This document shows, in pieces, positions 1 to 64,000 of a stretch of DNA of 64,000 nucleotides (within the stretch, counting starts at the first letter, position 1; the number at the start of each line of letters is the position of its first letter). Origin of the DNA: a virus; the IMG/VR virus record IMGVR_UViG_3300017963_000018, positions 1 to 64,000 of that record, one strand, 5' to 3'. The notes below the pieces were generated by a model. The model was not told the origin of the DNA, ran no database searches, and saw only the letters and a program-made list of their open reading frames with translations. Made by a program: the position numbers and the translations under genes.

Positions 1-22
1 CGGGCATTTTGGGGGTATAACC

Positions 23-115
23 ATGTTGGTGTATTTCGTTGGTGTGTCGTGCTTCACCGTAGGCGTTTGCTTTGGTTTCTGGCTTGAAGGCCAATACAGG
101 AAAAACTCTGGTTAA
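23..115 (+). CDS. Very small single-helix membrane protein (possibly 5'-partial)
   Basis: An ATG opens a 30-residue reading frame of mostly hydrophobic residues (about positions 2-21) followed by a short charged tail ending KNSG and a TAA. This is the layout of a single-pass phage membrane peptide. The same frame stays open to the left edge of the window, so the real start may lie outside. No family is recognised. It is followed at once by a large perfect inverted repeat, which suggests the end of a transcription unit. Confidence 0.4.
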   Translation: MLVYFVGVSCFTVGVCFGFWLEGQYRKNSG

Positions 116-116
116 A

Positions 117-163
117 CTGCCGGCGTGGATTACTTGCTTGCCCGAGATGATTCACGCCGGCAG
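117..163. repeat. Perfect 11-bp inverted repeat
   Basis: CTGCCGGCGTG at 117-127 is exactly complementary to CACGCCGGCAG at 153-163, with a 25-nt loop. It begins two bases after the stop of the small membrane gene. No T run follows directly, so it may be a processing or stability hairpin rather than an intrinsic terminator. A second hairpin (GAAAAAT, aag, ATTTTTC) lies at 177-193. Confidence 0.6.
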
Positions 164-190
164 ATATGCAAGACATGAAAAATAAGATTT

Positions 191-206
191 TTCTTCACTT
201 CTTTTC
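191..206 (-). promoter_or_regulatory. Reverse copy of the GAAAAGAAGTGAAGA motif
   Basis: Read on the - strand this is GAAAAGAAGTGAAGAA. It matches the purine-rich element found on the + strand before the tail-tube gene, within the late leader at 42045-42060 and after the coat gene at 17206-17222. It lies in a gene-free stretch, so coding does not explain it. Its function is unknown. Confidence 0.4.
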
Positions 207-209
207 AAA

Positions 210-240
210 GGCCCTTCGAGTACACCGGAGGGCCATTTTA
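210..240 (+). terminator. Hairpin with following T-rich tract
   Basis: GGCCCT at 210-215 pairs with AGGGCC at 229-234, and ATTTTATT follows. This is a plausible, rather weak intrinsic terminator in the gene-free stretch before the first operon. Confidence 0.5.
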
Positions 241-283
241 TTGCAAATTCGGTTGTTGTTGTTCTTGTTTTTCTTTACCTCAG

Positions 284-313
284 CCCCCCAGGTGCGTTGC
301 CTGGGGGGTTTTT
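284..313 (+). terminator. Strong intrinsic terminator
   Basis: CCCCCCAGG (284-292), a 7-nt loop and CCTGGGGGG (300-308) form a perfect 9-bp stem, followed directly by five T. It sits just upstream of the promoter at 336-363 and so insulates the following operon from read-through. Confidence 0.85.
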
Positions 314-335
314 CTAATTTTAATCTAAATAGGAT

Positions 336-363
336 TTGACATATACCCGGCTATCTATATACT
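336..363 (+). promoter_or_regulatory. Sigma70-type promoter
   Basis: TTGACA at 336-341 and TATACT at 358-363 are separated by 16 nt. The -35 box is a perfect consensus match and the -10 box is one base off. It lies between a strong terminator and the first gene of the following operon, the expected place. Transcripts would carry a leader of about 90 nt. Confidence 0.75.
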
Positions 364-373
364 GCAGATAGCC
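349..373. promoter_or_regulatory. Operator-like palindrome over the -10 box
   Basis: GGCTATCT (349-356) and AGATAGCC (366-373) form a perfect 8+8 inverted repeat with a 9-nt centre. The repeat encloses the -10 box, so a dimer bound here would block RNA polymerase. The first two genes of the operon encode ribbon-helix-helix-like proteins and are natural candidates for autorepression; that link is inference. Confidence 0.6.
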
Positions 374-387
374 GTTAAGAAAGACCA

Positions 388-443
388 GGCCCTCGGGAGG
401 TTTTTCGAATCACCCGAATCTTTCTCCTTACCTTCTGAGGGCC
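388..443 (+). other. Leader inverted repeat upstream of the first operon gene
   Basis: GGCCCTC (388-394) can pair with GAGGGCC (437-443), closing a loop of 42 nt in the 5' leader between the promoter and the first gene. The stretch 116-461 otherwise holds only the hairpins, promoter and operator listed separately; no further gene is seen in it. Confidence 0.4.
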
Positions 444-461
444 GCACTTTTGGAGACATAA

Positions 462-716
462 ATGCGGAGTCATGAAACCGTTAAGACGTGTCAGTTTTGC
501 GGAAAAGAAATCAAGGGCTGTGGACCCCACGCAAGCCACGAGCGTAAGTGTCAAGAAGAAGGAAACGAAGGAACCACAGCTTTATATCATATTGTCCTAC
601 CCGCCGAGCTGCACCGCGACTTTCAAGTCCTATGTAAGCTCAAAGGAGAGACGCAGAAGCAGGCTGTGATTCGATTAATACAACAGGAGATAGCATGCGA
701 AAATCACAAACAATAA
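462..716 (+). CDS. Small zinc-finger plus ribbon-helix-helix-like DNA-binding protein
   Basis: This 84-residue protein has two parts. Residues 10-30 carry CQFC...H..H...C, a compact Cys/His cluster suited to zinc. Residues about 40-78 have a short strand followed by two helices (LPAELHRDF..., ...ETQKQAVIRLIQQEI), the pattern of ribbon-helix-helix repressors of the CopG/Arc type. GGAG precedes the ATG. It is the first gene behind the promoter with the operator-like palindrome, so autoregulation is likely. The family assignment comes from reading the pattern only. Confidence 0.6.
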   Translation: MRSHETVKTCQFCGKEIKGCGPHASHERKCQEEGNEGTTALYHIVLPAELHRDFQVLCKLKGETQKQAVIRLIQQEIACENHKQ

Positions 717-859
717 AGCAGATAGAAAAAGTGCGTACGCAGTTCCGCCTACCGAAATTACTCCGGCAAGAATTCGGGTCTGTGTGTTACAAGAAGCAAA
801 TCAAAGAGTCTGAGGTTGTCGCGAATCTAATTCGTGCCTGGCTCGCATACCACGGATAG
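695..859 (+). CDS. Second small ribbon-helix-helix-like protein
   Basis: A 54-residue frame starting at ATG 695 overlaps the end of the previous gene by 22 nt. It contains QFRLPKLLRQEF followed by a helix and then SEVVANLIRAWLAYHG, the strand-helix-helix layout of Arc/CopG-like dimers. It resembles the C-terminal half of the preceding protein, so the two may be paralogues that act as homo- or heterodimers. The tight overlap suggests translational coupling. Confidence 0.55.
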   Translation: MRKSQTIKQIEKVRTQFRLPKLLRQEFGSVCYKKQIKESEVVANLIRAWLAYHG

Positions 860-866
860 AACCACA

Positions 867-1313
867 ATGGATAAAGACTATGACCCCGAGGTTTACGTAA
901 AGCTCAAGCTCAGTTCATGGGTCAATGTGCTACACGTTTTGGGCGAAGTGGGCCTTGGGAAGATGTCCAAGGAAAGGGACGAAGTCTATAAACAGCAATA
1001 TGGACAGTTCTTTTCAATAGGGGGGTTCTGGTCACAGATCCAGCACATAGAAGCGCAGGTCGACTACGCAGCAATTGTCCACAAGGTTAGCCTAAAGGAT
1101 AGTTATACGATCGAAGCGCATGACCCACTACTTGACGAAGTCTGCCCGGTATGCGGCGAGGCTTTTGACCTTGGAGAAAAAGTAAAGCTATACGAAGAAA
1201 CGCCACTATCAAGCGAAGATCTCGAAAATAAGAAAATAGGAAAAGCGTATAAGGCCTTCGAAATGGTAATCCACGAAGGCTGCAACCCTGGGACGAAGTT
1301 CGTCAGAAAGTAG
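867..1313 (+). CDS. Hypothetical protein with a treble-clef-like zinc site
   Basis: The 148-residue protein starts at ATG 867; an upstream GTG at 834 lies inside the preceding gene and is less likely. Near residues 103-106 it has CPVC and near residue 140 HEGC, a CxxC...HxxC pair suggesting a zinc-bound fold. The N-terminal half is mixed alpha/beta with no recognised motif. Its function is unknown. Confidence 0.6.
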   Translation: MDKDYDPEVYVKLKLSSWVNVLHVLGEVGLGKMSKERDEVYKQQYGQFFSIGGFWSQIQHIEAQVDYAAIVHKVSLKDSYTIEAHDPLLDEVCPVCGEAFDLGEKVKLYEETPLSSEDLENKKIGKAYKAFEMVIHEGCNPGTKFVRK

Positions 1314-1326
1314 AAAGGAAAGAACT

Positions 1327-1596
1327 ATGCCAAGAGTGAGAACGCGAACCGAACAGTTGACCATTTCGTTTGAAATGAACTACAACAACCTCGACAGGTT
1401 GACACAGCTTCTGTGGAAGGCTGCAGGCTATGTCAGGGATCTGGAGACAAATTTGTCAACGATTCCTGGGGTACGACAGGTTAGTGTCTTGCCAGGGCCC
1501 GCAACACATGGTCGGGCTGCGCAAGAAGAACTTGCAGACCGGATTTCTGAACGTCTCGAGTTGGCCGAAGCGGAGCTGGAGGCGGAAAATGAATAG
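1327..1596 (+). CDS. Hypothetical protein, 89 aa
   Basis: The start is ATG 1327 with GAAAGGAAAG just upstream. The last 25 residues are a strongly acidic helix rich in Glu and Ala. No family is recognised. It overlaps the next start by 8 nt within a run of coupled small genes. Confidence 0.6.
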   Translation: MPRVRTRTEQLTISFEMNYNNLDRLTQLLWKAAGYVRDLETNLSTIPGVRQVSVLPGPATHGRAAQEELADRISERLELAEAELEAENE

Positions 1597-1816
1597 CATG
1601 ATTACCGAGCTAAAAAAGGCTGAAAGCGAAGAAGGCCGTAGATTCCTACTACAGGCTTGGCACAAATTCTTTCGCGAAAACCGCGACGTTTTGCCAGCGT
1701 CAAACACCGAGTGCGGTGACATTAACATCATGCGCAATGCGCTATTCTTCGCGTTTATCGCTGGGTATAAGGTCGGACGTGAACACGAAGCCGAGCTGTG
1801 GGAAGGAAGTGCATAA
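1589..1816 (+). CDS. Hypothetical protein, 75 aa
   Basis: ATG 1589 overlaps the end of the previous gene, and its stop overlaps the next start (TAATG). The product is mostly helical with the segment ALFFAFIAGYKVGREHE near the C-terminus; this is amphipathic rather than clearly membrane-spanning. No family is recognised. Longer versions starting upstream would lie inside the previous gene and are not preferred. Confidence 0.5.
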   Translation: MNSMITELKKAESEEGRRFLLQAWHKFFRENRDVLPASNTECGDINIMRNALFFAFIAGYKVGREHEAELWEGSA

Positions 1817-1950
1817 TGATCAAACTGAAACCGCATTGCAAATACTGTGGGAAGACAAGGATGGAACTAAGAAAAATAGGCGCCGATCTGATCTGGCGTA
1901 AACTCGGGGCCTCGATATGTACCGACTGTTGGGCAAAGGAGCAAAAGTAA
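1816..1950 (+). CDS. Tiny zinc-ribbon protein, 44 aa
   Basis: ATG 1816 overlaps the upstream stop and TAA 1950 overlaps the next ATG, so this small frame exactly fills the gap between two genes. It encodes CKYC near residue 8 and CTDC near residue 36, two CxxC knuckles of a zinc ribbon. Such mini-ribbons are common among phage early genes. The partner is unknown. Confidence 0.6.
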   Translation: MIKLKPHCKYCGKTRMELRKIGADLIWRKLGASICTDCWAKEQK

Positions 1951-2549
1951 TGGAAATCCAGACCTACGAAATAGAAGAACAAGTCGGCGAGGTTGCCGGG
2001 ACTACGCAGGAGATCGAAGCTGAAGCTGTGGCCATGATTGAAGAACTTGGCCTTACGGGGCAATCGCAGCTTATCACACAGGCCGAAGAAGATATTGACG
2101 AAGACGGCGTAGGCGTGCGTATCCCCTACCCAAAAATGAGCCCGGCCGAAGTTGCTATCTATGAAACGCTGTTCCCCGTAAAAGACCCCGTGCACAAGTA
2201 TAGTGCAACGATCATACCCATACGCGTCATGCAGGTAATCCAGCATGCTAAGGGGCTTTTTAAGGGCCTGTTCATATGGCATGACAAGGTGATGAATCCC
2301 GATCCCGTACTGGTTGGGACAAGGGCCAAGCCTGAAGGGCAGTACGGTGATGACTATTACCTTCTTGCACGCTGGGGCGATGCGTTGGTGGGAATCACTG
2401 AACTAAAAAAGACCGCAGAAAAGGCTTTGACGGAAGACTGGAGGCGAAAGATAGAAAAGAAGAAGCTTGAAGTTGCCCAGTTCGAAGCGGCGTTGCCGGT
2501 TCATGTGGCGACGAAGTTGAATGGGGAGTGGGTACCTACCCCGTTCTAA
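1950..2549 (+). CDS. Hypothetical acidic protein, 199 aa
   Basis: It starts at ATG 1950, coupled to the zinc-ribbon gene. The first 60 residues are very acidic. The middle (about 85-150) is alpha/beta with many aromatic residues, and residues 160-185 form a charged helix rich in Lys and Glu. No known family is recognised. Its place in the early cluster suggests a DNA-metabolism or host-takeover role, which is only inference. Confidence 0.6.
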   Translation: MEIQTYEIEEQVGEVAGTTQEIEAEAVAMIEELGLTGQSQLITQAEEDIDEDGVGVRIPYPKMSPAEVAIYETLFPVKDPVHKYSATIIPIRVMQVIQHAKGLFKGLFIWHDKVMNPDPVLVGTRAKPEGQYGDDYYLLARWGDALVGITELKKTAEKALTEDWRRKIEKKKLEVAQFEAALPVHVATKLNGEWVPTPF

Positions 2550-2566
2550 AGAAAGTGGAGAGAAGA

Positions 2567-3550
2567 ATGAAGAGATTGGTTTTGATCCTCGTTTTGTTTG
2601 TGTCGCATCTTGTCCATGGTGCGACGTGAGGGGGCAACACTTGTGTAGTGAGTCAGGCTGGCTCGCTTCAAACATTTTTTGCCCCAAGCTCCTTTTCTAA
2701 AAGTGGTGGGAGAGAGAGCCACGTGTCTATTATATATATGCGTGAAAAGCGTAATAAAGGCTGGTATGGTTCAGACACGTGGCACTCTCCTAACCACGAA
2801 ACGGTCGAAATAAGTCAAACCCTATTGTCGTTTGAGCACCAAATGCCAAACATATGGCCCTATGACGTACCCTGGAGTCTATCCTTCACGGCACCTTATA
2901 TGGAGATTGTCCACGAATATGCAGACCAACCAGACCGGGTTACAAGCGGCATAGGCGACGTTATCGTGTCGGGAAACTGGTTTATCATAGGCAAGCCACC
3001 GGAACACGCAGATATGGAAGCCTGGCTCCGGCTGCCGTCATACAGCCTGATATTAAGCGGGGGGCTGTCTTTGCCCACGGGAAGCATTGAACGAATACCG
3101 GAATTCACCGAAAGCACAAACACAGAAACCTTTATTCCATTGGGCGCCGGCGTAGTTAGGCCAATGATCGGCATTCACGCAATGATCGACTGGGGTGGCT
3201 TGGTAGGGCACCTTCAATTTTCAAAGGTTGCTACAGTGAAGCCTAACCGATATGGCTATGAACCCGGTGACAATACGACTTACAGGGTGGGCTTAGGCGC
3301 ACGGGTGCAAGAAGACGTGCAGGTCGGCTTAATGCTTGATATGTCGCACTTACAAACAGACAAGGTCAACGGAAGAAAGCTGGCAAGGGGTGGTGGCTGG
3401 CGCTGCGCTGTTCAGCCACAAATGCAATGGAGACCTTCGCCAGATTACACAATATACGGCGCGGTAAACGTACCGTTTTACCATTCGTATGATTTTCCAA
3501 CACTGGATAGTAGGTGCCGGCTGGAGATCGGCATTAGGTTTAATTTCTGA
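2567..3550 (+). CDS. Outer-membrane beta-barrel-like protein interrupted by an in-frame TGA
   Basis: ATG 2567, with GGAG 6 nt upstream, opens MKRLVLILVLFVSHLVHGAT, a textbook signal peptide. A TGA follows at 2627-2629. The same frame then stays open for 300 more codons to a second TGA at 3548-3550. The downstream part has alternating beta-strand pattern, Gly-rich turns and a C-terminal Phe (ending GIRFNF), the signature of Gram-negative outer-membrane barrels; it most resembles MetA/phenol-degradation-type porin-like proteins. The GTG at 2648 has no ribosome site and would lack the signal. Read-through, Sec insertion, a nonsense mutation or a sequencing error are all possible. Confidence 0.6.
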
Positions 3551-3630
3551 GTTTTTGCAGCAAGCGTAATTCCAAGAATCAATTCCGAGGCGTGTTGTAA
3601 AAGCGTTTTATGTAACAGAAGGAGGCGGAT

Positions 3631-4590
3631 ATGCCACCAGAATTGATCAAAGTTAAACATCAGCTGTTGACAAAGAATTTAGCCAAACGAATGTTGCGGC
3701 TGAAGACCTTTGCGGGAGACCGGATTTATCGGAAGGCCAGAAAGGAATTCCTTCTGGAGGAAATGAACCAGGGGAATTTCACATCTACGCGGTTTGGGAT
3801 ACTGGTTTTCAGAGGGGACGACTGGCGTGGAAACGGAAGGCATACATCAGAAGCCTTTTTAGACGATAGATGTAATCCACCAAACGACATCATCGTTACC
3901 GTTGAACGCTGGAAGGCCGAGACCATCAAAGACTTCTCTATTTTCTTTGAGAGCTTTGATCAACAGACTAGTGTTCGAGCGTTTGTGGATTGTGCAAAAG
4001 CCAGGGCGGCGACACATCCTCGATTAACGAACATCTCCCGAAATGGGCTAAGTAGGGGGATCGCTGGTCTGCATATGTTTTACACCAGGCATCCAAACCT
4101 GAGCTTTTGCAGGCTATTTGGGAAAACAAAAACGCAGAAAAGTCACCCTACCAAATTCTCGCAGCTGTGCCGGCTAGAAATGATTGCGAAAGAAGTAGAC
4201 GCGTTGTTGTTCTTTGATCGCATTCTCGCGTCATCCCCGAAGTTTATGAATAACCAAGCAATATACTGGGCGATGGTTACGTGTTACAAAGCCTTCCCCG
4301 AGGAGGCTGAGTTGTTCTGGCTGTCTGTACGAGATGGGGCTTGCTTAAAGCCAGATTCTCCAGAGCTAGTTCTCCGGAACTTCCTAATCGATGATACCTA
4401 CCGAAGTTATCGACGGGATCCACAGTCACGAAAAATTCACCATAATCGTATGGTTTGGTTGTGGTATGCCTTTCTTGAACGGAGAAAGGTTCGCAAGCTT
4501 CGCATGCCGAAGAAGTACGAAGAGTGTATTTTGTCAGGTGATCCTAGCGTAAAGGCAATTATTCCAAAGAGGGCAAAAAACAAAATGTAA
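3631..4590 (+). CDS. ParB/DGQHR-like hypothetical protein
   Basis: The 319-residue protein has AAGGAGG before ATG 3631. Around residues 55-110 it reads GILVFRGDDWRGNGRHTSEAF followed by a strand and FFESFDQQTSVRAF. This resembles the core of ParB/sulfiredoxin-like and DGQHR proteins, where a (D/N)GxHR loop binds nucleotide. The rest is helical and basic. A DNA methyltransferase gene follows, so a role in genome maintenance or protection is plausible. The assignment is tentative and no function is proven. Confidence 0.45.
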   Translation: MPPELIKVKHQLLTKNLAKRMLRLKTFAGDRIYRKARKEFLLEEMNQGNFTSTRFGILVFRGDDWRGNGRHTSEAFLDDRCNPPNDIIVTVERWKAETIKDFSIFFESFDQQTSVRAFVDCAKARAATHPRLTNISRNGLSRGIAGLHMFYTRHPNLSFCRLFGKTKTQKSHPTKFSQLCRLEMIAKEVDALLFFDRILASSPKFMNNQAIYWAMVTCYKAFPEEAELFWLSVRDGACLKPDSPELVLRNFLIDDTYRSYRRDPQSRKIHHNRMVWLWYAFLERRKVRKLRMPKKYEECILSGDPSVKAIIPKRAKNKM

Positions 4591-4605
4591 GAAAGGAGAT
4601 GCATC

Positions 4606-5754
4606 TTGCTACAGGAAGAACAGAAAAGCGTAATTTTGGCTCCTGTGAGGGAGTTAAACCGTAAATTCACAATGACGCCGACGGCCCTTATTTTCAATGA
4701 ACCTCCAACCGTACAAGAGTGGCAAGACATTCTTGTGTTTGCAAGCAAAGCGTCTTCCTGCAGCCAGTGGGCTGTGGGGGACGCTCTTGTTTATGGGTAT
4801 AAGCGGTTTGAGCGTGGGCAGTATGAGGAGGCGATGGCGGTTACCGGATTGGAGAAACAGACGTTAAGGGTGCTCAAGAACACTTCAGCAAGTGTTGAAC
4901 CGTTGATTCGAATCAACGACTTGAGCTTTTTACATCATCGCCTCGTAGCGCCCATGGGGGCCGTTGATCAAAAATACTGGCTGGGACGGGCGGCTGAGGG
5001 TGATTATGACGAGAAGGCGGGCTGTAACAAGATGTGGACGGTTGCTCGACTGCGGCGCGAGATCCGGCTTGCGAAGGAAAAAGAAGAAGCAGTTGATGTT
5101 CTGTACGAACCCCAAATATCGCAGATGTCATATGAGGTATGGTTGCCACAGCAGCCCGCATGCGACATTCTTCTTACCGATCCTCCATACTCTACGGAAA
5201 TCAAGGACATCGATGCTTTTGCAAATACGTGGTTGCCCGTTGCCGCAGAACGGGTGAAAACAACAGGGCGCATTTATGTCTTCACGGGAGCGTATTCAAA
5301 AGAGCTGCGGGCTTATATAGAGGCCTTCGAAAAACATGTACTGCCGTTAGGCTTTTCTGTCCCGCAGGTATTGGTTTGGACGTGCGAGAACACGCTGGGC
5401 CCCTCCCCAAAAATGAACTATAAGCTCAATTGGCAAGCTGTGTTTTATTCCCACGGACCCGATGCGGAACCATTAAACTGCGAAAGATTGCTAGAGCAGC
5501 TTTCCGTACAGAAGATCAACGCCCCAGACGGGAGGCAGGGTGATCGATTTCATGCCTGGCAGAAGCCTATAGATCTTGCCTGTCGTTTTGTAAAACATAG
5601 CGCAAAGGAGGGGGATGTCCTCCTGGACCCTTTCGCGGGAACCGGCACACACTTGCTGGCAGGGGCGCGAGGGGGACTAAGGGCGTTTGGTTGTGATGAA
5701 AGTCGCGCAATGATAGATATTTCTGTGCAGCGCGGTTGTAGCGAAATAGGGTAA
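4606..5754 (+). CDS. DNA N4-cytosine/N6-adenine methyltransferase with N-terminal regulator-like domain
   Basis: The start is TTG 4606, favoured by GAAAGGAG 7 nt upstream; ATG 4672 is the alternative. Residues about 35-170 form a helical domain often seen in phage regulators (W..GD.L...LSFLHHRLVA...WL). DPPY at residue 192 is the catalytic motif of amino-methylating DNA methyltransferases, and DPFAGTGTH at about 341 is the SAM-binding motif. Motif IV before motif I is the beta-class order. It probably protects phage DNA from restriction or modifies host DNA. The target site cannot be read from sequence. Confidence 0.85.
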   Translation: MLQEEQKSVILAPVRELNRKFTMTPTALIFNEPPTVQEWQDILVFASKASSCSQWAVGDALVYGYKRFERGQYEEAMAVTGLEKQTLRVLKNTSASVEPLIRINDLSFLHHRLVAPMGAVDQKYWLGRAAEGDYDEKAGCNKMWTVARLRREIRLAKEKEEAVDVLYEPQISQMSYEVWLPQQPACDILLTDPPYSTEIKDIDAFANTWLPVAAERVKTTGRIYVFTGAYSKELRAYIEAFEKHVLPLGFSVPQVLVWTCENTLGPSPKMNYKLNWQAVFYSHGPDAEPLNCERLLEQLSVQKINAPDGRQGDRFHAWQKPIDLACRFVKHSAKEGDVLLDPFAGTGTHLLAGARGGLRAFGCDESRAMIDISVQRGCSEIG

Positions 5755-5773
5755 CACAAAAAATGGAGGTGAT

Positions 5774-6010
5774 ATGTGTAAAGCCAATAACCTGGACAGA
5801 CTGATCGCGGAGGGGATAAAGAGCCAGAATCACAGTTTTGAATACAATATCGCCAAGAGACGATTTGAAGACGCTCGGCGACTACTCGAAGAGGTATGGG
5901 CAGAGCATGAGGACGATATAGGGCTTTGTCGCGATATGGATGGGGCAGTTATCCCGCGCGTGTTAATAGACAGGATCGAGGAGTTCTTGGACAGGACACC
6001 AAAACAATGA
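5774..6010 (+). CDS. Hypothetical helical protein, 78 aa
   Basis: A near-perfect ribosome site (GGAGGTGAT) precedes ATG 5774. The product is charged and helical and lacks Cys and membrane segments. Its stop overlaps the next start (ATGA). No family is recognised. Confidence 0.6.
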   Translation: MCKANNLDRLIAEGIKSQNHSFEYNIAKRRFEDARRLLEEVWAEHEDDIGLCRDMDGAVIPRVLIDRIEEFLDRTPKQ

Positions 6011-6333
6011 ATAAAGAACACGGCGAAGCTGTATCCGTTGCAATTGTGCGAATGGCAAGCCTAATCTCCGAAATTGTCGACGGTATGGAGGATATGCTTG
6101 TCGCGGAGCCAAGTACTTTATCGCTTACCAATAACATGCACGAAACCATGCACTGGATAGAACACGCTTTACGGGCACGTGATTACCCCCGAGCGGTAAA
6201 CTGCGTTCGTGCCCTGGTAAAGCAATCGCTGATTTTTATCTACAAAAATGAAAGGAAAGAAGATGACAGAAGAAAAGCTAGTGAAGGACAAACTGAAGCA
6301 CTCAACAATCGTAAAAACCATGAACCGGGTTGA
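6007..6333 (+). CDS. Hypothetical helical protein, 108 aa
   Basis: ATG 6007 overlaps the previous stop. The first 80 residues are predicted amphipathic helices; the last 28 are highly polar and overlap the next gene by 71 nt, so the tail may be of little importance. No family is recognised. Confidence 0.5.
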   Translation: MNKEHGEAVSVAIVRMASLISEIVDGMEDMLVAEPSTLSLTNNMHETMHWIEHALRARDYPRAVNCVRALVKQSLIFIYKNERKEDDRRKASEGQTEALNNRKNHEPG

Positions 6334-6523
6334 TTTCATTAAAGACGGAATTGCCATAGCAATCTGCTTCCTTGGCTTTGTCACCCTGTTCATGTCAATC
6401 CTCTATGGCAATATATACGTACGTGTCCCGGCGATAGCGTTCGCTGGGGCAACGGCTGTGGGGATTTACGTAAGTCGTCGTCTTAACCGGTACACAGATC
6501 GACTATGGCGGGAGAGGGAATAA
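6263..6523 (+). CDS. Two-helix inner-membrane protein, 86 aa
   Basis: ATG 6263 is chosen because GAAAGGAAAGAAG lies directly upstream; an ATG at 6248 sits before that site. Residues about 27-47 and 51-70 are two hydrophobic segments joined by a short loop, with a basic C-terminus (RRLNRYTDRLWRERE). It is a small membrane protein of unknown role. The next ATG overlaps its stop. Confidence 0.6.
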   Translation: MTEEKLVKDKLKHSTIVKTMNRVDFIKDGIAIAICFLGFVTLFMSILYGNIYVRVPAIAFAGATAVGIYVSRRLNRYTDRLWRERE

Positions 6524-6822
6524 TGTTTTTCGTACAAACCCTAAAATGTAGCATTGTTGACGTATCTAATGGAAGTATCGAAATCCGGAAATCCCCTGAC
6601 CCGGAGGGTAGCTATTACTGGCTAATCTATCAGCCTCATAACCACACACACACCTATATGCTGGTACTGGCATCCGGTACTAATGAAGAAATGTCTATGC
6701 TGGCTATAGAACTATTTAACGCCATGAAAAAGCCACACGAGCAGGGATTTGTGATACCTGATTTTACTGACTATAGCGAAAGAAGAGCGAAGGAGGAATC
6801 ATGCGAAGAATCGCAATCGTAA
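6523..6822 (+). CDS. Hypothetical protein, 99 aa
   Basis: ATG 6523 overlaps the previous TAA. The first 75 residues alternate beta-type strands (one contains HNHTHTY) and the C-terminus is acidic. It has no signal or membrane segment. Its family is not recognised. Confidence 0.55.
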   Translation: MFFVQTLKCSIVDVSNGSIEIRKSPDPEGSYYWLIYQPHNHTHTYMLVLASGTNEEMSMLAIELFNAMKKPHEQGFVIPDFTDYSERRAKEESCEESQS

Positions 6823-7019
6823 CACTATGTTTACTGTGTGGGTGCATAGGGTACCAGAACAAGACAAGGGCCTATGTCTACACACCTATGGGGGAGAAGT
6901 CCTACCGCAATGTTGAAGTCACACAGCTTCACGCAGGACGAATACAGTTCTGGGCAAATGGACGAATTGTGTTTATCCAGGGGGATGCGATCATTGAGAT
7001 TGAAAGGGAGGGGGATTAA
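6801..7019 (+). CDS. Small lipoprotein, 72 aa
   Basis: The N-terminus MRRIAIVTLCLLCGC has two basic residues, a hydrophobic stretch and a lipobox (LCGC) with Cys15 as the likely lipidated residue. The mature part is about 58 residues of beta-type sequence. It overlaps the previous gene by 22 nt, and its stop lies over the next ATG. It is presumably anchored to a host membrane on the periplasmic side; a role in exclusion or lysis is possible but unproven. Confidence 0.6.
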   Translation: MRRIAIVTLCLLCGCIGYQNKTRAYVYTPMGEKSYRNVEVTQLHAGRIQFWANGRIVFIQGDAIIEIEREGD

Positions 7020-7582
7020 TGCCAAACATATGTAAAATCTATCTACGTGGGTCAACGTTTCCACACAAAGACGCGATCAAGGCCTACGAATACGGGGGTG
7101 AACGGCTATTCTCCTGGGATAAGAACGCCAGGGAGTGGCATGCAAAAGTCGTCGAACGTGACGTGCCACGCATACGCAAAGAAATAAACTCCATCGCACA
7201 GGGGGTCAGCGTGCTAATTGATCCCAATAGTATTACGGGGGTAGAAGGGAAAGACGACAAGGCGCCTTCCCCATATATGCTTCCCAAGGAAATCAGGCGA
7301 AATTCCCACGTCCGTGTCGTTGTCCTATTTCACGACCAAGACACCAGCAAAATTACAACCATACCGAAGCCAAACACCGAGGACGACTACTTGCGCTTCG
7401 CTAATGTCAAAGACAATACCTGGGAAGTATTTGTCCCATTTGAAGAAGCTGAATCAACGTTGGCAATTGTTGAACACACCCACATGAAGGCCGAATGCTT
7501 CGTTTGTTATGCCTTCGGCACTCACATGGCCCGTATCGATCAGGAACTTGAACCCATACCGGAAGAAGAAATTCCTTTTTGA
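7019..7582 (+). CDS. Hypothetical protein, 187 aa
   Basis: ATG 7019 overlaps the lipoprotein stop. The N-terminal 60 residues contain KIYLRGSTFPHKDAIKAYEYGGERLFSW, reminiscent of small phage proteins with an alpha/beta fold, and the C-terminus is acidic (EPIPEEEIPF). The acidic tail ending in Pro-Phe resembles tails that recruit single-strand-binding-type partners, but this is speculative. No family is recognised. Confidence 0.55.
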   Translation: MPNICKIYLRGSTFPHKDAIKAYEYGGERLFSWDKNAREWHAKVVERDVPRIRKEINSIAQGVSVLIDPNSITGVEGKDDKAPSPYMLPKEIRRNSHVRVVVLFHDQDTSKITTIPKPNTEDDYLRFANVKDNTWEVFVPFEEAESTLAIVEHTHMKAECFVCYAFGTHMARIDQELEPIPEEEIPF

Positions 7583-7591
7583 TAACGTAAG

Positions 7592-7624
7592 AAAGCGAGT
7601 ATACTTCTATAGACGCTTTTCTTC
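7592..7624 (+). terminator. Probable intrinsic terminator
   Basis: AAAGCG (7592-7597) pairs with CGCTTT (7614-7619), followed by the T-rich tract TCTTCGTCTT. It lies just after a gene stop and before a second hairpin, marking the end of the preceding run of coupled genes. Confidence 0.45.
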
Positions 7625-7665
7625 GTCTTCCTCACGTGCTGGGGAGGCATAGATTTCCTTTCTGG

Positions 7666-7699
7666 GGCCCGGGTGTCATATCCAGCATCCGGGCCTTTT
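7666..7699 (+). terminator. GC-rich hairpin followed by T run
   Basis: GGCCCGGGTG (7666-7675) pairs with CATCCGGGCC (7686-7695; one G:T pair), and TTTT follows. The next ribosome site starts 9 nt later. The terminator-then-ribosome-site layout recurs after the coat gene. Confidence 0.65.
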
Positions 7700-7715
7700 A
7701 CCCAGGGAGATAAAA

Positions 7716-7925
7716 ATGCGTTACCTGTTTCCTTTTTTGCTTTTTTCCTTCATGGCCACCGTTTGTATCTTCTTCTTTGTTGTCACGGGGGGCTGGATCC
7801 TCGGCTATACGGTTTTGGGGTACGCCGTAGAGACGTGGTCAGCGGAGCACTTTGGCTTTATAGCCCTTTTTTGGATTGGCCTTATTGTTATCTCGACAGC
7901 ATTCACTGATATGCACGGAGATTAA
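7716..7925 (+). CDS. Two-helix membrane protein, 69 aa
   Basis: CAGGGAGAT precedes ATG 7716. Residues about 3-30 and 45-62 are strongly hydrophobic, with a short Glu-containing loop between. It is a small inner-membrane protein beside another of the same type. A holin-like role cannot be excluded, but a better holin candidate lies at 9950. Confidence 0.55.
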   Translation: MRYLFPFLLFSFMATVCIFFFVVTGGWILGYTVLGYAVETWSAEHFGFIALFWIGLIVISTAFTDMHGD

Positions 7926-7926
7926 A

Positions 7927-8130
7927 ATGAATAGCCTACGACAAACACTACATTCGTCACAAATCGCCATGACCCTGGCTGCTGTGTTCTTCGTCTTAGT
8001 ATTTGTCACCCTGCGTCAGAACTTCATGGCCTGCCTTGTTGCGGCAAGCATTGTAACCACTACAGCAATCGTCAGCGTGATATCCATTGCCATAGCCGCC
8101 TTACATACTTATCGGAGGTCCAAAGACTAA
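7927..8130 (+). CDS. Two-helix membrane protein, 67 aa
   Basis: The start at ATG 7927 lies one base after the previous stop. Residues about 14-30 and 34-60 form hydrophobic helices, followed by the basic end HTYRRSKD. Its family is not recognised. Confidence 0.55.
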   Translation: MNSLRQTLHSSQIAMTLAAVFFVLVFVTLRQNFMACLVAASIVTTTAIVSVISIAIAALHTYRRSKD

Positions 8131-8149
8131 AACACGGAAGGAAAGAAGA

Positions 8150-8596
8150 ATGAAGAGAATTAAGAAACACTGGGAGAGGGCCATTTTGGTATTAATGGCT
8201 ATTTGTATTGCACTGCTAATCTTCGGTGCAGGGGAACCCCAAGGCAATGGTACTGAAGAATCTCCATTCTACGCACCGTCACGACAAGAACTTACCCTTG
8301 AATGGAACAACAACAACATCGGAAACCTCACCTATGGAATCCACGCCGAGATCTATAATGCCGATAACGCTTTGGTCCACAGCTTCTCAGTCACCGGTGA
8401 TGGCATATTTAACCCAGCGCTGGAACAACACCGAATCATTCTGTACGAACATATCAGGGATCTGCCCAATGGAGTTTATTGGCTACAAATCCGCGTCGAA
8501 GACCCACAAGGCAATCTCAGCGATTGGAGCGATCGCTGCTGGTTCGAAAAAATGTTCGCAACTGTAAACCGACCCACAGGATGTAAAATATTTTAG
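8150..8596 (+). CDS. Membrane-anchored protein with fibronectin-III-like domain
   Basis: GGAAGGAAAG precedes ATG 8150. Residues 11-27 form one hydrophobic segment after a basic start (MKRIKKHWER), a signal anchor. Residues about 45-140 are beta-rich with LEWN...YGIHAEIYNA...LPNGVYWLQIRVED...DWSD, the pattern of fibronectin type III folds. The domain would face the periplasm. A surface or exclusion role is possible. No enzyme motif is seen. Confidence 0.55.
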   Translation: MKRIKKHWERAILVLMAICIALLIFGAGEPQGNGTEESPFYAPSRQELTLEWNNNNIGNLTYGIHAEIYNADNALVHSFSVTGDGIFNPALEQHRIILYEHIRDLPNGVYWLQIRVEDPQGNLSDWSDRCWFEKMFATVNRPTGCKIF

Positions 8597-8598
8597 CA

Positions 8599-8715
8599 TT
8601 TTAGTTGGATCCGTCTAAACGACGAAAAAATTTCCCATTTTAGATAGGCCCAACTAAACGGTGAAAATTTTTCTGGTTTTAGTCAGGCCAAACTAAACGG
8701 TGATTTTTTATAGGA
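8599..8715 (+). repeat. Three tandem 39-bp repeats with internal dyads
   Basis: TTTTAG begins at 8599, 8638 and 8677, a spacing of exactly 39 bp. Each unit reads TTTTAG, about 10 variable bases, then CTAAACG and an A/T-rich tract. The TTTAG/CTAAA ends can pair, so each unit may form a small hairpin. The array fills the gap between two genes and ends at the ribosome site of the next gene. It could be a protein-binding array (operators or iterons) or tandem weak terminators. Confidence 0.75.
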
Positions 8716-8722
8716 GGTAACA

Positions 8723-9001
8723 ATGGATCGTTTAACTTTAGGGGCCATGGAGGAACTAACCTGCCCATTTTGTGCTAACTCCCCAAAACATGGTGGACAA
8801 AAAAACATTGTAGGAATAGGGCCGTTTCGTGGGCTGGGAGAAAAAGAAGAGGACCCTGTATTGACCTTCATGCCAAGTGTAAGCTGTCAGAGATGTTCGC
8901 ATTACTGGAATTATGAAGAGGACCAGGTCGAAAAAGCTTTATATCATCAGTGGCGAAAAGAGCAAAACGAAATAAATAAACGAAAGGCTGATTGTGATTA
9001 A
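8723..9001 (+). CDS. Zinc-ribbon protein, 92 aa
   Basis: ATAGGAGGT precedes ATG 8723. CPFC at about residues 14-17 and CQRC at about 55-58 form a four-Cys zinc-ribbon-like site, and the C-terminal third is a charged helix. It lies directly behind the 39-bp repeat array, so it may be controlled through it. Its function is unknown. Confidence 0.6.
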   Translation: MDRLTLGAMEELTCPFCANSPKHGGQKNIVGIGPFRGLGEKEEDPVLTFMPSVSCQRCSHYWNYEEDQVEKALYHQWRKEQNEINKRKADCD

Positions 9002-9356
9002 GCAAAACATGGAGGTCTGGGTCACCGAAGACGGAAAAGTCTTTCCCATAGATGAAGAATCTAAAGCACACAGCCATGAAGTTGAATGCATTATGGGCTC
9101 CAAACTTCAAGGATACCTGGCAGGCAAAGTCCAGTCTGGAGACTTGCCGCAAATAGTCTACGCCCTCACTACATACCACGAAGAAATCGGAAAAATCCTA
9201 CATGAGTACAAGGTGCAGGCAGCTTCCCCAAACTTCGACTCCGGCATACGGCAACTGGTCACCCGTACTTTTGAAGACCCCGCTGTCAGGGTCCTCGTCG
9301 TAGACTTCATTCTCACGAAAATCGAAGACATCGTCGCAGAATGGAATCGACGATAA
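8994..9356 (+). CDS. Hypothetical protein, 120 aa
   Basis: GTG 8994 with AAAGG upstream overlaps the previous gene by 8 nt; ATG 9009 has no ribosome site. The protein is helical after a short N-terminal strand region. No family is recognised. Confidence 0.5.
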   Translation: MIKQNMEVWVTEDGKVFPIDEESKAHSHEVECIMGSKLQGYLAGKVQSGDLPQIVYALTTYHEEIGKILHEYKVQAASPNFDSGIRQLVTRTFEDPAVRVLVVDFILTKIEDIVAEWNRR

Positions 9357-9434
9357 AATAGTAGACAATTCACCGACCGACTGGTAAGCTCCACGCTATC
9401 AGCCGGTTAGAACACACACATACAGTTTGACAGG

Positions 9435-9484
9435 CCGGGGGGTCTCCTCCAATGCCCCCCGGTCACCCTCCCTCCTTCTTTTTT
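9435..9484 (+). terminator. Possible terminator before the lysis genes
   Basis: CCGGGGGG (9435-9442) and CCCCCCGG (9455-9462) form a perfect 8-bp stem. The T-rich tract comes about 15 nt later (TTCTTTTTT), so it is not a textbook intrinsic terminator. The copy GAAAAGAAGT at 9522-9531 resembles the purine-rich late motif. Confidence 0.45.
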
Positions 9485-9553
9485 CTGGCCTATATCCAGC
9501 TTCCGTGTTATTCTAAATTCAGAAAAGAAGTCCCTTTGCTGGAGAGAAATGCC

Positions 9554-9946
9554 ATGAAAAGACTGTTCCTATCCATCTGTATGGTGGCTGTTCTCGTTAG
9601 CTGCCGCCTTACAAAACCCACCTATTTAGACGTTCATCCCGAAACTTTGGACAAAATCGCCGCCATTCTGGGCAAAGACACAGAAGCGGCACTCGCCGAA
9701 GACCGTGACAAACTACGCGCCGAATTGTCCAAAGAATTAGGTATGAAGGTTGAGAAAATATGGAACGAAAACAACAAAGTCACCGCGGAAATCGAACCAG
9801 CCACCGACGCTGCCTTAGATACAACCTTCGAAACCGGTATGAAAGACCCAGGTCAACCAAAGGCCTGGCTGACCGGGTTGCTGGCTGGCTGCGCCGTTCT
9901 TTTCGGTGGGCTTATCGGTAAGCGTGGGAAAAAAGAAAGGAAGTAG
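9554..9946 (+). CDS. Candidate unimolecular spanin (u-spanin)
   Basis: The start is ATG 9554, with GGAGAG upstream. The 130-residue product begins MKRLFLSICMVAVLVSC, a lipoprotein signal with a lipobox at Cys17, continues with a charged helical periplasmic stretch, and ends with a hydrophobic helix (about 103-121) plus a basic tail (GKRGKKERK). A lipid anchor at one end and an inner-membrane helix at the other is the defining topology of u-spanins such as T1 gp11, which is of similar length and fuses the two membranes during lysis. It sits next to a holin-like gene. No homology search was possible. Confidence 0.65.
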   Translation: MKRLFLSICMVAVLVSCRLTKPTYLDVHPETLDKIAAILGKDTEAALAEDRDKLRAELSKELGMKVEKIWNENNKVTAEIEPATDAALDTTFETGMKDPGQPKAWLTGLLAGCAVLFGGLIGKRGKKERK

Positions 9947-9949
9947 CAA

Positions 9950-10180
9950 ATGTCAACAACCACCAAAAAAGATACCAATGACGCCAAAGGACTCCTACAG
10001 TCAAAGACCGTATGGGGGGTCATCCTTATGGTATTCGCATTTTTCGCACCAAAGCTCGGGCTTGACCTAAACGCCGAAACACAGTCTGTGATCTCCGATC
10101 AACTCGTTACAATCGTCGGAGCGGTCCTTGCCATCATTGGCCGTGTCAATGCGTCAAAGGACGTTAACGGCGTAATTTGA
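9950..10180 (+). CDS. Holin-like protein, 76 aa
   Basis: The 76-residue protein has a polar N-terminus, a hydrophobic helix at about 19-36, a short loop, and a second helix at about 50-64 ending in AIIGRVNASK. The pattern WGVILM...PKLG...VTIVGAVLAIIGRV is common in small two-helix phage holins. It is next to the u-spanin candidate and upstream of the terminase genes, a usual site for a lysis module. No endolysin is seen in the window. Confidence 0.7.
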   Translation: MSTTTKKDTNDAKGLLQSKTVWGVILMVFAFFAPKLGLDLNAETQSVISDQLVTIVGAVLAIIGRVNASKDVNGVI

Positions 10181-10188
10181 GGCACACC

Positions 10189-10668
10189 ATGCGCGTAAAA
10201 GGCAAGTTCACCGAACAAGAAACCGACGAATTCATCCGGATGGCCGTTACCCTTCTGGGCAGCAAAATGTACACCACAAGCGAAGCTGCCGACATTCTGC
10301 AAATCGAGTTCGGCGGGAGCCGCAGAAACACAATGTTGCTCATTGATCGCGCGCGTAAAAAAGTACGGGAAGAATTGGACGTAGAAATCGAAGATCAACG
10401 ATCAGCGTTGATCAAGTTCTACAAAGATCTAATCCGTAGTGATACCGTGTCCACAAGGGAGCGCATTCGTGCAGCTGAGGCTCTAACCAAACTCATGGCT
10501 ATAAGCAAGCCTCCTGTCGTCGCAGAAGAAGCCAAGCCGCAGCATATTGAATTAATCCTCCCCGATTGGCGATCGGCATTGAAAGATGCCAGAGACAAGG
10601 GCCTGCTTAAGAGTGCCGGAGGCAATGGGAAAAAGCCACCGGGTGACAACGGAAACGGATCGCGATAG
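10189..10668 (+). CDS. terS: Terminase small subunit
   Basis: ATG 10189 is preferred (TTGAGG 6 nt upstream); a TTG at 10177 overlaps the holin stop. Residues about 10-60 form a helix-turn-helix-like region, and residues 70-100 read ALIKFYKDLIRSDTVSTRERIRAAE, the central oligomerisation helix layout of small terminases. The C-terminus is Gly/Lys-rich. It would recognise phage DNA and load the large subunit. Two glycan-type genes separate it from the large subunit, which is unusual. Confidence 0.65.
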   Translation: MRVKGKFTEQETDEFIRMAVTLLGSKMYTTSEAADILQIEFGGSRRNTMLLIDRARKKVREELDVEIEDQRSALIKFYKDLIRSDTVSTRERIRAAEALTKLMAISKPPVVAEEAKPQHIELILPDWRSALKDARDKGLLKSAGGNGKKPPGDNGNGSR

Positions 10669-10671
10669 CCC

Positions 10672-11559
10672 ATGGCCGTGAATGATCATCGTGTGTTTGT
10701 CGTGGTTTCTCGTATGGGCTACCACAACAGCTGGGCAGGTCAGGTCGGAAGAGCCATTCGTCAGTGTTTCGAGACATTCGGCTTTCCGGCCTGGCTTGTC
10801 TGTACCAACTCCCTCCCCAAAACCGCCGAAAATGATTTATTAGTCTATCTGGTTAACAAACTTCCACCCTCCCACGTTGGCACTCCCGGTCACAAGGTCT
10901 ACTGGAACTTTCACCCATGTGTCCCTGAAAGGGCGCACGGCTATTCCGGTTACTACCACAAGCACTGGGTAGAGACCGAAAAAAGCCTCCGTAGGGGGCA
11001 CTTTTGCGCTGTGTTGGAATACGACAAGGTACAGTACCAATTCATGGAAAGGGCTAAATGGCCCGTATGGCACTGCCCTGTCGGATATCACAAAAGCTTC
11101 GAAGTGGCGCCGAGTGAACCCCTTCCCCGTGGAATCTACTTCCTGGGGAATCTGAGCACAAAGCGCAGGCACTGGATTGATATAGTAGGGGCGAAGACCG
11201 TCAACTACACAACTACCCCATGGGTCCAGAACCGGCTGCTATGCACGCCAGGAGTGCACATAAATGTAAAACTAAGGACCATGGGCTGTTTCCTTGGGCT
11301 ACGGGTGATAATGCTTCTGGCGTCGAATGCGCGGTGTATCGTTACCGAGAATTCGGGCTGGTCACCATTAAAACGTGGGAAGCATTGCTTCGAAGCGACC
11401 AAGCCGGAGAAAATGAAAAGGATCTGCGCCGATCTAATGAGGCATCCGGAGGAATGCGAGAAGATTGGTAGACAAGGTTACGAATTCGTAAAAACACACC
11501 TACGGCTTGAGGCGTCACTGGTACCCGTCATCCGTGAAGTTTTAGGTGTCACACTGTAA
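10672..11559 (+). CDS. GT-B glycosyltransferase, CgeB/GT4-like
   Basis: The 295-residue protein starts 3 nt after the small terminase. The C-terminal half has IVTENSGW, then HCFEATKPEKMKRICADL and HPEECEKIGRQGYEFVK, the end-of-domain pattern of CgeB/GT4 glycosyltransferases, where an acidic residue binds the nucleotide sugar. The N-terminal half is alpha/beta with little conservation. Donor and acceptor are unknown. Its place between terminase subunits suggests virion-directed rather than early use; that is inference. Confidence 0.6.
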   Translation: MAVNDHRVFVVVSRMGYHNSWAGQVGRAIRQCFETFGFPAWLVCTNSLPKTAENDLLVYLVNKLPPSHVGTPGHKVYWNFHPCVPERAHGYSGYYHKHWVETEKSLRRGHFCAVLEYDKVQYQFMERAKWPVWHCPVGYHKSFEVAPSEPLPRGIYFLGNLSTKRRHWIDIVGAKTVNYTTTPWVQNRLLCTPGVHINVKLRTMGCFLGLRVIMLLASNARCIVTENSGWSPLKRGKHCFEATKPEKMKRICADLMRHPEECEKIGRQGYEFVKTHLRLEASLVPVIREVLGVTL

Positions 11560-11736
11560 TCAGTATTACAACCGCTTAATGGCCATTTGTCGTTTAATTA
11601 GAAAAGAACTACAAAAATGTGTACAAATCATTTCGTCGTATTCATTTACGAGTAGTCATGCTACAGATAGTCGGAATCCTGAGTTTGTTTCAGAAAAAAA
11701 ACATGTAGAAACTCCTATATATAAAGGGACAAAAGT

Positions 11737-12270
11737 ATGCGACCAGGTTTGACTGAATACTGCCCCGGGATGTGGGACTTGGTACGAAAGACGGTGGGAA
11801 TCCCCAAAGTTGCGGTTGAATTGGGGACCCGTTATGGCGACTGGGCACATGGGCTACTAACCCATGTCGGCGCCGAACAGCTGTTTTGTATCGATCCATG
11901 GCGCAATGCCAGGGGGCGGTTTGTGTGTGCCGATGTATGGTTGGCGAATTTGGAGAAGTGGGCCTTTAAGAACGTTTTCCCATTGCGGGGCAGAAGCGTC
12001 GAGTGGGGAATAATGCTACGTCACTTAAAGGTTGATTTACTGTATGTCGACGGGGACCACCATCACAAGGCGGCGCTGGCAGACCTGGAGACCTGGTGGC
12101 CCATGGTACGGTCGGGGGGCCTCATAATGTGCCATGACTACAATGAACGTGAAGTAAATGGCGCTGTCAAAGAGTTTGAGCAGAAGATTGGCGTCGAGTT
12201 CGGTGTGGGTGGCTGGGGGCCATTGATAAGCCGGCGGGGCCTCCTGACAGCCTGGCTGATAAAGCCATAA
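11737..12270 (+). CDS. SAM-dependent methyltransferase, Methyltransf_24-like (copy 1 of 7)
   Basis: The 177-residue protein has VELGTRYGD (27-35, SAM loop), YVDGDHHH (about 103, acidic metal or SAM site) and GGLIMCHDY (about 127). This set of motifs marks the Methyltransf_24/cephalosporin-hydroxylase-like sugar O-methyltransferases found in glycan clusters. The copy lies between terminase subunits; six relatives lie in the 19-26 kb block. The 177 nt upstream (11560-11736) are A/T-rich and hold no gene I can support. Confidence 0.75.
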   Translation: MRPGLTEYCPGMWDLVRKTVGIPKVAVELGTRYGDWAHGLLTHVGAEQLFCIDPWRNARGRFVCADVWLANLEKWAFKNVFPLRGRSVEWGIMLRHLKVDLLYVDGDHHHKAALADLETWWPMVRSGGLIMCHDYNEREVNGAVKEFEQKIGVEFGVGGWGPLISRRGLLTAWLIKP

Positions 12271-12275
12271 GGAAG

Positions 12276-13604
12276 ATGTTGATTAAATTCCCAATTGATC
12301 CATTTGACCGTCAAGTGACGGCGCTATTGTCCGAAACCGAGGTAACGGCGTTAGTCTCCGGGGCCCGTGGCGGAAAGACGCAAACCGGCGCTTGTGCGGC
12401 GACGATATGGGCATTGGAGCAACCGGGCTATTTAATAAAAGATATCTATGCCGATGAGCCATATGTGATAATGATCGGCGCCCCCACATTCCCCCTCCTC
12501 TATACCGTAATAGTGCCGACAATGCTGCGTATGTTGCCCGAGGAATTGGTGGTTGGGAGGTATAACGAGACGAAGAAACGGATTATCGTTCAGGGGCAAT
12601 ATGGGCTGTCCTATATCTATTTCCGGTCTGGGACAAAGGTATCGTCATGGTACGGCATGAAGCCATATAGGGTATGGCTTGACGAATTCCCTGTTGTGAA
12701 AGAGGAGCTATATGACGAAATCCAGACCCGGCTAAGTGACACCAAAGGACGAATGCTTTTGACGGGGACGCCACAGGGGCCCAATTGGGCGTATCACCGG
12801 ATATACGTTCCGTGGCTAAATGGCGATGAACGAATCAATTTCTACACATGGCGTACTGTCGACAATCCTTATATAGACCCCGAGTTCATTGAAAGTAAGC
12901 GAAAATCCATGCCGTCACGGTACTTCAAGCGAACGTTTGAAGCGACGTGGGACACGTTCGAGGGGCAGATTTATGAGGAGTATTTGCCGGATGTCCACCT
13001 TCAACCTCGTAAGAATTTCAGTTTCTTCTTGCCTAAAACAGGGCAGCGTATGGGGAAGGGGGAGCAACACGTTCGGCTTCGGAGGGTTGTGGCTGGTGTG
13101 GATTGGGGCTATGGCCCCGGGCATGCTGGTGTAATCCTGGTTTTGGGCTTAGATACGACCGGTCGGTGGTTTGTTCTCGAGGAATCAGTATCTGAGCACT
13201 TATTGAAAACCGCCGAGCCCCTTGTCGATTCATGGACAAGCCGAGCGCGGGCTTTGGCGATTAAATGGGAAATAGAACGTTTTTATTGTGATACGGAAGA
13301 TCCCGAAGCAATAGCACAATTCAGGCGGTCGGGTATCAAAGCGCAGGGGGCCGTGAAGGATGTATTAGCGGGAATACAAGCTGTTGCCCGCTACCTTCAC
13401 ATTGACGAAGACACGCTCGAACCACGGTTAATTGTCTTGTCAGATTGCCGGGCGACGAGTGAGGAATTTACCTATTATCATTGGCAAGAGGGCAAAGAGA
13501 AGCCTGTGAAAATCAATGATAATTGTATGGACGCATTGCGTTACGGAATTTACACTGATGGCCTGAGAGGCAAGTTCAAGCATGAACCCGCCTATTCAGC
13601 ATAG
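12276..13604 (+). CDS. terL: Terminase large subunit
   Basis: This 442-residue packaging motor has Walker A SGARGGKT (28-35), Walker B RVWLDE (about 132-137) and the coupling motif LTGTPQG (about 163) in the ATPase half. In the RNase H-like nuclease half it has GVDWG (about 274) and the late DALRYG motif (about 420). Length and order are typical. It cuts and pumps DNA into the prohead through the portal encoded next. Confidence 0.95.
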   Translation: MLIKFPIDPFDRQVTALLSETEVTALVSGARGGKTQTGACAATIWALEQPGYLIKDIYADEPYVIMIGAPTFPLLYTVIVPTMLRMLPEELVVGRYNETKKRIIVQGQYGLSYIYFRSGTKVSSWYGMKPYRVWLDEFPVVKEELYDEIQTRLSDTKGRMLLTGTPQGPNWAYHRIYVPWLNGDERINFYTWRTVDNPYIDPEFIESKRKSMPSRYFKRTFEATWDTFEGQIYEEYLPDVHLQPRKNFSFFLPKTGQRMGKGEQHVRLRRVVAGVDWGYGPGHAGVILVLGLDTTGRWFVLEESVSEHLLKTAEPLVDSWTSRARALAIKWEIERFYCDTEDPEAIAQFRRSGIKAQGAVKDVLAGIQAVARYLHIDEDTLEPRLIVLSDCRATSEEFTYYHWQEGKEKPVKINDNCMDALRYGIYTDGLRGKFKHEPAYSA

Positions 13605-13615
13605 GGAGAAGAGAC

Positions 13616-15217
13616 ATGCCGGATCGAGATAAGAAACTACTGGAGCAGCTAAATGCGAAGCATCCAGATTATGTGGCGTGGGTAGAAGAATGGGAGCGTT
13701 ACCGAGATGTGCTTGGGGACGAGCTTGTCGACAAGCAGAAATATCTGGCCAAGAACGTATTTGAGGCAGATAGTCAATATTCCTTCCGTTGTGAGCTTTC
13801 TGAGTTTATCCCCGAATCAGGGCGGGCGATTGAGAAGATAATAGGCGCCCTATATAAGGAAAAGCCGAAACGTGAATGGACGGGATCTGAATCTTTAATT
13901 AAAGAATTTCAGGATAACGCCGATCGGCGTATGAATTCATGGAATGCCGTTTCGGAGGAAATAGCCTGGAATCTGTTGGGGTATGGCACAACACGAACGC
14001 TTGTGAATGTGCCGGCGGTGCAGTTGCCGGAATTGCCGGGGACGGGATTTGTGCCAGATACACTGACGCGGGCTGAGGAGAAAAGCCTGAAGATTCGCCC
14101 CTATGTGATTAATTACACACCTTTGTCGGTGATCGACTGGAATGTGTCCCCCGAGGGGGAATTGCTAATGGTGCGGATTAAGGAAGAGGGACATGCCCCG
14201 GCAAAGCCAGGGGAGCCCCACCGGAAGTCCGAGCGATTCATTCAGTACGATACGGAGAATGTGACCTGGTGGATTTTCGTCGAGGACGAAAAGAAGGGTG
14301 AAATGATCTTGTCCGAGGGCCCAATAATGCGAAACCACAATTTGGGCATGGTCCCCATGGTGTGTGATTCGCTGCGTGAAATTAAGCCTATGATCGGGCA
14401 TTCCTTCATTCGGTACGCTTCCCGGGCGGACATTCAGAAGTATCGATCTGAGTCGGATCAGGCTTACGACCTTTATATGCATGCCCATCCACATTTGGCG
14501 ATATGGACCGAGGAAACGCTGAAAGACGTGGGGATAGGGTCGAATTCCTATTTAAAACTTAATCCCGGTTCTTCGGGCGCTTCCCGTGAAGATGCCAAGT
14601 ACCTGGAAGCCCCAGCCTCGTCATTTAGCGCCCTGAAAGAGGTTATCGAAAATAAGCTGAATCAGATATACCGCCAGGCGAATACCGACCCCATGGGGGT
14701 ACTCCAGGCGGGAACCTCGACATTTCAGGCTTCTGGCGTGGCGCGGTCTTGGTCCTTTGGAACGTCCGAGGCCCGTGTCTTGTCAAAGGTAGCCGACCGC
14801 ATGACACAGATCGAAATGAAGACCATAGAGCTTGTCGTGCGGTATCAGACCCCCGGGGAATTGCCCCCACCGGAGGAGTTTGTATTTAAGGGTTCGGTGC
14901 AGTTTCCCGAGGAGTTTGATATGTCAGCCACACAAACCCTCCTTGACGAAACGGCGCAAATTGCTGGAATGATCAATTCCGAACGTTTGCTGCGAACGCT
15001 ACACAAGAGAATCGCAAGCTCCAAGGTGGGTGACACGTCGGCGCAGGTTTTGAAGGAAATCCACGAGGAGATCGAAAACAACGATCTGATAGGTACACAA
15101 GTAGGAAAATCGTTAGATCCTTTTGAAATGCCATTATTCGGCCAGAATGAGTCGGAAGACAAGAAGGAAGAAGATGGCGACGAGGATGAAGAGGATCAAA
15201 AGAAGAAAGAAGATTAA
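13616..15217 (+). CDS. Portal protein
   Basis: AGGGAGAAG precedes ATG 13616. The 533-residue product sits directly between terL and the scaffold gene, the usual place and size for a portal, and carries a long helical C-terminal region ending in a very acidic tail (Glu/Asp/Lys only). The middle part, with alternating strands and a long helix after ASREDAKYLEAP, fits DUF4055-type portals. It would form the dodecameric DNA entry ring. Confidence 0.8.
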   Translation: MPDRDKKLLEQLNAKHPDYVAWVEEWERYRDVLGDELVDKQKYLAKNVFEADSQYSFRCELSEFIPESGRAIEKIIGALYKEKPKREWTGSESLIKEFQDNADRRMNSWNAVSEEIAWNLLGYGTTRTLVNVPAVQLPELPGTGFVPDTLTRAEEKSLKIRPYVINYTPLSVIDWNVSPEGELLMVRIKEEGHAPAKPGEPHRKSERFIQYDTENVTWWIFVEDEKKGEMILSEGPIMRNHNLGMVPMVCDSLREIKPMIGHSFIRYASRADIQKYRSESDQAYDLYMHAHPHLAIWTEETLKDVGIGSNSYLKLNPGSSGASREDAKYLEAPASSFSALKEVIENKLNQIYRQANTDPMGVLQAGTSTFQASGVARSWSFGTSEARVLSKVADRMTQIEMKTIELVVRYQTPGELPPPEEFVFKGSVQFPEEFDMSATQTLLDETAQIAGMINSERLLRTLHKRIASSKVGDTSAQVLKEIHEEIENNDLIGTQVGKSLDPFEMPLFGQNESEDKKEEDGDEDEEDQKKKED

Positions 15218-15235
15218 TACTTTACTAGGTGGCGG

Positions 15236-15280
15236 CTTCGCGATATATTAAGCGAAGACAGTTGCTTAAGATTTCTTAAG
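15236..15280 (+). other. Two hairpins between portal and scaffold genes
   Basis: CTTCGC (15236-15241) pairs with GCGAAG (15252-15257). CTTAAG (15265-15270) is repeated as CTTAAG (15275-15280), each palindromic and able to pair with the other. The ribosome site AGGAGAG follows. They may be processing or stability elements that set different levels for portal and scaffold. Confidence 0.45.
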
Positions 15281-15301
15281 GTACTGTGATAGGAGAGATT
15301 A

Positions 15302-16225
15302 ATGTTTGTAGTTAACAAATTACTCCGTGACAAATTTGGTTCGTCGATGTGTTTTGCTGGCGAAGGTGATGGCGTTGGTGCCGGAACACCGGGTTCTTCA
15401 GTAGGGGCGCCGGCGGGTGGAACGGGGGCCCCCGGAGGGGGTGGGGGTGATGGTACTCCTCCAGTAGGTGATGGCGATAAAGGACAACCGGACGACAAGG
15501 GGGGTGATGCTCCCGTGAAGTCAAAGGATCCTGATTTTGTCACACCTACGAGACTGACACAGGTTCTAGATGCACGTGGTCGGAAGGCCGATGCGGCGTA
15601 TAAGAAGCTTGAAGCACAAAATAACGAGCTTCGATCGTCTATGGCAAAGATGCAAGAAATGATTGCCAAGATAGGCGAAGGGTCACCCAAACCCGACAAA
15701 AAGGGTGAAGATGGGAAAGACAAAGAAGACCCAGAAAAGGTGGAGCTACGCCGTGCTGTGGATGAGCTTAAGAGGAAGTTTGAGACTGCAGAATCTCGCG
15801 CCGAGGAGCAGACCAAACTTCGACGAAATGAGACATTCAAGCGAAAGGTCATCGACGCGTTGGTTGAGGCTGGCTGCACCAAGCCTGAAGCAGCGTTCCG
15901 TGTGATACAACCAGATCTCAAATCAGACGAAGAGGTCACCCGTGTTTTCGCTACGGTGAAAAGTGATTATGGCGAGGAGGACTTGGACGTGAGCGACTAT
16001 ATTCGTCGTGTCGTGGCCGAGGATGAATTGCCGGAACTTTTCAAGGGCAAGATGCGAGCAGGGTCACCGGCGGGAGGTGATGCTGGTAGTGGTGGCGGAG
16101 CTTACGTCTTTACGAAAGAAGAGATCTTAGAACATCCCGAGCTTTATGCAAAAGACCCTGAGAAGGCCCGAGCGGCAATTGAACAGGGTAGGGTCAAAGG
16201 GGTAAAACCTCGCGGCCAGAATTAA
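15302..16225 (+). CDS. Scaffolding protein
   Basis: ATAGGAGAG precedes ATG 15302. The 307-residue product has a Gly/Pro-rich disordered N-terminal region, a long charged coiled-coil region (about 95-190, Lys/Glu-rich) and a Gly-rich linker before a short helical C-terminus. This composition and the place directly upstream of the coat gene are typical of tailed-phage scaffolds, which template procapsid assembly and then leave. It has no protease motif. The long - strand frame opposite it is a shadow. Confidence 0.75.
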   Translation: MFVVNKLLRDKFGSSMCFAGEGDGVGAGTPGSSVGAPAGGTGAPGGGGGDGTPPVGDGDKGQPDDKGGDAPVKSKDPDFVTPTRLTQVLDARGRKADAAYKKLEAQNNELRSSMAKMQEMIAKIGEGSPKPDKKGEDGKDKEDPEKVELRRAVDELKRKFETAESRAEEQTKLRRNETFKRKVIDALVEAGCTKPEAAFRVIQPDLKSDEEVTRVFATVKSDYGEEDLDVSDYIRRVVAEDELPELFKGKMRAGSPAGGDAGSGGGAYVFTKEEILEHPELYAKDPEKARAAIEQGRVKGVKPRGQN

Positions 16226-16244
16226 ACCGACAATCGCAAATATT

Positions 16245-16258
16245 GAAGTGAAGAGAGA
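16245..16258 (+). promoter_or_regulatory. Purine-rich motif before the coat gene
   Basis: GAAGTGAAGAGAGA begins 23 nt before the coat start. The same core GAAGTGAAGA occurs before the 53302 and 54672 genes, after the coat gene and in the late leader at 42045. It may act as a translation enhancer, as a processing site or as part of a phage late promoter. Confidence 0.45.
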
Positions 16259-16267
16259 TATTACGAA

Positions 16268-17206
16268 ATGGCTCTAGTATCTACAATTTACCCGCCAGAG
16301 GTATGGGCGATTGAGTCGCTCATGGTTCTCCGGGATAATCTCGTTATGGCAGGGCTCGTGCACCGAGATTTCGAGAATGAGGTTGCCAAGGCTGGTGACA
16401 CAGTCAGAACACGTAAGCCCCAGAAGCTTACTGTTAATGATTTCAGTCAGCAGTCAGGGACAAGCGCAGATCTCGAATTGCTCGCTCCCGAGAACTTGAA
16501 TGCTAACGAAGTCACCGTTGTGCTGGACAAGCACAAATACACCAGCTTCATTGTGGAAGACCGCGATGCAGCTACGTCGATCAAAGATCTTGTCGCGGAA
16601 TTCATCTTCCCCGCAATCGTTCCCATCGCACAGCAAGTTGACGATGATATCATGACGGAATACACAACCGGTACGGATGTGCTTTCCTCGAGTATCACCG
16701 CAGTTGCTGCGGATACTGTTGGGGCAGGTGCGGCGCTGGACGAAAACGACATTATCGAAGGTCGTAGAACGCTCAATGCGAACCAATGTCCACAGGGTGG
16801 TCGAAACTTGGTACTGGGAACGAACCATGAGGCAGATATCCTCGGTCGTCCTTTGTTCCACCAGGCGAGTACTTCTGGAAGCACTGGCGCATTGAGAGAG
16901 GCCTTTATTGGCCGGGCGTTTGGTTTCAACACTTACATGAGTCAGAATGTTCCTGCAGCAAGCGACACAGACGGCACCGCGCAGTCTATTGCTTTCCACC
17001 GGAATGTAATGGCGCTTGTTACAAGACCATTGCTGCCAGTTCCACCAGGTTATGGCGCTGTGTCTTCAACCCAAACCATGGACGATGTCGGGATTCGGAT
17101 TACCAATAGCTATGAGCATCGTGCTAAGGGTATTGTGATCAGTCTTGACATCCTCTACGGGGTCAATCTGCTCGACGTGAACTTGGGAACTATCCTCAAT
17201 CCTTAG
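16268..17206 (+). CDS. Major capsid protein, P22 coat-like
   Basis: The 312-residue protein begins MALVSTIYPPEVWAIESL and continues with GDTVRTRKP, an EVTVVLDKHKYTSFIVEDRDA segment and a late HRAKGIVISLDILYGV. This run of features fits the P22 gp5-type branch of the HK97-fold coat family. It directly follows the scaffold and is followed by a purine-rich motif and a strong terminator. It is the main shell subunit; no separate protease is seen. Confidence 0.85.
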   Translation: MALVSTIYPPEVWAIESLMVLRDNLVMAGLVHRDFENEVAKAGDTVRTRKPQKLTVNDFSQQSGTSADLELLAPENLNANEVTVVLDKHKYTSFIVEDRDAATSIKDLVAEFIFPAIVPIAQQVDDDIMTEYTTGTDVLSSSITAVAADTVGAGAALDENDIIEGRRTLNANQCPQGGRNLVLGTNHEADILGRPLFHQASTSGSTGALREAFIGRAFGFNTYMSQNVPAASDTDGTAQSIAFHRNVMALVTRPLLPVPPGYGAVSSTQTMDDVGIRITNSYEHRAKGIVISLDILYGVNLLDVNLGTILNP

Positions 17207-17222
17207 AAAAGAAGTGAAGAGA
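17206..17222 (+). promoter_or_regulatory. GAAAAGAAGTGAAGAGA motif after the coat gene
   Basis: The full-length motif starts at the coat stop codon and lies just before the terminator at 17231. It shares 15 bases with the copy at 42045. As no ATG follows at ribosome-site distance, it is unlikely to be only a ribosome-binding site. Confidence 0.45.
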
Positions 17223-17230
17223 GGAAGTGG

Positions 17231-17265
17231 ACCGGCGTACTGGGATTCTGGTACGCCGGTTTTTT
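17231..17265 (+). terminator. Strong intrinsic terminator after the capsid gene
   Basis: ACCGGCGTAC (17231-17240), a 10-nt loop and GTACGCCGGT (17251-17260) form a perfect 10-bp stem running into six T. It should stop or sharply reduce transcription from the capsid genes into the glycan block, keeping block expression far below coat expression. Confidence 0.9.
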
Positions 17266-17280
17266 GATTTGGAGATAAAA

Positions 17281-17859
17281 ATGAAGAAACAAATCATAAT
17301 GGTGACAGGTCTTCCGCGAACGGGGTTGAATCTGGTGACGCGGATTGTCGAGCTTCTGGGTGTCCCAGGGCCGGAGGTCAGGGGGCGTCTAAAAAAGATA
17401 ACGCCATCAGGCTATTTTACCGATATTCCTTTCCGCTCCGGGAAGGTGGATCGGGAAGCACCGTGGGTTTTCAAGAATTCAGGGTTTGCCTCGGAAGAAG
17501 AGGCGCAGAAATTCCTTGATATGAGTAACCTTGTTGTGATTGAATGTCGACGTGATCAGCTTGCCATTCAGCGGAGTTTGCACAGAGCCTGGTGCATACA
17601 GAATGAGATGGACCCAAAAGAATGGACGTTTGATAAGGCGAGTAAGAGTGTCCGGCACTATGTGCGTAAGTGGTCACATAGGGGGCATTACTTCTTGTCT
17701 AGGTGGAATGGCCCGAGGTTTATAGTGAGCTTTGAAGGCCTTATCGCAAAGCCGAGGCGGTACGTGAGGCGGATTTCGAGCTTTCTTGGCGTGGAACCAT
17801 TGGATAAGGCGATAAAGCTTGTGAACCCGAAATGGGCGCATTTTAAGCCGAAGGTTTAG
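17281..17859 (+). CDS. Sulfotransferase-like protein (copy 1)
   Basis: GGAG precedes ATG 17281. The 192-residue protein opens IIMVTGLPRTGLNLV (about 5-19), a P-loop-like 5'-phosphosulfate loop, and has VIECRRDQLAIQRSLHRAW near residue 85, the place of the 3'-phosphate-binding region of sulfotransferases. The C-terminal VSFEGLIAKPRRYVRRISSFLGV matches the usual end of the fold. The donor would be PAPS. The acceptor is unknown but is likely a sugar, given the neighbours. Confidence 0.65.
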   Translation: MKKQIIMVTGLPRTGLNLVTRIVELLGVPGPEVRGRLKKITPSGYFTDIPFRSGKVDREAPWVFKNSGFASEEEAQKFLDMSNLVVIECRRDQLAIQRSLHRAWCIQNEMDPKEWTFDKASKSVRHYVRKWSHRGHYFLSRWNGPRFIVSFEGLIAKPRRYVRRISSFLGVEPLDKAIKLVNPKWAHFKPKV

Positions 17860-17874
17860 TATGTAGAGGATGAC

Positions 17875-18660
17875 ATGCATGCAACGATTTTGGCGGCGGG
17901 GTTTCAAACTAGATTAAACAAGTCACGACCAACACCCATGCTAGCGGCTGAGAAGCCGAAAGCATTGTTGCCATTAGGAGGCGGCGTTGCCTTAATTGAT
18001 TTCCTAGTGAATTGGTTGGCATTGGATGCAGTGGGCTGTATTCACGTGGTTCATAATGCGATTCACGCACACCAGTTCATGCAATGGCACAAATCGCTTC
18101 AGTGGCGCCCCACAAGGCGGCGTCGCGACCCTCCTTACATTCGGCTAAGGAATACTCGTGTAGAGCGCTTGATTGATCGTAGGGGGTCTGTAGGGGATCT
18201 GGCGTGGAATTTGGGGGAAGTCGGCTACACGAAGAAATACGGCCATATTATCGTTTTTGGTGATAATGTCTTTGTCGACCCTACTGTGGAGGAGTTGGTG
18301 GGAGATGGGGATGTTACGACAATCACCGCACGGCATAAGGGAACGCTTGCAAGACATAGTGGGTCATGTTTGGGCTGTATCGATGTTGTAAAGAACGAAT
18401 TGGGGGAAACGGGTACGGGGGATTACCGGGTTGCCGGCCCTATTTATCTGGCGCCGCAAGACACTCTGAAGGTGCGGGAATATGCAAGGCTGTGTCAGTT
18501 GGCGGAGGTGCCCTGTGACGACTTTGTTCCCTTCCTTGGCTGGTTGAAGAAGGAGTCACCGATACGGGTAAAGGTGGCGCCGGGGGCGTTTTTCGATATT
18601 GGAACGGAAACCGATTTGCGCTTGGCGTTGAAGATGTTTGCAAGGGGGCCTGTTAATTAA
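17875..18660 (+). CDS. Sugar-1-phosphate nucleotidyltransferase
   Basis: The protein has LAAGFQTRL at 6-14 and KPKALLPLGG at 27-36, the two halves of the nucleotide-binding signature of sugar nucleotidyltransferases (LAAGxGTRL...PK). FGDN at about 127 is the metal-binding site. The 261-residue length fits the GT-A core without a left-handed helix domain. It would make an NDP-sugar. With the GHMP kinase and HAD phosphatase nearby, a GDP-heptose-type route (HddC role) is possible, but the substrate cannot be read from sequence. Confidence 0.75.
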   Translation: MHATILAAGFQTRLNKSRPTPMLAAEKPKALLPLGGGVALIDFLVNWLALDAVGCIHVVHNAIHAHQFMQWHKSLQWRPTRRRRDPPYIRLRNTRVERLIDRRGSVGDLAWNLGEVGYTKKYGHIIVFGDNVFVDPTVEELVGDGDVTTITARHKGTLARHSGSCLGCIDVVKNELGETGTGDYRVAGPIYLAPQDTLKVREYARLCQLAEVPCDDFVPFLGWLKKESPIRVKVAPGAFFDIGTETDLRLALKMFARGPVN

Positions 18661-19316
18661 TGCGGTACCTTCAGGGAACGGTCACCCTTAGCCATCCAAG
18701 AAGTGGGCTGACATGGTTACGGTACACCTTTAGGAAATTGGGATACAAGCTTGAGGTCAATCATGCTGGGGTTGGGTTGGTAAGGACAAATGCAAGAACG
18801 CTGAGGATTGGAATTAAGCGTTGGGCCGGTCGGCGTGTTTTGTTTCTTGCTCGTGACCCCAGGGATATGCTTTTGTCTAATTGGCACGCTATTGGGGATG
18901 CAGTTGACTGTGAAACGTTGGAAGATTTCTTGTTTAGCGAGCGATGGGGCGTAAAGCCCTTTCTTAAGTGGGTGAACTTCTGGTGGAAAAATCGGGCATG
19001 GTTGGACGACCTACGGATTTTCCATTACGAGGATATGAAAGACGATTATAATAAGGTATTCCATGAGATTTTGGATTACGTGGAGGTATCGGTTGACGAC
19101 CGAAAGATTGCGGCGGCAATTGAGGCGGCGTCATTTGATAGAATGAAACAAGCAGAAAGGCTTGGCCCATTGTTTCAAGATCTGGGCGGTGGTGTTGTAG
19201 CGGTTAGGCGTGGGGAGGTCGGCGCCTATCGGGACGAAATGAAGAAGGGGACGATAGATAGGCTTAATGCGGCGCTGAAAGATCTGCCGCCTATGTTAGA
19301 AAGGTATCAATCATAG
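18660..19316 (+). CDS. Sulfotransferase (copy 2)
   Basis: ATG 18660 overlaps the previous stop. SHPRSGLTWLR (11-21) is the 5'-PSB loop and LARDPRDMLLSNWH (about 63-76) the 3'-PB motif of PAPS-dependent sulfotransferases. FHYEDMKDDY (about 121) and RRGEVGAYRDEM near the end are further family marks (the latter matches the conserved R.G..G.W-type C-terminal site). All key elements are present, so the enzyme is probably active. It would sulfate a glycan or other small acceptor. Confidence 0.85.
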   Translation: MRYLQGTVTLSHPRSGLTWLRYTFRKLGYKLEVNHAGVGLVRTNARTLRIGIKRWAGRRVLFLARDPRDMLLSNWHAIGDAVDCETLEDFLFSERWGVKPFLKWVNFWWKNRAWLDDLRIFHYEDMKDDYNKVFHEILDYVEVSVDDRKIAAAIEAASFDRMKQAERLGPLFQDLGGGVVAVRRGEVGAYRDEMKKGTIDRLNAALKDLPPMLERYQS

Positions 19317-19967
19317 ATGTGTGCAAAACAAAAGCCATATGGCGCAGTGACCCATGACGACTGGCGGCTGTTACATATGTCGTTAGACGAGGCAATAAAG
19401 GCGCATAGTATAAATGGCGGGTCATTTGTTGAAATCGGGACACTGAGTGCGAAGACAACAAAAGCGGTGGCGGAGGTACTCCATGACAACCGGGTTTTGA
19501 GTACATTGATAACAATCGACAAATCCCCGGCTGCACGGTCGGCTTTTGACGGACAGTTTAAAGATTGGTGGGGAACGGTTTCCGTTCAGTTTGTGCAAGG
19601 GCTGTCGAAAGACGTTTTAGGCGATTGGGACGACTTGAAGGTTGTTTGGGCATTTGTTGACGGTTGCCATTGTGAGGAGTGCGTTGCGGCGGATATTGCT
19701 AATTTGATTCCGAAGATGGTGCCTGGTGGAGTGATTGTTTTTCATGACGCCGGCATTCAGGCAGCGTTGGGAATGACGGTGCACAAGAAGTACCACGGCG
19801 ACGGAAAGAAGAGACTGTATGGTGTAACAACGGCCATTGGGAAGAGTGAAGGATTGAAAGACTTCGAGCTATTGTATTCGTGCCAGGCAAAGCTAAGGCC
19901 GCCGAATGAGCCCACCCCCATATTCGGCGGGGTCCAGGTATGGCGAAAACCGTGGGCGGTAAATTAA
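19317..19967 (+). CDS. SAM-dependent methyltransferase, Methyltransf_24-like (copy 2)
   Basis: The start follows the sulfotransferase stop directly. Motifs: FVEIGTLSAKTT (about 37), AFVDGCHCEECV (about 112) and GGVIVFHDAG (about 140). The DGCHC variant is shared with the copies at 21678 and 23103, which form a subgroup. It is probably a sugar O-methyltransferase; its stop overlaps the next start. Confidence 0.75.
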   Translation: MCAKQKPYGAVTHDDWRLLHMSLDEAIKAHSINGGSFVEIGTLSAKTTKAVAEVLHDNRVLSTLITIDKSPAARSAFDGQFKDWWGTVSVQFVQGLSKDVLGDWDDLKVVWAFVDGCHCEECVAADIANLIPKMVPGGVIVFHDAGIQAALGMTVHKKYHGDGKKRLYGVTTAIGKSEGLKDFELLYSCQAKLRPPNEPTPIFGGVQVWRKPWAVN

Positions 19968-20533
19968 TGATAATAGAAGATAGGCAACAGGCCCCTTTAT
20001 GGAAGCGTGCAAAAGTGCCGGAAAGAGACTACGCCGCAATTAACAACTATCGTCCGGAAATGTGGAAGCTAATAAAGGGACACCGCACTTCGTTCGAACA
20101 GATAGTTGTTGAAGTGGGGTCACGGCGGGGGGCATTTGCTTCTGGCTATTTGAAGCACTTCGACGACGATTTCCTTTTTTGTGTTGACACATGGGCTGGG
20201 CGCCGGGGGCAAGGCGATTATCTGGCATGGTTACGCCGTGTCGAGCCATGGCTATATGACAGGTGTTACCCATTGCATGGGGAATCACTATTTCACGCTA
20301 AGGTATTTCCCTGTATGGCAAATGTCATTTTCATAGATGCCCTCCATGATTACGATAATGTTAAGAAAGATATATTGGCGTGGTATCCCTTACTGGTTAA
20401 GGGTGGGCTATTTCTAATGCATGATTATCAGCAGCAGGGCGTGAAGGCGGCTGTAGATGAGATATTCCCCACCGTAACAACGGCATATTTGGGGATGCAG
20501 AAGGCTATTACCGCATGGGTTATCAAAGAATGA
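19967..20533 (+). CDS. SAM-dependent methyltransferase, Methyltransf_24-like (copy 3)
   Basis: ATG 19967 overlaps the previous stop. VVEVGSRRGAFAS (about 47), VIFIDALHDYDNV (about 123) and GGLFLMHDY (about 145) mark the fold. The pattern GY..HF.DDFLFCVDTW and the ending KAITAWVIKE resemble copy 1 at 11737 (ending LLTAWLIKP), so these two form another subgroup. Confidence 0.75.
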   Translation: MIIEDRQQAPLWKRAKVPERDYAAINNYRPEMWKLIKGHRTSFEQIVVEVGSRRGAFASGYLKHFDDDFLFCVDTWAGRRGQGDYLAWLRRVEPWLYDRCYPLHGESLFHAKVFPCMANVIFIDALHDYDNVKKDILAWYPLLVKGGLFLMHDYQQQGVKAAVDEIFPTVTTAYLGMQKAITAWVIKE

Positions 20534-20540
20534 GGGATCG

Positions 20541-20924
20541 ATGGCGAAAGTAATCTGTTTCGATATAGACGGCGTATTGACGGTAGAAGCAAATGCAAAG
20601 CACGACGATCTTGCGGGGTCATACATTTACCGCAGGCCTAACGACAGGGCACTGGAGGTAATAATGAAGGCCTATGACGCGGGCTGGTATGTGTTGCTGT
20701 TCACGGGGCGCCGGGAGGCACAGCGTCGGATTACGGAAGACTGGCTCCATGCACACAAGTTTCATTACCATGCATTAGTGATGGGCAAACCCTATTTCAC
20801 ATATGTGATTGACGATCGGATATTAGGTGCCACAGTAGATGACCAATTAGACGCGTTCGAGAAGATTATTGATACGAGCGCCAATGCATTGAAGGAGTTG
20901 TTTAATGGCGAACATCCACAATAG
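20541..20924 (+). CDS. HAD-family phosphatase, capsule-biosynthesis type
   Basis: The 127-residue protein has DIDGVL (8-13; nucleophile Asp8 and acid/base Asp10), FTGRREAQRRITEDWL (about 53-68) and GKPYFTYVIDDR (about 79-91), giving the four HAD motifs in order. This compact type with a TxR/IDDR layout is common in capsule clusters. It would remove phosphate from a sugar phosphate such as a nonulosonate-9-P or a heptose bisphosphate; which one is open. Confidence 0.75.
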   Translation: MAKVICFDIDGVLTVEANAKHDDLAGSYIYRRPNDRALEVIMKAYDAGWYVLLFTGRREAQRRITEDWLHAHKFHYHALVMGKPYFTYVIDDRILGATVDDQLDAFEKIIDTSANALKELFNGEHPQ

Positions 20925-21681
20925 AAACTGCATAAAGGAGCATTGGGGGACACACAAGGGCGAAGATGCCTTTGTTATAGGAACAGGTACTTCTTTGACC
21001 GGTTTTAATTTCGCACGTCTTCGGGGCCGGCTAACCATAGGCCTGAATGACGCATTGAAGGTACCCGGGTTGGATTTGGCGTTTTCCATATTCTGTGATG
21101 TGGGAGTGTGGAAGCGATACAAAGATATGACGCTTCACCCAAGAACGCAATTGGTTTGCCAGAAGCGTGCCCGTGATCAATACCTTAGACACGAAGGTTG
21201 TAAATTCATTGAGCAGCTATGGCACTTCAACCACGTATCACAGGCCCGGCAAATGCAAGAAGACAACGCTGACCTTTACGTTTCTCGTACCGTTGCGACG
21301 GCGGGAATTAGTATGGCGTGGAAGCTTGGCGCCCGGCGGATATTCTTGTTAGGGGTTGACGGGCACAAGCTGTCACGGCGAAGTAAGAAAACCGGCAAAA
21401 TGGAAGACGTGTATTATCATGATGGATCTTCGAAGGGGAAGGAGCGCCGGAAGTTCAAAGAGGTGAAGCTCGATAGCGATACCGTGAAGGTAATCCAAGA
21501 CCGTCATGAATGGTGGGTAAAAAACATGAAGGAGCTTCGGGACTACTTCGACAAGCGGAAACTGTATCCCGGGCCATGGCCGGGGCCTGGCATATATACG
21601 CTAAACAAGATTTCTACGATAGAGCCTTGGCAAAAGCTAAAGGTGAAGACTGTGTTAGGAAAAGGGTGCTTCAAAGAATGA
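20905..21681 (+). CDS. DUF115/GT42-like putative glycan transferase (copy 1 of 5)
   Basis: It overlaps the HAD gene by 20 nt. The protein has VIGTGTSLTGFNFARLRG (about 24), TIGLND (about 45), then SRTVATAGISMAWKLGARR-type helix and FLLGVDGHK (about 150). The order 'GxGxSL - IxxN - (S/A)GxxxAxxLG - (L/I)xGVD' is shared by DUF115/MptE-like proteins (some, as in Maf, tied to nonulosonate transfer to flagellin) and by GT42 sialyltransferases. The neuA and neuB genes nearby make a nonulosonate transferase role attractive but unproven. Confidence 0.55.
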   Translation: MANIHNRNCIKEHWGTHKGEDAFVIGTGTSLTGFNFARLRGRLTIGLNDALKVPGLDLAFSIFCDVGVWKRYKDMTLHPRTQLVCQKRARDQYLRHEGCKFIEQLWHFNHVSQARQMQEDNADLYVSRTVATAGISMAWKLGARRIFLLGVDGHKLSRRSKKTGKMEDVYYHDGSSKGKERRKFKEVKLDSDTVKVIQDRHEWWVKNMKELRDYFDKRKLYPGPWPGPGIYTLNKISTIEPWQKLKVKTVLGKGCFKE

Positions 21682-22328
21682 GATACAAAGTAGAGAAGAC
21701 ATTGCCGAAGGAAATCACAGAAGGCCTCAAGAAGCCAATGATGCACGTCAGCGAATTCCCGTGGTTCGTGAAGTCCATAGAATTGGCCGCACAGGAGGGC
21801 CCTAAAGGGATCTTCGTTGAAATCGGCGTTCGTAAGGGTAAGTCCTTCGCTTGTCTTTTGCAGGCCTTAAACCGTACAGGAGCCCCCCAGAGACAGATAC
21901 ACTCGATAGAGCCTGTTGCGGGATCCAGGAACTATTGGGACTTGTATCGAAAGAAGTTCGGAGAAGATATCCCATGTGAGTACTACCGTGGGTTTAGCCA
22001 AGACCCAGATATTGTCAACAAGATTACCGCACCTATTGCGTGGTTATACATTGACGGCTGCCATTGTTTTGAGTGTGTCTGGGAAGACATTGACACTTGG
22101 GGGCCAAAGGTAACCCCCGGTGGGATTATGGTGTTTCACGATACGCGGATATCGAAGAACTACAATAAGACCGATTACTGTATCCGGCTGGGGGCCAGGC
22201 GGCGCTGGGGCGTGAAGCCGGCGATTATGTCGGCGCGTGGAATGAAGAACTTCGAAGTTTTATTCAGGGCTGAAAGCGGCGGAAGCGCGCCGGGGCTTGT
22301 CGCATATGTGAAGAAAGGTAGGAGATAA
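21678..22328 (+). CDS. SAM-dependent methyltransferase, Methyltransf_24-like (copy 4)
   Basis: ATG 21678 overlaps the previous stop (ATGA); longer versions would run into the previous gene. FVEIGVRKGKSFA (about 47), YIDGCHCFECV (about 125) and GGIMVFHDTR (about 147) give the motif set. DGCHCFECV closely matches copy 5 at 23103 (DGCHCFDCV), so the two probably arose by duplication. Its stop is coupled to the next gene. Confidence 0.75.
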   Translation: MRYKVEKTLPKEITEGLKKPMMHVSEFPWFVKSIELAAQEGPKGIFVEIGVRKGKSFACLLQALNRTGAPQRQIHSIEPVAGSRNYWDLYRKKFGEDIPCEYYRGFSQDPDIVNKITAPIAWLYIDGCHCFECVWEDIDTWGPKVTPGGIMVFHDTRISKNYNKTDYCIRLGARRRWGVKPAIMSARGMKNFEVLFRAESGGSAPGLVAYVKKGRR

Positions 22329-23350
22329 TGGCTGATTTGCGATACGCTGGGACCAAGCTAACAGGGCTATCGGGGCTAAAAAAGAAGCTAAAAGGTATGC
22401 CTGTTAAGACGGCGATCATTACATGTTCGGGAACAAGCTTCAAAGGCTATGACGATAGCTGGGCGCCGAAGTCTTGGCCACGATTTGCGGTCAATGAAAC
22501 AATCAAAGAAATGCAGGGTGCCGATTACTGGGTTCTGGCAGATAGCGAAATAGCGCACCAATATTCAAAGCACTGCCCAGAAGAAACGACAGTTTTGGCA
22601 ATGCGGCAGGCAACTACATTGGTTGGGCACAGGAAGAGGTATCTGCAGAATCATGTGGTCTACAGTGTCGATTCCATGAATAATGTGAAACAGCGCTGGG
22701 ATAACGGGTATCAGTTCTTTAGTCGTGGAACGGTGATGATCGGGGCCATTGAAATGGCACGGTGGCTGGGGTTTACGCGGTTCTTTGTTTTTGGCCTGGA
22801 TTGCTTTAGGACGAAGGCCGGTTATTACTATGACGGTCGTAAGCCACAGCATGCATCGGAATGGAAGACTATAGAGATTGAGCGTGTTAGGGGACAGCAT
22901 AAGAACGGCGACATATGGGTTACTTCGCGACTAAAGCGAATGATCCAGAAGTTAGACGAGGTCAAAGGGGCCGGTTTGTGGAACGACATAGAGGTGTATT
23001 GTGTGAATTCCCCCGATTCACAACAAACGGTTGTTCCCAAGATGACGGTGGAAGAATTCAAAGCGAAGGTAGAAGTGTTTAGAAAAGAAGAGGAGAGGGC
23101 ACGTGAAAGCAGCAACAGAGGAAGATCTGCAAACGTTGACGATAGAGGACAGCGAGGGCTTGACGATAGCGGGGGGCGAGAAGTGCACCTACCTAAGAAG
23201 CCTCGAAGAGGCCGCCCTCCTGGTTCAGGTAAGAAACGCAACCGACCTATGCAAAGTAACGCCACCCCAGATCCCGATGCGGCCAGTGTTCGTGGAGATC
23301 GGGACGCACCAGGGAAGGGGGGCGGCGGCGATAATCAAGTGCCTGAATAA
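22328..23350 (+). CDS. DUF115/GT42-like putative transferase with basic, disordered tail (copy 2 of 5)
   Basis: Core motifs are ITCSGTSFKGYDD (about 31), RFAVNETI (about 54) and a FFSRGTVMIGAIEMARWLGF...VFGLD segment (about 136-160). From about residue 250 the sequence becomes low-complexity, charged and Gly-rich with RRGRPPGSGKK, an AT-hook-like patch. That tail is encoded by DNA (23103-23350) that also encodes, in another frame, the start of the next methyltransferase. The tail may therefore be a by-product of the overlap rather than a real domain. Confidence 0.5.
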   Translation: MADLRYAGTKLTGLSGLKKKLKGMPVKTAIITCSGTSFKGYDDSWAPKSWPRFAVNETIKEMQGADYWVLADSEIAHQYSKHCPEETTVLAMRQATTLVGHRKRYLQNHVVYSVDSMNNVKQRWDNGYQFFSRGTVMIGAIEMARWLGFTRFFVFGLDCFRTKAGYYYDGRKPQHASEWKTIEIERVRGQHKNGDIWVTSRLKRMIQKLDEVKGAGLWNDIEVYCVNSPDSQQTVVPKMTVEEFKAKVEVFRKEEERARESSNRGRSANVDDRGQRGLDDSGGREVHLPKKPRRGRPPGSGKKRNRPMQSNATPDPDAASVRGDRDAPGKGGGGDNQVPE

Positions 23351-23849
23351 GCTTGGGTGCCATTCTCGTTTTTTGACATTCGATATTGATTATGAGAACT
23401 TTCCCTTGATTCAGAGAAGGCGGTTTTACCCAAGGACAATGTGGGCGGAAAACGGGGAGCCCGTTGCGAACATTGGTCCTTGCAAAGGCGAATTCCACGA
23501 AATGCGTGGTGATGAGGGCACGACAGTATTAAACCCTGAGCGCGATTTTGTTGCGTGGGTTTGGGTAGATGGCTGCCATTGTTTCGACTGTGTGAAAAAG
23601 GAAATTGACGCATGGGCACCATTGATAGTCCCCGGCGGTTTTTTGCTCTTCCACGACTGTAGCCCTGTGTATGATCCAACAAAGCCGGATCAAGAATATC
23701 ACGGGAAAGAGGCCGTGCCATTTGGAGTGATTGAGGCGATAGAGAAATCGCCAATTGTTGCAGAAGAATTTGAATTATGGGTGAAGACATCACCGGAAGA
23801 CCGGCGCAAGGGCTGGTTCGGGGGAACATATGGCTATAGGAAGAAGTAA
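23103..23849 (+). CDS. SAM-dependent methyltransferase, Methyltransf_24-like (copy 5)
   Basis: GTG 23103 follows AGGAGAGGG, a strong ribosome site. The fold begins near residue 60 (FVEIGTHQGRGAA), then WVDGCHCFDCV (about 153) and GGFLLFHDCS (about 176). The first 248 nt overlap the preceding gene out of frame, including the SAM-loop codons, so the overlap is true dual coding. A closely related copy lies at 21678. Confidence 0.7.
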   Translation: MKAATEEDLQTLTIEDSEGLTIAGGEKCTYLRSLEEAALLVQVRNATDLCKVTPPQIPMRPVFVEIGTHQGRGAAAIIKCLNKLGCHSRFLTFDIDYENFPLIQRRRFYPRTMWAENGEPVANIGPCKGEFHEMRGDEGTTVLNPERDFVAWVWVDGCHCFDCVKKEIDAWAPLIVPGGFLLFHDCSPVYDPTKPDQEYHGKEAVPFGVIEAIEKSPIVAEEFELWVKTSPEDRRKGWFGGTYGYRKK

Positions 23850-24819
23850 GAGAATAGCGCACACAAAGGCACCATTGCGAATATCGTTCGTCGGTGGTGG
23901 ATCTGATTTGTGCAAGATAGAAGTGGGGCATACCGTATCTGCGGCGATAGATAAATACGTACATGTATTCATGAACCGCCGTCAGGATAATCAAGTGATT
24001 GTCAACTGGCGTCATCGGGAGGAGGTAAGCCATACGCGGGATTTGCAACATGAGCTAATCCGTGAGTGCCTTCTCAAGGAGGGAATTTGCAGCGGGATAG
24101 AAATCACGACATTTGCCGATGTCCCGGGGGTAGGTTCTGGGCTTGCAAGTTCTTCTGCTACAACCGCCGCGACGCTTGGGGCGATCTATGCCCTAAAGGG
24201 CTATGACTTAACTGAATGGGAAACCCGGGAATTTTTAGCACAACAGGTTTGTGACGTGGAGCTGAATCGGTTGGGCCGGAGTGGTGGCCAGCAGGATCAA
24301 TATACAGTTGCCCTTGGGGGGTTTCTGTATCTAATGCACAAAGACAAACGCGTTATGCAAAAGACGGCGCTTCAGGTGGATGATTATGCCATGAAGCGGA
24401 TGTCTGAGCACTTCATGCTATTCAAGGCAAATAAGGGGAAGGGGCGTGATTCGGAGTCTATACTTCGCGACTTCTGCGAGCCTCCGGGCTTTGGGCGGTC
24501 TTGTGAAACCTTGTGTAATGAATTCCTTAGTTTAGTGGATAAGCGGGACTATCACCTTTTAGGTAACCTTGTATCCAGGCACCGAACGCTGAAAGAAAAG
24601 GCTTTTTCTAAGTATATGGAAGAGTCTGAGGTGGAGGCAATAAAAGACAAGGCAGGCTGGAATTGGAAGTTGTGTGGTGCCGGTAGTACGGGTCATGTGT
24701 TAGTGGCCACAACGCCGGAGACCTGTGAGCAAGATCGAATCAAGTTCGTGGAGGCATGGGGGCCTGAAGTGCCTTTCGATTTCATAAGGACAGGGACGGA
24801 GATAATAAGCTGTGAATAG
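23830..24819 (+). CDS. GHMP sugar kinase, HddA/COG2605-like
   Basis: The 329-residue protein has APLRISFVGGGSD (14-26) and GSGLASSSATT (about 101-111), the substrate loop and ATP loop of the heptose/fucose-type GHMP kinases. GGQQDQY (about 154) and a late GAGSTGHV (about 280) complete the family. HddA phosphorylates D-glycero-D-manno-heptose-7-phosphate at C1 in the GDP-heptose route. The nearby HAD phosphatase and nucleotidyltransferase could supply the next steps; no heptose isomerase is seen. L-fucose or another 1-kinase role remains possible. Confidence 0.75.
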   Translation: MAIGRSKRIAHTKAPLRISFVGGGSDLCKIEVGHTVSAAIDKYVHVFMNRRQDNQVIVNWRHREEVSHTRDLQHELIRECLLKEGICSGIEITTFADVPGVGSGLASSSATTAATLGAIYALKGYDLTEWETREFLAQQVCDVELNRLGRSGGQQDQYTVALGGFLYLMHKDKRVMQKTALQVDDYAMKRMSEHFMLFKANKGKGRDSESILRDFCEPPGFGRSCETLCNEFLSLVDKRDYHLLGNLVSRHRTLKEKAFSKYMEESEVEAIKDKAGWNWKLCGAGSTGHVLVATTPETCEQDRIKFVEAWGPEVPFDFIRTGTEIISCE

Positions 24820-25462
24820 ATTGATACGGGCAATGCCGATTCAGCGGGCAAGTTATAAATCACGGAGAACTATCCCAAAGCGAATGCGTGATATGCGTGA
24901 CCCTATGTTTGATATGCTTGAGTGTGACCCGAAACAAGAAACCTTTACGGTGGTAGAAGTCGGAACGCAATGGGGTTGGTGGGCATATCGGGCAGCGAAG
25001 CAACTGCCAGAAAATGTCGTAATCCATTCAGTGGACCCATGGAGTGAAGACGAAGAAAGCTCGAACCATTGGGGGAATGGCCGCACAAATCTACAGGACT
25101 GGGCTAAGAACGTGGAGCCTTGGCTGGGAAAACGGGTCTTTGGGTGGCGTGGAACGTCTAAGGAAATCGCCCCGGAGTTCAAGAACGAATCAATTGATTT
25201 TATATTCATAGATGGCGACCACCGGGCGGAGGCGCTTTTGTTGGACCTACAGTTGTGGTTCCCAAAGGTAAAACCTGGATCTTTAATTATTGGGCATGAC
25301 TGGCGGGGCAAGTGGGCGCGGGAAGTAAGAACGGCCGTTCGGCTATTCTTCCCGAAAGAAGCGCAGGAAAAGCTAACAGTAGATGGCCTCCATGCTGCCC
25401 CCATATATCTAAGTGAGCGAGGGCGTGGGGTGTCTGTGTGTTGGTGGGTAAGGAAGCGATGA
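24812..25462 (+). CDS. SAM-dependent methyltransferase, Methyltransf_24-like (copy 6)
   Basis: GTG 24812 overlaps the kinase end. VVEVGTQWGWWA (about 47), IFIDGDHRAEAL (about 130) and GSLIIGHDWRG (about 153) carry the motifs. It has VDPWSED after the first strand and ends VSVCWWVRKR, close to copy 7 next door, suggesting a tandem duplication. Its stop overlaps the next ATG. Confidence 0.75.
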   Translation: MNRLIRAMPIQRASYKSRRTIPKRMRDMRDPMFDMLECDPKQETFTVVEVGTQWGWWAYRAAKQLPENVVIHSVDPWSEDEESSNHWGNGRTNLQDWAKNVEPWLGKRVFGWRGTSKEIAPEFKNESIDFIFIDGDHRAEALLLDLQLWFPKVKPGSLIIGHDWRGKWAREVRTAVRLFFPKEAQEKLTVDGLHAAPIYLSERGRGVSVCWWVRKR

Positions 25463-26103
25463 CGAAAATAGAACGTAAAGCAATCAAGGCCCCATGGCGG
25501 GTATGTGTGAAAGAGAAGTGTGGGCTACAGGTAGGTATTCCCCCGAAGTTGCGAGGGTATCGGGATAAGATATTCGATTTTGTCCCCAAGAGCAAAGAGA
25601 TGCAAACGGTTGTGGAGATCGGCACTTTGCAGGGGTGGTTCGCTTGGCGAATCATGAAGTGGATGCCTAATGCTTGTGTGTTTTCCATTGATCCGTTTGA
25701 GGATGATGGCCCTATAGATGGCGAATACAATTATAAGTGTTGGAAGAAGAACCTCCGGGAGTGGTGGGGGAAACGGGCTTTCGTCAAACGTGGACAGCCG
25801 GGGCAGGTGGCCGAGGCCTGGCCAAAACAACAGAACGTTGATTGGTTATGGGTCGACGGCTTGCATGGGGAGTTTGCGGGAATTGCCTTATTGGCTATCT
25901 TGAATATGTGGACACCGTTCATGAAGCATGGGGGCCTGATATCCGGCCACGACATTGACGGCGAGTATAGCCGTGAGATTGAGGGGGCTTTGAAGCAGTT
26001 TTGCGAAGCACGAAAGATCCCACAGGTTAACATTAATGAGGCGTTTTCCCTTACCGGTAGGAAAACAACGGCGTGCTGGTGGTTTTACTGGACAGGTGAA
26101 TAA
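25459..26103 (+). CDS. SAM-dependent methyltransferase, Methyltransf_24-like (copy 7)
   Basis: ATG 25459 (AAGGAAGCG upstream) overlaps the previous stop. VVEIGTLQGWFAW (about 51), WLWVDGLHGEFAG (about 129) and GGLISGHDIDG (about 157) are present, and the protein ends TTACWWFYWTGE, matching copy 6. His in DGLH and HD is kept, so activity is likely. Confidence 0.75.
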   Translation: MTKIERKAIKAPWRVCVKEKCGLQVGIPPKLRGYRDKIFDFVPKSKEMQTVVEIGTLQGWFAWRIMKWMPNACVFSIDPFEDDGPIDGEYNYKCWKKNLREWWGKRAFVKRGQPGQVAEAWPKQQNVDWLWVDGLHGEFAGIALLAILNMWTPFMKHGGLISGHDIDGEYSREIEGALKQFCEARKIPQVNINEAFSLTGRKTTACWWFYWTGE

Positions 26104-27071
26104 TGAAGATACTTTACGCGTCAACCAGCCCTTTGGCGGGTGTCTGCGAGCTTATGGCCCGATCGATTCTCGAGTACTTCCCGGAGCACGAAGCCGCAGT
26201 TTTGAATAAAGGCCCCGGTAAACATGGGTGGTATTGCAGGGAAGGTATTTCATTTAAGCGTTGGTCTGTCAAAAACAAAGATCATATCGCCGAGGCGCTG
26301 GAATGGGCGGATGTGATTCACTGTATGGCGAATTTTGGAGTACGGCGCCCGGAAATGGGCCCTTTTGACAAAGAGGGGCTGATAAAATCGAAGAAATGGG
26401 TTTATCAATGGCATGGGGCGCAAATATGGCCCTTCCGAAATGTGTGGGCGGAGAAAGACTATCAGTACGTCACATTTATCCATATCGGTCAGGGATGGGT
26501 AGAGACGCAGATGGATTTCTTCGCCCCCTTCTTTGAGAAGTGGGGGGCAAAGGTTGTGCCCAATATTATATCGGCGGATGACATCCTTCACCGCCCAATC
26601 CCGTGGGAGAATAGAAAAGACCGAATAGGCTTTGCCCCTTCAAACCGTGGACACGGGGTAAACCGCAAGGGGATCCTGGAGGTGCGGACGTCCGTCCAGG
26701 GCTTCCAGCGTGATTTCATTGTGGGCGTCCCATTCGAACTTTGTCTGCAACGAAAGCAGAAGTGCCGGTTAGGCATTGATGAGGTGGTCACCCCTATGTA
26801 CCACAGGAGTGGATTGGAGTTCCTAAGTCAGGGAACGCCGTGCATTTGCTCCTATACCCCGGATACCGAGCGGGTGTTGAAAGACGCGACGGGGACGGAC
26901 ACTATGCCATTTATTAATGCAAAACCGGATACGCTAAAGGAGACCTTTAAGGAATACTTCAATAAGACTGAGGAGGAAAGAATAGAAATGAGCGTAGAGG
27001 CGCGCCGGTGGGTTGATGTGTACTATCACCCAAGTGTGCTTCTCGAGAAATATTTGGACCTATATAAGTAA
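26103..27071 (+). CDS. GT-B glycosyltransferase
   Basis: The 322-residue protein opens MKILYASTSPLAGVCELMAR, a GT4-style first Rossmann strand and Gly loop; ADVIHCMANFG follows near residue 70 and the second Rossmann domain starts near residue 180. MYHRSGLEFLSQGTPCICS (about 222) is the donor-binding E-x7-E-like region, and a terminal helix follows. It is similar in plan to the 28782 gene. Donor and acceptor are unknown. Confidence 0.65.
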   Translation: MKILYASTSPLAGVCELMARSILEYFPEHEAAVLNKGPGKHGWYCREGISFKRWSVKNKDHIAEALEWADVIHCMANFGVRRPEMGPFDKEGLIKSKKWVYQWHGAQIWPFRNVWAEKDYQYVTFIHIGQGWVETQMDFFAPFFEKWGAKVVPNIISADDILHRPIPWENRKDRIGFAPSNRGHGVNRKGILEVRTSVQGFQRDFIVGVPFELCLQRKQKCRLGIDEVVTPMYHRSGLEFLSQGTPCICSYTPDTERVLKDATGTDTMPFINAKPDTLKETFKEYFNKTEEERIEMSVEARRWVDVYYHPSVLLEKYLDLYK

Positions 27072-27078
27072 CGTGTAA

Positions 27079-27205
27079 GCCAGGGTCTGGGGTTGTTAAT
27101 TCAGGCTTTCTGCATTTTTCTGTGTCCACTTCAGACCGGCGCAGGATGGAAACTTCCCTGCGCTACAGAACGTTTGGTCAGAGGGCCAAACAGGCCCTGG
27201 CTTTT
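27079..27205 (+). ncRNA. Structured leader with alternative hairpins (candidate cis-acting RNA)
   Basis: Exact complements inside this 157-nt gap: GCCAGGG (27079-27085) with CCCTGGC (27195-27201); GGTCTG (27084-27089) with CAGACC (27132-27137); GCGCAGG (27139-27145) with CCTGCGC (27157-27163); TTTGG (27173-27177) with CCAAA (27186-27190). A competing hairpin AGGGCC/GGCCCT (27182-27187/27193-27198), followed three bases later by TTTT, looks like a terminator. The outer stem and the terminator exclude each other, as in attenuators. The purine-rich motif and an ATG follow. Confidence 0.5.
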
Positions 27206-27228
27206 GAAAAGAAGAGAAGAGAAGAAAA

Positions 27229-27552
27229 ATGAACCCGAGGACGAACACGGTAGTTCTGTCTGACGGCATTCGGTATGCGGAGATCATTTCGAAGCGATTT
27301 CTGTGTCCCAAGTGCCGAATTTTCTGTGTGGAGCTAACGCCAGTGTATAGTCGTGGAATGTTGCGGCGGCTAAAGTTACAGGGGCAACCTATGCCCACGG
27401 TGAAAGTGATGTGCAAGAATGGCTGTCATTTTCACGAAGGTTGGGGATGGGAAGTCTTTAGCTGGGACTCCATAACGCAGCGGAATCGTGTCAAAGAATG
27501 GCCCGAAGACTGGAAAACAGGGCGTGACACTGAAAGGAAGGTGCGACGGTGA
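27229..27552 (+). CDS. Zinc-binding hypothetical protein, 107 aa
   Basis: The start lies behind GAAAAGAAGAGAAGAGAAG. CPKCRIFC (about 26-33) and CKNGCHFH (about 62-69) form a Cys/His zinc site, and the rest is polar with many Trp near the C-terminus. It is the first gene behind the structured leader, so it may be the regulated product. Its role is unknown. Confidence 0.55.
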   Translation: MNPRTNTVVLSDGIRYAEIISKRFLCPKCRIFCVELTPVYSRGMLRRLKLQGQPMPTVKVMCKNGCHFHEGWGWEVFSWDSITQRNRVKEWPEDWKTGRDTERKVRR

Positions 27553-28256
27553 CGGTACAAATGCGCAGGAAGCTTGGCCCATTGCAAGATTCATGCAAGG
27601 GGAAATGCGTATGGATTCTCGGAAGCGGCCCGACATTAGACGATTGCGATATATCGAGAATGTCAGGGGATTACATATTCGCCCTGAATTCGTCGTATAC
27701 GTTTGTATGGGACCACAAGATGTTCAACGATGCCTGGTGGCTATTGTTTGATCTGCGTGCCTACTCCGAGCTAAAGGAACGGGTGAAGAAGATCCCATTA
27801 GTCAAAGCCCTTGTTTGCAAGAAGTCCCTGGAGCAAATGCGGGAATTGCGGAACGGTGGGCAGTATGTCGAATTCGTAAAGTTGCGATTTGAGCCCGAGC
27901 GGTCAATAGTTGAGACAGCATTGTTGATCGCGGATTTCCTTGGATTTGACGAGGCCTATATGGTGGGCGTGGATGGGTTTGTTCCTAGGGACGGCGTGCC
28001 ATATTGCAAAGCGATCGATGAATGGAAGAAGTGTCATTTCATGGATAAGACGCTTCCTGATTCATGGAAAGGAAGTAGCCGGGATATAGTAAAAGCCCTG
28101 AAGGCGGTAAAGGAAAGGTTGTCACGATTAGAGGTATTCCAAACCTCAACAGCCTTCCCGGAGCCTATATTTCAGCAGATATCATTCGAAGAGGCATTAA
28201 AGAGATCGGAGGCGTTCGATGCGGCAGTCACTCGGGGAAAGGGTAAGAGTCTGTGA
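27549..28256 (+). CDS. DUF115/GT42-like putative transferase (copy 3 of 5)
   Basis: GTG 27549 lies 6 nt after AAGGAAGG. VWILGSGPTLDDCDISRM (about 21), FALNSSY (about 43) and SIVETALLIADFLGF...YMVGVDGF (about 117-143) are the family marks; GSGPT(L) is close to the NGPSL loop of GT42 sialyltransferases. The 235-residue length fits a single catalytic domain. It precedes the neuA/neuB pair by about 2 kb. Confidence 0.55.
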   Translation: MTVQMRRKLGPLQDSCKGKCVWILGSGPTLDDCDISRMSGDYIFALNSSYTFVWDHKMFNDAWWLLFDLRAYSELKERVKKIPLVKALVCKKSLEQMRELRNGGQYVEFVKLRFEPERSIVETALLIADFLGFDEAYMVGVDGFVPRDGVPYCKAIDEWKKCHFMDKTLPDSWKGSSRDIVKALKAVKERLSRLEVFQTSTAFPEPIFQQISFEEALKRSEAFDAAVTRGKGKSL

Positions 28257-28785
28257 GAATTGGTATAAGCAGGGAGGGGGAAAGGCCGCAACGCACAGTC
28301 ACCGATCTATTTGTCAAATAGCCACAACGTTCAAAAAGCGCGGGATCCGGAAGATACTGGATATAGGCTGTGGGCGTGGAAAGCTATTCGAGGCCTTGGG
28401 GTGGCAGAACTTTCGGATGGCAGGGACAGAGATTGTCCCCCATTTGATAACAACAGACTTGAGGCTTATGCCTGTATATCCCTACTCTATCGAAAACCTG
28501 AAACAGATAGAAGATAACGAATATGATCTATGTATCTTCTGTGATGTGTTGGATTGCTTGCGGGACATAGAAGAAGTAAATAAGGCGCTTTCAGAAGCTA
28601 GTCGAATAGCCACCCAGGGGGTATTGATAACACTTGGCCGAGCAACGGATCTTCGGGTTCTGCATTGGGAGCGGGAGACCTGGGAGCGGGTCATTAAAGA
28701 AAAAGTTCCAGGCATTCGGGATGTGACTGAAGACGATAATAGTGTCCTTCGTATTGCGGTCTGGAAGAATGGGGCTGTTTTATGA
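28219..28785 (+). CDS. SAM-dependent methyltransferase, Methyltransf_11/23 type
   Basis: GGAGG lies 6 nt before ATG 28219, inside the end of the previous gene. ILDIGCGRGKLFEAL (about 44) is motif I and YDLCIFCDVLDCL (about 100) motif IV of class I methyltransferases. This is a different branch from the seven Methyltransf_24-like copies. Substrate unknown. Confidence 0.7.
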   Translation: MRQSLGERVRVCENWYKQGGGKAATHSHRSICQIATTFKKRGIRKILDIGCGRGKLFEALGWQNFRMAGTEIVPHLITTDLRLMPVYPYSIENLKQIEDNEYDLCIFCDVLDCLRDIEEVNKALSEASRIATQGVLITLGRATDLRVLHWERETWERVIKEKVPGIRDVTEDDNSVLRIAVWKNGAVL

Positions 28786-29816
28786 AAGTGTTGCACTGTG
28801 TAAAACATTCGCTTGTTCGTTATACCCCGGGACGCATAGCGGCCTACTGGGGGCGCTATACCGAACACCAGGGACAAGCGGTGGCCTTGCGAAGGGGTAG
28901 CCCCAATAATATTGGGAATCACTTCACAGACACGCTGAACCCCTATGGGTACTATTGTGTATCTGGGGCAAGCAAGGCTGTATTACGTCGAATGGTGAAC
29001 GAGGCGGATGTCATTCATTGCCATGATGATGCTTACCCTTATTTGATTGAGCGCCGATTTGGTATGTCAATCGATGGGAAGGTTCTTGTGTATCATGCCC
29101 ATATTGGCGATTTGCCTATGAGGCTATTCCACAAGAATCGAAAATACACGTGGGACGATCGGGTAAAACATGTAACGATAACAAATGGGTATGGGCATTT
29201 GTTCGACGAGGACGAGGTACGGAGCAAAGGCAAGCACAAGTGGGGGCGCTTACCGGATATCCTGGACCTTCATCACCCGGCATACCGTCCAGAACCGGAA
29301 TTGCGCAAACCGATCAACAAGGGACGGGTTCAAGTTGTCTACACGTATTCAAACAACCGTGAGGGGAATAAGTTAAATGCAAAGCGTCCCGTAGGGCATA
29401 GAAAATTAATGACAAGCCCTACCCATATTCCCGGGGTGAAATTTACCATGGTGACAAACAGGCCCTTTGAGGAGGCCATGGCGATAAAGAAGAAGGCGCA
29501 TATTGTCCTTGAGGAGGTATTTACGCCATATCTTCATTTATCGGCATTAGAAGGGGCCGCGGTGGGCGCCATGGTGTTAACGCGGTCGGGGGCCTATGTT
29601 AGGAAAGAACTAAGTAAATATCTGGGGGCCCCGGAGAAAGAGTGGCCTTTTTACCAATGCACAGAAAGAAATCTTCGGGAGGTTTTGACTATGTTGGCGA
29701 AAAATCGTGACATGGTCGTCGAGTGGGGACAGAAGGCACGTAACTGGATGTTAAAGTACTATCAACCCGCAGCCCTGTTGAAGCTATACGAGGAATTCTA
29801 TGGAAGGAATGAGTGA
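28782..29816 (+). CDS. GT-B glycosyltransferase
   Basis: The 344-residue protein opens MKVLHCVKHSLVRYTPGRIA; ADVIHCHDDAYPY lies near residue 74 and VTITNGYGH near residue 129, the usual end of the first GT4 domain. The second domain has VVYTYSNNREGNK (about 184) and HLSALEGAAVGAMVLTRSG (about 252), the donor-site helix with Glu. The ending MLKYYQPAALLKLYEEFY resembles the 26103 gene product, so they may be distant paralogues. Confidence 0.65.
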   Translation: MKVLHCVKHSLVRYTPGRIAAYWGRYTEHQGQAVALRRGSPNNIGNHFTDTLNPYGYYCVSGASKAVLRRMVNEADVIHCHDDAYPYLIERRFGMSIDGKVLVYHAHIGDLPMRLFHKNRKYTWDDRVKHVTITNGYGHLFDEDEVRSKGKHKWGRLPDILDLHHPAYRPEPELRKPINKGRVQVVYTYSNNREGNKLNAKRPVGHRKLMTSPTHIPGVKFTMVTNRPFEEAMAIKKKAHIVLEEVFTPYLHLSALEGAAVGAMVLTRSGAYVRKELSKYLGAPEKEWPFYQCTERNLREVLTMLAKNRDMVVEWGQKARNWMLKYYQPAALLKLYEEFYGRNE

Positions 29817-30054
29817 TCTCATAAATCAATTACCCCCTACGGTCCAGGCGGAAATCGCTAAAGCGATGGTCGCCCGTCCCGAAGGTGGCGATATGACGCG
29901 TTTACTCCCTGTACTGAAACATTTACGGGGGCAGCTTGACCTGTTGATAGAAAAGACAGAGGAACGGTTGAATGCAAATAAAAAGGATAGCACAAGTACC
30001 GATACTGATTCCGGCACGCGGAGGATCAAAAGGGATCGCCCAAAAAAACCTTAA
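29800..30054 (+). CDS. Hypothetical helical protein, 84 aa
   Basis: ATG 29800 has GAGGA 5 nt upstream and overlaps the end of the glycosyltransferase. The product is helical (about 5-65) with a polar tail (STSTDTDSGTRRIKRDRPKKP). The tail overlaps the start of the neuA-like gene by 83 nt. No family is recognised; a small partner protein is possible. Confidence 0.45.
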   Translation: MEGMSDLINQLPPTVQAEIAKAMVARPEGGDMTRLLPVLKHLRGQLDLLIEKTEERLNANKKDSTSTDTDSGTRRIKRDRPKKP

Positions 30055-30757
30055 GCGGGTTATGGGGGAAAGCCTTGTCGCCCGGGCCGTTAAGACGGCG
30101 TTACGGAGTAAGTTTGATCCAATCTATGTATATAGCGATTGCCCCGTTATTTTGAAGGAGGCGAGCGCTGCGGGCGCTTGTGCGGTGGAACGCCCCGAGG
30201 AGGTGTCGGCTGACGACACGACAACGGAGGAGACCCTCTTGCGATTCCTGGAGGATCAAGATCCAAAACGGACCATCGAAGCAATTGCAATAATGCAATG
30301 TACAACACCGTTTATTTGCACTGCAGACCTAAATAGGGCATATGATGTCTTCGACGGCGGGCACAGAACCGATTCCGTGGTTACGGCGGTAGATATGTCA
30401 GCGAGGTATTTCGGTTATCCGAAATATGACGGGACATCGGAGTTTATTCCTATGCGGCCATACAGGGCGCTACGACAGCAGAAATCCATGAAGTTCTGGA
30501 TGGAGAATGGGGGAATCTATCTGGCAAAGCGCACTGTGTGGGAGCGGGGCTTTCGTATTGGCGATAAATGCAAGGTTGCACCTATGGGGTTATGGCAAAG
30601 TGTAGAAATAGACGAGCCCGAAGATTTAGTGATGGTAGAGGCGCTTGCTAAGGCAATGCGTAAGGAGACAGAAGAGCTGACGGCCAAGATCCTTGCGGCG
30701 GGTGACACCGTAACATTTGTAAGGGAGACCAAGCATGCCACTACAAACAAGGTATAA
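29972..30757 (+). CDS. neuA: CMP-nonulosonate (CMP-sialate) synthetase
   Basis: VPILIPARGGSKGIAQKNL (about 9-27) contains the ARGGSKGI loop, the hallmark of CMP-sialic/legionaminic/pseudaminic acid synthetases. Later strands carry AIAIMQCTTPF (about 105) and WMENGGIYLAKR (about 175), matching the usual QPTSP and NG-x-Y sites. The 261 residues are slightly longer than the usual 230. It charges a nonulosonic acid with CTP, giving the donor for a transferase. The neuB-like gene lies 0.5 kb downstream. The exact nonulosonate cannot be told. Confidence 0.8.
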   Translation: MQIKRIAQVPILIPARGGSKGIAQKNLKRVMGESLVARAVKTALRSKFDPIYVYSDCPVILKEASAAGACAVERPEEVSADDTTTEETLLRFLEDQDPKRTIEAIAIMQCTTPFICTADLNRAYDVFDGGHRTDSVVTAVDMSARYFGYPKYDGTSEFIPMRPYRALRQQKSMKFWMENGGIYLAKRTVWERGFRIGDKCKVAPMGLWQSVEIDEPEDLVMVEALAKAMRKETEELTAKILAAGDTVTFVRETKHATTNKV

Positions 30758-31277
30758 ATACTTAGAGATTGGCGCCGAGCGGAATAGGAATACGCTTTTT
30801 CGCCGTAGGTTTAGTGATAAGTGGGCTACGCTTGGTATATCTAAAAAGACGCCGCCGACAATTGTGTGCAATGTCGATGATCCGTGGACTTTGCCCGATG
30901 CTCGGTTTGAGCTTGTTTATGGTGGGCACGTTTTTGAGCACGCAACTAAGCCTGGGCATTTTTTGAGGGAAGCAAAAAGGGTATTACTCCCCGGTGGCTG
31001 GTTAAGGCTTGCCGTTCCTGATCCTTCGTGGTTAATGAAGCAGTACTTAACGGGTAAGCACACAATAGATGACTGTTTGCATAACCTTAGATCGCGGAAA
31101 CCGTTTATGCATTACGATGCATACGACAACGATAAGCTGGTTGCGTTGTTTTTGCGCGCGGGGTTTTCCCATGTCTGGACGCCACCGCCTAAATGTTCAA
31201 AGGTAGCAATGATGTCGCATGGGTATTTCTCGACAAGGGATGACCGGTCGATTTACATAGAGGGGCAGAAGGTATGA
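30735..31277 (+). CDS. SAM-dependent methyltransferase, Methyltransf_11 type (short N-terminus)
   Basis: It overlaps the neuA-like end by 23 nt. YLEIGAERNRN (about 9) replaces the usual D-x-G-x-G loop, while FELVYGGHVFEHATKPGHFLREAKRVL-type motifs (about 57-83) and PGGWLRLAVPD (about 86) are clear. This arrangement is common in methyltransferases placed beside glycan genes (predicted SAM enzymes with a short first helix). The changed SAM loop leaves activity uncertain. Confidence 0.65.
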   Translation: MPLQTRYKYLEIGAERNRNTLFRRRFSDKWATLGISKKTPPTIVCNVDDPWTLPDARFELVYGGHVFEHATKPGHFLREAKRVLLPGGWLRLAVPDPSWLMKQYLTGKHTIDDCLHNLRSRKPFMHYDAYDNDKLVALFLRAGFSHVWTPPPKCSKVAMMSHGYFSTRDDRSIYIEGQKV

Positions 31278-32131
31278 CAGTTAAAGTGATTGCTGAGATT
31301 GGGATTAACCATAATGGGAATATTCAAACTGCTATGACAATGGCTGAAATTGCGAAGGCCTGTGGGGCGGATTTCGTTAAGCTACAAAAGCGCGAGATTG
31401 ATTGGTGTTATTCTGAAGAGCAATTAAATCAACCTTGCGATAGTCAGTGGGGAAATACGGTGCGCGACAAGGTAGTCGGGCGGGAGTTGTCGTGGAACGA
31501 TATAGACAAGTTTCAAGACTATTGTAAGAAGATTGGTATTGGGTGGACTGCCAGCTGTTTTGATCTTTATAGCTTAAGGTTGTTAAACGAGAACTATTAC
31601 CATATTGCATTCAATAAAGTGCCAAGTTGCATGCATAAGCGACCCCAGTTCCTAAAGGCGGTGGCACAGTATCAGGAGTTAACCCTAATATCGACGGGCT
31701 TGTGCCAAGATACTACGGAGATTATTGACATAGCGACAATCTTCGAAAAGGCCTGTTGTCCATATGTTATTAACCATTGTGTAGCATTGTATCCGGCGCC
31801 ATTGGAGCGGTTACATTTGAATTACATTGATAGGCTAATTCAATTATTTGCAAGTGGTCGATATAGGTATTGGCGCGGCATTGGGTATTCAGGGCACGAG
31901 GTTAGTTTGACCCCGAGTGTTATTGCGGCACATTGCGGGGCGACGTGGATAGAGCGCCATTTTACATTAGATCGAAGTGCGCGAGGGAGTGACCATGCCG
32001 CAAGTGTCGAACCACAAGGGTTAAAGCGGATGATACGTGATATCCGAATGTTACCTATAATTGAAGGCGACGTGCCCCGGCACTTATACGGTGACGAGAA
32101 AGATCCTGTTACCTTTTGGCGGGAAGAATAG
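31274..32131 (+). CDS. neuB: Nonulosonic acid synthase (NeuB-type), lacking the SAF domain
   Basis: The protein opens VIAEIGINHNGNIQTAMTMA (about 5-24) and has DFVKLQKREIDW (about 33), ISTGLCQD (about 139), GYSGHEVSL (about 203) and IERHFTLDRSARGSDH (about 225), all typical of the NeuB TIM barrel that joins PEP to a hexosamine. The usual enzyme has about 340-350 residues with a C-terminal SAF/antifreeze-like domain reaching into the partner's active site. This one stops at residue 285, where the linker would begin. It may be minimal, inactive, or helped by another protein. It is tightly coupled to its neighbours. Confidence 0.85.
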   Translation: MTVKVIAEIGINHNGNIQTAMTMAEIAKACGADFVKLQKREIDWCYSEEQLNQPCDSQWGNTVRDKVVGRELSWNDIDKFQDYCKKIGIGWTASCFDLYSLRLLNENYYHIAFNKVPSCMHKRPQFLKAVAQYQELTLISTGLCQDTTEIIDIATIFEKACCPYVINHCVALYPAPLERLHLNYIDRLIQLFASGRYRYWRGIGYSGHEVSLTPSVIAAHCGATWIERHFTLDRSARGSDHAASVEPQGLKRMIRDIRMLPIIEGDVPRHLYGDEKDPVTFWREE

Positions 32132-32817
32132 TGGAACACTTATATAAGGAAGTGGAACAGTTCTGGCGCAACACTGATTCTGTACGCTCCAAGCAGGCGG
32201 CGCACTGGTCCGGGTCTGGGAAATATCGAAGTCTAAATAAGTGGATGCGAATAGTCCGTCAGGTCTCCGCCACATGGACACTGCTTAAGGAACGGAACTT
32301 TCCGGAAGACACCATAAAAAGCATTGTTGAGTATGGGTGCGGCGGCGGCGCCGTATTGACGGCGATGTCGGCTTTTTGCAAGAACCTGAGCGCTATAGAT
32401 ATATCTATGGGTAGTCTAACGATCGCTGACCAGCAATTACGCACGATTGGTATAAATGATCTGAAGACATTGTGTATAGATATTCGGGCGCCGGAGGCTG
32501 CGATTGCTGCAGGCAAGCATAGCCTTTTTGTTTCTGTAGCCGTCTTTCAGCATTTACCCGACCGGGGTTACGCGAGGCGGGTACTAAGAATTGCCCGTAG
32601 GTTGGTCTTCGATAAGGGTCTTGCGTTTATCCAGTTTCGCGAAGGGCCGAAAGGGGACATGAAGAGACAGTATAGTAAATGCCTTTCGGCGTGGAATTGT
32701 CTGTCGGCGGAGGAGTTTGACGAAGACGCAACGGCGGCGGGTTGGGACGTTGCGGAGATATATCCAAATAGAAAAACAAAGACCGGCTATAAATGGGCCA
32801 TTATGAAAGGTGTGTGA
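32131..32817 (+). CDS. SAM-dependent methyltransferase, class I
   Basis: GTG 32131 overlaps the neuB-like stop (TAGTG). IVEYGCGGGAVLTAM (about 65) is motif I, and LFVSVAVFQHLPD (about 131) is the later strand region. GYKWAIMKGV closes the protein. The adjacency to neuB suggests methylation of a nonulosonate or of the chain bearing it; this is inference. Confidence 0.7.
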   Translation: MEHLYKEVEQFWRNTDSVRSKQAAHWSGSGKYRSLNKWMRIVRQVSATWTLLKERNFPEDTIKSIVEYGCGGGAVLTAMSAFCKNLSAIDISMGSLTIADQQLRTIGINDLKTLCIDIRAPEAAIAAGKHSLFVSVAVFQHLPDRGYARRVLRIARRLVFDKGLAFIQFREGPKGDMKRQYSKCLSAWNCLSAEEFDEDATAAGWDVAEIYPNRKTKTGYKWAIMKGV

Positions 32818-32818
32818 A

Positions 32819-33712
32819 ATGAGTATGTCTGGCATTGAAGATTTTGGGAATATGAAGTTACACCGAATGCCATTTGAATATTGGGAAGATGAACACTGGA
32901 AGATCCTAAAGAAGGACACTAAGAAGGGAGAAGAATTCCTCGATCCTGATTATTACGTTGAAGCACACTGGAAGTGGGACGTTAACGGCCATGGCCCCTA
33001 TTTCTTGAATCGTCGTTGTCGGCGGTTGCTTGATAGGGATGGGCCATTTGTGGGGCGATACAAGAATGGGAATCTTTTAGTAGACCTATGCGCCCCGGAA
33101 GCGGAGGCTTTCATTTTTGCCCCCGGCCCCAGCTTTGCCGAAATCGACACAAAGCCTTTTGAAGGCCTTGTAACGCTGGCTGTTAATTCGGCTGGGTTTG
33201 GAATGAAACCCATGTTTTGGGTTATGGCCGAAAGTTCCTATGCCGACTGGCTAAAAAAACAATGGGTACGCTTAAAGCAATCTGGAAAGTGGGATCCATA
33301 TAGGGCGGCGGTTGTGACGGCACGTGTAGCAATCGTTTTGCGGGAATTTGAAAAACGACAACGGAGTACTATATTTAAGGAGTTATTTGTAATCCGGTGG
33401 GAAGAGGGGAAAGTAGTTCCCCCACGAACACCGGCTGTCTCGTTAACAAATGCGCTTGTGACGGCTTGGCAATTAGGCTGTAAGAAAGCCTATATGATAG
33501 GCGTAGACCTGTCAAAAGAAGGTGGGGCATATTCTAAAGGGTTACCGCATACCAATGAGGGGGCGGCAAATCCCTTTGACGATCAGATCAAGGCAATGAA
33601 GCAGTTCCAGTTGCCGGACTTCGAGGTAATCAACTGTTCTCCATTGTCTAAGGATATATTGCCTTTCCCTTATATGTCATATGCAGACCTATTACAGAAG
33701 GTGACAAGATGA
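32819..33712 (+). CDS. DUF115/GT42-like putative transferase (copy 4 of 5)
   Basis: ATG 32819 is preferred (GAAAGG 8 nt upstream); GTG 32810 and ATG 32825 are alternatives. After a Trp-rich N-terminal extension of about 95 residues come IFAPGPSFAEIDTKPF (about 97), LAVNSAGF (about 119) and LTNALVTAWQLGCKKAYMIGVD (about 202-223). Position two genes after neuB, with the GPS loop typical of GT42-like enzymes, makes it a leading candidate nonulosonate transferase. Confidence 0.55.
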   Translation: MSMSGIEDFGNMKLHRMPFEYWEDEHWKILKKDTKKGEEFLDPDYYVEAHWKWDVNGHGPYFLNRRCRRLLDRDGPFVGRYKNGNLLVDLCAPEAEAFIFAPGPSFAEIDTKPFEGLVTLAVNSAGFGMKPMFWVMAESSYADWLKKQWVRLKQSGKWDPYRAAVVTARVAIVLREFEKRQRSTIFKELFVIRWEEGKVVPPRTPAVSLTNALVTAWQLGCKKAYMIGVDLSKEGGAYSKGLPHTNEGAANPFDDQIKAMKQFQLPDFEVINCSPLSKDILPFPYMSYADLLQKVTR

Positions 33713-34332
33713 CACCAGAAGAGATTTACACGAAGCTGTATCTGGCAACGGAGGACCAAAGGCGGCATCCCACAAAGGGGGTTTTAGATCCTTACGGATC
33801 TGACGATAAAAGGGATGTCCATTTTCTGAAATACCTGGCGGATAATTTTGGACTTGAAGGTCAGCGAATCCTCGATGCGTCTTGTGGGCGCGGGCATTTG
33901 TTGCGTTCGTTGTTGGCGTTTGGATATCAAGCCGAGGGGACGGAATTTGTAGATTGCTTATTCAAGACCGAGTTGGCCGATTTGCCTGTGAAGAAACTGG
34001 CATATCAGGATCTTTCAACTATTGAAGAAAGTGGGATCTATGACGCTGTGATATCAAATGACGTTTTGGAGCATTTGCCGGGGCCGAAGGAAGCCATAGA
34101 GGCTATGGAACAGTTGGCGCGACTTTCGAACAACCTATTGTTGATCTCGATAGGTGTAGGCCGGGCGCCGAAGTTTGGGCATGCATTTAACACAGGGTGG
34201 GATTTACACACGGTTAAAGAATCAGAAAGATGGTGGGCGAAGCGTGCTTCCAAGGTTATGGACATCGACTATCAGGAACGATTCGGCGGAAGTGTCTACT
34301 TGTTTGGAAAAGTGAAAGGACGGCCATCATGA
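33709..34332 (+). CDS. SAM-dependent methyltransferase, class I
   Basis: ATG 33709 overlaps the previous stop. ILDASCGRGHLLRSL (about 54) is motif I and YDAVISNDVLEHLPGPKEAIEAM (beginning near 111) holds the NDVLEHL pattern of Methyltransf_11/UbiG-type enzymes. Its stop overlaps the epimerase start. Substrate unknown. Confidence 0.7.
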   Translation: MTPEEIYTKLYLATEDQRRHPTKGVLDPYGSDDKRDVHFLKYLADNFGLEGQRILDASCGRGHLLRSLLAFGYQAEGTEFVDCLFKTELADLPVKKLAYQDLSTIEESGIYDAVISNDVLEHLPGPKEAIEAMEQLARLSNNLLLISIGVGRAPKFGHAFNTGWDLHTVKESERWWAKRASKVMDIDYQERFGGSVYLFGKVKGRPS

Positions 34333-35315
34333 AAGTAATGATCTTTGGTGGAGCTGGTTTCGTAGGTCGAAATCTTGGGCGCCGGTGCATAGAGGAGGGG
34401 CATGGGGTAACGACTGTCGATAATCTATGTGTTGCGCCAGCGGAGCCGGCGCCCAGTGGTGTGTACATTTACAAAGAAGACGTATGCGATAGGGCTGCCA
34501 TGATGGACATCCTGAAGCGAGAAGTGCCGGATGTGATTTTTTGGCTGGCCGCAAAGCAGGGCTATCATAGGGACTGGTCTACTTATTCCCATACAAACAA
34601 CACTGCATTGTATAACCTATTTAACGGGATAAGTGCCGTTCGTGGCATTTACAAGCCGAAGGTTGTGATTGCAAGCTCCCAGGCGGTATATCACCCGACA
34701 ATCAGCGCTTCTGAAACCGATCTTACAGACCCCCCCTCGATTTATGGCTGGACAAAGCTACAGGCCGAGATGAGCGCATTGTGGCTGGCCCGGCATATTG
34801 GGCTGCGGGATATGGTCGTTCTTCGGTATTCAATAATCCTGGGGGCGGGGCAAAGCCTTCAGTCTTCTGAATCGGGGTTATTGCGAAATTGGTACAGGGC
34901 CTATCAGGAGGGGCGCCCTATTCAGGTCTATGGTACAGGGAAGCATATTCGGGACTTTGTATCGATCGATGACGTAACTGAAGCCAATATGAAGGCGATG
35001 GAACATGATTGCACAGCCCCAGGCCCGCAGGCCTTTAATATCCATGGATTTGAGGCCAGCATTTTGAAAATGGTTGATTTGTTTAAGGCTGCGGTATTTG
35101 CCAGGTGTACGGATAACGCCCAAATATCGACAAATGTTATGAATGAAGAAGTACGGCCTGGGGGGGAGTATAGCCTAACGTCATGTGGCGATAAGGCACT
35201 CGCACATTTCGGGTGGAAGCCGGAGAAGGAGATTTACGATCAAATAGTAGATTTTCTTGACAAGCTTCCTTTGAGGAACGACAATCCCGTGCATGAAACG
35301 TCATCTCCGGGTTAA
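34329..35315 (+). CDS. NAD-dependent sugar epimerase/dehydratase (extended SDR)
   Basis: ATG 34329 overlaps the previous stop (ATGA). GGAGFVG (7-13) is the NAD-binding loop, DNL (about 34) follows the second strand, and the catalytic pair is Y139-x3-K143 (YGWTK) with SSQAVY upstream providing the Ser. HIRDFVSIDDV (about 208) is the conserved substrate-side motif. The 328-residue length is standard. It would remodel an NDP-sugar for the glycan block, but the sequence does not say which. Confidence 0.85.
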   Translation: MKVMIFGGAGFVGRNLGRRCIEEGHGVTTVDNLCVAPAEPAPSGVYIYKEDVCDRAAMMDILKREVPDVIFWLAAKQGYHRDWSTYSHTNNTALYNLFNGISAVRGIYKPKVVIASSQAVYHPTISASETDLTDPPSIYGWTKLQAEMSALWLARHIGLRDMVVLRYSIILGAGQSLQSSESGLLRNWYRAYQEGRPIQVYGTGKHIRDFVSIDDVTEANMKAMEHDCTAPGPQAFNIHGFEASILKMVDLFKAAVFARCTDNAQISTNVMNEEVRPGGEYSLTSCGDKALAHFGWKPEKEIYDQIVDFLDKLPLRNDNPVHETSSPG

Positions 35316-35326
35316 TATAGATCTGC

Positions 35327-35396
35327 AAGCGCTCGTGCTGACACTCGCCAATTTCTCTGACCCGGAAGATGTCGTTGTCGGCACGGCGCTTTTTTC
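35327..35396 (+). terminator. Long hairpin terminator inside the glycan block
   Basis: AAGCGCTCGTGC (35327-35338) pairs with GCACGGCGCTT (35381-35391) with a few mismatches, the stem can be lengthened by GACA/TGTC, and six T follow. It divides the block into a larger proximal and a smaller distal part. AGGAG then precedes the next ATG. Confidence 0.7.
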
Positions 35397-35409
35397 TTAG
35401 GAGTCGTTT

Positions 35410-35652
35410 ATGATTCTCGACGAAATCATGGGCGAAAGAGGCAAGTGGATCGAAACAAATATAGGGAGAATGCCTCAGAAGCTATTTATTTCATTAGAGG
35501 CGGATATGGAGCTAAGTGCGTACTTTTCAGATTATGGGAATACGCCCTTTAGAAAGAATACCGTATCAATAGAAACGACTGACGGGAAACGCTTATTTGG
35601 CATGACGATATCTGTAGACCCACATCAAAAACGGAGATTCCTAATCAAATGA
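35410..35652 (+). CDS. Hypothetical protein, 80 aa
   Basis: TTAGGAG precedes ATG 35410. The 80 residues include FISLEADMELSAYFSDYGNTPF and a beta-type C-terminal half. No family is recognised. Its stop overlaps the start of the next glycosyltransferase, so the two are probably coupled. Confidence 0.5.
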   Translation: MILDEIMGERGKWIETNIGRMPQKLFISLEADMELSAYFSDYGNTPFRKNTVSIETTDGKRLFGMTISVDPHQKRRFLIK

Positions 35653-37532
35653 GTAAAGTGAAGAGAATCGCTACTGGGAAACCACGGGTTGCTATTGTAA
35701 CCAGTTTGGTAGACTATAGCCCGGCCTATAGTTTGGTTGGAATCATACTCGACCAGGCCCGAGCACTAAAACGCCACGGGTATGATTATGATCTGTTTTG
35801 CCTAAAGAACTTCAACGAGCAAGACATGAAGGCCCTGAAGGCGGAAGGCCTTAATGTTAGGTATGAGTTGTCGCAATGCTACCTGGTTGACTATAAACCT
35901 AATCAGCCGGCGGTGAATGACGGCGAACGACTTAACGGCCAAATCCACAAAGAGGGGTTTGAAACACAGGCCAATATCTACTTCGAGGGACGTCCGGAAA
36001 AAGGCCAGAAGGGCTATAAGGATGTTCTGGGGGAATATGACGTAATCATTACCCACGACCTGATGTTTTTGAGTTGGCACTTGCCCCAGAATGCCGCATT
36101 GCGTAAATGTATCGACCTTTGGCCCGAAAAGAATTGGTTGCATTGGGTTCACTCAGGCCCGTCTTCGCCGCCGCCGGATGTGTGTTACCCCTCAACATTA
36201 CGGTTTTCGGCGGCACCGAATTCCCATTATGTCTACCTGAACGAGCGCCAGCGTTTGGATTATGCCCTAATGATCCATGCTCAGAAAAGCTTGGTTCATA
36301 CCGTATATAACCCGAAGGACTTGCGCGACGTTTGGCGTTTTTCGAAAGACACGTGCGAATTCATCGATAGATATGATCTGTTCGACCACCAGATATTACA
36401 GGTATATCCCTTCTCTACTCCCCGCTGGAAGGACAAGGGAGTCAATCGGCTATTGAAGATCTTTGCCTTCTGGAAGAAACAAAAGATCCGTGCCCGGCTG
36501 GTCTTGATTAATGCGCATGCAAACAACAAGGTCGACATCCCCCGTATCGAGGCCATGGAGGCTTACTGTAAGGTCGCTGACCTTACTTTAGGTGATGACG
36601 TGATACTAACGTCACGTTACGCCGACGAGGTCGGGAAGAAGGCCTGGAAGTACACTGTGCCATTCCAGGTTGTGCGTGAACTAATGCTTATGTCGAATGT
36701 GTTCATATTCCCGTCATTGTCTGAATGCTGTTCGTTGATCCAGGCCGAAGCTTCAATATCCGGTGGGAAGCTTATGGTCTTAAATAGGGATTTTCCCCCT
36801 ATGTTGGAGTTCTGCTCCGAGAATGTGCTGCATTATGAATTTAAGGTGAATGACCCTGAGCGGAACCCGGGGTATTACGAGTGCGTCGCCCGGGAGGTCT
36901 GGGCGAACCTCATGGCGGAAAGCAGCATTGTCAACACGACAAAGGCACGTACGCAGACCTATAATCGTGACTGGATTTTTAGGAATCAACTGGAGCCTTT
37001 ACTTTATTTAGGCTTTTCCGATCGCCATATTAGGGAAGGAGAAAAACAAGGCGAGGTGTTAAGGCCAGAATTCAAGGCCCCCGAAGTTGTCCGTAATCCA
37101 CAGGTAGGGGTACGGCCTCCTATGATTGAATATACCGGGGATGACGGGCAAAGCCAGCAGGTTGAAATGTCGGAAGTTGTTGTCAAAAGAACCCCAGGGG
37201 GTGCTCGGGTATTTCAGCCGATCCCCGGGAAGAATGCCGTTGTAGATGCAGCATATGATACGGTTGAAACAAAAACAGAAGAGGGTAGTCTGGAGGACAC
37301 AAAAGTAATTGAGGCGCCTAATTGCGCAGACACGGTGGATCCTAATACCGGTACATTGGAGCCGGTGGAGGAAGATCGGCCGGCGCCGGAAGTGTTTGCG
37401 CAACCGCCGGACTATAACGAACCGTGGGATGGGATGGAATGTCCGATTTTCAAAGAATGTTCAAAAGAACAAAAACAAGAGTGTTACGCGAGTGCGGGGC
37501 ACTGTTTGGTTTTGGACGAATTGACAGTTTAA
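35649..37532 (+). CDS. Large GT4-type glycosyltransferase with C-terminal extension
   Basis: The 627-residue protein has an N-terminal Rossmann domain (RVAIVTSLVDYSPAYSLVG at about 13, ALKRHGYDYDLFCLKN at about 39), VIITHDLMFLSW (about 132), a second domain starting near LQVYPFSTPRWKDKGVNRL (about 252) and the donor site VFIFPSLSECCSLIQAEA (about 351; two Glu in the E-x7-E region). From about residue 460 a polar extension of 165 residues follows, ending in a cluster of four Cys (C-x5-C-x7-C-x6-C). The extension may bind metal or a partner. Donor unknown. Confidence 0.7.
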   Translation: MSKVKRIATGKPRVAIVTSLVDYSPAYSLVGIILDQARALKRHGYDYDLFCLKNFNEQDMKALKAEGLNVRYELSQCYLVDYKPNQPAVNDGERLNGQIHKEGFETQANIYFEGRPEKGQKGYKDVLGEYDVIITHDLMFLSWHLPQNAALRKCIDLWPEKNWLHWVHSGPSSPPPDVCYPSTLRFSAAPNSHYVYLNERQRLDYALMIHAQKSLVHTVYNPKDLRDVWRFSKDTCEFIDRYDLFDHQILQVYPFSTPRWKDKGVNRLLKIFAFWKKQKIRARLVLINAHANNKVDIPRIEAMEAYCKVADLTLGDDVILTSRYADEVGKKAWKYTVPFQVVRELMLMSNVFIFPSLSECCSLIQAEASISGGKLMVLNRDFPPMLEFCSENVLHYEFKVNDPERNPGYYECVAREVWANLMAESSIVNTTKARTQTYNRDWIFRNQLEPLLYLGFSDRHIREGEKQGEVLRPEFKAPEVVRNPQVGVRPPMIEYTGDDGQSQQVEMSEVVVKRTPGGARVFQPIPGKNAVVDAAYDTVETKTEEGSLEDTKVIEAPNCADTVDPNTGTLEPVEEDRPAPEVFAQPPDYNEPWDGMECPIFKECSKEQKQECYASAGHCLVLDELTV

Positions 37533-37552
37533 GAGAAAGACAGGGGGCGGAT

Positions 37553-38179
37553 ATGTCTTTTAAAGAAGTGTGGCACCACCGGCTAAAGTATATGCTTACG
37601 CCGCAGCTGGATCTGTATAAACATATTAATCAATACATTGACCAAAGGTATCATACGGTAACACCAGAAGAGCCAGGGTTTGCACGTCAGCATGTCTATG
37701 TCCTTGATTATGGCTGTGGGACGGGGTTTGGTTCCATACAAATGCGCGTACCGGGGACACAAACGGTTGACGGGCTGGATTCTGACATAACAGCTATTAG
37801 GTTCGCGATTGAAGTCTTTGGGCAACTGGTCGACTTTAACTTGTACGACTTTGAGAATGCGAATCCTACAAAGCGCATGAGGGGGCGTTACGATGTTGTT
37901 ACATGCATTGAGGTTCTGGAACATGTCGAACGGCCGGATGTTGTTCTGTCCAGGATTCATGATGTAATGACGGAAGATGGTATAGCTATCTGTTCAACGT
38001 TGAACCACAATTCCCAGTACCGAAAGAATGACGATCATAAGTCGCCGTTTACGGTGGAAAGCTTTCGGAAGCTGTTGGAGGCCGAATTCAACGACGTTCA
38101 CATGACTGACTACATGTTAAATGGGTGCCTGGACACCAATAGTACGATTACACCTATTGTGGGGATTGTGAAAAAATGA
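37553..38179 (+). CDS. SAM-dependent methyltransferase, UbiG-like
   Basis: ATG 37553 (AGGGGGCGG upstream) is chosen over a longer frame running into the previous gene. VLDYGCGTGFGSIQM (about 49) is motif I, DGLDSD (about 72) the acidic end of strand 2, and YDVVTCIEVLEHVERPD (about 111) the motif IV region. HKSPFTVESF follows, as in many SAM enzymes acting on sugars. It overlaps the next start. Confidence 0.75.
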   Translation: MSFKEVWHHRLKYMLTPQLDLYKHINQYIDQRYHTVTPEEPGFARQHVYVLDYGCGTGFGSIQMRVPGTQTVDGLDSDITAIRFAIEVFGQLVDFNLYDFENANPTKRMRGRYDVVTCIEVLEHVERPDVVLSRIHDVMTEDGIAICSTLNHNSQYRKNDDHKSPFTVESFRKLLEAEFNDVHMTDYMLNGCLDTNSTITPIVGIVKK

Positions 38180-39039
38180 GGGTCTCCGTAATTATTACTT
38201 CTGGGTCTACTGCGCTAAATGCGCATGTCAGGATTAATTGTTTATGGAAGTGCGTTAACGCAATGCATAAGAACCCCGGCCATTCATTTGAGTTGATCCT
38301 TGTTGATAATTCTTCGACGGAATCACATAGAAGGGCCATACAGGAAATTGCGGAGACGTATAAGACTGTAACGCACGTGGTCCAGAATCGGCTGAACGAG
38401 TTTGCTGGTGGCGGGTATCGTCAAGGGGTAAAGTTGGCCGACGGCGACATAATCGTCACAGCTGCAGATGACGTATTGCCGGCGGAATACTGGTTAAGCG
38501 TATTAATTGCCCCTATTGTGGAGTTTCCTATGCGGAAGTACATAGGCGCTTTGCAAAAGGGGTCAAGCGTTAAGGCTCGGAGGCGAGGAACGATTAACGT
38601 TGCACAAACGGGGGGCACGGATTTACCTATTGAGTACTATGAAATGAGTAGAGCCGGCGCCTATCTTTGGGCGGCGCCTCGGCAAGCCTATGATAAAACA
38701 CACCATTGGGGACGTGCGCATTTCGCAGACACGCGGTTGTGTCAGGCGTGGATGTCGGATGGCTGGTTATTCACTATCCCCGCAACGGGGGATTGGCTAA
38801 GGCATACAAACCTAAATTATCTCAGGCCTTGGGATTACACTAAAGAAAAGAGACAGAACGCCTATTTAAATAAGTGGGAATATCTGGATGAGGTCTGGGG
38901 TAGTGGTACAGTGTCGACAAGGGAGGCATGGGTACCTAAAGTGGATTACCCGCTAAAGAATCCGGTGCGTATAGGGCCTGGTTCGTATTCTGAGGAGTTT
39001 TTAGCGAAGGCCGAAGAATTAAAAAGGTTGGATGTATGA
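38176..39039 (+). CDS. GT2 family glycosyltransferase
   Basis: VSVIITSGS (3-11), LILVDNSSTES (about 38-48) and VTAADDV (about 94-100, the DxD-type metal site reads ADDV) are GT-A/GT2 marks. GAYLWAAPRQAYD (about 158) and DTRLCQAWMSDGW (about 182) match the acceptor-side helix with its acidic residue. The 287-residue length fits a single catalytic domain. It would use an NDP-sugar donor and is not membrane-bound. Confidence 0.75.
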   Translation: MRVSVIITSGSTALNAHVRINCLWKCVNAMHKNPGHSFELILVDNSSTESHRRAIQEIAETYKTVTHVVQNRLNEFAGGGYRQGVKLADGDIIVTAADDVLPAEYWLSVLIAPIVEFPMRKYIGALQKGSSVKARRRGTINVAQTGGTDLPIEYYEMSRAGAYLWAAPRQAYDKTHHWGRAHFADTRLCQAWMSDGWLFTIPATGDWLRHTNLNYLRPWDYTKEKRQNAYLNKWEYLDEVWGSGTVSTREAWVPKVDYPLKNPVRIGPGSYSEEFLAKAEELKRLDV

Positions 39040-39281
39040 GTGCTGACTTAACTGAACGGATAGCAGGGATTTTTGGGAAGCCGGTACATAAGATAATCCC
39101 GGAGAGTGAGCAGGTGCAAGCATTACATAATGAAGAGTGGGAACAGATAAAGCCATATCTGAAGTTCTATCCTGGGTTCTTTAAGAGCTGGGAACAGTTG
39201 GAAGAAGAGGCCATAGAACGTGAACGTGCGAAGAACCGGAAGCCAAAAAAGGCCCAATCTGAAGACATGTTCAATATATGA
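39036..39281 (+). CDS. Hypothetical protein, 81 aa
   Basis: ATG 39036 overlaps the previous stop and its own stop overlaps the next start. The protein is helical and charged, with a basic segment RERAKNRKPKKAQ near the C-terminus. No family is recognised. Confidence 0.5.
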   Translation: MSADLTERIAGIFGKPVHKIIPESEQVQALHNEEWEQIKPYLKFYPGFFKSWEQLEEEAIERERAKNRKPKKAQSEDMFNI

Positions 39282-39979
39282 AACCAAAGAGCGCATACTC
39301 CCTGCACAACAAGCACAAAGGGAAAACAGTCTACATAGTGGCACCGGGGCCAAGCATGCAGGAGTTTCCTTTAGATCGATTGGCGGGGAAGGTTAGCGTC
39401 GCAATCAATTCTACGATAGAGGTTTGGGACGGGTATACTTACTGGTTTTACGCTGATAAGCGGATTACGAAGATCTATAGGCGTGAGCTTGCTACAAAGG
39501 AAGACTGGACTGTCGTCATGCCGCAGCACCAAGCGGTAAGAATAGCGCCCACATTCAAAGGGAAAGAACTATACGAGTTTCATTATCAGATTCAGCTAAA
39601 GCCATATTTGCTGAAGAACCGTAAGCGAAAGAAACCTATTACGCCCTATTGGTTTGATCCGGAACGTATCTTTATTCCCGGTCGTGCGTCAGTTGCGTCA
39701 AATGCGACGAGCTTCGCCTATTTAATGGGCGCGAGGAAAGTGATATTGATTGGTGTGGATTTCTGCTGGAAGGATGTTTACTACACTCCGGGCGTGGTTC
39801 GCAATAAGGGGGCTGCGTTATCGTCTAAAACAAAAGTGTTGGCTTCGGGATTAAACTGGTATCGGAGCGCTTTAAAAAGGCTGTGGCCTGACCTAAAGGT
39901 GTTTACGGTGTCAAAGATCTTGTCGGAGCATGCACCGAAGATCAAATGTCTATCAGTAGAAGAGGCGTTAAATGGGTAG
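39278..39979 (+). CDS. DUF115/GT42-like putative transferase (copy 5 of 5)
   Basis: VYIVAPGPSMQEFPLDRLAG (about 15-34), VAINSTIEVW (about 39) and SVASNATSFAYLMGARKVILIGVDF-type motifs (about 141-165) are all present. The APGPS loop, the N in VAIN and the GVDF end are those of GT42 sialyltransferases as well as DUF115 proteins. At 233 residues it is close to a minimal catalytic domain. It lies in the distal part of the block near the GT2 enzymes. Confidence 0.6.
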   Translation: MKPKSAYSLHNKHKGKTVYIVAPGPSMQEFPLDRLAGKVSVAINSTIEVWDGYTYWFYADKRITKIYRRELATKEDWTVVMPQHQAVRIAPTFKGKELYEFHYQIQLKPYLLKNRKRKKPITPYWFDPERIFIPGRASVASNATSFAYLMGARKVILIGVDFCWKDVYYTPGVVRNKGAALSSKTKVLASGLNWYRSALKRLWPDLKVFTVSKILSEHAPKIKCLSVEEALNG

Positions 39980-40649
39980 GGGGCCTATACCGGAGTTCAA
40001 AGCGTGGATGGCAAGTTATGCTGATGATGACGGCGTTGGCCCCCCGGAATGGATTGTTGAAGAGCGTGAAAGAATACGGAAGGCCTTATATACCCGTAAA
40101 CGCGAATACACGAAATGGATTCGTGAGGGGATTCTCGAGAAGTCTGTAGTGAAGGTCTATCCGATAGGGCCGATAAATTTCCCGATTGAATGGTTTGTAA
40201 GTTCGCGGTGGTGCGAACGCAGAAACTATGTTCCCTTAGCCCGTGACGAAGAAAGCTGGAGATTTTCGTGGGAATACTGGAAGGGCGCCGGTAGCTATAG
40301 GGACATAAAGGGGAATATCGAGAAGCATGGAATGCGCAGGGCAATCTATGCATTCTATTATGTCAACTACGATGTAGAGGCGAATAAACTACAGCATCCT
40401 TGTTTTGCATATCATTTAGAGAACCTTGAGTGGCCCATGTTTATTGCAAGCACGGGTAATGAACGTATACCTATGGCTTGGTTTGAGTGGGGGTGGAAGA
40501 CGGTACCAACCATGGTAATGGTTAGGGACTGTGGCCATTCCCCTGAATTCTCGGCACTCCTAAAGGGGTTTATCGACGGTTTTATCCACAAGCACTGGAA
40601 GCCTAATTTAGAAGTTTTGCGCACAATTGATGAGAGAGGCGAAGTATGA
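39972..40649 (+). CDS. Hypothetical protein, 225 aa, possibly ParB-like
   Basis: It overlaps the previous gene by 8 nt. The middle is rich in Trp, Tyr and Arg. Near residue 160, ASTGNERIPMAWFEWGWKTVPTMVM resembles the ParB/Srx-type core in which a G-N-x-R loop is followed by 'VP.vv'. Together with HPCFAYHLEN before it, this fits a 'read value, look up entry' ParB-like fold, but the match is weak. No enzyme can be named. Confidence 0.4.
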   Translation: MGRGPIPEFKAWMASYADDDGVGPPEWIVEERERIRKALYTRKREYTKWIREGILEKSVVKVYPIGPINFPIEWFVSSRWCERRNYVPLARDEESWRFSWEYWKGAGSYRDIKGNIEKHGMRRAIYAFYYVNYDVEANKLQHPCFAYHLENLEWPMFIASTGNERIPMAWFEWGWKTVPTMVMVRDCGHSPEFSALLKGFIDGFIHKHWKPNLEVLRTIDERGEV

Positions 40650-41962
40650 AAAATAAGCAAACCGACTTTAGCGGCGTAATGCGGTCAATCAAGGATACTG
40701 GGGAACGGCCGAAAATCGCGGTTGTCTTTGGTGTGTGTAACGAATACCCAACAATATTGGGAACGCTTTTCTCGTTTATCGAAGAACTTGAGTTCTGGGG
40801 CTACCCCTATGAATTGATCGTTGTGGATAACATGTCTACGGATAATACCGCTTGGATCCTCAAGGACAAATTGCGGCGTTGGGTTAGAAATGACATATTG
40901 AAAGTGATTGAGTGGAACGAGAAACCAGCTAATGTGACCGTACGGAATGTGGGCATGAGGGAGACAGATGCCGAGTTCGTCTTCATGTCCGACGGTCACA
41001 TTAGTGTTAAAATAGGGACGTGTCACGGGATCATTCAGAAATGGATTGCTGAGGGGAAAAGGGGCCTATTTCATTCAGCAATCAATATCTGGGGTGACAC
41101 GACAGATATTCGCTGTTACGGCTATGATCTTAAATTAAAGGAACGGTTCTGGGGGAATTTGTGCCGGGGGATCCCCGACGAGGCATGGAATGGTGATATT
41201 CCCATGCCGTATAACGTGCCCATGGCGTCGCATTGTTGCCTTGGCGCCGGGCGTGAGGAGTTTCTTGATTTCGGTGGGTATGCGGAAAGCTTTCGTTGTT
41301 ATGGGGGTGGGGAGCCCTATTTAGACCTTCTATGGTGGCTTTACGGGTCTAAGGTCTGGATTACGCCGGAGGGTCTATTTAGACATGCCTTTGGCGTTAA
41401 TGCTGAATGGCGCAAGGTTACCGGTGGCCGTATGAGCGTAAAGGACAAGAACAACGTCAGGGCCTATATAGAGCTTGAAGGGGACGCGGGGAAAGAACGA
41501 TCAGCCCTCCGGCTTCTACCGAGGAGTACCCACAAATTGGCCAAAGAAATCAAAAAAGGCACCTTTTCGGCAGAAGAGGCCATAAAGCAATTGGCGGAGA
41601 TATGGCCTCGAATTGTGCGAAGCCGGGTCCAATGCAAGGATGGAACGCAGCGTTCTGAGCTTCTACGGGGGGATGAGTACTTGCATTACTCCCGGGGGTA
41701 TTCGTGGAACAATGAGCAGTTCCAGTTCAACTTCATGATGTCGGCATATTTGATCGGGGGCTATAAGTGGCTTCAGAGTCGCTATGCCGCGTATTTCGAG
41801 GGGCGCAAGGGAAACCCCCGGTATGTGGAAGAATTACAGGATCTGCGCCGACAGGTGCTTTCTGAGGGAAGCGAGCAGCGAAAGGTTATTGAAAGTCGGC
41901 AGATTATGTCCCTTGATGACCTTTTGGAAAGAAAACCATGGAACAATTTCAAAACCTCATGA
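40646..41962 (+). CDS. GT2 glycosyltransferase resembling polypeptide GalNAc-transferases
   Basis: IAVVFGVCNEYPTILGTLFS (about 24-43) and IVVDNMSTDNT (about 57) form the GT-A nucleotide site. FMSDGH (about 113) takes the DxH place used as the metal site in GalNAc-transferase-type enzymes. CYGGGEPYLDLLWWLYG (about 217) matches their conserved 'WGGEN-x-E-L' acceptor region, though E-P-Y-L replaces E-N-x-E-L. A helical C-terminal domain of about 130 residues follows. It is the last gene before the Ser/Thr-repeat protein, which makes it a candidate initiating O-glycosyltransferase (inference). Confidence 0.65.
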   Translation: MKNKQTDFSGVMRSIKDTGERPKIAVVFGVCNEYPTILGTLFSFIEELEFWGYPYELIVVDNMSTDNTAWILKDKLRRWVRNDILKVIEWNEKPANVTVRNVGMRETDAEFVFMSDGHISVKIGTCHGIIQKWIAEGKRGLFHSAINIWGDTTDIRCYGYDLKLKERFWGNLCRGIPDEAWNGDIPMPYNVPMASHCCLGAGREEFLDFGGYAESFRCYGGGEPYLDLLWWLYGSKVWITPEGLFRHAFGVNAEWRKVTGGRMSVKDKNNVRAYIELEGDAGKERSALRLLPRSTHKLAKEIKKGTFSAEEAIKQLAEIWPRIVRSRVQCKDGTQRSELLRGDEYLHYSRGYSWNNEQFQFNFMMSAYLIGGYKWLQSRYAAYFEGRKGNPRYVEELQDLRRQVLSEGSEQRKVIESRQIMSLDDLLERKPWNNFKTS

Positions 41963-41968
41963 TATACT
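41960..41968 (+). promoter_or_regulatory. Extended -10 promoter candidate
   Basis: TGATATACT provides TGn joined to TATACT, the extended -10 form, with only a poor -35 upstream (GGAACA). The TGA is also the stop codon of the GT2 gene. Its -10 is identical to that of the promoter at 336-363. Initiation here would give a leader of about 130 nt. Confidence 0.5.
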
Positions 41969-41989
41969 CAGGTTATGCCATGGCAGTGT

Positions 41990-42098
41990 AGAGGCGGCAT
42001 AGCTTAGGCAGATAGACTCCGGCAAGGCGGGATAGACCGGACCCGAAAAGAAGTGAAGAGCTATACGGATCCTCCTTTCCGCCTCTAATTAAAGGAGG
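41990..42098 (+). ncRNA. Predicted leader pseudoknot that sequesters the ribosome-binding site
   Basis: CCTCCTTT (42071-42078) pairs perfectly with AAAGGAGG (42091-42098), which is itself a perfect ribosome-binding site. The loop of this hairpin holds CCGCCTCT (42079-42086), a perfect 8-bp match to AGAGGCGG (41990-41997) upstream. The two stems cross, giving an H-type pseudoknot. A further stem TCCGG/CCGGA lies inside, as does the GAAAAGAAGTGAAGAG motif (42045-42060). The expected effect is control of translation of the next genes. Confidence 0.6.
42045..42060 (+). promoter_or_regulatory. GAAAAGAAGTGAAGAG motif in the late leader
   Basis: The copy lies between the two arms of the pseudoknot and is not within ribosome-site distance of any start codon. 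It matches the copy after the coat gene over 16 bases, which argues for a role other than ribosome binding. Confidence 0.45.
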
Positions 42099-42105
42099 GC
42101 CGATT

Positions 42106-42174
42106 ATGTGTCTATATAGACACAAATCCTACCTTTTTTATCATTCCAAGAAGTTGTGGGGGGGCTATGTGTAG
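42106..42174 (+). CDS. Leader peptide, 22 aa
   Basis: AAAGGAGG sits 7 nt upstream of ATG 42106, by far the best ribosome site in the area. The frame encodes 22 residues (MCLYRHKSYLFYHSKKLWGG, then YV) and stops at 42172-42174, overlapping the start of the next gene by 8 nt. Such a short frame beginning at a masked ribosome site and ending over the next ATG suggests a translated leader that couples or controls the downstream gene. Confidence 0.4.
   Translation: MCLYRHKSYLFYHSKKLWGGYV
42108..42123. repeat. Perfect 16-bp palindrome at the leader-peptide start
   Basis: GTGTCTATATAGACAC reads the same on both strands and begins in the start codon of the leader peptide. As DNA it could bind a dimeric repressor; as RNA it would form a hairpin over the start codon. 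It lies 9 nt after the pseudoknot. Confidence 0.55.
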
Positions 42175-42553
42175 ACTTTTGGTTTTCGGGTATGACAAGA
42201 CAAGTTCGGATCCTGACAAAGACAAAAAGTGTCCAAAAAAAGGGATGGTATTAGTCGCAAAAAGAGACGATTGGGTATTTAGCGAAACTGAGCAAAGCCC
42301 GCCGTACAAAATTATTGATTTGCCAAATGTACCGGTAGACGACCCGGCAATACAGGCATTACTTCGCCCAGCTGGGACGAACCTGTCAGATCCTGACCTT
42401 GCAGTTTTTACACAAAAACGAGCGATTAGACTTAATTTAGACCTGTGGACGACGGCCGATGATGAGTTCGTATCAACAGCGAACAAAAAAAGATCGTTAG
42501 GTAGGCTTGCCGATCGCACAGTTGATTTCATTACTGTGGCGACACCATCATAG
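42167..42553 (+). CDS. Hypothetical protein, 128 aa
   Basis: ATG 42167 is preceded by a run of seven G, which can pair weakly with the 16S tail, and by the leader peptide that ends over it. The protein has a central LPNVPVDDPAIQALLRPAGTN and a basic C-terminal third. Position before a virion protein suggests a structural or chaperone role. No family is recognised. Confidence 0.5.
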   Translation: MCRLLVFGYDKTSSDPDKDKKCPKKGMVLVAKRDDWVFSETEQSPPYKIIDLPNVPVDDPAIQALLRPAGTNLSDPDLAVFTQKRAIRLNLDLWTTADDEFVSTANKKRSLGRLADRTVDFITVATPS

Positions 42554-42564
42554 GGAGAGAGCCT

Positions 42565-45500
42565 ATGGCTACGATATTTACTTGCGAAGTAGGCCCAGGG
42601 CAGACTGATTACACGTCATTCTCTGCGTGGGAATCAGCAGTAGACGGTAACTACACTTCATCGGGTACCATTATGGTATTCGGTGGTTCGCGTGTAGGAT
42701 CTGTACCGGATGGGCAGAGTGTAACGGGGTCTAATTCAGGAGCGACAGGGACATGTTTGCACTGTACTGCTACACAAATTTGTGTGGTAGTGAACAGTGG
42801 GACGTTTGAGTCTGGGGAAGAAATACGGCGTAATGCATCGCATTACTTTTTGACATCTGATGCTGGTGATTCAGCAATTCCAAAAGCGGCACTTGGCACA
42901 GATGGTGATGCGGAAGATGATCAATACTTTGGTGGTTGGACATTAGACTCGACCAACTATTGTATTCTTGCAGCTGCCTCGGGGCATGAGGCGCCAATAG
43001 ATGGTTACGACTCAAATCTGTACCGATTTGAAACCGACACAACTAGTGGGTGGAAGGCGGCGCTTTATTTAGATGAAAACGATGTTCATGTAGAGAACTT
43101 ACAGTTTAATAACTCCACTGGCTCTAACATGTGTATCGGGATACACGCTGCCTACGCTGGAGTTGTAGTTTCTGGCTGCCGTATCCATAAAAGTAATGGA
43201 ACCTCTACATCTGCATATTACGGTATACGCTACTACGACGATATAGAGGTATATAACTCTGTCTTTGAAATGAAGACGTCGAGTAATACTAGAGGTCTAT
43301 GGGCAGCTAGTGGGAATACCACCACAACAAAGATTTACAACAATGTCTTTAGAGGCGACGGTACAGGTACTGGATTTTATGGTCAGAGTGCAAATGCTGC
43401 GGTTCTTCGTAATAACTTCTTTTATGGGTTCAGCGACGACATGTTGCTGGAAAGCGGGGACACCAGCGACTACAACGCTTCAGACGACGGCGATGGAACA
43501 AATGCATACACGGCTACAGACTTAGATGACAATTTTGTAGACGCTGCGAATGGTGATTTTACGCTGGTGTCTGGAGCTGGCGTTATTGGACAAGGCATAG
43601 GGCCTGGGGCAACTGACGGAACAGATGTCCCAACTACAGATATAGAAGGGACAACACGGTCTGGTACCACTTGTGATATCGGCGCTTATGAATACCCATC
43701 AGTGGCAACGACAAGTGTATCTACAACAGCGTCGAGTTCTCTTTCAACAACAGCCAGCTCTTCTTACTCCAGCACCGCTTCAAGCTCGTATTCAAGCACA
43801 GCCAGCTCATCTTTTTCCTCTACGGCATCGACATCGGCTTCTGTTTCGCAAACCGACCCGCCATTATTTGACACAGAAACGTATTTGGAGATCGATTCCG
43901 GAGATTTAACTGGTGGGACCGGTACAGTAATGGACGAGGTCTCCGGTATATGCCATGCGATTGACCGGGACTATATAGCCGTAGTTGACGACAACGGCGC
44001 AATGAGGGAATACTCCCGACAATTTGAAGCGGTACAGGCTGGTGAAGTAAGTCTCCCCGGAGGCACTGGCGATGGGCAGTTTGACGATGTTGAGGGAATA
44101 GTCTATGTAGGTGACTGGTTTACCGATTGGGATTATTGCATATTAGACGAAGGTGATGGCACTAGCCCTACGCGCTTGCATTTCTTCCCATTTTCTCCAG
44201 GACAAACATCACTAAGCTCTGGGGATGTAACCACTTATGAATTACCTAAAATCCCCTTTTACTCAGGGACGTATGGTGGGGAGGGTGCCGAAGGTGTTGC
44301 GTTTGATCCAAATACCGGAAAGTTCTATGTGTCCAACCAGTCTGATACACAGGCGGATGCTGGTATTTGGGAAGTAGATATTACCGTTGCGGACACTGAC
44401 GGTAATCCTGAACATAACCTTTTGTATAGTTATGTCGGCGCCGGTATTGTTAACTCAACTGATGGCGTTGCCTCCCCCGTCGCGATAGCAGATCTTTTCC
44501 ATGGATCAATGATCGGTGGTGGGCTGTCTTATGATCGATCCCTGTTTATCCTATTTAGAGACACTACGGCCGATAGGCGGGTAGTTGTTCAGGTAGACAC
44601 TAGTACCGGTACGGTTTTAGGCAGTCACCACCAGCACGGTTTAGCCGGGCAAGTGGAGGGGATGTGTTTTGATTCACTGGCATCCCGTGGAGACCTGTTT
44701 GTTTGTGGCGAAGAAGCGTCTATGGGCGCGACGAATATCGTTCGCTATAGCTTTCAGGGAGGCGGCCCGTCGACTTCGCTGTCAACTTCTATAACAACTA
44801 CTGCTTCAACGTCAGCATCAGTTACTCCCCCTCCTGTTCCTGATACGGTTGTCGAGGTTGCTTTCGGGGCAAGTTGGCGCCATGACGACCAAAATATTGA
44901 TCGTACGGATGATCAAACAGATGGCGCTTTTTATGACCTTGTGTACGATACATCAGACTGGACCTATCCTGAACAATCTGAAACAGATCATAATGCCGCT
45001 TATTATTATGGTGCTATTAGTTCATTAGAGACGGATATCTCTCTGGGGACAAATATCCCTAGTCAGTCAGGCAATGCGGACACTCGGCCATTATACTTCG
45101 TTCATGATTTTGAGCTGTCTAATGTTTCCGCAATCACAGAAGCATACATAGACCATCTGGGTGAAGACGGGATATATGTTTGGTTAAACGGGACCCTATT
45201 AACTAGCGACAATGTTACAGGTGCATTTTCGCATGGTATGAATGCTGATAGTGCTAGAAGTCCCGAGGGGCAGTCAATAAAATACAACCTAGACACAGAT
45301 GAGCTTGACTTATTTATAGAAGGGACTAATAGGCTCGCTGCTGCAGTCATTGCTGTAAATAATACGAGTTCTGATGCTATTTTTGATATGCGGCTGGTTG
45401 TTACGAGGCTTGCTTCCGAGACAACATCAGTATCAACTACCGCTTCAAGCTCCTATAGCTCTACGGCTTCAAGCTCCTACAGTTCTACTGCCTCAAGCTC

Positions 45501-48500
45501 CTATAGTTCTACCGCTTCAAGCTCCTATAGCTCTACGGCTTCAAGCTCCTACAGTTCTACTGCCTCAAGCTCCTATAGTTCTACCGCTTCAAGCTCACTC
45601 AGCACCACAGCTTCAAGCTCTTACAGTTCTACAGCTTCAAGCTCCTACAGTTCTACTGCTTCAAGTTCCTACAGTTCTACCGCTTCAAGTTCCTACAGTT
45701 CTACCGCTTCAAGTTCTTATAGCTCTACGGCCTCAAGTTCACTTAGTACCACAGCCTCTTCCAGTGTTTCAACAGCTTCTACGCCGCCGTTATTCTGTGC
45801 CGTTGCAGCGTTGTCTTCTACGGAGGAATATCTCGGGGTTCACTTTGAGACAGAAGAAGCTTCTGACGCTTATATAGAATATGGAGTAAGTGCTGGGACT
45901 TACATATATCAGACCACTACCCAAACAAACGAAACAAACTTTAGTTTCGAGATTGGTGGTACTGACTTTAGTCCCGGTGACATGGTTTATTACCGGGCAC
46001 GTATCCGGCTAACTGGTAGCGGTGTATATGCATTGGGAGTACCGCACAGGGCAAGGCTTGCTCGTGCATATTCTGATACGTCAGATTGGACGTGGGTTTT
46101 CGGCGCAGACTCACGAGCAGAAGCAGGCGTAGCAACATCGCCAGAATTTAAAAATGATTTCTGGCCGGCGGTTGGATATCCAGAATATCCCGATGACGAA
46201 TTTCTTGTGTTTGGCGGTGATTGGTTACAAACCGGCACTGGTACTGATTATTGGCGAGCAGCGAGAAATGATACACAAGGGATAGGCCTTGAAAACGAGA
46301 AAGGCGGCGACCTTCCTGTATTTCAAGTGGTTGGGAATCATGAGCGCGACGAGCTTACAGGGAACCGTGATGCCCGCGTAGACCTTTACCCATTAGGCGT
46401 ATTCCTTAACCTCCCATACCAGCAAAATGATACAGATGACCCGTCAGCCCCAGGTTGGTATCAGCGTTATTACTATCACACATGGGGCAATGCGTTATTC
46501 GTATATATGCCCGACGATCTTGATATATATGAAGACACGGATGGGTATATTCAGTGGCCCGCAATGCGGACCTGGTTTGAGGGTATTTGTGAACAGTTCA
46601 AATATTACAAATGGAAGTTTGTAATTACCCATACCAGTTCAGATGAGTCTGATCCCAACCACACAAATACGATTGCTGATTATCCATCAAACCAGGCATG
46701 GTTTAGAAACCTAATAGACGACTATGGGTTTACGGTTCATTGCCATGGCCACTACCATGGTTGGAGATGGCATGAGGCAACAGACGGTTGTAGAGTTGTA
46801 TGTGGAAACTTCGGAGCCCCTGTAACACACACAACGGTTGATGAATGGGTATCCGGTGACCCTGAAGGAAGACGCTTCTGGCGCATTAGGATGAACCAGG
46901 AGTGGATGGGAACCGATGGGTATGTCCATAATGCCGATGCCTGTACATGGGAATGTGTCGACCCATTATCAACAGATACTGAGGTAGAAGAGTATTACGT
47001 AGTATATGCCTCGGATAACCCAGCAGAATCAGGGACAACCAGCTTAACCTCCTCTATATCTACAACAGCTAGCTCATCGTTAAGTACAACAGCCAGTTCG
47101 TCTTACTCAACAACAGCGTCAAGCTCTTACTCCTCAACGGCGAGTTCTTCATATTCAAGTACCGCGTCAAGTTCCTTTAGTTCGACAGCCAGTTCTTCTT
47201 ACTCAAGTACAAAGTCGAGTTCTTTTAGTACAACGGCCAGTTCGTCCTACTCAACAACGGCGTCAAGCTCTTACTCCTCAACGGCGAGTTCTTCCTACTC
47301 AAGTACGGCCAGTTCGTCCTACTCAACAACGGCGTCAAGTTCTTACTCCTCAACTGCGAGTTCGTCATATTCGAGTACCGCATCAAGCTCTTATTCCACA
47401 ACAGCCAGTTCTTCTTATTCAAGTACGGCCAGTTCGTCCTACTCAAGCACAGCGTCAAGTTCTTATTCGTCAACCGCCAGTTCTTCCTATTCAAGTACAG
47501 CGTCAAGCTCCCTTAGCACAACAGCCAGTTCTTCCTACTCCACTACCGCGTCGAGTTCTTATTCTTCAACGGCAAGTTCTTCATATTCAAGTACTAAGAG
47601 TTCGTCATACTCAAGTACCGCATCAAGCTCCTTTTCAAGTAGTTACTCCAGCACAGCTTCCTCATCGTTAACGCTAAGTTCTACGTCCGCAAGTAGTTCT
47701 TTATCAACGACCGCCTCAAGCTCCCTATCCACAACTGCAAGTTCGTCATATTCAAGTACTAAGAGTTCGTCGTTCTCTAGCACTAAGTCAAGTTCATTTA
47801 GTTCGTCTGTAAGCACGTCATTTTCCAGCACGGCCAGTTCGTCATTTTCAAGCACTAAGTCAAGTTCTTTCAGTTCGACGAAGAGTTCGTCATTCTCAAG
47901 TACCGCCTCAAGCTCGTATTCGTCAACAGCAAGTTCGTCGTACTCAAGCACAGCGTCAAGCTCGTATAGTTCGACTGTCTCGAGTTCATTGTCGACGACT
48001 ATGTCGAGTTCCGTATCAACAACAAAGTCGAGTTCGGTGTCTACGACTGTTCCGTGGTATTACGCTTCGGAAATGGACATCACTGAAGATGACGGTGTTA
48101 CAGGGGTAATCGAGTATATAAGAGGTGTTGACGCTGACGAAGTTGTCGTCGACGAGGCTTCTTCCGAGCAGTTTAAGATAGAATTAAGATTTGGCCTTGC
48201 TGGACAAACGGTGTCATCCCCGAGTAGTGACCTGGACGTTTTAATCACGGGTTGGTATGACGGGGATGCATCGCATAACGTCAAACTTGAGCAATACAAC
48301 TGGGCGACAACGGACTGGGACAGTGTTACCGCCAGCGCGACAGACTTCCCAAGCGTTGGGTCGGAGCAAAGCTACCAGTTCAAGCTGTTAAGTTCAGACA
48401 CCGACAATACATACGAGGACACAGGGCGCATTTATCTACGGATTCACCATACCAGTAGTGGTGAATCTGATTACTATTTCCACCTTGACGATGTCCATTT

Positions 48501-48981
48501 GGCAGGAACCGTTCCGACAACGTCAGCGTCAACGTCGGTTTCTTCCACCGTGTCAACGTCAGCATCGAGTTCGCTATCGAGTTCGGTTTCCACAACGGCA
48601 AGTTCGTCTTATTCCAGTTCATTATCGTCAACGGTGTCAACGTCGGCGTCGAGTTCACTATCAAGCTCGGTTTCAACAACTGCGAGTTCGTCATATTCCA
48701 GTACGGTATCAACGACTGCTTCTACCACCGCTTCGACGACAGCAAGCACTTCTGCAAGCACCACGGCAAGTTCCTCGGTATCGACAACAGCGTCAACGTC
48801 CGCTTCAAGTTCCGTATCAACGACAATGTCAAGCTCCTTCTCTTCTACCGGGTCGACTTCAATGTCAACGCCGATTCCACCGGAAGGAGCCTTTGACCTT
48901 TCATTAAGGGACGAGTCAATAAAACTTGCACTGCGTGACGAATCAATAAAATTAAGCTTACGGAGGCTTTCAGCGTTTTAG
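42565..48981 (+). CDS. Giant modular tail/adhesin-like protein with Ser/Thr-rich mucin-like linkers and a metallophosphoesterase domain
   Basis: The 2138-residue protein starts behind GGGAGAG. Order of parts: 1-380 beta-helix-like (repeated short strands; ENLQFNNST, YNSVFEM, YNNVFRG); 380-431 Ser/Thr linker; 432-735 propeller-like (DEVSGICHAID..., GVAFDPNTGKFYVSN); 736-758 linker; 759-950 jelly-roll/galactose-binding-like (DGIYVWLNGTLL); 952-1073 linker; 1080-1170 fibronectin-like; 1174-1476 metallophosphoesterase with GADSR, GGDW, GNHERD, ITHTS and HGHYHG; 1491-1830 long linker; 1831-1984 beta domain; 1985-2108 linker; then a duplicated LRDESIKL end. Linkers are built from SSSYSSTA-type units. 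It probably lies on the virion surface and binds or cuts host glycans. Confidence 0.75.
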   Translation: MATIFTCEVGPGQTDYTSFSAWESAVDGNYTSSGTIMVFGGSRVGSVPDGQSVTGSNSGATGTCLHCTATQICVVVNSGTFESGEEIRRNASHYFLTSDAGDSAIPKAALGTDGDAEDDQYFGGWTLDSTNYCILAAASGHEAPIDGYDSNLYRFETDTTSGWKAALYLDENDVHVENLQFNNSTGSNMCIGIHAAYAGVVVSGCRIHKSNGTSTSAYYGIRYYDDIEVYNSVFEMKTSSNTRGLWAASGNTTTTKIYNNVFRGDGTGTGFYGQSANAAVLRNNFFYGFSDDMLLESGDTSDYNASDDGDGTNAYTATDLDDNFVDAANGDFTLVSGAGVIGQGIGPGATDGTDVPTTDIEGTTRSGTTCDIGAYEYPSVATTSVSTTASSSLSTTASSSYSSTASSSYSSTASSSFSSTASTSASVSQTDPPLFDTETYLEIDSGDLTGGTGTVMDEVSGICHAIDRDYIAVVDDNGAMREYSRQFEAVQAGEVSLPGGTGDGQFDDVEGIVYVGDWFTDWDYCILDEGDGTSPTRLHFFPFSPGQTSLSSGDVTTYELPKIPFYSGTYGGEGAEGVAFDPNTGKFYVSNQSDTQADAGIWEVDITVADTDGNPEHNLLYSYVGAGIVNSTDGVASPVAIADLFHGSMIGGGLSYDRSLFILFRDTTADRRVVVQVDTSTGTVLGSHHQHGLAGQVEGMCFDSLASRGDLFVCGEEASMGATNIVRYSFQGGGPSTSLSTSITTTASTSASVTPPPVPDTVVEVAFGASWRHDDQNIDRTDDQTDGAFYDLVYDTSDWTYPEQSETDHNAAYYYGAISSLETDISLGTNIPSQSGNADTRPLYFVHDFELSNVSAITEAYIDHLGEDGIYVWLNGTLLTSDNVTGAFSHGMNADSARSPEGQSIKYNLDTDELDLFIEGTNRLAAAVIAVNNTSSDAIFDMRLVVTRLASETTSVSTTASSSYSSTASSSYSSTASSSYSSTASSSYSSTASSSYSSTASSSYSSTASSSLSTTASSSYSSTASSSYSSTASSSYSSTASSSYSSTASSSYSSTASSSLSTTASSSVSTASTPPLFCAVAALSSTEEYLGVHFETEEASDAYIEYGVSAGTYIYQTTTQTNETNFSFEIGGTDFSPGDMVYYRARIRLTGSGVYALGVPHRARLARAYSDTSDWTWVFGADSRAEAGVATSPEFKNDFWPAVGYPEYPDDEFLVFGGDWLQTGTGTDYWRAARNDTQGIGLENEKGGDLPVFQVVGNHERDELTGNRDARVDLYPLGVFLNLPYQQNDTDDPSAPGWYQRYYYHTWGNALFVYMPDDLDIYEDTDGYIQWPAMRTWFEGICEQFKYYKWKFVITHTSSDESDPNHTNTIADYPSNQAWFRNLIDDYGFTVHCHGHYHGWRWHEATDGCRVVCGNFGAPVTHTTVDEWVSGDPEGRRFWRIRMNQEWMGTDGYVHNADACTWECVDPLSTDTEVEEYYVVYASDNPAESGTTSLTSSISTTASSSLSTTASSSYSTTASSSYSSTASSSYSSTASSSFSSTASSSYSSTKSSSFSTTASSSYSTTASSSYSSTASSSYSSTASSSYSTTASSSYSSTASSSYSSTASSSYSTTASSSYSSTASSSYSSTASSSYSSTASSSYSSTASSSLSTTASSSYSTTASSSYSSTASSSYSSTKSSSYSSTASSSFSSSYSSTASSSLTLSSTSASSSLSTTASSSLSTTASSSYSSTKSSSFSSTKSSSFSSSVSTSFSSTASSSFSSTKSSSFSSTKSSSFSSTASSSYSSTASSSYSSTASSSYSSTVSSSLSTTMSSSVSTTKSSSVSTTVPWYYASEMDITEDDGVTGVIEYIRGVDADEVVVDEASSEQFKIELRFGLAGQTVSSPSSDLDVLITGWYDGDASHNVKLEQYNWATTDWDSVTASATDFPSVGSEQSYQFKLLSSDTDNTYEDTGRIYLRIHHTSSGESDYYFHLDDVHLAGTVPTTSASTSVSSTVSTSASSSLSSSVSTTASSSYSSSLSSTVSTSASSSLSSSVSTTASSSYSSTVSTTASTTASTTASTSASTTASSSVSTTASTSASSSVSTTMSSSFSSTGSTSMSTPIPPEGAFDLSLRDESIKLALRDESIKLSLRRLSAF
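43701..43857 (+). repeat. Ser/Thr-rich linker 1
   Basis: Units of eight residues (SSSYSSTA and variants) run for about 50 residues between the beta-helix-like and propeller-like domains. At DNA level the copies differ in codons (agc/tca/tct), so the repeat is kept at protein level. Confidence 0.8.
45418..45783 (+). repeat. Ser/Thr/Tyr-rich linker (second long one)
   Basis: About 120 residues of SSSYSSTA units precede the metallophosphoesterase part. Here neighbouring copies are nearly identical in DNA (TCAAGCTCCTACAGTTCTAC and close variants), pointing to recent unit duplication. Confidence 0.8.
47035..48053 (+). repeat. Ser/Thr/Tyr-rich linker (longest)
   Basis: About 340 residues consist almost only of Ser, Thr, Ala and Tyr/Phe with a few Lys (TKSSSF). 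Thr and Ser spacing every 3-4 residues offers several hundred hydroxyls for O-glycans. - strand open frames here are shadows of the low-complexity codons. Confidence 0.85.
48517..48888 (+). repeat. Ser/Thr-rich linker (C-terminal)
   Basis: About 124 residues rich in STS and STA units with little Tyr separate the last beta domain from the short C-terminal end, in which LRDESIKL occurs twice. Confidence 0.8.
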
Positions 48982-48990
48982 GAGAATATC

Positions 48991-49356
48991 ATGGCAGAAA
49001 TGTTAGACCTTGAGCGAATAGGCGTAGATCAAATAAATATGCTTAAGTGGGAAATCTATGATCTTAATGGGTCTACGGCTTTTACACTTGCAGATTCAGC
49101 TACGTGGGAAATCCGGGCACTGTCTTCGGGTTCGGTTATCCTGAGTGGTAGTGGGACAATCAATAATTCTGATACCGATAAGGCGGGAAATACCATCCGT
49201 ACGGTATCCATGACGATTGACACGCACCACACAGATCTTGATATAGGGTATTACTACTTGATTCTTTTCATAGAATTAAGTACACAACAAACACAGTATT
49301 TTCGGGTGAACCTCGAAGTTGTGGATGTTCGTGAAATCCGATCGGAGGTGGCGTAA
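48991..49356 (+). CDS. Hypothetical structural protein, 121 aa (baseplate/fibre-N-terminal type)
   Basis: AGGAGAATATC precedes ATG 48991. The 121 residues have an all-beta pattern with ATWEIRALSSGSVILSGSGT and a terminal YYLILFIEL...FRVNLEVVDV, much like small immunoglobulin-like or BppU N-terminal domains of phage structural proteins. It is coupled to the next gene by a TAATG overlap. The role is not proven. Confidence 0.5.
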   Translation: MAEMLDLERIGVDQINMLKWEIYDLNGSTAFTLADSATWEIRALSSGSVILSGSGTINNSDTDKAGNTIRTVSMTIDTHHTDLDIGYYYLILFIELSTQQTQYFRVNLEVVDVREIRSEVA

Positions 49357-49742
49357 TGGGTGAATTCCTAAAACCTGAAGAAATGAAGGCCAAGGCAACA
49401 ATTGACGTTTTGGCTGAGATGACGGCGGCAGACCTTGACGACCTGTATGTAATTCCTGCAGAACGGACCATTGAAGAAGAGTTTAATCTGGACCTGAACA
49501 CTGACGCGGAACCGTCTTATTGGGCAGGCAGGTTTGTAAGCTATCCCAATATGAGAACCAGCTTCCGTGCAGACTTTCGAAGGGCGGCCATGATATTGGT
49601 TAATAGAATGGCTGTGAACCGTGATGGGTATGGTAGCCAAAGTGTGGCCGGCGCATCGGTAACCTATGGCAAAAGAATCCCCGAGGAAGTGAAATCGCTG
49701 ATGTGGCGCTGGAGACAACCGCCACGGCTATATAGATCATAG
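49356..49742 (+). CDS. Head-tail connector-like protein, 128 aa
   Basis: ATG 49356 overlaps the previous stop. The protein has an N-terminal helix pair and two helices around FRADFRRAAMILVNRMAVN (about 71). The size, helical content and place before the minor head protein fit gp6/gp15-type connectors. The assignment rests on context more than motifs. Confidence 0.45.
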   Translation: MGEFLKPEEMKAKATIDVLAEMTAADLDDLYVIPAERTIEEEFNLDLNTDAEPSYWAGRFVSYPNMRTSFRADFRRAAMILVNRMAVNRDGYGSQSVAGASVTYGKRIPEEVKSLMWRWRQPPRLYRS

Positions 49743-49750
49743 AGAACTAA

Positions 49751-51157
49751 ATGCCAATATCCGCTAGTGAGAGAGAAATCCAGCGTTTAGTCAGATATTA
49801 TAGGAAAGCCATTCGTGACCTGGCTAAAGGCTTTGCATCTGCAGCGGACTTCGAAAAAGGCCGATTCCTATCCCAGATCCAGGGTACACTTGGGATCCTG
49901 GAAGACCTGGATGCAAAAACCGCAAGATGGGCACAGCGGAATATAGGCCGGTTATACAAGGCAAGCTCCCAGGAAGCTAACGCTACCCTCCTGCGGAAGC
50001 TGGGCGTGTCTAAGAGGGACATAGAGCGCGCCAGGGGCTTTAGCCTAATCAATAACCAGGCAATACAGGCTTTAATGGTAGACCCTGAAGTTGGTTTTTT
50101 GACGGGGACGCGGCAGGCGATACAGCAGATCAAAGACAGAATGCGCCTTATCCGCAATCAAGCAAAGCTGCTAAGGACAAAACAAAAGCTCTTCGACGAG
50201 ACCATTGCTCGGGTGGGCTTCTTGGAAGGGAAAAGCCTTCCGGCAGTACGCGACCGAATTGTCGACGAGATGGTTAAGATGAAAAATACGTCCAATATGG
50301 TTTGGACAAAAGCGGCGGCGCAATTGCCTAGTTCTGAGATTGTGTCCAATGTCGCAAACTTGCCATTTGTCAAAGTCCCTATGAAGACCGCCAAGGATGG
50401 ATTCCGTCGATTACGCATTGACCGGTATGCGGAATTGTTGGCAAGGACGAAATCGAATCAAGCTGCGAACCTGGCGCGCCGGAACACGTCACTGGAGCAT
50501 AACATACCATTGGTTCAGATATCGAAGAACAAGCCACTACAGGATGATGCTTGTTTCCTTTACATAGGTAAGGTTTTTGCCTTAACCGCTTCTGGGAAAA
50601 GGGAGTTCGGCGTTCCCATGGTTAATGAGTTACCTAATGGTGGGGCGCCGTTTCACCCGAATTGTACGCATACAGAAAATGTATTTGTGCCGGAATATCA
50701 CACAGTTGAGGAGTTACGTTTAGCACTTCAACCGCCGCCGGAGTGGGCATTGAATAAAACCTGGGGGCAAGTTCAGAAGGAATATAGTCGACGAGTTAAG
50801 AAGGGAGGTATCCAGGAAGCCTATAAGGCTAATCCGGCGGCGGAACGTTTTGGAAGGACTACAGGTGGTAGGGAACGGCGTCGCGCAGAAGCTGGGCTGG
50901 AGCCGGATCTTCCGACTATGCCTGAAGTTATTACTCCTCCCGCACAAAAGACCCCTACGGTTTTCGACACGAAACCATCGCCTCAGTCTATATTGGTCTC
51001 CGGGCCGCCCCCGGTTAGCTTCCAGGTTCCTTCAAACCTGAGTAGTTTGCAGGCCAATGACGCATGGAATGTCGCCATGAAAACGAGTAGCGTGGCAAAA
51101 GATGCGCAAAGTATTCTGGAGGATCTTATCGGGCAATTGTCTAGGATATATGGATAA
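49751..51157 (+). CDS. Minor head protein, Mu gpF/SPP1 gp7-like
   Basis: The 468-residue protein is helical for the first 220 residues. It then has DDACFLYIGKVFAL (about 274), GGAPFHPNCTH (about 301) and a Pro-rich end. The 'DxC..l.gk.f...P..G.PPfHPNC' layout is the signature of phage Mu F-like minor capsid proteins. These usually follow the portal gene; here 34 kb separate them. Confidence 0.75.
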   Translation: MPISASEREIQRLVRYYRKAIRDLAKGFASAADFEKGRFLSQIQGTLGILEDLDAKTARWAQRNIGRLYKASSQEANATLLRKLGVSKRDIERARGFSLINNQAIQALMVDPEVGFLTGTRQAIQQIKDRMRLIRNQAKLLRTKQKLFDETIARVGFLEGKSLPAVRDRIVDEMVKMKNTSNMVWTKAAAQLPSSEIVSNVANLPFVKVPMKTAKDGFRRLRIDRYAELLARTKSNQAANLARRNTSLEHNIPLVQISKNKPLQDDACFLYIGKVFALTASGKREFGVPMVNELPNGGAPFHPNCTHTENVFVPEYHTVEELRLALQPPPEWALNKTWGQVQKEYSRRVKKGGIQEAYKANPAAERFGRTTGGRERRRAEAGLEPDLPTMPEVITPPAQKTPTVFDTKPSPQSILVSGPPPVSFQVPSNLSSLQANDAWNVAMKTSSVAKDAQSILEDLIGQLSRIYG

Positions 51158-52780
51158 ATGGCTGTCGTAGCAAAAGTAAACATGAAAAACCCCGGTGGCT
51201 GGAGTCGCCATGTGGGGGAGAACCTATTATTAACTGTTTCGGGATCATCGCTTGCCGCTAAGGAAATAGCTAATGTGGTGGCCTATACCTTCGGGCAGGA
51301 AGCGATATTCGGGTTCCGTCCCGTAAAGTCCAGCCAGGAGCAAAGCAATCACGTTTTGTTTGTCCGTTTGGGGCATATCCTAAGCAACCGTGAGATGCAG
51401 AAGATAGCGAATCAGCCCGGGGTCACCGACTTCTTGACTACGGGGAAGAAGGAGTATGCCTTTATCAAATCTGATTCAAATCAGACAATAGACCGGTTTA
51501 AGCTGGATATAGCGCGGGCTTTACAGAAGTCAATCACCGGGGGAATCAAGGAGATAAAGCGGATAGCCCTGGTACCAACGGAGGACTATTACACAGAAAA
51601 GCCATTACAGTCTGTTCGTAGGAATAAGCGATCGCATGCTGGGATTAGGCTGGCCCGGCGGCGCCTACACCAGCGGATCGCCCAGGCTGTCCGTGAAGGG
51701 GCTGTGTCCGGCCCTGTGGAGTTTCAGAAGGGATATAGGCTATCTGATATCATTCAACCTATCGTGGCCGTACGGGATCTAATAGAAGGCGGTATAGACA
51801 CCGAAGCGGACGTTTTAAAGGTAGGGGCTATCTTTAGAAAAGAAGTCCTTCGTCCCCAGCGTAGGATATCCCGGCAATTGTACGAGGTAGAAAAGAAGCG
51901 AAGGGCACTGTTACGGCAAAAAGAATCGCTAACAAAAGAAGCTGGGCGCCTTGAGAAGGCAATAGGGATCGGTCCCTATTTAAACACCGAAGATCCCATA
52001 GAGGCTCTACGGTCCCAGGAGAAGCGAATTTCTTCTGTGTCGCCGGCGGATTGGAAAGAATACCAAGAACATGTCGAATTAATTGCGCAGGTCGACAAGT
52101 CTATTAACCGGACATGGCGGGTTGAGTCTTCCCTGCGGAAGCAGCAAGCCGAGCAGTTAAGCCGGGATGTAGTTCAGATATCGAAAGAAATTCGGGACTT
52201 CTCGGGGGACGTTGCGGAAACAATAGATATCACTTCCAGCCCTAAGTTGGTCCAGATATTCAAAAGGGTGCGGCGTTATTTCCCGAAGGCATGGATTGAC
52301 GCCGCCGGAGCCTCCAGACTGAAATTAGGCTGGACAAGCGGCGCCGACACCGGGGGGTATTTGGAAAAACTAAGTGCGCGGTTTACAGATGTTGCGATTC
52401 CCATGGGTGAGGAGAAGCCGGAAGCTATGATTCTCCATGCCTATATGCACCACTTGTCCCGCTTCAATCCGCGAATCTTTAAATTAGAAAAGGCCTTCTA
52501 TCGACGCAGGACAGGGAAAGAATCACTGAAACGGCTTGGGTACCGGAAGGGCGTTCCCATGGGGACCATGGTTCGCAATGACGATTTCGGGGACGGCCCT
52601 TCTCCCGGAAGTAGTTCAGCGGATTCCCGCTATTTAGGCCGGGACTACGGGGCCGATATTAGTGAGATTATGGCGCAGGCTATCCCCGGACTCTATGGCT
52701 ACAATAGGGTTATGACGGCTAAATTACTGCAAGACAAAGACTTACTTGCATTTGTTTTAGGCTTATTGGTGGCAGTGTAA
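51158..52780 (+). CDS. Minor head protein with degenerate zincin-like domain
   Basis: The 540-residue protein starts right after the previous stop. The C-terminal 150 residues follow the layout of zincin-like phage head proteins: ILHAYMHHLSRFNP (about 426), AFYRRRTGKE (about 446), YLGRDYGADISEIMAQAI (about 491-508) and LLQDKDLLAFVLGLL near the end. In active members the first motif is HExxH; here Glu is Ala (HAYMH), so catalysis is unlikely. The N-terminal 350 residues are coiled and basic. It is probably a virion or ejection protein. Confidence 0.6.
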   Translation: MAVVAKVNMKNPGGWSRHVGENLLLTVSGSSLAAKEIANVVAYTFGQEAIFGFRPVKSSQEQSNHVLFVRLGHILSNREMQKIANQPGVTDFLTTGKKEYAFIKSDSNQTIDRFKLDIARALQKSITGGIKEIKRIALVPTEDYYTEKPLQSVRRNKRSHAGIRLARRRLHQRIAQAVREGAVSGPVEFQKGYRLSDIIQPIVAVRDLIEGGIDTEADVLKVGAIFRKEVLRPQRRISRQLYEVEKKRRALLRQKESLTKEAGRLEKAIGIGPYLNTEDPIEALRSQEKRISSVSPADWKEYQEHVELIAQVDKSINRTWRVESSLRKQQAEQLSRDVVQISKEIRDFSGDVAETIDITSSPKLVQIFKRVRRYFPKAWIDAAGASRLKLGWTSGADTGGYLEKLSARFTDVAIPMGEEKPEAMILHAYMHHLSRFNPRIFKLEKAFYRRRTGKESLKRLGYRKGVPMGTMVRNDDFGDGPSPGSSSADSRYLGRDYGADISEIMAQAIPGLYGYNRVMTAKLLQDKDLLAFVLGLLVAV

Positions 52781-53073
52781 TGACGTTTGTTTTTTACGAA
52801 TCTCGAACGCTTCAACCGTTAATAGCGTGGGTTGATGGGCGGCTAATTGGTAGACAAGACCGCGTGCGAGCGATCCTTGGCAGGTCAAAAGTTCTGCAGG
52901 GGAAGCACTTCGGAATTAAACCTCTTGGCCCTGGATCGCCGACGGAGCATATTAAAGACCCCTTTGCGGCATATGATTTTATACAGAAATACTTTGCAAG
53001 TGAGGGGCATACGGTTACAATACGGGGAGATATACCGGTACCTGGAAAGTTGCCGGAAAAGTCTTTTCAGTGA
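52780..53073 (+). CDS. Hypothetical protein, 97 aa
   Basis: ATG 52780 overlaps the previous stop. The 97-residue product is alpha/beta with Gly-rich loops (GKHFGIKPLGPGSPTEHI). No family is recognised. It lies among head-tail genes and may be a connector part. Confidence 0.5.
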   Translation: MTFVFYESRTLQPLIAWVDGRLIGRQDRVRAILGRSKVLQGKHFGIKPLGPGSPTEHIKDPFAAYDFIQKYFASEGHTVTIRGDIPVPGKLPEKSFQ

Positions 53074-53086
53074 GAGAATAGTATCT

Positions 53087-53272
53087 ATGGCAAGGCGGCG
53101 TAGTAAGAACAGGACCGCGAGTGCTGATCAGGTTACGGCCTTGATCGCGCGCATGTCCGATTCGGATTACGCCCGACACCTTGCAGAAAGAGATCAATTC
53201 TATTTTACCTTTCGAGGATCAAAGGGCCTAGCGGAGGCGCGCCGCAGGCAGGTCCAGAATGGTGAAATATAA
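53087..53272 (+). CDS. Hypothetical basic protein, 61 aa
   Basis: ATG 53087 is chosen; the longer frame upstream lies inside the previous gene. The start MARRRSKNRTASADQ is very basic, and a helix follows. It may bind nucleic acid or the scaffold. No family is recognised. Confidence 0.45.
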   Translation: MARRRSKNRTASADQVTALIARMSDSDYARHLAERDQFYFTFRGSKGLAEARRRQVQNGEI

Positions 53273-53301
53273 CGATCTTGCTGAGTTAGAAGTGAAGAGA
53301 A

Positions 53302-53631
53302 ATGCTCAAAAGCGCCTTTTTCAAGGCGAATACTACGATAACGAAGATAGAACGCGCTGGCGCCCTAGATCGATATGGGCAGTCTCAGCTAGAAACTATT
53401 TATCGCAATGTGCGTGGGCGGTTAAGCCAAACAACTAGGTTTTCCCGCACAACACAGGGTGATTCCTTCCTCCTCGATGGGTCTTTATCGCTTGACCGTC
53501 GTTTTGTGCTCCAACCAAAGGACAAGATTACGGTAGGTGATAAGACTTGGATCATATTCACTACAAACGAAGTGCAGGATGTGCACGGGAAAGTTCTATT
53601 TAGAACGTACGGGTTGACCAAACAAAAGTGA
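53302..53631 (+). CDS. Head-closure/head-tail adaptor-like protein, 109 aa
   Basis: The purine-rich GAAGTGAAGAGA stands directly before ATG 53302. The protein has a helical start and a beta barrel-like second half (LLDGSLSLDRRFVLQPKDKI, then IIFTTNEVQD). Size and place match gp16/FII-type head-closure proteins that seal the portal before tail joining. The assignment is by context. Confidence 0.5.
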   Translation: MLKSAFFKANTTITKIERAGALDRYGQSQLETIYRNVRGRLSQTTRFSRTTQGDSFLLDGSLSLDRRFVLQPKDKITVGDKTWIIFTTNEVQDVHGKVLFRTYGLTKQK

Positions 53632-53632
53632 T

Positions 53633-54172
53633 ATGGCGATTTCAATTGAACTTGACATGAAAGAATGGAACGAAGGCATCAAGAAGCTTTCGAAACAGTT
53701 TACCGGTGAGGCTATTACCTTCGAAATGGAGGTAGTTGCCAACCAGGTGCTAAAGAAGGCTATTGATTCCCCCATTCCTTCGGGCTTACGAATGCTCGAG
53801 TTGTCGGCTACGACAGTTCGTAATAATTCTAAGCTCGAAGTAGCTTTCGGGTTCTCGAAGTCTTATGCCGCCTTCCAAGATCAGCCAGGGAAGAGTGGAT
53901 CGATTCAAATTAAGCCACGGGTGAAAAAGGCATTGTATATACCTTTGACACGGGCTGGCGAAAGCCATCGATATGGGCTGAATCCGGTTACGGCCGAAGG
54001 GTTAAAACCCGGCGTTGATTTCATTATTCGGCGCAAGGCCTTAATTAGGATTAAGCCATATGGCTCGGCATTAGGGCCGAATCACTATTTTTCGGAAACG
54101 TTAAAAAGAAATGTGAACTTCATGCTTGAAGCGCTGACTAAGCGTTTGCAGCAGAAGTTGGGTAGTCAGTAA
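53633..54172 (+). CDS. Tail-completion/HK97 gp10-like protein, 179 aa
   Basis: The 179 residues open ISIELDMKEWNEGIKKLSKQF, a gp10/tail-completion-like start, with SGLRMLELSATTVRNNSK in the middle and a helical end. Its place between the closure protein and the tail terminator-like gene fits. It would join head and tail or cap the tube. Confidence 0.55.
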   Translation: MAISIELDMKEWNEGIKKLSKQFTGEAITFEMEVVANQVLKKAIDSPIPSGLRMLELSATTVRNNSKLEVAFGFSKSYAAFQDQPGKSGSIQIKPRVKKALYIPLTRAGESHRYGLNPVTAEGLKPGVDFIIRRKALIRIKPYGSALGPNHYFSETLKRNVNFMLEALTKRLQQKLGSQ

Positions 54173-54203
54173 GGGAACCTGGTTATAGATTGCCGGTGAA
54201 CTA

Positions 54204-54641
54204 ATGGCGTTGATAGCAGTAAATTTTGCGGAAGAGTTGCAGGATTGGATTGCTGACAATTACACCGTTGAGACATTAACGGTGGGCCAGAACTTCATTC
54301 TTGGCAATTTATTAGACCTACAAGATATAGCAGATTATCTCGCCTCGAGTGTATCGCTTTCGATGTACGAGGAAGGCGGGAACATTGTGCGGACTGGGCG
54401 CCGACATCATCAGGAGCGTTCAATTCGCTTTGTTTTTAAAGGACAATATGGGCAAGAGGCGGTGAACAAAACCTGGCAACTTTTGCAATGGTTGGAAGAT
54501 CAGAAGACATTTCTATCTTCAACCTTCCGGGTTTGGCTGGCGCGCATCGATAAATTGCCTTCTGTAATTGGGGCCGACCAGGATGGGATTCACTTGGCCG
54601 ACTCCGTTGTAACGTTTTTCGTCTTATACCGTACGGGGTAA
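54204..54641 (+). CDS. Tail terminator-like protein, 145 aa
   Basis: The 145-residue alpha/beta protein has helix DLQDIADYLASS, strands RSIRFVFKG and a final strand HLADSVVTFFVLYRTG. This is the minor-capsid/tail-terminator layout (gpU/gp17-like), and the gene lies directly upstream of the tail-tube gene. The assignment is tentative. Confidence 0.5.
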   Translation: MALIAVNFAEELQDWIADNYTVETLTVGQNFILGNLLDLQDIADYLASSVSLSMYEEGGNIVRTGRRHHQERSIRFVFKGQYGQEAVNKTWQLLQWLEDQKTFLSSTFRVWLARIDKLPSVIGADQDGIHLADSVVTFFVLYRTG

Positions 54642-54652
54642 AACCCTAGGGC

Positions 54653-54670
54653 GAAAAGGAGTGAAGAAAG
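54653..54670 (+). promoter_or_regulatory. Purine-rich motif before the tail-tube gene
   Basis: GAAAAGGAGTGAAGAAAG directly precedes ATG 54672. It is one substitution from the GAAAAGAAGTGAAGA core and here includes AAGGAG, so it can also serve as the ribosome site. Confidence 0.45.
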
Positions 54671-54671
54671 A

Positions 54672-55454
54672 ATGTCCCAAGAAGTACACAATTCTACTAA
54701 TAACATCAACATTCCACACAATGTATCCGTGTGGTTTCAGCCGGATTTCACTGGCTCTTACACAGAATTAGGAGATTTGCTTGTCGATGGCATTACTCTA
54801 TCACCCGATTTCGCCGAGCACAGGTCGTATCGAAACGGCATTAACGCTCTGCGAAAGCGAATGGTAGCCGCTAAATCGGCATCGATCACTGCGACGCTTA
54901 ACGAACCCAACATTGTCAACCTTCAGAGGGTGCTATTTGGTGGAACAATTGCGACAAGTCAAACAGTGACCGCCTATGAGGGCAAACATCTAACCGTGGC
55001 AGATGACGGTGGAATCTATGTAGATCTGGCAGATGCCGGAGAAACATCGTTCAGTGACATTACGGTTACTGGCGTTTACGCGGTAACGGATGTTCAGGAG
55101 GGCACCAATCTAATTGCTGCCAATATCCTCCCTGACACCGATGGCCACGTGACACTTAATGAAACAGACACAGGTTTGTCGTCCGGAGATATCGTTTACG
55201 TTCGCTATGAGATTTCAGTTGATTCGTTGTATTCGACCGAGATCTTCGGTGCGTCTAATGCAACGGTAGAGGGCGCGGCTATGGTCCAAGCACGAAACCT
55301 TCAGGGTGGCGTTGTGCAGATCTGGCAGCTTTCCTCCGTTCATTTGGCAGCCAATGGCGACATGACGTATCCCTTGGACGCTGTCCAATCCATTCCGATC
55401 TTGTTGACACTTCAGGAAAGAAGTGGCTCGTTCGGGACGGTGTACGCGAAATAA
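54672..55454 (+). CDS. Major tail (tube) protein
   Basis: The 260-residue protein is all-beta with SVWFQPDFTGSYTELGDLLVDGI near the start, a Gly/Asp-rich insertion (about 100-175) and IPILLTLQERSGSFGTVYAK at the end. It sits between the terminator-like gene and the tail chaperone, the fixed place of tail tube genes in siphoviruses. The insertion may be an extra Ig-like lobe on the tube surface. Confidence 0.75.
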   Translation: MSQEVHNSTNNINIPHNVSVWFQPDFTGSYTELGDLLVDGITLSPDFAEHRSYRNGINALRKRMVAAKSASITATLNEPNIVNLQRVLFGGTIATSQTVTAYEGKHLTVADDGGIYVDLADAGETSFSDITVTGVYAVTDVQEGTNLIAANILPDTDGHVTLNETDTGLSSGDIVYVRYEISVDSLYSTEIFGASNATVEGAAMVQARNLQGGVVQIWQLSSVHLAANGDMTYPLDAVQSIPILLTLQERSGSFGTVYAK

Positions 55455-55485
55455 TTGTCGGAGCCAGCTTGATTAGCTTCGACAA
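55455..55485 (+). other. Hairpin between tail-tube and chaperone genes
   Basis: TTGTCG (55455-55460) pairs with CGACAA (55480-55485), and AGC/GCT lengthens the stem. There is no T run. It may lower the amount of transcript passing from the abundant tube gene to the chaperone. Confidence 0.4.
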
Positions 55486-55502
55486 AACAATGAGGAGGCG
55501 GG

Positions 55503-55943
55503 ATGTCGAAGATACTTCGTCATGCGACTTACGAGATGGTGGGCGAAGGAGGGCAAAGCTTGCGGTTGAAGAAATGGTCAACTGCGAAGCTTTTCCTCCT
55601 TGTCCGCGATATCGGATCGATTCTTGAGGAATCGTTTGATGGTCTTTTGTTGGATAAGATATCTGAGGTGCAGCTTATTACCCGTTTGGTCATAAGCCTT
55701 TGCCGGTCTGAGAAACGCGCTGTGCGTTTGATCCGCGAAACCTTGGAAGAACCCAAACTTACTGAGAAGGAGATTCTGGGATGGGATCCTGAAGACTTTT
55801 TGGGATGTCTTAGGGCGGTTTTTGAGTTAAACCTAACTAAGGACTTATCAAAAAACTTCGAAGGGCTTCTGGGCCTAATCGGGAATCAGAGCCCGGCTGG
55901 AATGAAGAAGTCGGAAAAGCCCTTGACAGAAGCCTCTCAGTAA
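55503..55943 (+). CDS. Tail assembly chaperone, short (gpG-like) product
   Basis: ATG 55503 follows GAGGAGGCGGG. The 146-residue helical protein is the zero-frame product of the two-part chaperone gene upstream of the tape measure. The last 28 residues lie in the region where the -1 frame is also open. It coats and holds the tape measure during tail assembly. Confidence 0.75.
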   Translation: MSKILRHATYEMVGEGGQSLRLKKWSTAKLFLLVRDIGSILEESFDGLLLDKISEVQLITRLVISLCRSEKRAVRLIRETLEEPKLTEKEILGWDPEDFLGCLRAVFELNLTKDLSKNFEGLLGLIGNQSPAGMKKSEKPLTEASQ

Positions 55944-56338
55944 AAGAAAGACTCGATAATCTCGAAAAAGCGTTATTTAGGATAGTCAGCAGTCTTGGTT
56001 ACCGGGGCTATAGCTTACGCGAGCTTTGGGATTACGAAGACGGGGCGACCCTGGATCAGCTTTTAACCTTAAATGTCGAGGCTGGCAGGCTGGCGCTTGT
56101 CGATCAAAAGGCACAAGTGAACGCCATGACAGTTGCTTTAGCCTCGTTATTTGACGGTTCTCTATTGCAAAAGCACTTCCAGTCTATCGATGCGGCTTTA
56201 CGGGAAACTGATGTCTTAGGCTTGGGGACAAGTGGGGGCGCCGGCGGTGGTGGGAAAAGCTTTGCGTCAAAACAGGCGGCTGCAATTCACACAGTTAATC
56301 AGCTGAATAAGCTGAATGTTTTGTTGAGGGCTGGATAA
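55503..56338 (+). CDS. Tail assembly chaperone, -1 frameshift (gpGT-like) product
   Basis: After 118 zero-frame codons ribosomes can slip -1 on A_AAA_AAC at 55850-55856 and continue in the frame that stays open from 55841 to the TAA at 56336-56338, adding 160 residues, about 278 in all. The added part has helical charged segments and a Gly-rich loop (GTSGGAGGGGKS) and ends one base into the tape-measure start (TAATG). No start codon with a ribosome site serves the second part alone. Confidence 0.8.
55850..55894 (+). promoter_or_regulatory. -1 ribosomal frameshift signal
   Basis: The heptamer AAAAAAC is in the required phase (zero frame TCA AAA AAC). Six bases downstream GGGCT (55863-55867) plus CTG (55869-55871) pair with CAG (55887-55889) plus AGCCC (55890-55894), an 8-bp stem with one bulged T, a fitting stimulatory hairpin. 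Confidence 0.85.
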
Positions 56339-59300
56339 TGGCTGGAACATTTGAAGTAGGGTCCATACTTGCAAAATTTAAAGCAGACCCAACTGCTTTA
56401 ACTGCTAATCTAAAGCAAGCTGGACAAGCGATCGCAGCTTTTGCCAAAAGGCTAAAAGACCGCCTTAAGCAGACAAAGATTCAGTTCTTAGACGCTAAGG
56501 GGATCAAGGCGAAGCTTGGCGTCATTACGAAACAGTTCACCGCTTTTGCAAAAACAGCGACTAAAGCGTTAGGAAAAATCACATTAAAGATTTCCCTTAA
56601 GGCCTTTAAGCTTGGACTAAGGGGTGCAACGAGGGCTGCCAAGCTTGCCGCGAAAACTATCAAGAAAGGGTTCGCTGGGGTAAACGCCGTCTTCAGCAAA
56701 TTGCGCGGGGCGATGTTTAGCCTACAAGGCCTCCTTGCGACTGTAGGTGCCGCCTTCACTGGGATGTCACTTATCCGGCGGGCGGAGGATATAGATACGC
56801 TATCTATAGCCTTCCAGAACTTATCAAGGTCGGTAGGAGCTACGGCGGATGCATTCTTAGTTGATTTGCGGGCTGCTACGAAGGGAACGGTATCTGATCT
56901 TGACTTAATGCGGACAACTAACAACGCCGTGTTGCTAGGTGTCGTAAAGGGGCAAAAGGAGTTTGCTGAATTAGCGACGATCGCACGTAGATTAGGTCGT
57001 GCCGTTGGGCGGGATACCGTAAACGCTATCAATGACTTAGCCGTTGGTATTGGTCGCCAAAGTCGTCTGATTCTTGACAACCTGGGTCTTATTGTAAAGG
57101 TCGGGGACGCGAATGCAGCATATGCCGCGAAGTTAGGGAAAACCGTAGAACAGCTCACCGACGCGGAAAGGCGTACTGGGTTTTTTAACGCTGCAATTGA
57201 AGCCGGGCGAAAGAAGATTGCTGAGTTGGGCCCTGATGTAGACACCTTATCCGATTCTTGGGGGAAGTTTACGGCCTCCTTGTCAAATGTTATTGACGTT
57301 ATCGCAAAAGCATTTGTCGGCGGTGGCGCGTTCTCCGCTGTAGGGAATTGGCTGACTGAAAACGAAAAGCGCATAGGAGCGTTTGCCGGTTTTATTGCCC
57401 GTACTGTAAAGAATTTGGTAGGAATCTTTGCCGGGCTATATGCAGATCTGTTTGGCGCTGGCAACAGGAAGGACTTTATAAAGGCCGCAATTGATTTTGT
57501 TGTTGATGGGGTTGAGTTTGTCCTACGGGCTGCCACAAAGACATTACTACTGGGCTTACGGATTTTGTTTTCCAAAGCAGCGGCTGTTGTATTCAAATTA
57601 GTCGCATCTATCTTTGCTGAGTTGGGAAATCGTGTTGTTGAACAGATTGCTATTTTAATGAATAAGGCAATAGCTTACTTCAAAACAGCTATAACAAAAA
57701 TTCGTGCAAAGATCCCAGGTGTAAACAAGCTGTTTGGGTTAGATGACCCGAAGGCACTTGACGCAGCTTTGAAATCTATAGAACAAGAGGCAGAACGTCG
57801 CGCAGGAAATATTCGCAAGAATGCGGCCAAGAATGCCAAACAGATTGCTGCAATTATCGACGTGACTATAGATGAGGTCAGTGAGGAGCTGGCGGGGTTA
57901 GCAGAAGAGATAGCGAGCACTTTTGACGGGCAGTCAATCGCACGGCAGCAAAACCGCTTTGTCGGGGCAATTACAAGTAGCATTGACGCGATAAAGAAAC
58001 AGTGGGACCGGTTAGGATTAGAATTGAAAGATCCTTTTGCAGGGTTCTCCACAATACAGACACAAAGGGAGATTGCGCAGTTAGGAAAGGTTTTTACGAA
58101 GATTGTTAAGCTTAGGGCTGCTGGGATCCAAGCGGCGCCGGAGCTAATAACTGAAGCCGACGTAGAAGCCTCCGGAAAACGGCTAAAAGAATTCGAGAAG
58201 TATATCCTAGATATCAATAAGCTGTTTGTGGACCTGAAGAAGGCCCCGGAGGAAGCGCAGGCGGCGATTGCCAACGAGTTTAGGTTTGCTATTGCTGGGC
58301 TCAATTCCACCTTACGGGATAGCGCTGAGGAAACATTAAATTCTGCGCAGTCTATCTTGAAGCAGAAGAGTGCTGCGGAAGCTTCTGCTCATACCCTGCA
58401 AGGTCTTCGAAAACAACTAGTTGAGTCTATGCAGTCTATTAGCGACCAGGCTGCGGCGGGCGAAACGGCTGAAAAGAGTCTTTTGGCAACGGCTGATGCG
58501 CTTATCGAGCAGGCCGAAGCCAGTGGCCAAGCAGTCGGAGTATTAAAGGAGTTGCGGCAGGAAGTGGCGGCTACAGCTACGGCCATGTCGGCATTCGAGG
58601 AGGGCGCCGGCACTACAGCCTTCCAGGTGGGGCGTCAGTTCCGCGTCGAAATGCTTGGTGTTGTCGAAGCTATGATTGGTCAAAGACAGGCTACAGGAGA
58701 ATCGACAGAAGACTTAGAGAAGCTACGGCGTGCTTTTGATCATGCAGCGGGGGGTTTTGAAAGTTTTGCCGGAAGCATTGATAGTCAATCTGGAGCCCTG
58801 GAGGGGTTGAAGAACAGTCTCAAGGGAAGCTTGTCGGCAATGAGTAACCAAGCGGCTGCGGCGGGCCTTGCTTCTGACGCTGCTGTTGAAATGCGGCAAC
58901 GGCTATTTGAGGCGATAGATGCTTTCGGGGCACAAACAGTGGCTGTCGTTGATACCGAGCACACCATAAACGGGTTACGGGAAACTGTTAGTCGATTCTT
59001 AACAATATTCAAAACAACAGAAACGGTTCTTAAGTCCACCGGCGAAGAAACCATGTTAACGGCGGATCAGTTAAAGATCTTTATCGAGCGCATGAACAAG
59101 GCGAAGAATGACGCGGTGTTGTGGGCGGGAGCCATGAACAACAACCAGGATGTTCTTCAGTCTTTCAAGAATGCGATCTCCTCCGCTTTCGGCGATTTGT
59201 CAAAGGATATTGGAAAAGACGCACTGGGGAGTATTCAGAAACAAGTAGAAGCTTCCCTGGAAGGGTTTAAAGACTTCGGGGATGTCACAACGGACATTTC

Positions 59301-61083
59301 TAAGACAGCTGCGGACTTAAGGCTACAGCTACAAACGATTGTTAAATCGATTCTGGACGCACAAATCGCCGTTGCTAAGTCTAACCCTAAGTTGGAGTCT
59401 TTGCGGAAGAAGCTTGAAGATCTGCGAGAAGAGGCGGTGAAGGGGATTGACGTAGAGGCCGCCATTAAGGCAGCAACAGCCCCACGATTTTTTGATTCCC
59501 AACAATTAGACCAGATACTTACCCCCTTCAAGGCGGCCCTGCCTAAGCTCCGGATTGATATTGACACAGAAGGGCTCGAAGGTGCCGAGAAGGACTTGCA
59601 GGTATTTATTGGCACGTTACGCGCAGCAATCCTTGACCCTAAGCTAGACGCTGAGTTACGGGCTCGTAAGGCAAGCTTTGACGAAGTCTTTAACGCGATA
59701 CTTGAGAAGGTGGCGCCGGAGAAGCGAACAAACCTCCGGAAGTTCAAGGAAGAATTTGCCGACATGTTGCGCCAAAGGGACGCAGCGAAGGAGGCTGCCG
59801 AGGCGGTTAAGGCTTTGGAGCAGCTGGAATACGAGTTAAAGAAACTTGACGCGCAGGTTGAGGTTTCCGAAGGAACCCTGGGACAACTTGGGCAACAATT
59901 CAAGAATCTGCAGATAGCCTTAGAGAAAGCGATTGAGAAACTGCCTGCCGAAAAGATTGACGAGTTTCGGAAGAAGTATGCTCAAATGGCCGAGGCTTTG
60001 GCACGGGTGGAGATAGCAAAAGTAAACCAGCGCTTTGAAGACTTCCAGGATCAAATGGCCTTGGCCACAGAAGCCACAAGTCGCGAAGCTATACAGATCC
60101 GCAACCTGGCGGAAGCGCTTAGTCAGTTTAAGAATGATTTACGTGAAGCGGGCTTTTCGGAAGAAAAACAGATTAAGCTTCTTGAAGACATGAGGGGGAA
60201 GACCATAGAACTTCAGAAATCTATAGGCATGTCGAAGTTCGTTCAGTCTATCGAGGAGTTAAAGGATCGGACCGCCGACGCGAAGTTTGAGCTGGAGCAA
60301 TTAGGCCGTACCGAGTTGGATCAGCGACTGGCTGACATTGATCGTGAAATGTTAGAAATGCGGGATTCTGCCCTGCAGGCGACTGACGCACTGTTAGCAC
60401 ATGCCGAGGCTGCCGGCATGGACGAGGCCCAAATATCTTCGCTTAGAGATCGGGTCCGGGAGCTACGAGAGAACTTTAACAAACAAGCCGGGGCCTTGAA
60501 GAAACAAGAGGTTAACGTTTCCCAGGCAGTAAGCCTTAAGGAATCTGCGGCCGAGTTATCCGGGACAGTGACCGACGCTTTCTCAAATGCATTAATGGAC
60601 GCGTTCGAGTCTGGGGAATCATTTGCCAAGCAATGGGCAAACATTGCCGCAGGGTTCTTTAAAAATTCCATGACAAAGGCATTTGACTTCTTGCAGGAAC
60701 AGTTGTCACTCGCCTTTGAAAAGGCTTTCGGATCGATAGGTATAGGTGCCGCCGGTGGGGCTTTAGTATCTGGCCTTCTTGGTCTTGCCGGGGGAATTTA
60801 TGGCGCATTGAAATCAAATAGGACAAGTACGGTTGACGACTTCGAAGAGTCAGTCAACTCGTCTGAGGCCGTGAGAGGCGTTGTAGCGGGCCCTACTAAC
60901 GTTGCGATATCAGCTGTGGGTGACAGCCTAAAGAACGCTCTCCGGACGACAGAGGTGCTTCTGGAGCGAATTGCAATAGCTGTTGAGTTCGGCGGTTACG
61001 GGGGAGGCGGTGGACCCGGGCCTGGTGGTGGCGGATTGCAGAATAACGCAATTATGCCATTGTCGACAAGTACCGCTAGTTAG
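56338..61083 (+). CDS. Tape measure protein
   Basis: At 1581 residues this is the longest helical protein, directly after the frameshift gene. It has a basic N-terminal region, Gly/Ala-rich hydrophobic segments at about 347-367 and 403-425 and again near the end (about 1470-1490), and long coiled regions with Leu/Ala/Glu heptads. Length sets tail length; at about 1.5 angstrom per residue the tail would be very roughly 0.2 micrometre (inference). No lysozyme or peptidase motif was recognised. Confidence 0.9.
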   Translation: MAGTFEVGSILAKFKADPTALTANLKQAGQAIAAFAKRLKDRLKQTKIQFLDAKGIKAKLGVITKQFTAFAKTATKALGKITLKISLKAFKLGLRGATRAAKLAAKTIKKGFAGVNAVFSKLRGAMFSLQGLLATVGAAFTGMSLIRRAEDIDTLSIAFQNLSRSVGATADAFLVDLRAATKGTVSDLDLMRTTNNAVLLGVVKGQKEFAELATIARRLGRAVGRDTVNAINDLAVGIGRQSRLILDNLGLIVKVGDANAAYAAKLGKTVEQLTDAERRTGFFNAAIEAGRKKIAELGPDVDTLSDSWGKFTASLSNVIDVIAKAFVGGGAFSAVGNWLTENEKRIGAFAGFIARTVKNLVGIFAGLYADLFGAGNRKDFIKAAIDFVVDGVEFVLRAATKTLLLGLRILFSKAAAVVFKLVASIFAELGNRVVEQIAILMNKAIAYFKTAITKIRAKIPGVNKLFGLDDPKALDAALKSIEQEAERRAGNIRKNAAKNAKQIAAIIDVTIDEVSEELAGLAEEIASTFDGQSIARQQNRFVGAITSSIDAIKKQWDRLGLELKDPFAGFSTIQTQREIAQLGKVFTKIVKLRAAGIQAAPELITEADVEASGKRLKEFEKYILDINKLFVDLKKAPEEAQAAIANEFRFAIAGLNSTLRDSAEETLNSAQSILKQKSAAEASAHTLQGLRKQLVESMQSISDQAAAGETAEKSLLATADALIEQAEASGQAVGVLKELRQEVAATATAMSAFEEGAGTTAFQVGRQFRVEMLGVVEAMIGQRQATGESTEDLEKLRRAFDHAAGGFESFAGSIDSQSGALEGLKNSLKGSLSAMSNQAAAAGLASDAAVEMRQRLFEAIDAFGAQTVAVVDTEHTINGLRETVSRFLTIFKTTETVLKSTGEETMLTADQLKIFIERMNKAKNDAVLWAGAMNNNQDVLQSFKNAISSAFGDLSKDIGKDALGSIQKQVEASLEGFKDFGDVTTDISKTAADLRLQLQTIVKSILDAQIAVAKSNPKLESLRKKLEDLREEAVKGIDVEAAIKAATAPRFFDSQQLDQILTPFKAALPKLRIDIDTEGLEGAEKDLQVFIGTLRAAILDPKLDAELRARKASFDEVFNAILEKVAPEKRTNLRKFKEEFADMLRQRDAAKEAAEAVKALEQLEYELKKLDAQVEVSEGTLGQLGQQFKNLQIALEKAIEKLPAEKIDEFRKKYAQMAEALARVEIAKVNQRFEDFQDQMALATEATSREAIQIRNLAEALSQFKNDLREAGFSEEKQIKLLEDMRGKTIELQKSIGMSKFVQSIEELKDRTADAKFELEQLGRTELDQRLADIDREMLEMRDSALQATDALLAHAEAAGMDEAQISSLRDRVRELRENFNKQAGALKKQEVNVSQAVSLKESAAELSGTVTDAFSNALMDAFESGESFAKQWANIAAGFFKNSMTKAFDFLQEQLSLAFEKAFGSIGIGAAGGALVSGLLGLAGGIYGALKSNRTSTVDDFEESVNSSEAVRGVVAGPTNVAISAVGDSLKNALRTTEVLLERIAIAVEFGGYGGGGGPGPGGGGLQNNAIMPLSTSTAS

Positions 61084-61091
61084 GAGTCAAA

Positions 61092-62012
61092 ATGTCTGAG
61101 ACTTTCTATTACGTCGGTGAGGTTCGAAAGGGTGACAAGATCCAGGTGCCGATTGAAACCGTTGGCTTAGGCTGGACGCCGGGATATTTTGACATTGTCG
61201 ATAATGACAGTATGACAATATTGAAGGCGGACCAGGCGGTAACTTCAAACCCAACGGACCTGTACGGCGTTAGCTTTGTCAGCTTTGAGATTGCCGATGA
61301 GTTTCTCGGGCCGGGGAGCACGCGAAGTCTTACTTTCTACGAAGGTCGGAGTTATACGATCTTAATTAAGGAAAACGCTGGGCAATTTGGAACCGATAAC
61401 ACCAATCGTTTCCTTTGCCATTTTCGAATAGCAGCGGATCCCAAACAAACCTATCTGGGTTCTGTTGAATATGGAAAAACCTTTCGGTTTATGCACCGTG
61501 AGGAAGCTAACACGTCGCTATACTTTGACGTGATAAATCCTGAGAATGGGTCAATCGTTCTTGGGAATACTGCCATGTCTGGGCCTGAACCTGGAAACCG
61601 TACATATCGGGGGGAATTTAATTCCGAGACATTAAGCCTGACAATTGGCCGAACGTATTACATCCGGGTCAAAAACCAAGCGGTAGATGACCCAAATTTG
61701 GATTGGCTGTATTCGTTCACAGTCACGCCACCGTTAGAACAGTGGATGCAGCGTCTTCTGGCGGCGGGTGGCGAAAATGTTGTCATGGATAATTTCTCAT
61801 ACGATCAGGCTGGGAATATTCTCGGCCTGCGGGTTAGGCATTTTTCAACGGCTTCAGGTGCGCAAAATGCAACACCCGGTGTCACTGATCCCGAGCCCGA
61901 TGAGATCTCTTCCTATATCGTAGAACAAGAACATAATGTTGCCCGCAACGTGAGGACGTTGCATAGGGCGTATCTCGAATATGAATCGGATAGTGTACCG
62001 GGGGAAGGTTAA
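61092..62012 (+). CDS. Hypothetical distal tail protein, 306 aa
   Basis: The 306 residues begin with two or three beta-sandwich-like repeats (GDKIQVPIETVGLGWTPGYF; LGSVEYGKTFRFMHREEANT) of about 95 residues each, followed by a helical end. It is the first gene after the tape measure, where distal tail or baseplate parts lie. No family is recognised. Its stop overlaps the next start. Confidence 0.5.
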   Translation: MSETFYYVGEVRKGDKIQVPIETVGLGWTPGYFDIVDNDSMTILKADQAVTSNPTDLYGVSFVSFEIADEFLGPGSTRSLTFYEGRSYTILIKENAGQFGTDNTNRFLCHFRIAADPKQTYLGSVEYGKTFRFMHREEANTSLYFDVINPENGSIVLGNTAMSGPEPGNRTYRGEFNSETLSLTIGRTYYIRVKNQAVDDPNLDWLYSFTVTPPLEQWMQRLLAAGGENVVMDNFSYDQAGNILGLRVRHFSTASGAQNATPGVTDPEPDEISSYIVEQEHNVARNVRTLHRAYLEYESDSVPGEG

Positions 62013-62359
62013 TGCAAATCTTAGAACAACTAATGGAGCAAGCACCATGGGCAGGCGCGTTATTGGCCCTTGTTGTAATTTTTGTGCGGTATTTGGTTAA
62101 AAGGGACGCGGCACATAATGAAACAATCAAGTCAATCGTTGATAGGCATGACGCGCAAACGTCGAGCATTTGTGACAATTTTAGCGAGCACAACGAGCGC
62201 TGCCTGGCAAAACAAGAAGAGTCACTACGGGCGACAGAAAGGAATTCACTGTTGTTAGAAGAAGTTAAGTCTGTGTGTAATCGGCTAAATGAATCTATCG
62301 TTGATTGCCAAAAGACACAGACATTGATAAGGGAAAATACATCGAAACCGGCAGGATAA
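62012..62359 (+). CDS. Single-helix membrane protein with coiled coil, 115 aa
   Basis: ATG 62012 overlaps the previous stop. Residues about 13-29 (WAGALLALVVIFVRYLV) form a membrane helix, and the rest is a polar coiled coil with three Cys. The layout 'N-terminal helix, then coil' is that of BhlA/UviB-type holin-like proteins. In a tail region it could be a second holin or an antiholin-like part. Confidence 0.5.
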   Translation: MQILEQLMEQAPWAGALLALVVIFVRYLVKRDAAHNETIKSIVDRHDAQTSSICDNFSEHNERCLAKQEESLRATERNSLLLEEVKSVCNRLNESIVDCQKTQTLIRENTSKPAG

Positions 62360-63294
62360 TGTCTGTATTCGGAATATTAAATAGAGCCTATCACAATAAC
62401 AAACAAGCTATCCCCTACGATAACGGGGCAGGCCTGGACCCGATAGGGAAGTACGTTCCCACGGCATATCAGGGGACAGCGCAGGTCACTGATATATATA
62501 GATATGGCAGCGACGTTCAGGGCGGCCGTTTGCGAATGGTCGTCCTTGATCGCGCGCCAATGGATCAAGGCCCAGGGGCAAATGACACGTTCTATCTATA
62601 CTCGGCTGCTACGGCTGATGTAGATGGGGAGTTTGTTGTTTGGCAACTTGAAGATAGCGACGCAACTAAATGGCTCTATTTAGACAACACGAATCCGCCG
62701 AAGGCCACAGTAGGAACCGATCATTGGGAGCCCGATGATGCGTGGGTATATTTTGCGCCGACGAGCAAAGGAGATATTTACGTGGACCCGTTAAGAGTAA
62801 TATCACATCCCTCGTTTCGGCAAGTAGAGGGCGAGGGGATATACACCTATCCGTTTAATCCGGATATCACCCGCAATTTTGCGTATCACCCCACAACCAA
62901 AGTGGATGGGGTTCTCCAGCGAACGCTATCCTCTAATGTGTTTGTCGCGCAACCGCAATATGAAGAAGATATTATTATCACTGAGATATGGTTGGGTGGC
63001 GGTGCCCGTTTGTCGACGTTGGCGGAGATGTTCCGAACGCTTTATCAATATTGGGTGACAATCCCCGACGTGGGGGAATCTTTAGGCTGGGAGCCAAGGG
63101 ATCGAACCTCCGATCGGTTTCTGGTTCAAATTGTGCGCATTCAATTGGGTGGCTTAGATTTTGAGTATCAAGAAGTTAGGCAGCATGCGCAGACAAACCA
63201 AAACGCTTATTTAAATAAGCAGTTGACGTTACAAATGAAGTTATCGAAAAGAACTACTCCGCCCATAGGACAGATTACGTTAGAGGGCCGGTAA
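62359..63294 (+). CDS. Hypothetical tail protein, 311 aa
   Basis: ATG 62359 overlaps the previous stop. The 311 residues are mostly beta (YVPTAYQGTAQVTDIYRYGSD..., VEGEGIYTYPFNPDITRNFA) with a helical C-terminal third (LAEMFRTLYQYWVTI). It is probably a distal tail or baseplate component. No family is recognised. Confidence 0.5.
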   Translation: MSVFGILNRAYHNNKQAIPYDNGAGLDPIGKYVPTAYQGTAQVTDIYRYGSDVQGGRLRMVVLDRAPMDQGPGANDTFYLYSAATADVDGEFVVWQLEDSDATKWLYLDNTNPPKATVGTDHWEPDDAWVYFAPTSKGDIYVDPLRVISHPSFRQVEGEGIYTYPFNPDITRNFAYHPTTKVDGVLQRTLSSNVFVAQPQYEEDIIITEIWLGGGARLSTLAEMFRTLYQYWVTIPDVGESLGWEPRDRTSDRFLVQIVRIQLGGLDFEYQEVRQHAQTNQNAYLNKQLTLQMKLSKRTTPPIGQITLEGR

Positions 63295-64000
63295 ATGCCG
63301 AGCGAGAAGACATTAGTTCAGGGTAACCCCACATTAGACAAGATGTCGGCGCGTCTTGGATTGGCTGGCGCTGGTGTCTTAGGTCCGATCTTGAAGGGGC
63401 TGGCTGCGACGGTGTCGATTACAACACAGAAAGACGAGATCTTAGATACAGTACGTGTCTATGACGATCACCTATTTGATTCTTCATTAACGGGTACGCT
63501 TGAGAATGTGGGCGATGGTGTTACTCAATGGACAAAGGATATAGTCTTTGGGACCGATACCAGTTATGGGCTATCCGGCGCGAATGCTGTTCGCAATTAC
63601 CTTGAATGGGATGTCCGGAAAAAGACTATTCCCAACCCTTCAGACGAGCCTTCTTCCTACGCGGTAGACCGTGCATATTTCGATGACACCCGCAATTACA
63701 CAGAAGAAACGGGGGTTAGTGCTTCCGACGCAACCGTGCGGGAAATGTCAGGGCTAACGTTTCGGGAGGAGAAGAAGTGGGTCTATATCGTTGATGATTC
63801 CGGCTGGTTGAAAATTGTCGACAAAGACGGGACACAGGTAGGAAGCAATATTGAGCTTCCCGCTTCGTTAGGGTTTTCTGACCCTGAAGCTGTTGTGTAT
63901 ATGGGTAGTGATCGGTTTGCCGTGTTGGATGAGGGAAGTTATGGCGTTAGGAATCCCCGTATATTCCTTTTTCATTTAACAGAAGACCAGACTGAAATAT
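63295..64000 (+). CDS. Tail-associated protein with SdiA-regulated-like propeller repeat (3'-partial)
   Basis: ATG 63295 follows the previous stop directly and the frame is open to the window end (235 residues seen). The first 150 residues are mixed. From about residue 150, REMSGLTFREEKKWVYIVDDSG, then DPEAVVYMGSDRFAVLDEGS and PRIFLFHLTEDQTE match part 432-530 of the giant protein at 42565 (DEVSGICHAIDRDYIAVVDD, VEGIVYVG, CILDEG). So the propeller-like domain occurs twice in this phage. Confidence 0.6.
   Translation, partial: MPSEKTLVQGNPTLDKMSARLGLAGAGVLGPILKGLAATVSITTQKDEILDTVRVYDDHLFDSSLTGTLENVGDGVTQWTKDIVFGTDTSYGLSGANAVRNYLEWDVRKKTIPNPSDEPSSYAVDRAYFDDTRNYTEETGVSASDATVREMSGLTFREEKKWVYIVDDSGWLKIVDKDGTQVGSNIELPASLGFSDPEAVVYMGSDRFAVLDEGSYGVRNPRIFLFHLTEDQTEI

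Follow-up and report, generated by a model that had tools for sequence, protein, structure and literature searches.

We found a gene that is very probably a single unit, encoding a signal peptide and an outer-membrane-barrel-like protein and interrupted by one in-frame TGA, in the virus record IMGVR_UViG_3300017963_000018 (90,025 bases), of which positions 1 to 64,000 were analyzed here as the window. In the most likely reading, which we consider probable, it is a phage barrel gene in which this one codon is nonsense, miscalled or polymorphic. The RNA directly behind the TGA is predicted to form an unusually strong SECIS-like fold, which a lesion does not account for, and decoding of the UGA, with Sec insertion and leaky readthrough taken together, is a live reading, albeit a minority one.

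The preliminary description had read positions 2567-3550 as a signal peptide with a good ribosome site, followed after one TGA by a barrel-like frame, and the sequence bears this out (Table 1). The barrel part opens with GGNTCVVSQ and lies in the same frame as the signal peptide across the TGA. Over both strands of the 64 kb, a ribosome site with an ATG and a signal-like peptide occurs just three times, and the remaining two resemble lipoprotein starts. The rarity of such starts, together with the PF13557 match and the unique C-terminal signature described below, makes it very probable that signal peptide and barrel belong together with the TGA inside one gene. The downstream part had also been described as having neither a signal nor a ribosome site of its own. 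The former holds, as neither of the two internal start candidates would give the barrel a signal peptide, while the latter is nearly right: GAGGGGG (2628-2634) stands too far ahead of the in-frame GTG 2648, and the in-frame GTG 2723 has GGGAG (2708-2712) ahead of it within a long hairpin. The barrel gene is present as a single copy in the 90,025-base record. In codon use, the barrel part ranks low among the phage genes, as would fit a recent acquisition or relaxed selection.

Table 1. Features of the interrupted barrel gene (window coordinates).
Feature	Position	Strand	Remark or basis
Ribosome site GGAGAG	2557-2562	+	4 nt ahead of ATG 2567; sequence
Signal peptide MKRLVLILVLFVSHLVHGAT, 20 residues	2567-2626	+	Plausible signal peptidase site between VHG and A or between HGA and T
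RNA hairpin in signal-peptide codons, 8 bp, ends 1 nt before TGA	2602-2625	+	Folding
In-frame TGA, codon 21, next base G	2627-2629	+	Sequence
Outer-membrane-barrel-like part, 306 codons and stop TGA 3548-3550	2630-3550	+	PF13557 sub-threshold match, C-terminal signature
RNA hairpin from 1 nt after TGA, conforms to bacterial SECIS model	2631-2685	+	Folding
Long RNA hairpin, about 30 bp, small bulges; unexplained	2703-2797	+	Folding

The protein is predicted to be a barrel-like outer-membrane protein from a profile match and from its C-terminus. The PF13557 (Phenol_MetA_deg) profile matches the barrel part over residues 84-266 with 18.9 bits (E 0.0017), which is under the curated cut-off of 22 bits and places the protein outside the family by that measure. 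The part closes with LEIGIRFNF, an alternating hydrophobic signature with a final aromatic residue that is present in only one of the 118 ORFs of at least 90 aa in the window. The signal peptide belonging to such a barrel is present in frame upstream and is joined to it only if the TGA is read. Single-sequence structure prediction of the barrel part, run without an alignment, gave a mean pLDDT of 29.5.

Peptide patterns, tblastn and a scan for the degenerate GY-PGD motif revealed no barrel homologue in IMG/VR, GTDB contigs, phages or plasmids, and the same outcome was obtained when the patterns were widened with made-up conservative barrel variants. The lone plasmid match (H1) turned out to be a PucR-like regulator, i.e., a chance match and not a relative of the barrel. 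The gene with its hairpin region had no blastn match among phages and plasmids, the barrel gene matched none of the NCBIfam models, and Rfam yielded nothing above threshold, its weak miRNA matches being generic hairpins. No near relative of the 90,025-base record was found; the closest phages were found through the terminase (41-58% identity), and these terminase-related phages, most of whose records are fragments, contained no match to the barrel. Related barrels may have Cys residues right behind the signal peptide, which carries no weight as evidence here.

The phage reads TGA as a normal stop in the standard code. The 52 ORFs of at least 150 codons in the window end in TGA (16), TAA (23) or TAG (13), no TGA-ended ORF of this size has more than 35 open in-frame codons past its stop, and the barrel is the single such case in the record. 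No tRNA gene, including tRNA-Sec and suppressor tRNA, was found in the 90,025 bases. A reassigned TGA code is rejected on these grounds, in agreement with the initial view that TGA is a normal stop elsewhere and a changed code unlikely.

In the reading that we prefer, an accessory phage gene in the standard code would encode a PF13557-like outer-membrane barrel with a signal peptide, and a premature TGA just past this peptide would reflect a nonsense mutation of recent origin, variation within the population or an error in the consensus. The sequence as written would mainly yield the signal peptide, and the full-length barrel would be made at most in traces via basal UGA readthrough. Presumably the barrel is exported, or once was, and modifies the surface of the host. 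In favor of a lesion are the lone occurrence of such a TGA in the record, the use of TGA as a normal stop, and the presence of only one gene copy and no tRNA gene. Since the frame is otherwise undamaged across its 306 codons, the lesion, if any, is recent. Nonsense changes and consensus errors are frequent in metagenome contigs. In the selenoproteome study of the Sargasso Sea, TGA cases known from a single sequence were set apart as candidates only, as an in-frame TGA can arise from sequencing error (PMC1088965). The preliminary description had offered recoding or a plain nonsense mutation, which is the right pair of alternatives; since there is no positive sign of TGA decoding and no homologue was found, plain nonsense stays the more likely of the two.

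What speaks against a lesion is the predicted folding of the RNA. The sense RNA of 2590-2810 reaches -89.5 kcal/mol and is the strongest fold for its composition among 1,063 windows of 221 bases (the second and third strongest are at 53641-53861 and 55441-55700). It has a z of -6.5 against dinucleotide shuffles and -5.0 against copies with synonymous codons permuted within the gene, with corresponding codon-permuted values of -3.4 for the hairpin after the TGA (2/500 copies as good) and -5.5 for the long hairpin (0/500), all of which are overstated because the intervals were picked after the fold had been seen, the window-wide scan being less affected. The fold of the reverse strand of 2590-2810 is weaker (-65.8), which favors an RNA structure over a DNA palindrome. 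The hairpin after the TGA consists of a lower stem (2631-2637/2679-2685), an upper stem (2647-2655/2659-2667) and a GGC loop (2656-2658). The core of the long hairpin is a 17-nt inverted repeat (2712-2728/2773-2789) inside the coding frame, with no further copy in the record. As the long hairpin is explained by neither SECIS function nor readthrough, the strong folding near the TGA may have another cause.

Bacterial SECIS elements have been modeled with an apical loop of 3-9 nt, an upper stem of 4-16 bp, a G in the first two loop positions, a spacing of 16-37 nt and an energy of -7.5 kcal/mol or lower (PMC13188914). The hairpin 2631-2685 agrees with this model in all respects: its loop is closed by an A-U pair, its upper stem has 9 bp, its spacing is 26 nt and its energy is -11.9 (45 nt) or -26.6 kcal/mol (60 nt). 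In a long context, the upper-stem pairs have probabilities of 0.96-1.0 and the loop-closing pair 0.66. The E. coli formate dehydrogenase genes fdhF, fdnG and fdoG, used as controls, pass the same script (3/3). When about 1,200 TGAs were sampled from every frame of the window, 15-21% passed by chance under a lax rule and 6-8% under a strict rule (G followed by G or U), whereas only 2.3% (45 nt) or 0.1% (60 nt) passed the strict rule with an equal energy. A look for a SECIS-like fold past the TGA had been proposed in the preliminary description before any folding was done, which makes this a fair single test, and such a fold was indeed found. By our estimate, the result lifts the odds of UGA decoding about ten-fold from a low base, which is not sufficient.

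Decoding could take two routes. In the first, the Sec system of the host (SelB, tRNA-Sec) would read the UGA with 2631-2685 as SECIS and insert Sec just past the signal peptide. We regard this as unlikely, even though the hairpin passes the model with a 60-nt energy rarely reached by chance and is stronger than 498 of the 500 codon-permuted copies. Bacterial outer-membrane selenoproteins exist, namely an MtrB/PioB-type barrel and a TonB receptor (PMC13188914), so that a Sec barrel is not absurd. However, no Cys homologue was found, the record has neither tRNA-Sec nor another tRNA gene, a recognised redox motif around the UGA is absent, and loose SECIS matches are common, as the chance rate under the lax rule indicates. 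In addition, folding is even better in the longer hairpin 2703-2797, which cannot serve as the SECIS for the UGA at 2627-2629, and the strong folding may thus have a non-SECIS cause. It is likewise unlikely that a DNA phage encodes an outer-membrane barrel with Sec in it, for which the Sec system of the host would use the SECIS hairpin directly behind the UGA.

In the second route, with the same low likelihood as decoding by the host Sec system, an ordinary near-cognate tRNA would read the UGA in a leaky or stimulated manner, and a small set share of the product would be full-length barrel, as in phage Qbeta. The frame is open at once past the stop and strong 3' structure begins 1 nt after the TGA; structured 3' elements are described to stimulate readthrough in other viruses (Firth et al., 2011, as cited in PMC5009743). 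The short product, however, would consist of the signal peptide alone and would have no obvious use, whereas both products work in the known pairs, and the record contains no second example.

A short leader ORF with regulatory hairpins that control an internal start at GTG 2648 or GTG 2723 is very improbable. The GGGAG ahead of GTG 2723 inside the long hairpin, and the structure over all of 2590-2810, would fit such control, but the barrel would then be made without the very good signal peptide that lies unused in the same frame immediately upstream.

As a mere lesion, the UGA would leave an inactivated cargo gene of the ordinary kind. Decoding of the UGA would instead mean a selenoprotein, or a case of regulated readthrough, in a DNA virus of bacteria; such a gene would tie the virus to selenium-using hosts, and automatic annotation would miss it. 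Phages and viruses go unmentioned in a 2026 review of the prokaryotic selenoproteome (PMC13188914), and, judging from the literature searched, a phage-encoded Sec barrel would be new.

Elsewhere in the window, short repeats with TTTAG and CTAAACGG units were found at 8595-8700, past the gene at 8150-8596, and are perhaps protein-binding sites or terminator-like elements. An ORF of 2138 residues (42565-48981) has a calcineurin-like phosphoesterase domain in mid-protein and, around residue 350, a match to choice-of-anchor Q. Among the phage genes there are also MptE-like and glycosyltransferase-family-2 genes (22328-23350, 40646-41962). Genes that look similar to these by eye stand behind the terminase and capsid genes of a related contig (L005, 8523-10281), and they are perhaps part of a surface-sugar module.

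The gene resembles the PF13557 outer-membrane transporter-like barrels in its weak profile match, signal peptide and C-terminal barrel signature, but differs from them in its score below the curated cut-off, its lack of a sequence neighbor among those searched and its interruption by TGA. Phages carry outer-membrane proteins, such as Lom of lambda and the Lc porin of PA-2, and an outer-membrane barrel as phage cargo is shared with them, although no sequence relation of this barrel was found in phages or PHROGs. With the MtrB/PioB-type (NF041027) and TonB-receptor (NF049945) selenoprotein genes it has in common an in-frame UGA and a directly downstream hairpin that fits the SECIS model; unlike those, it is phage-borne, matches no NCBIfam model, and was found with neither Cys/Sec relatives nor Sec machinery. 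In phage Qbeta, the coat protein is extended by UGA readthrough and both products have roles, whereas the short product here is only a signal peptide; what the two have in common is a phage gene with a UGA followed by an in-frame extension.
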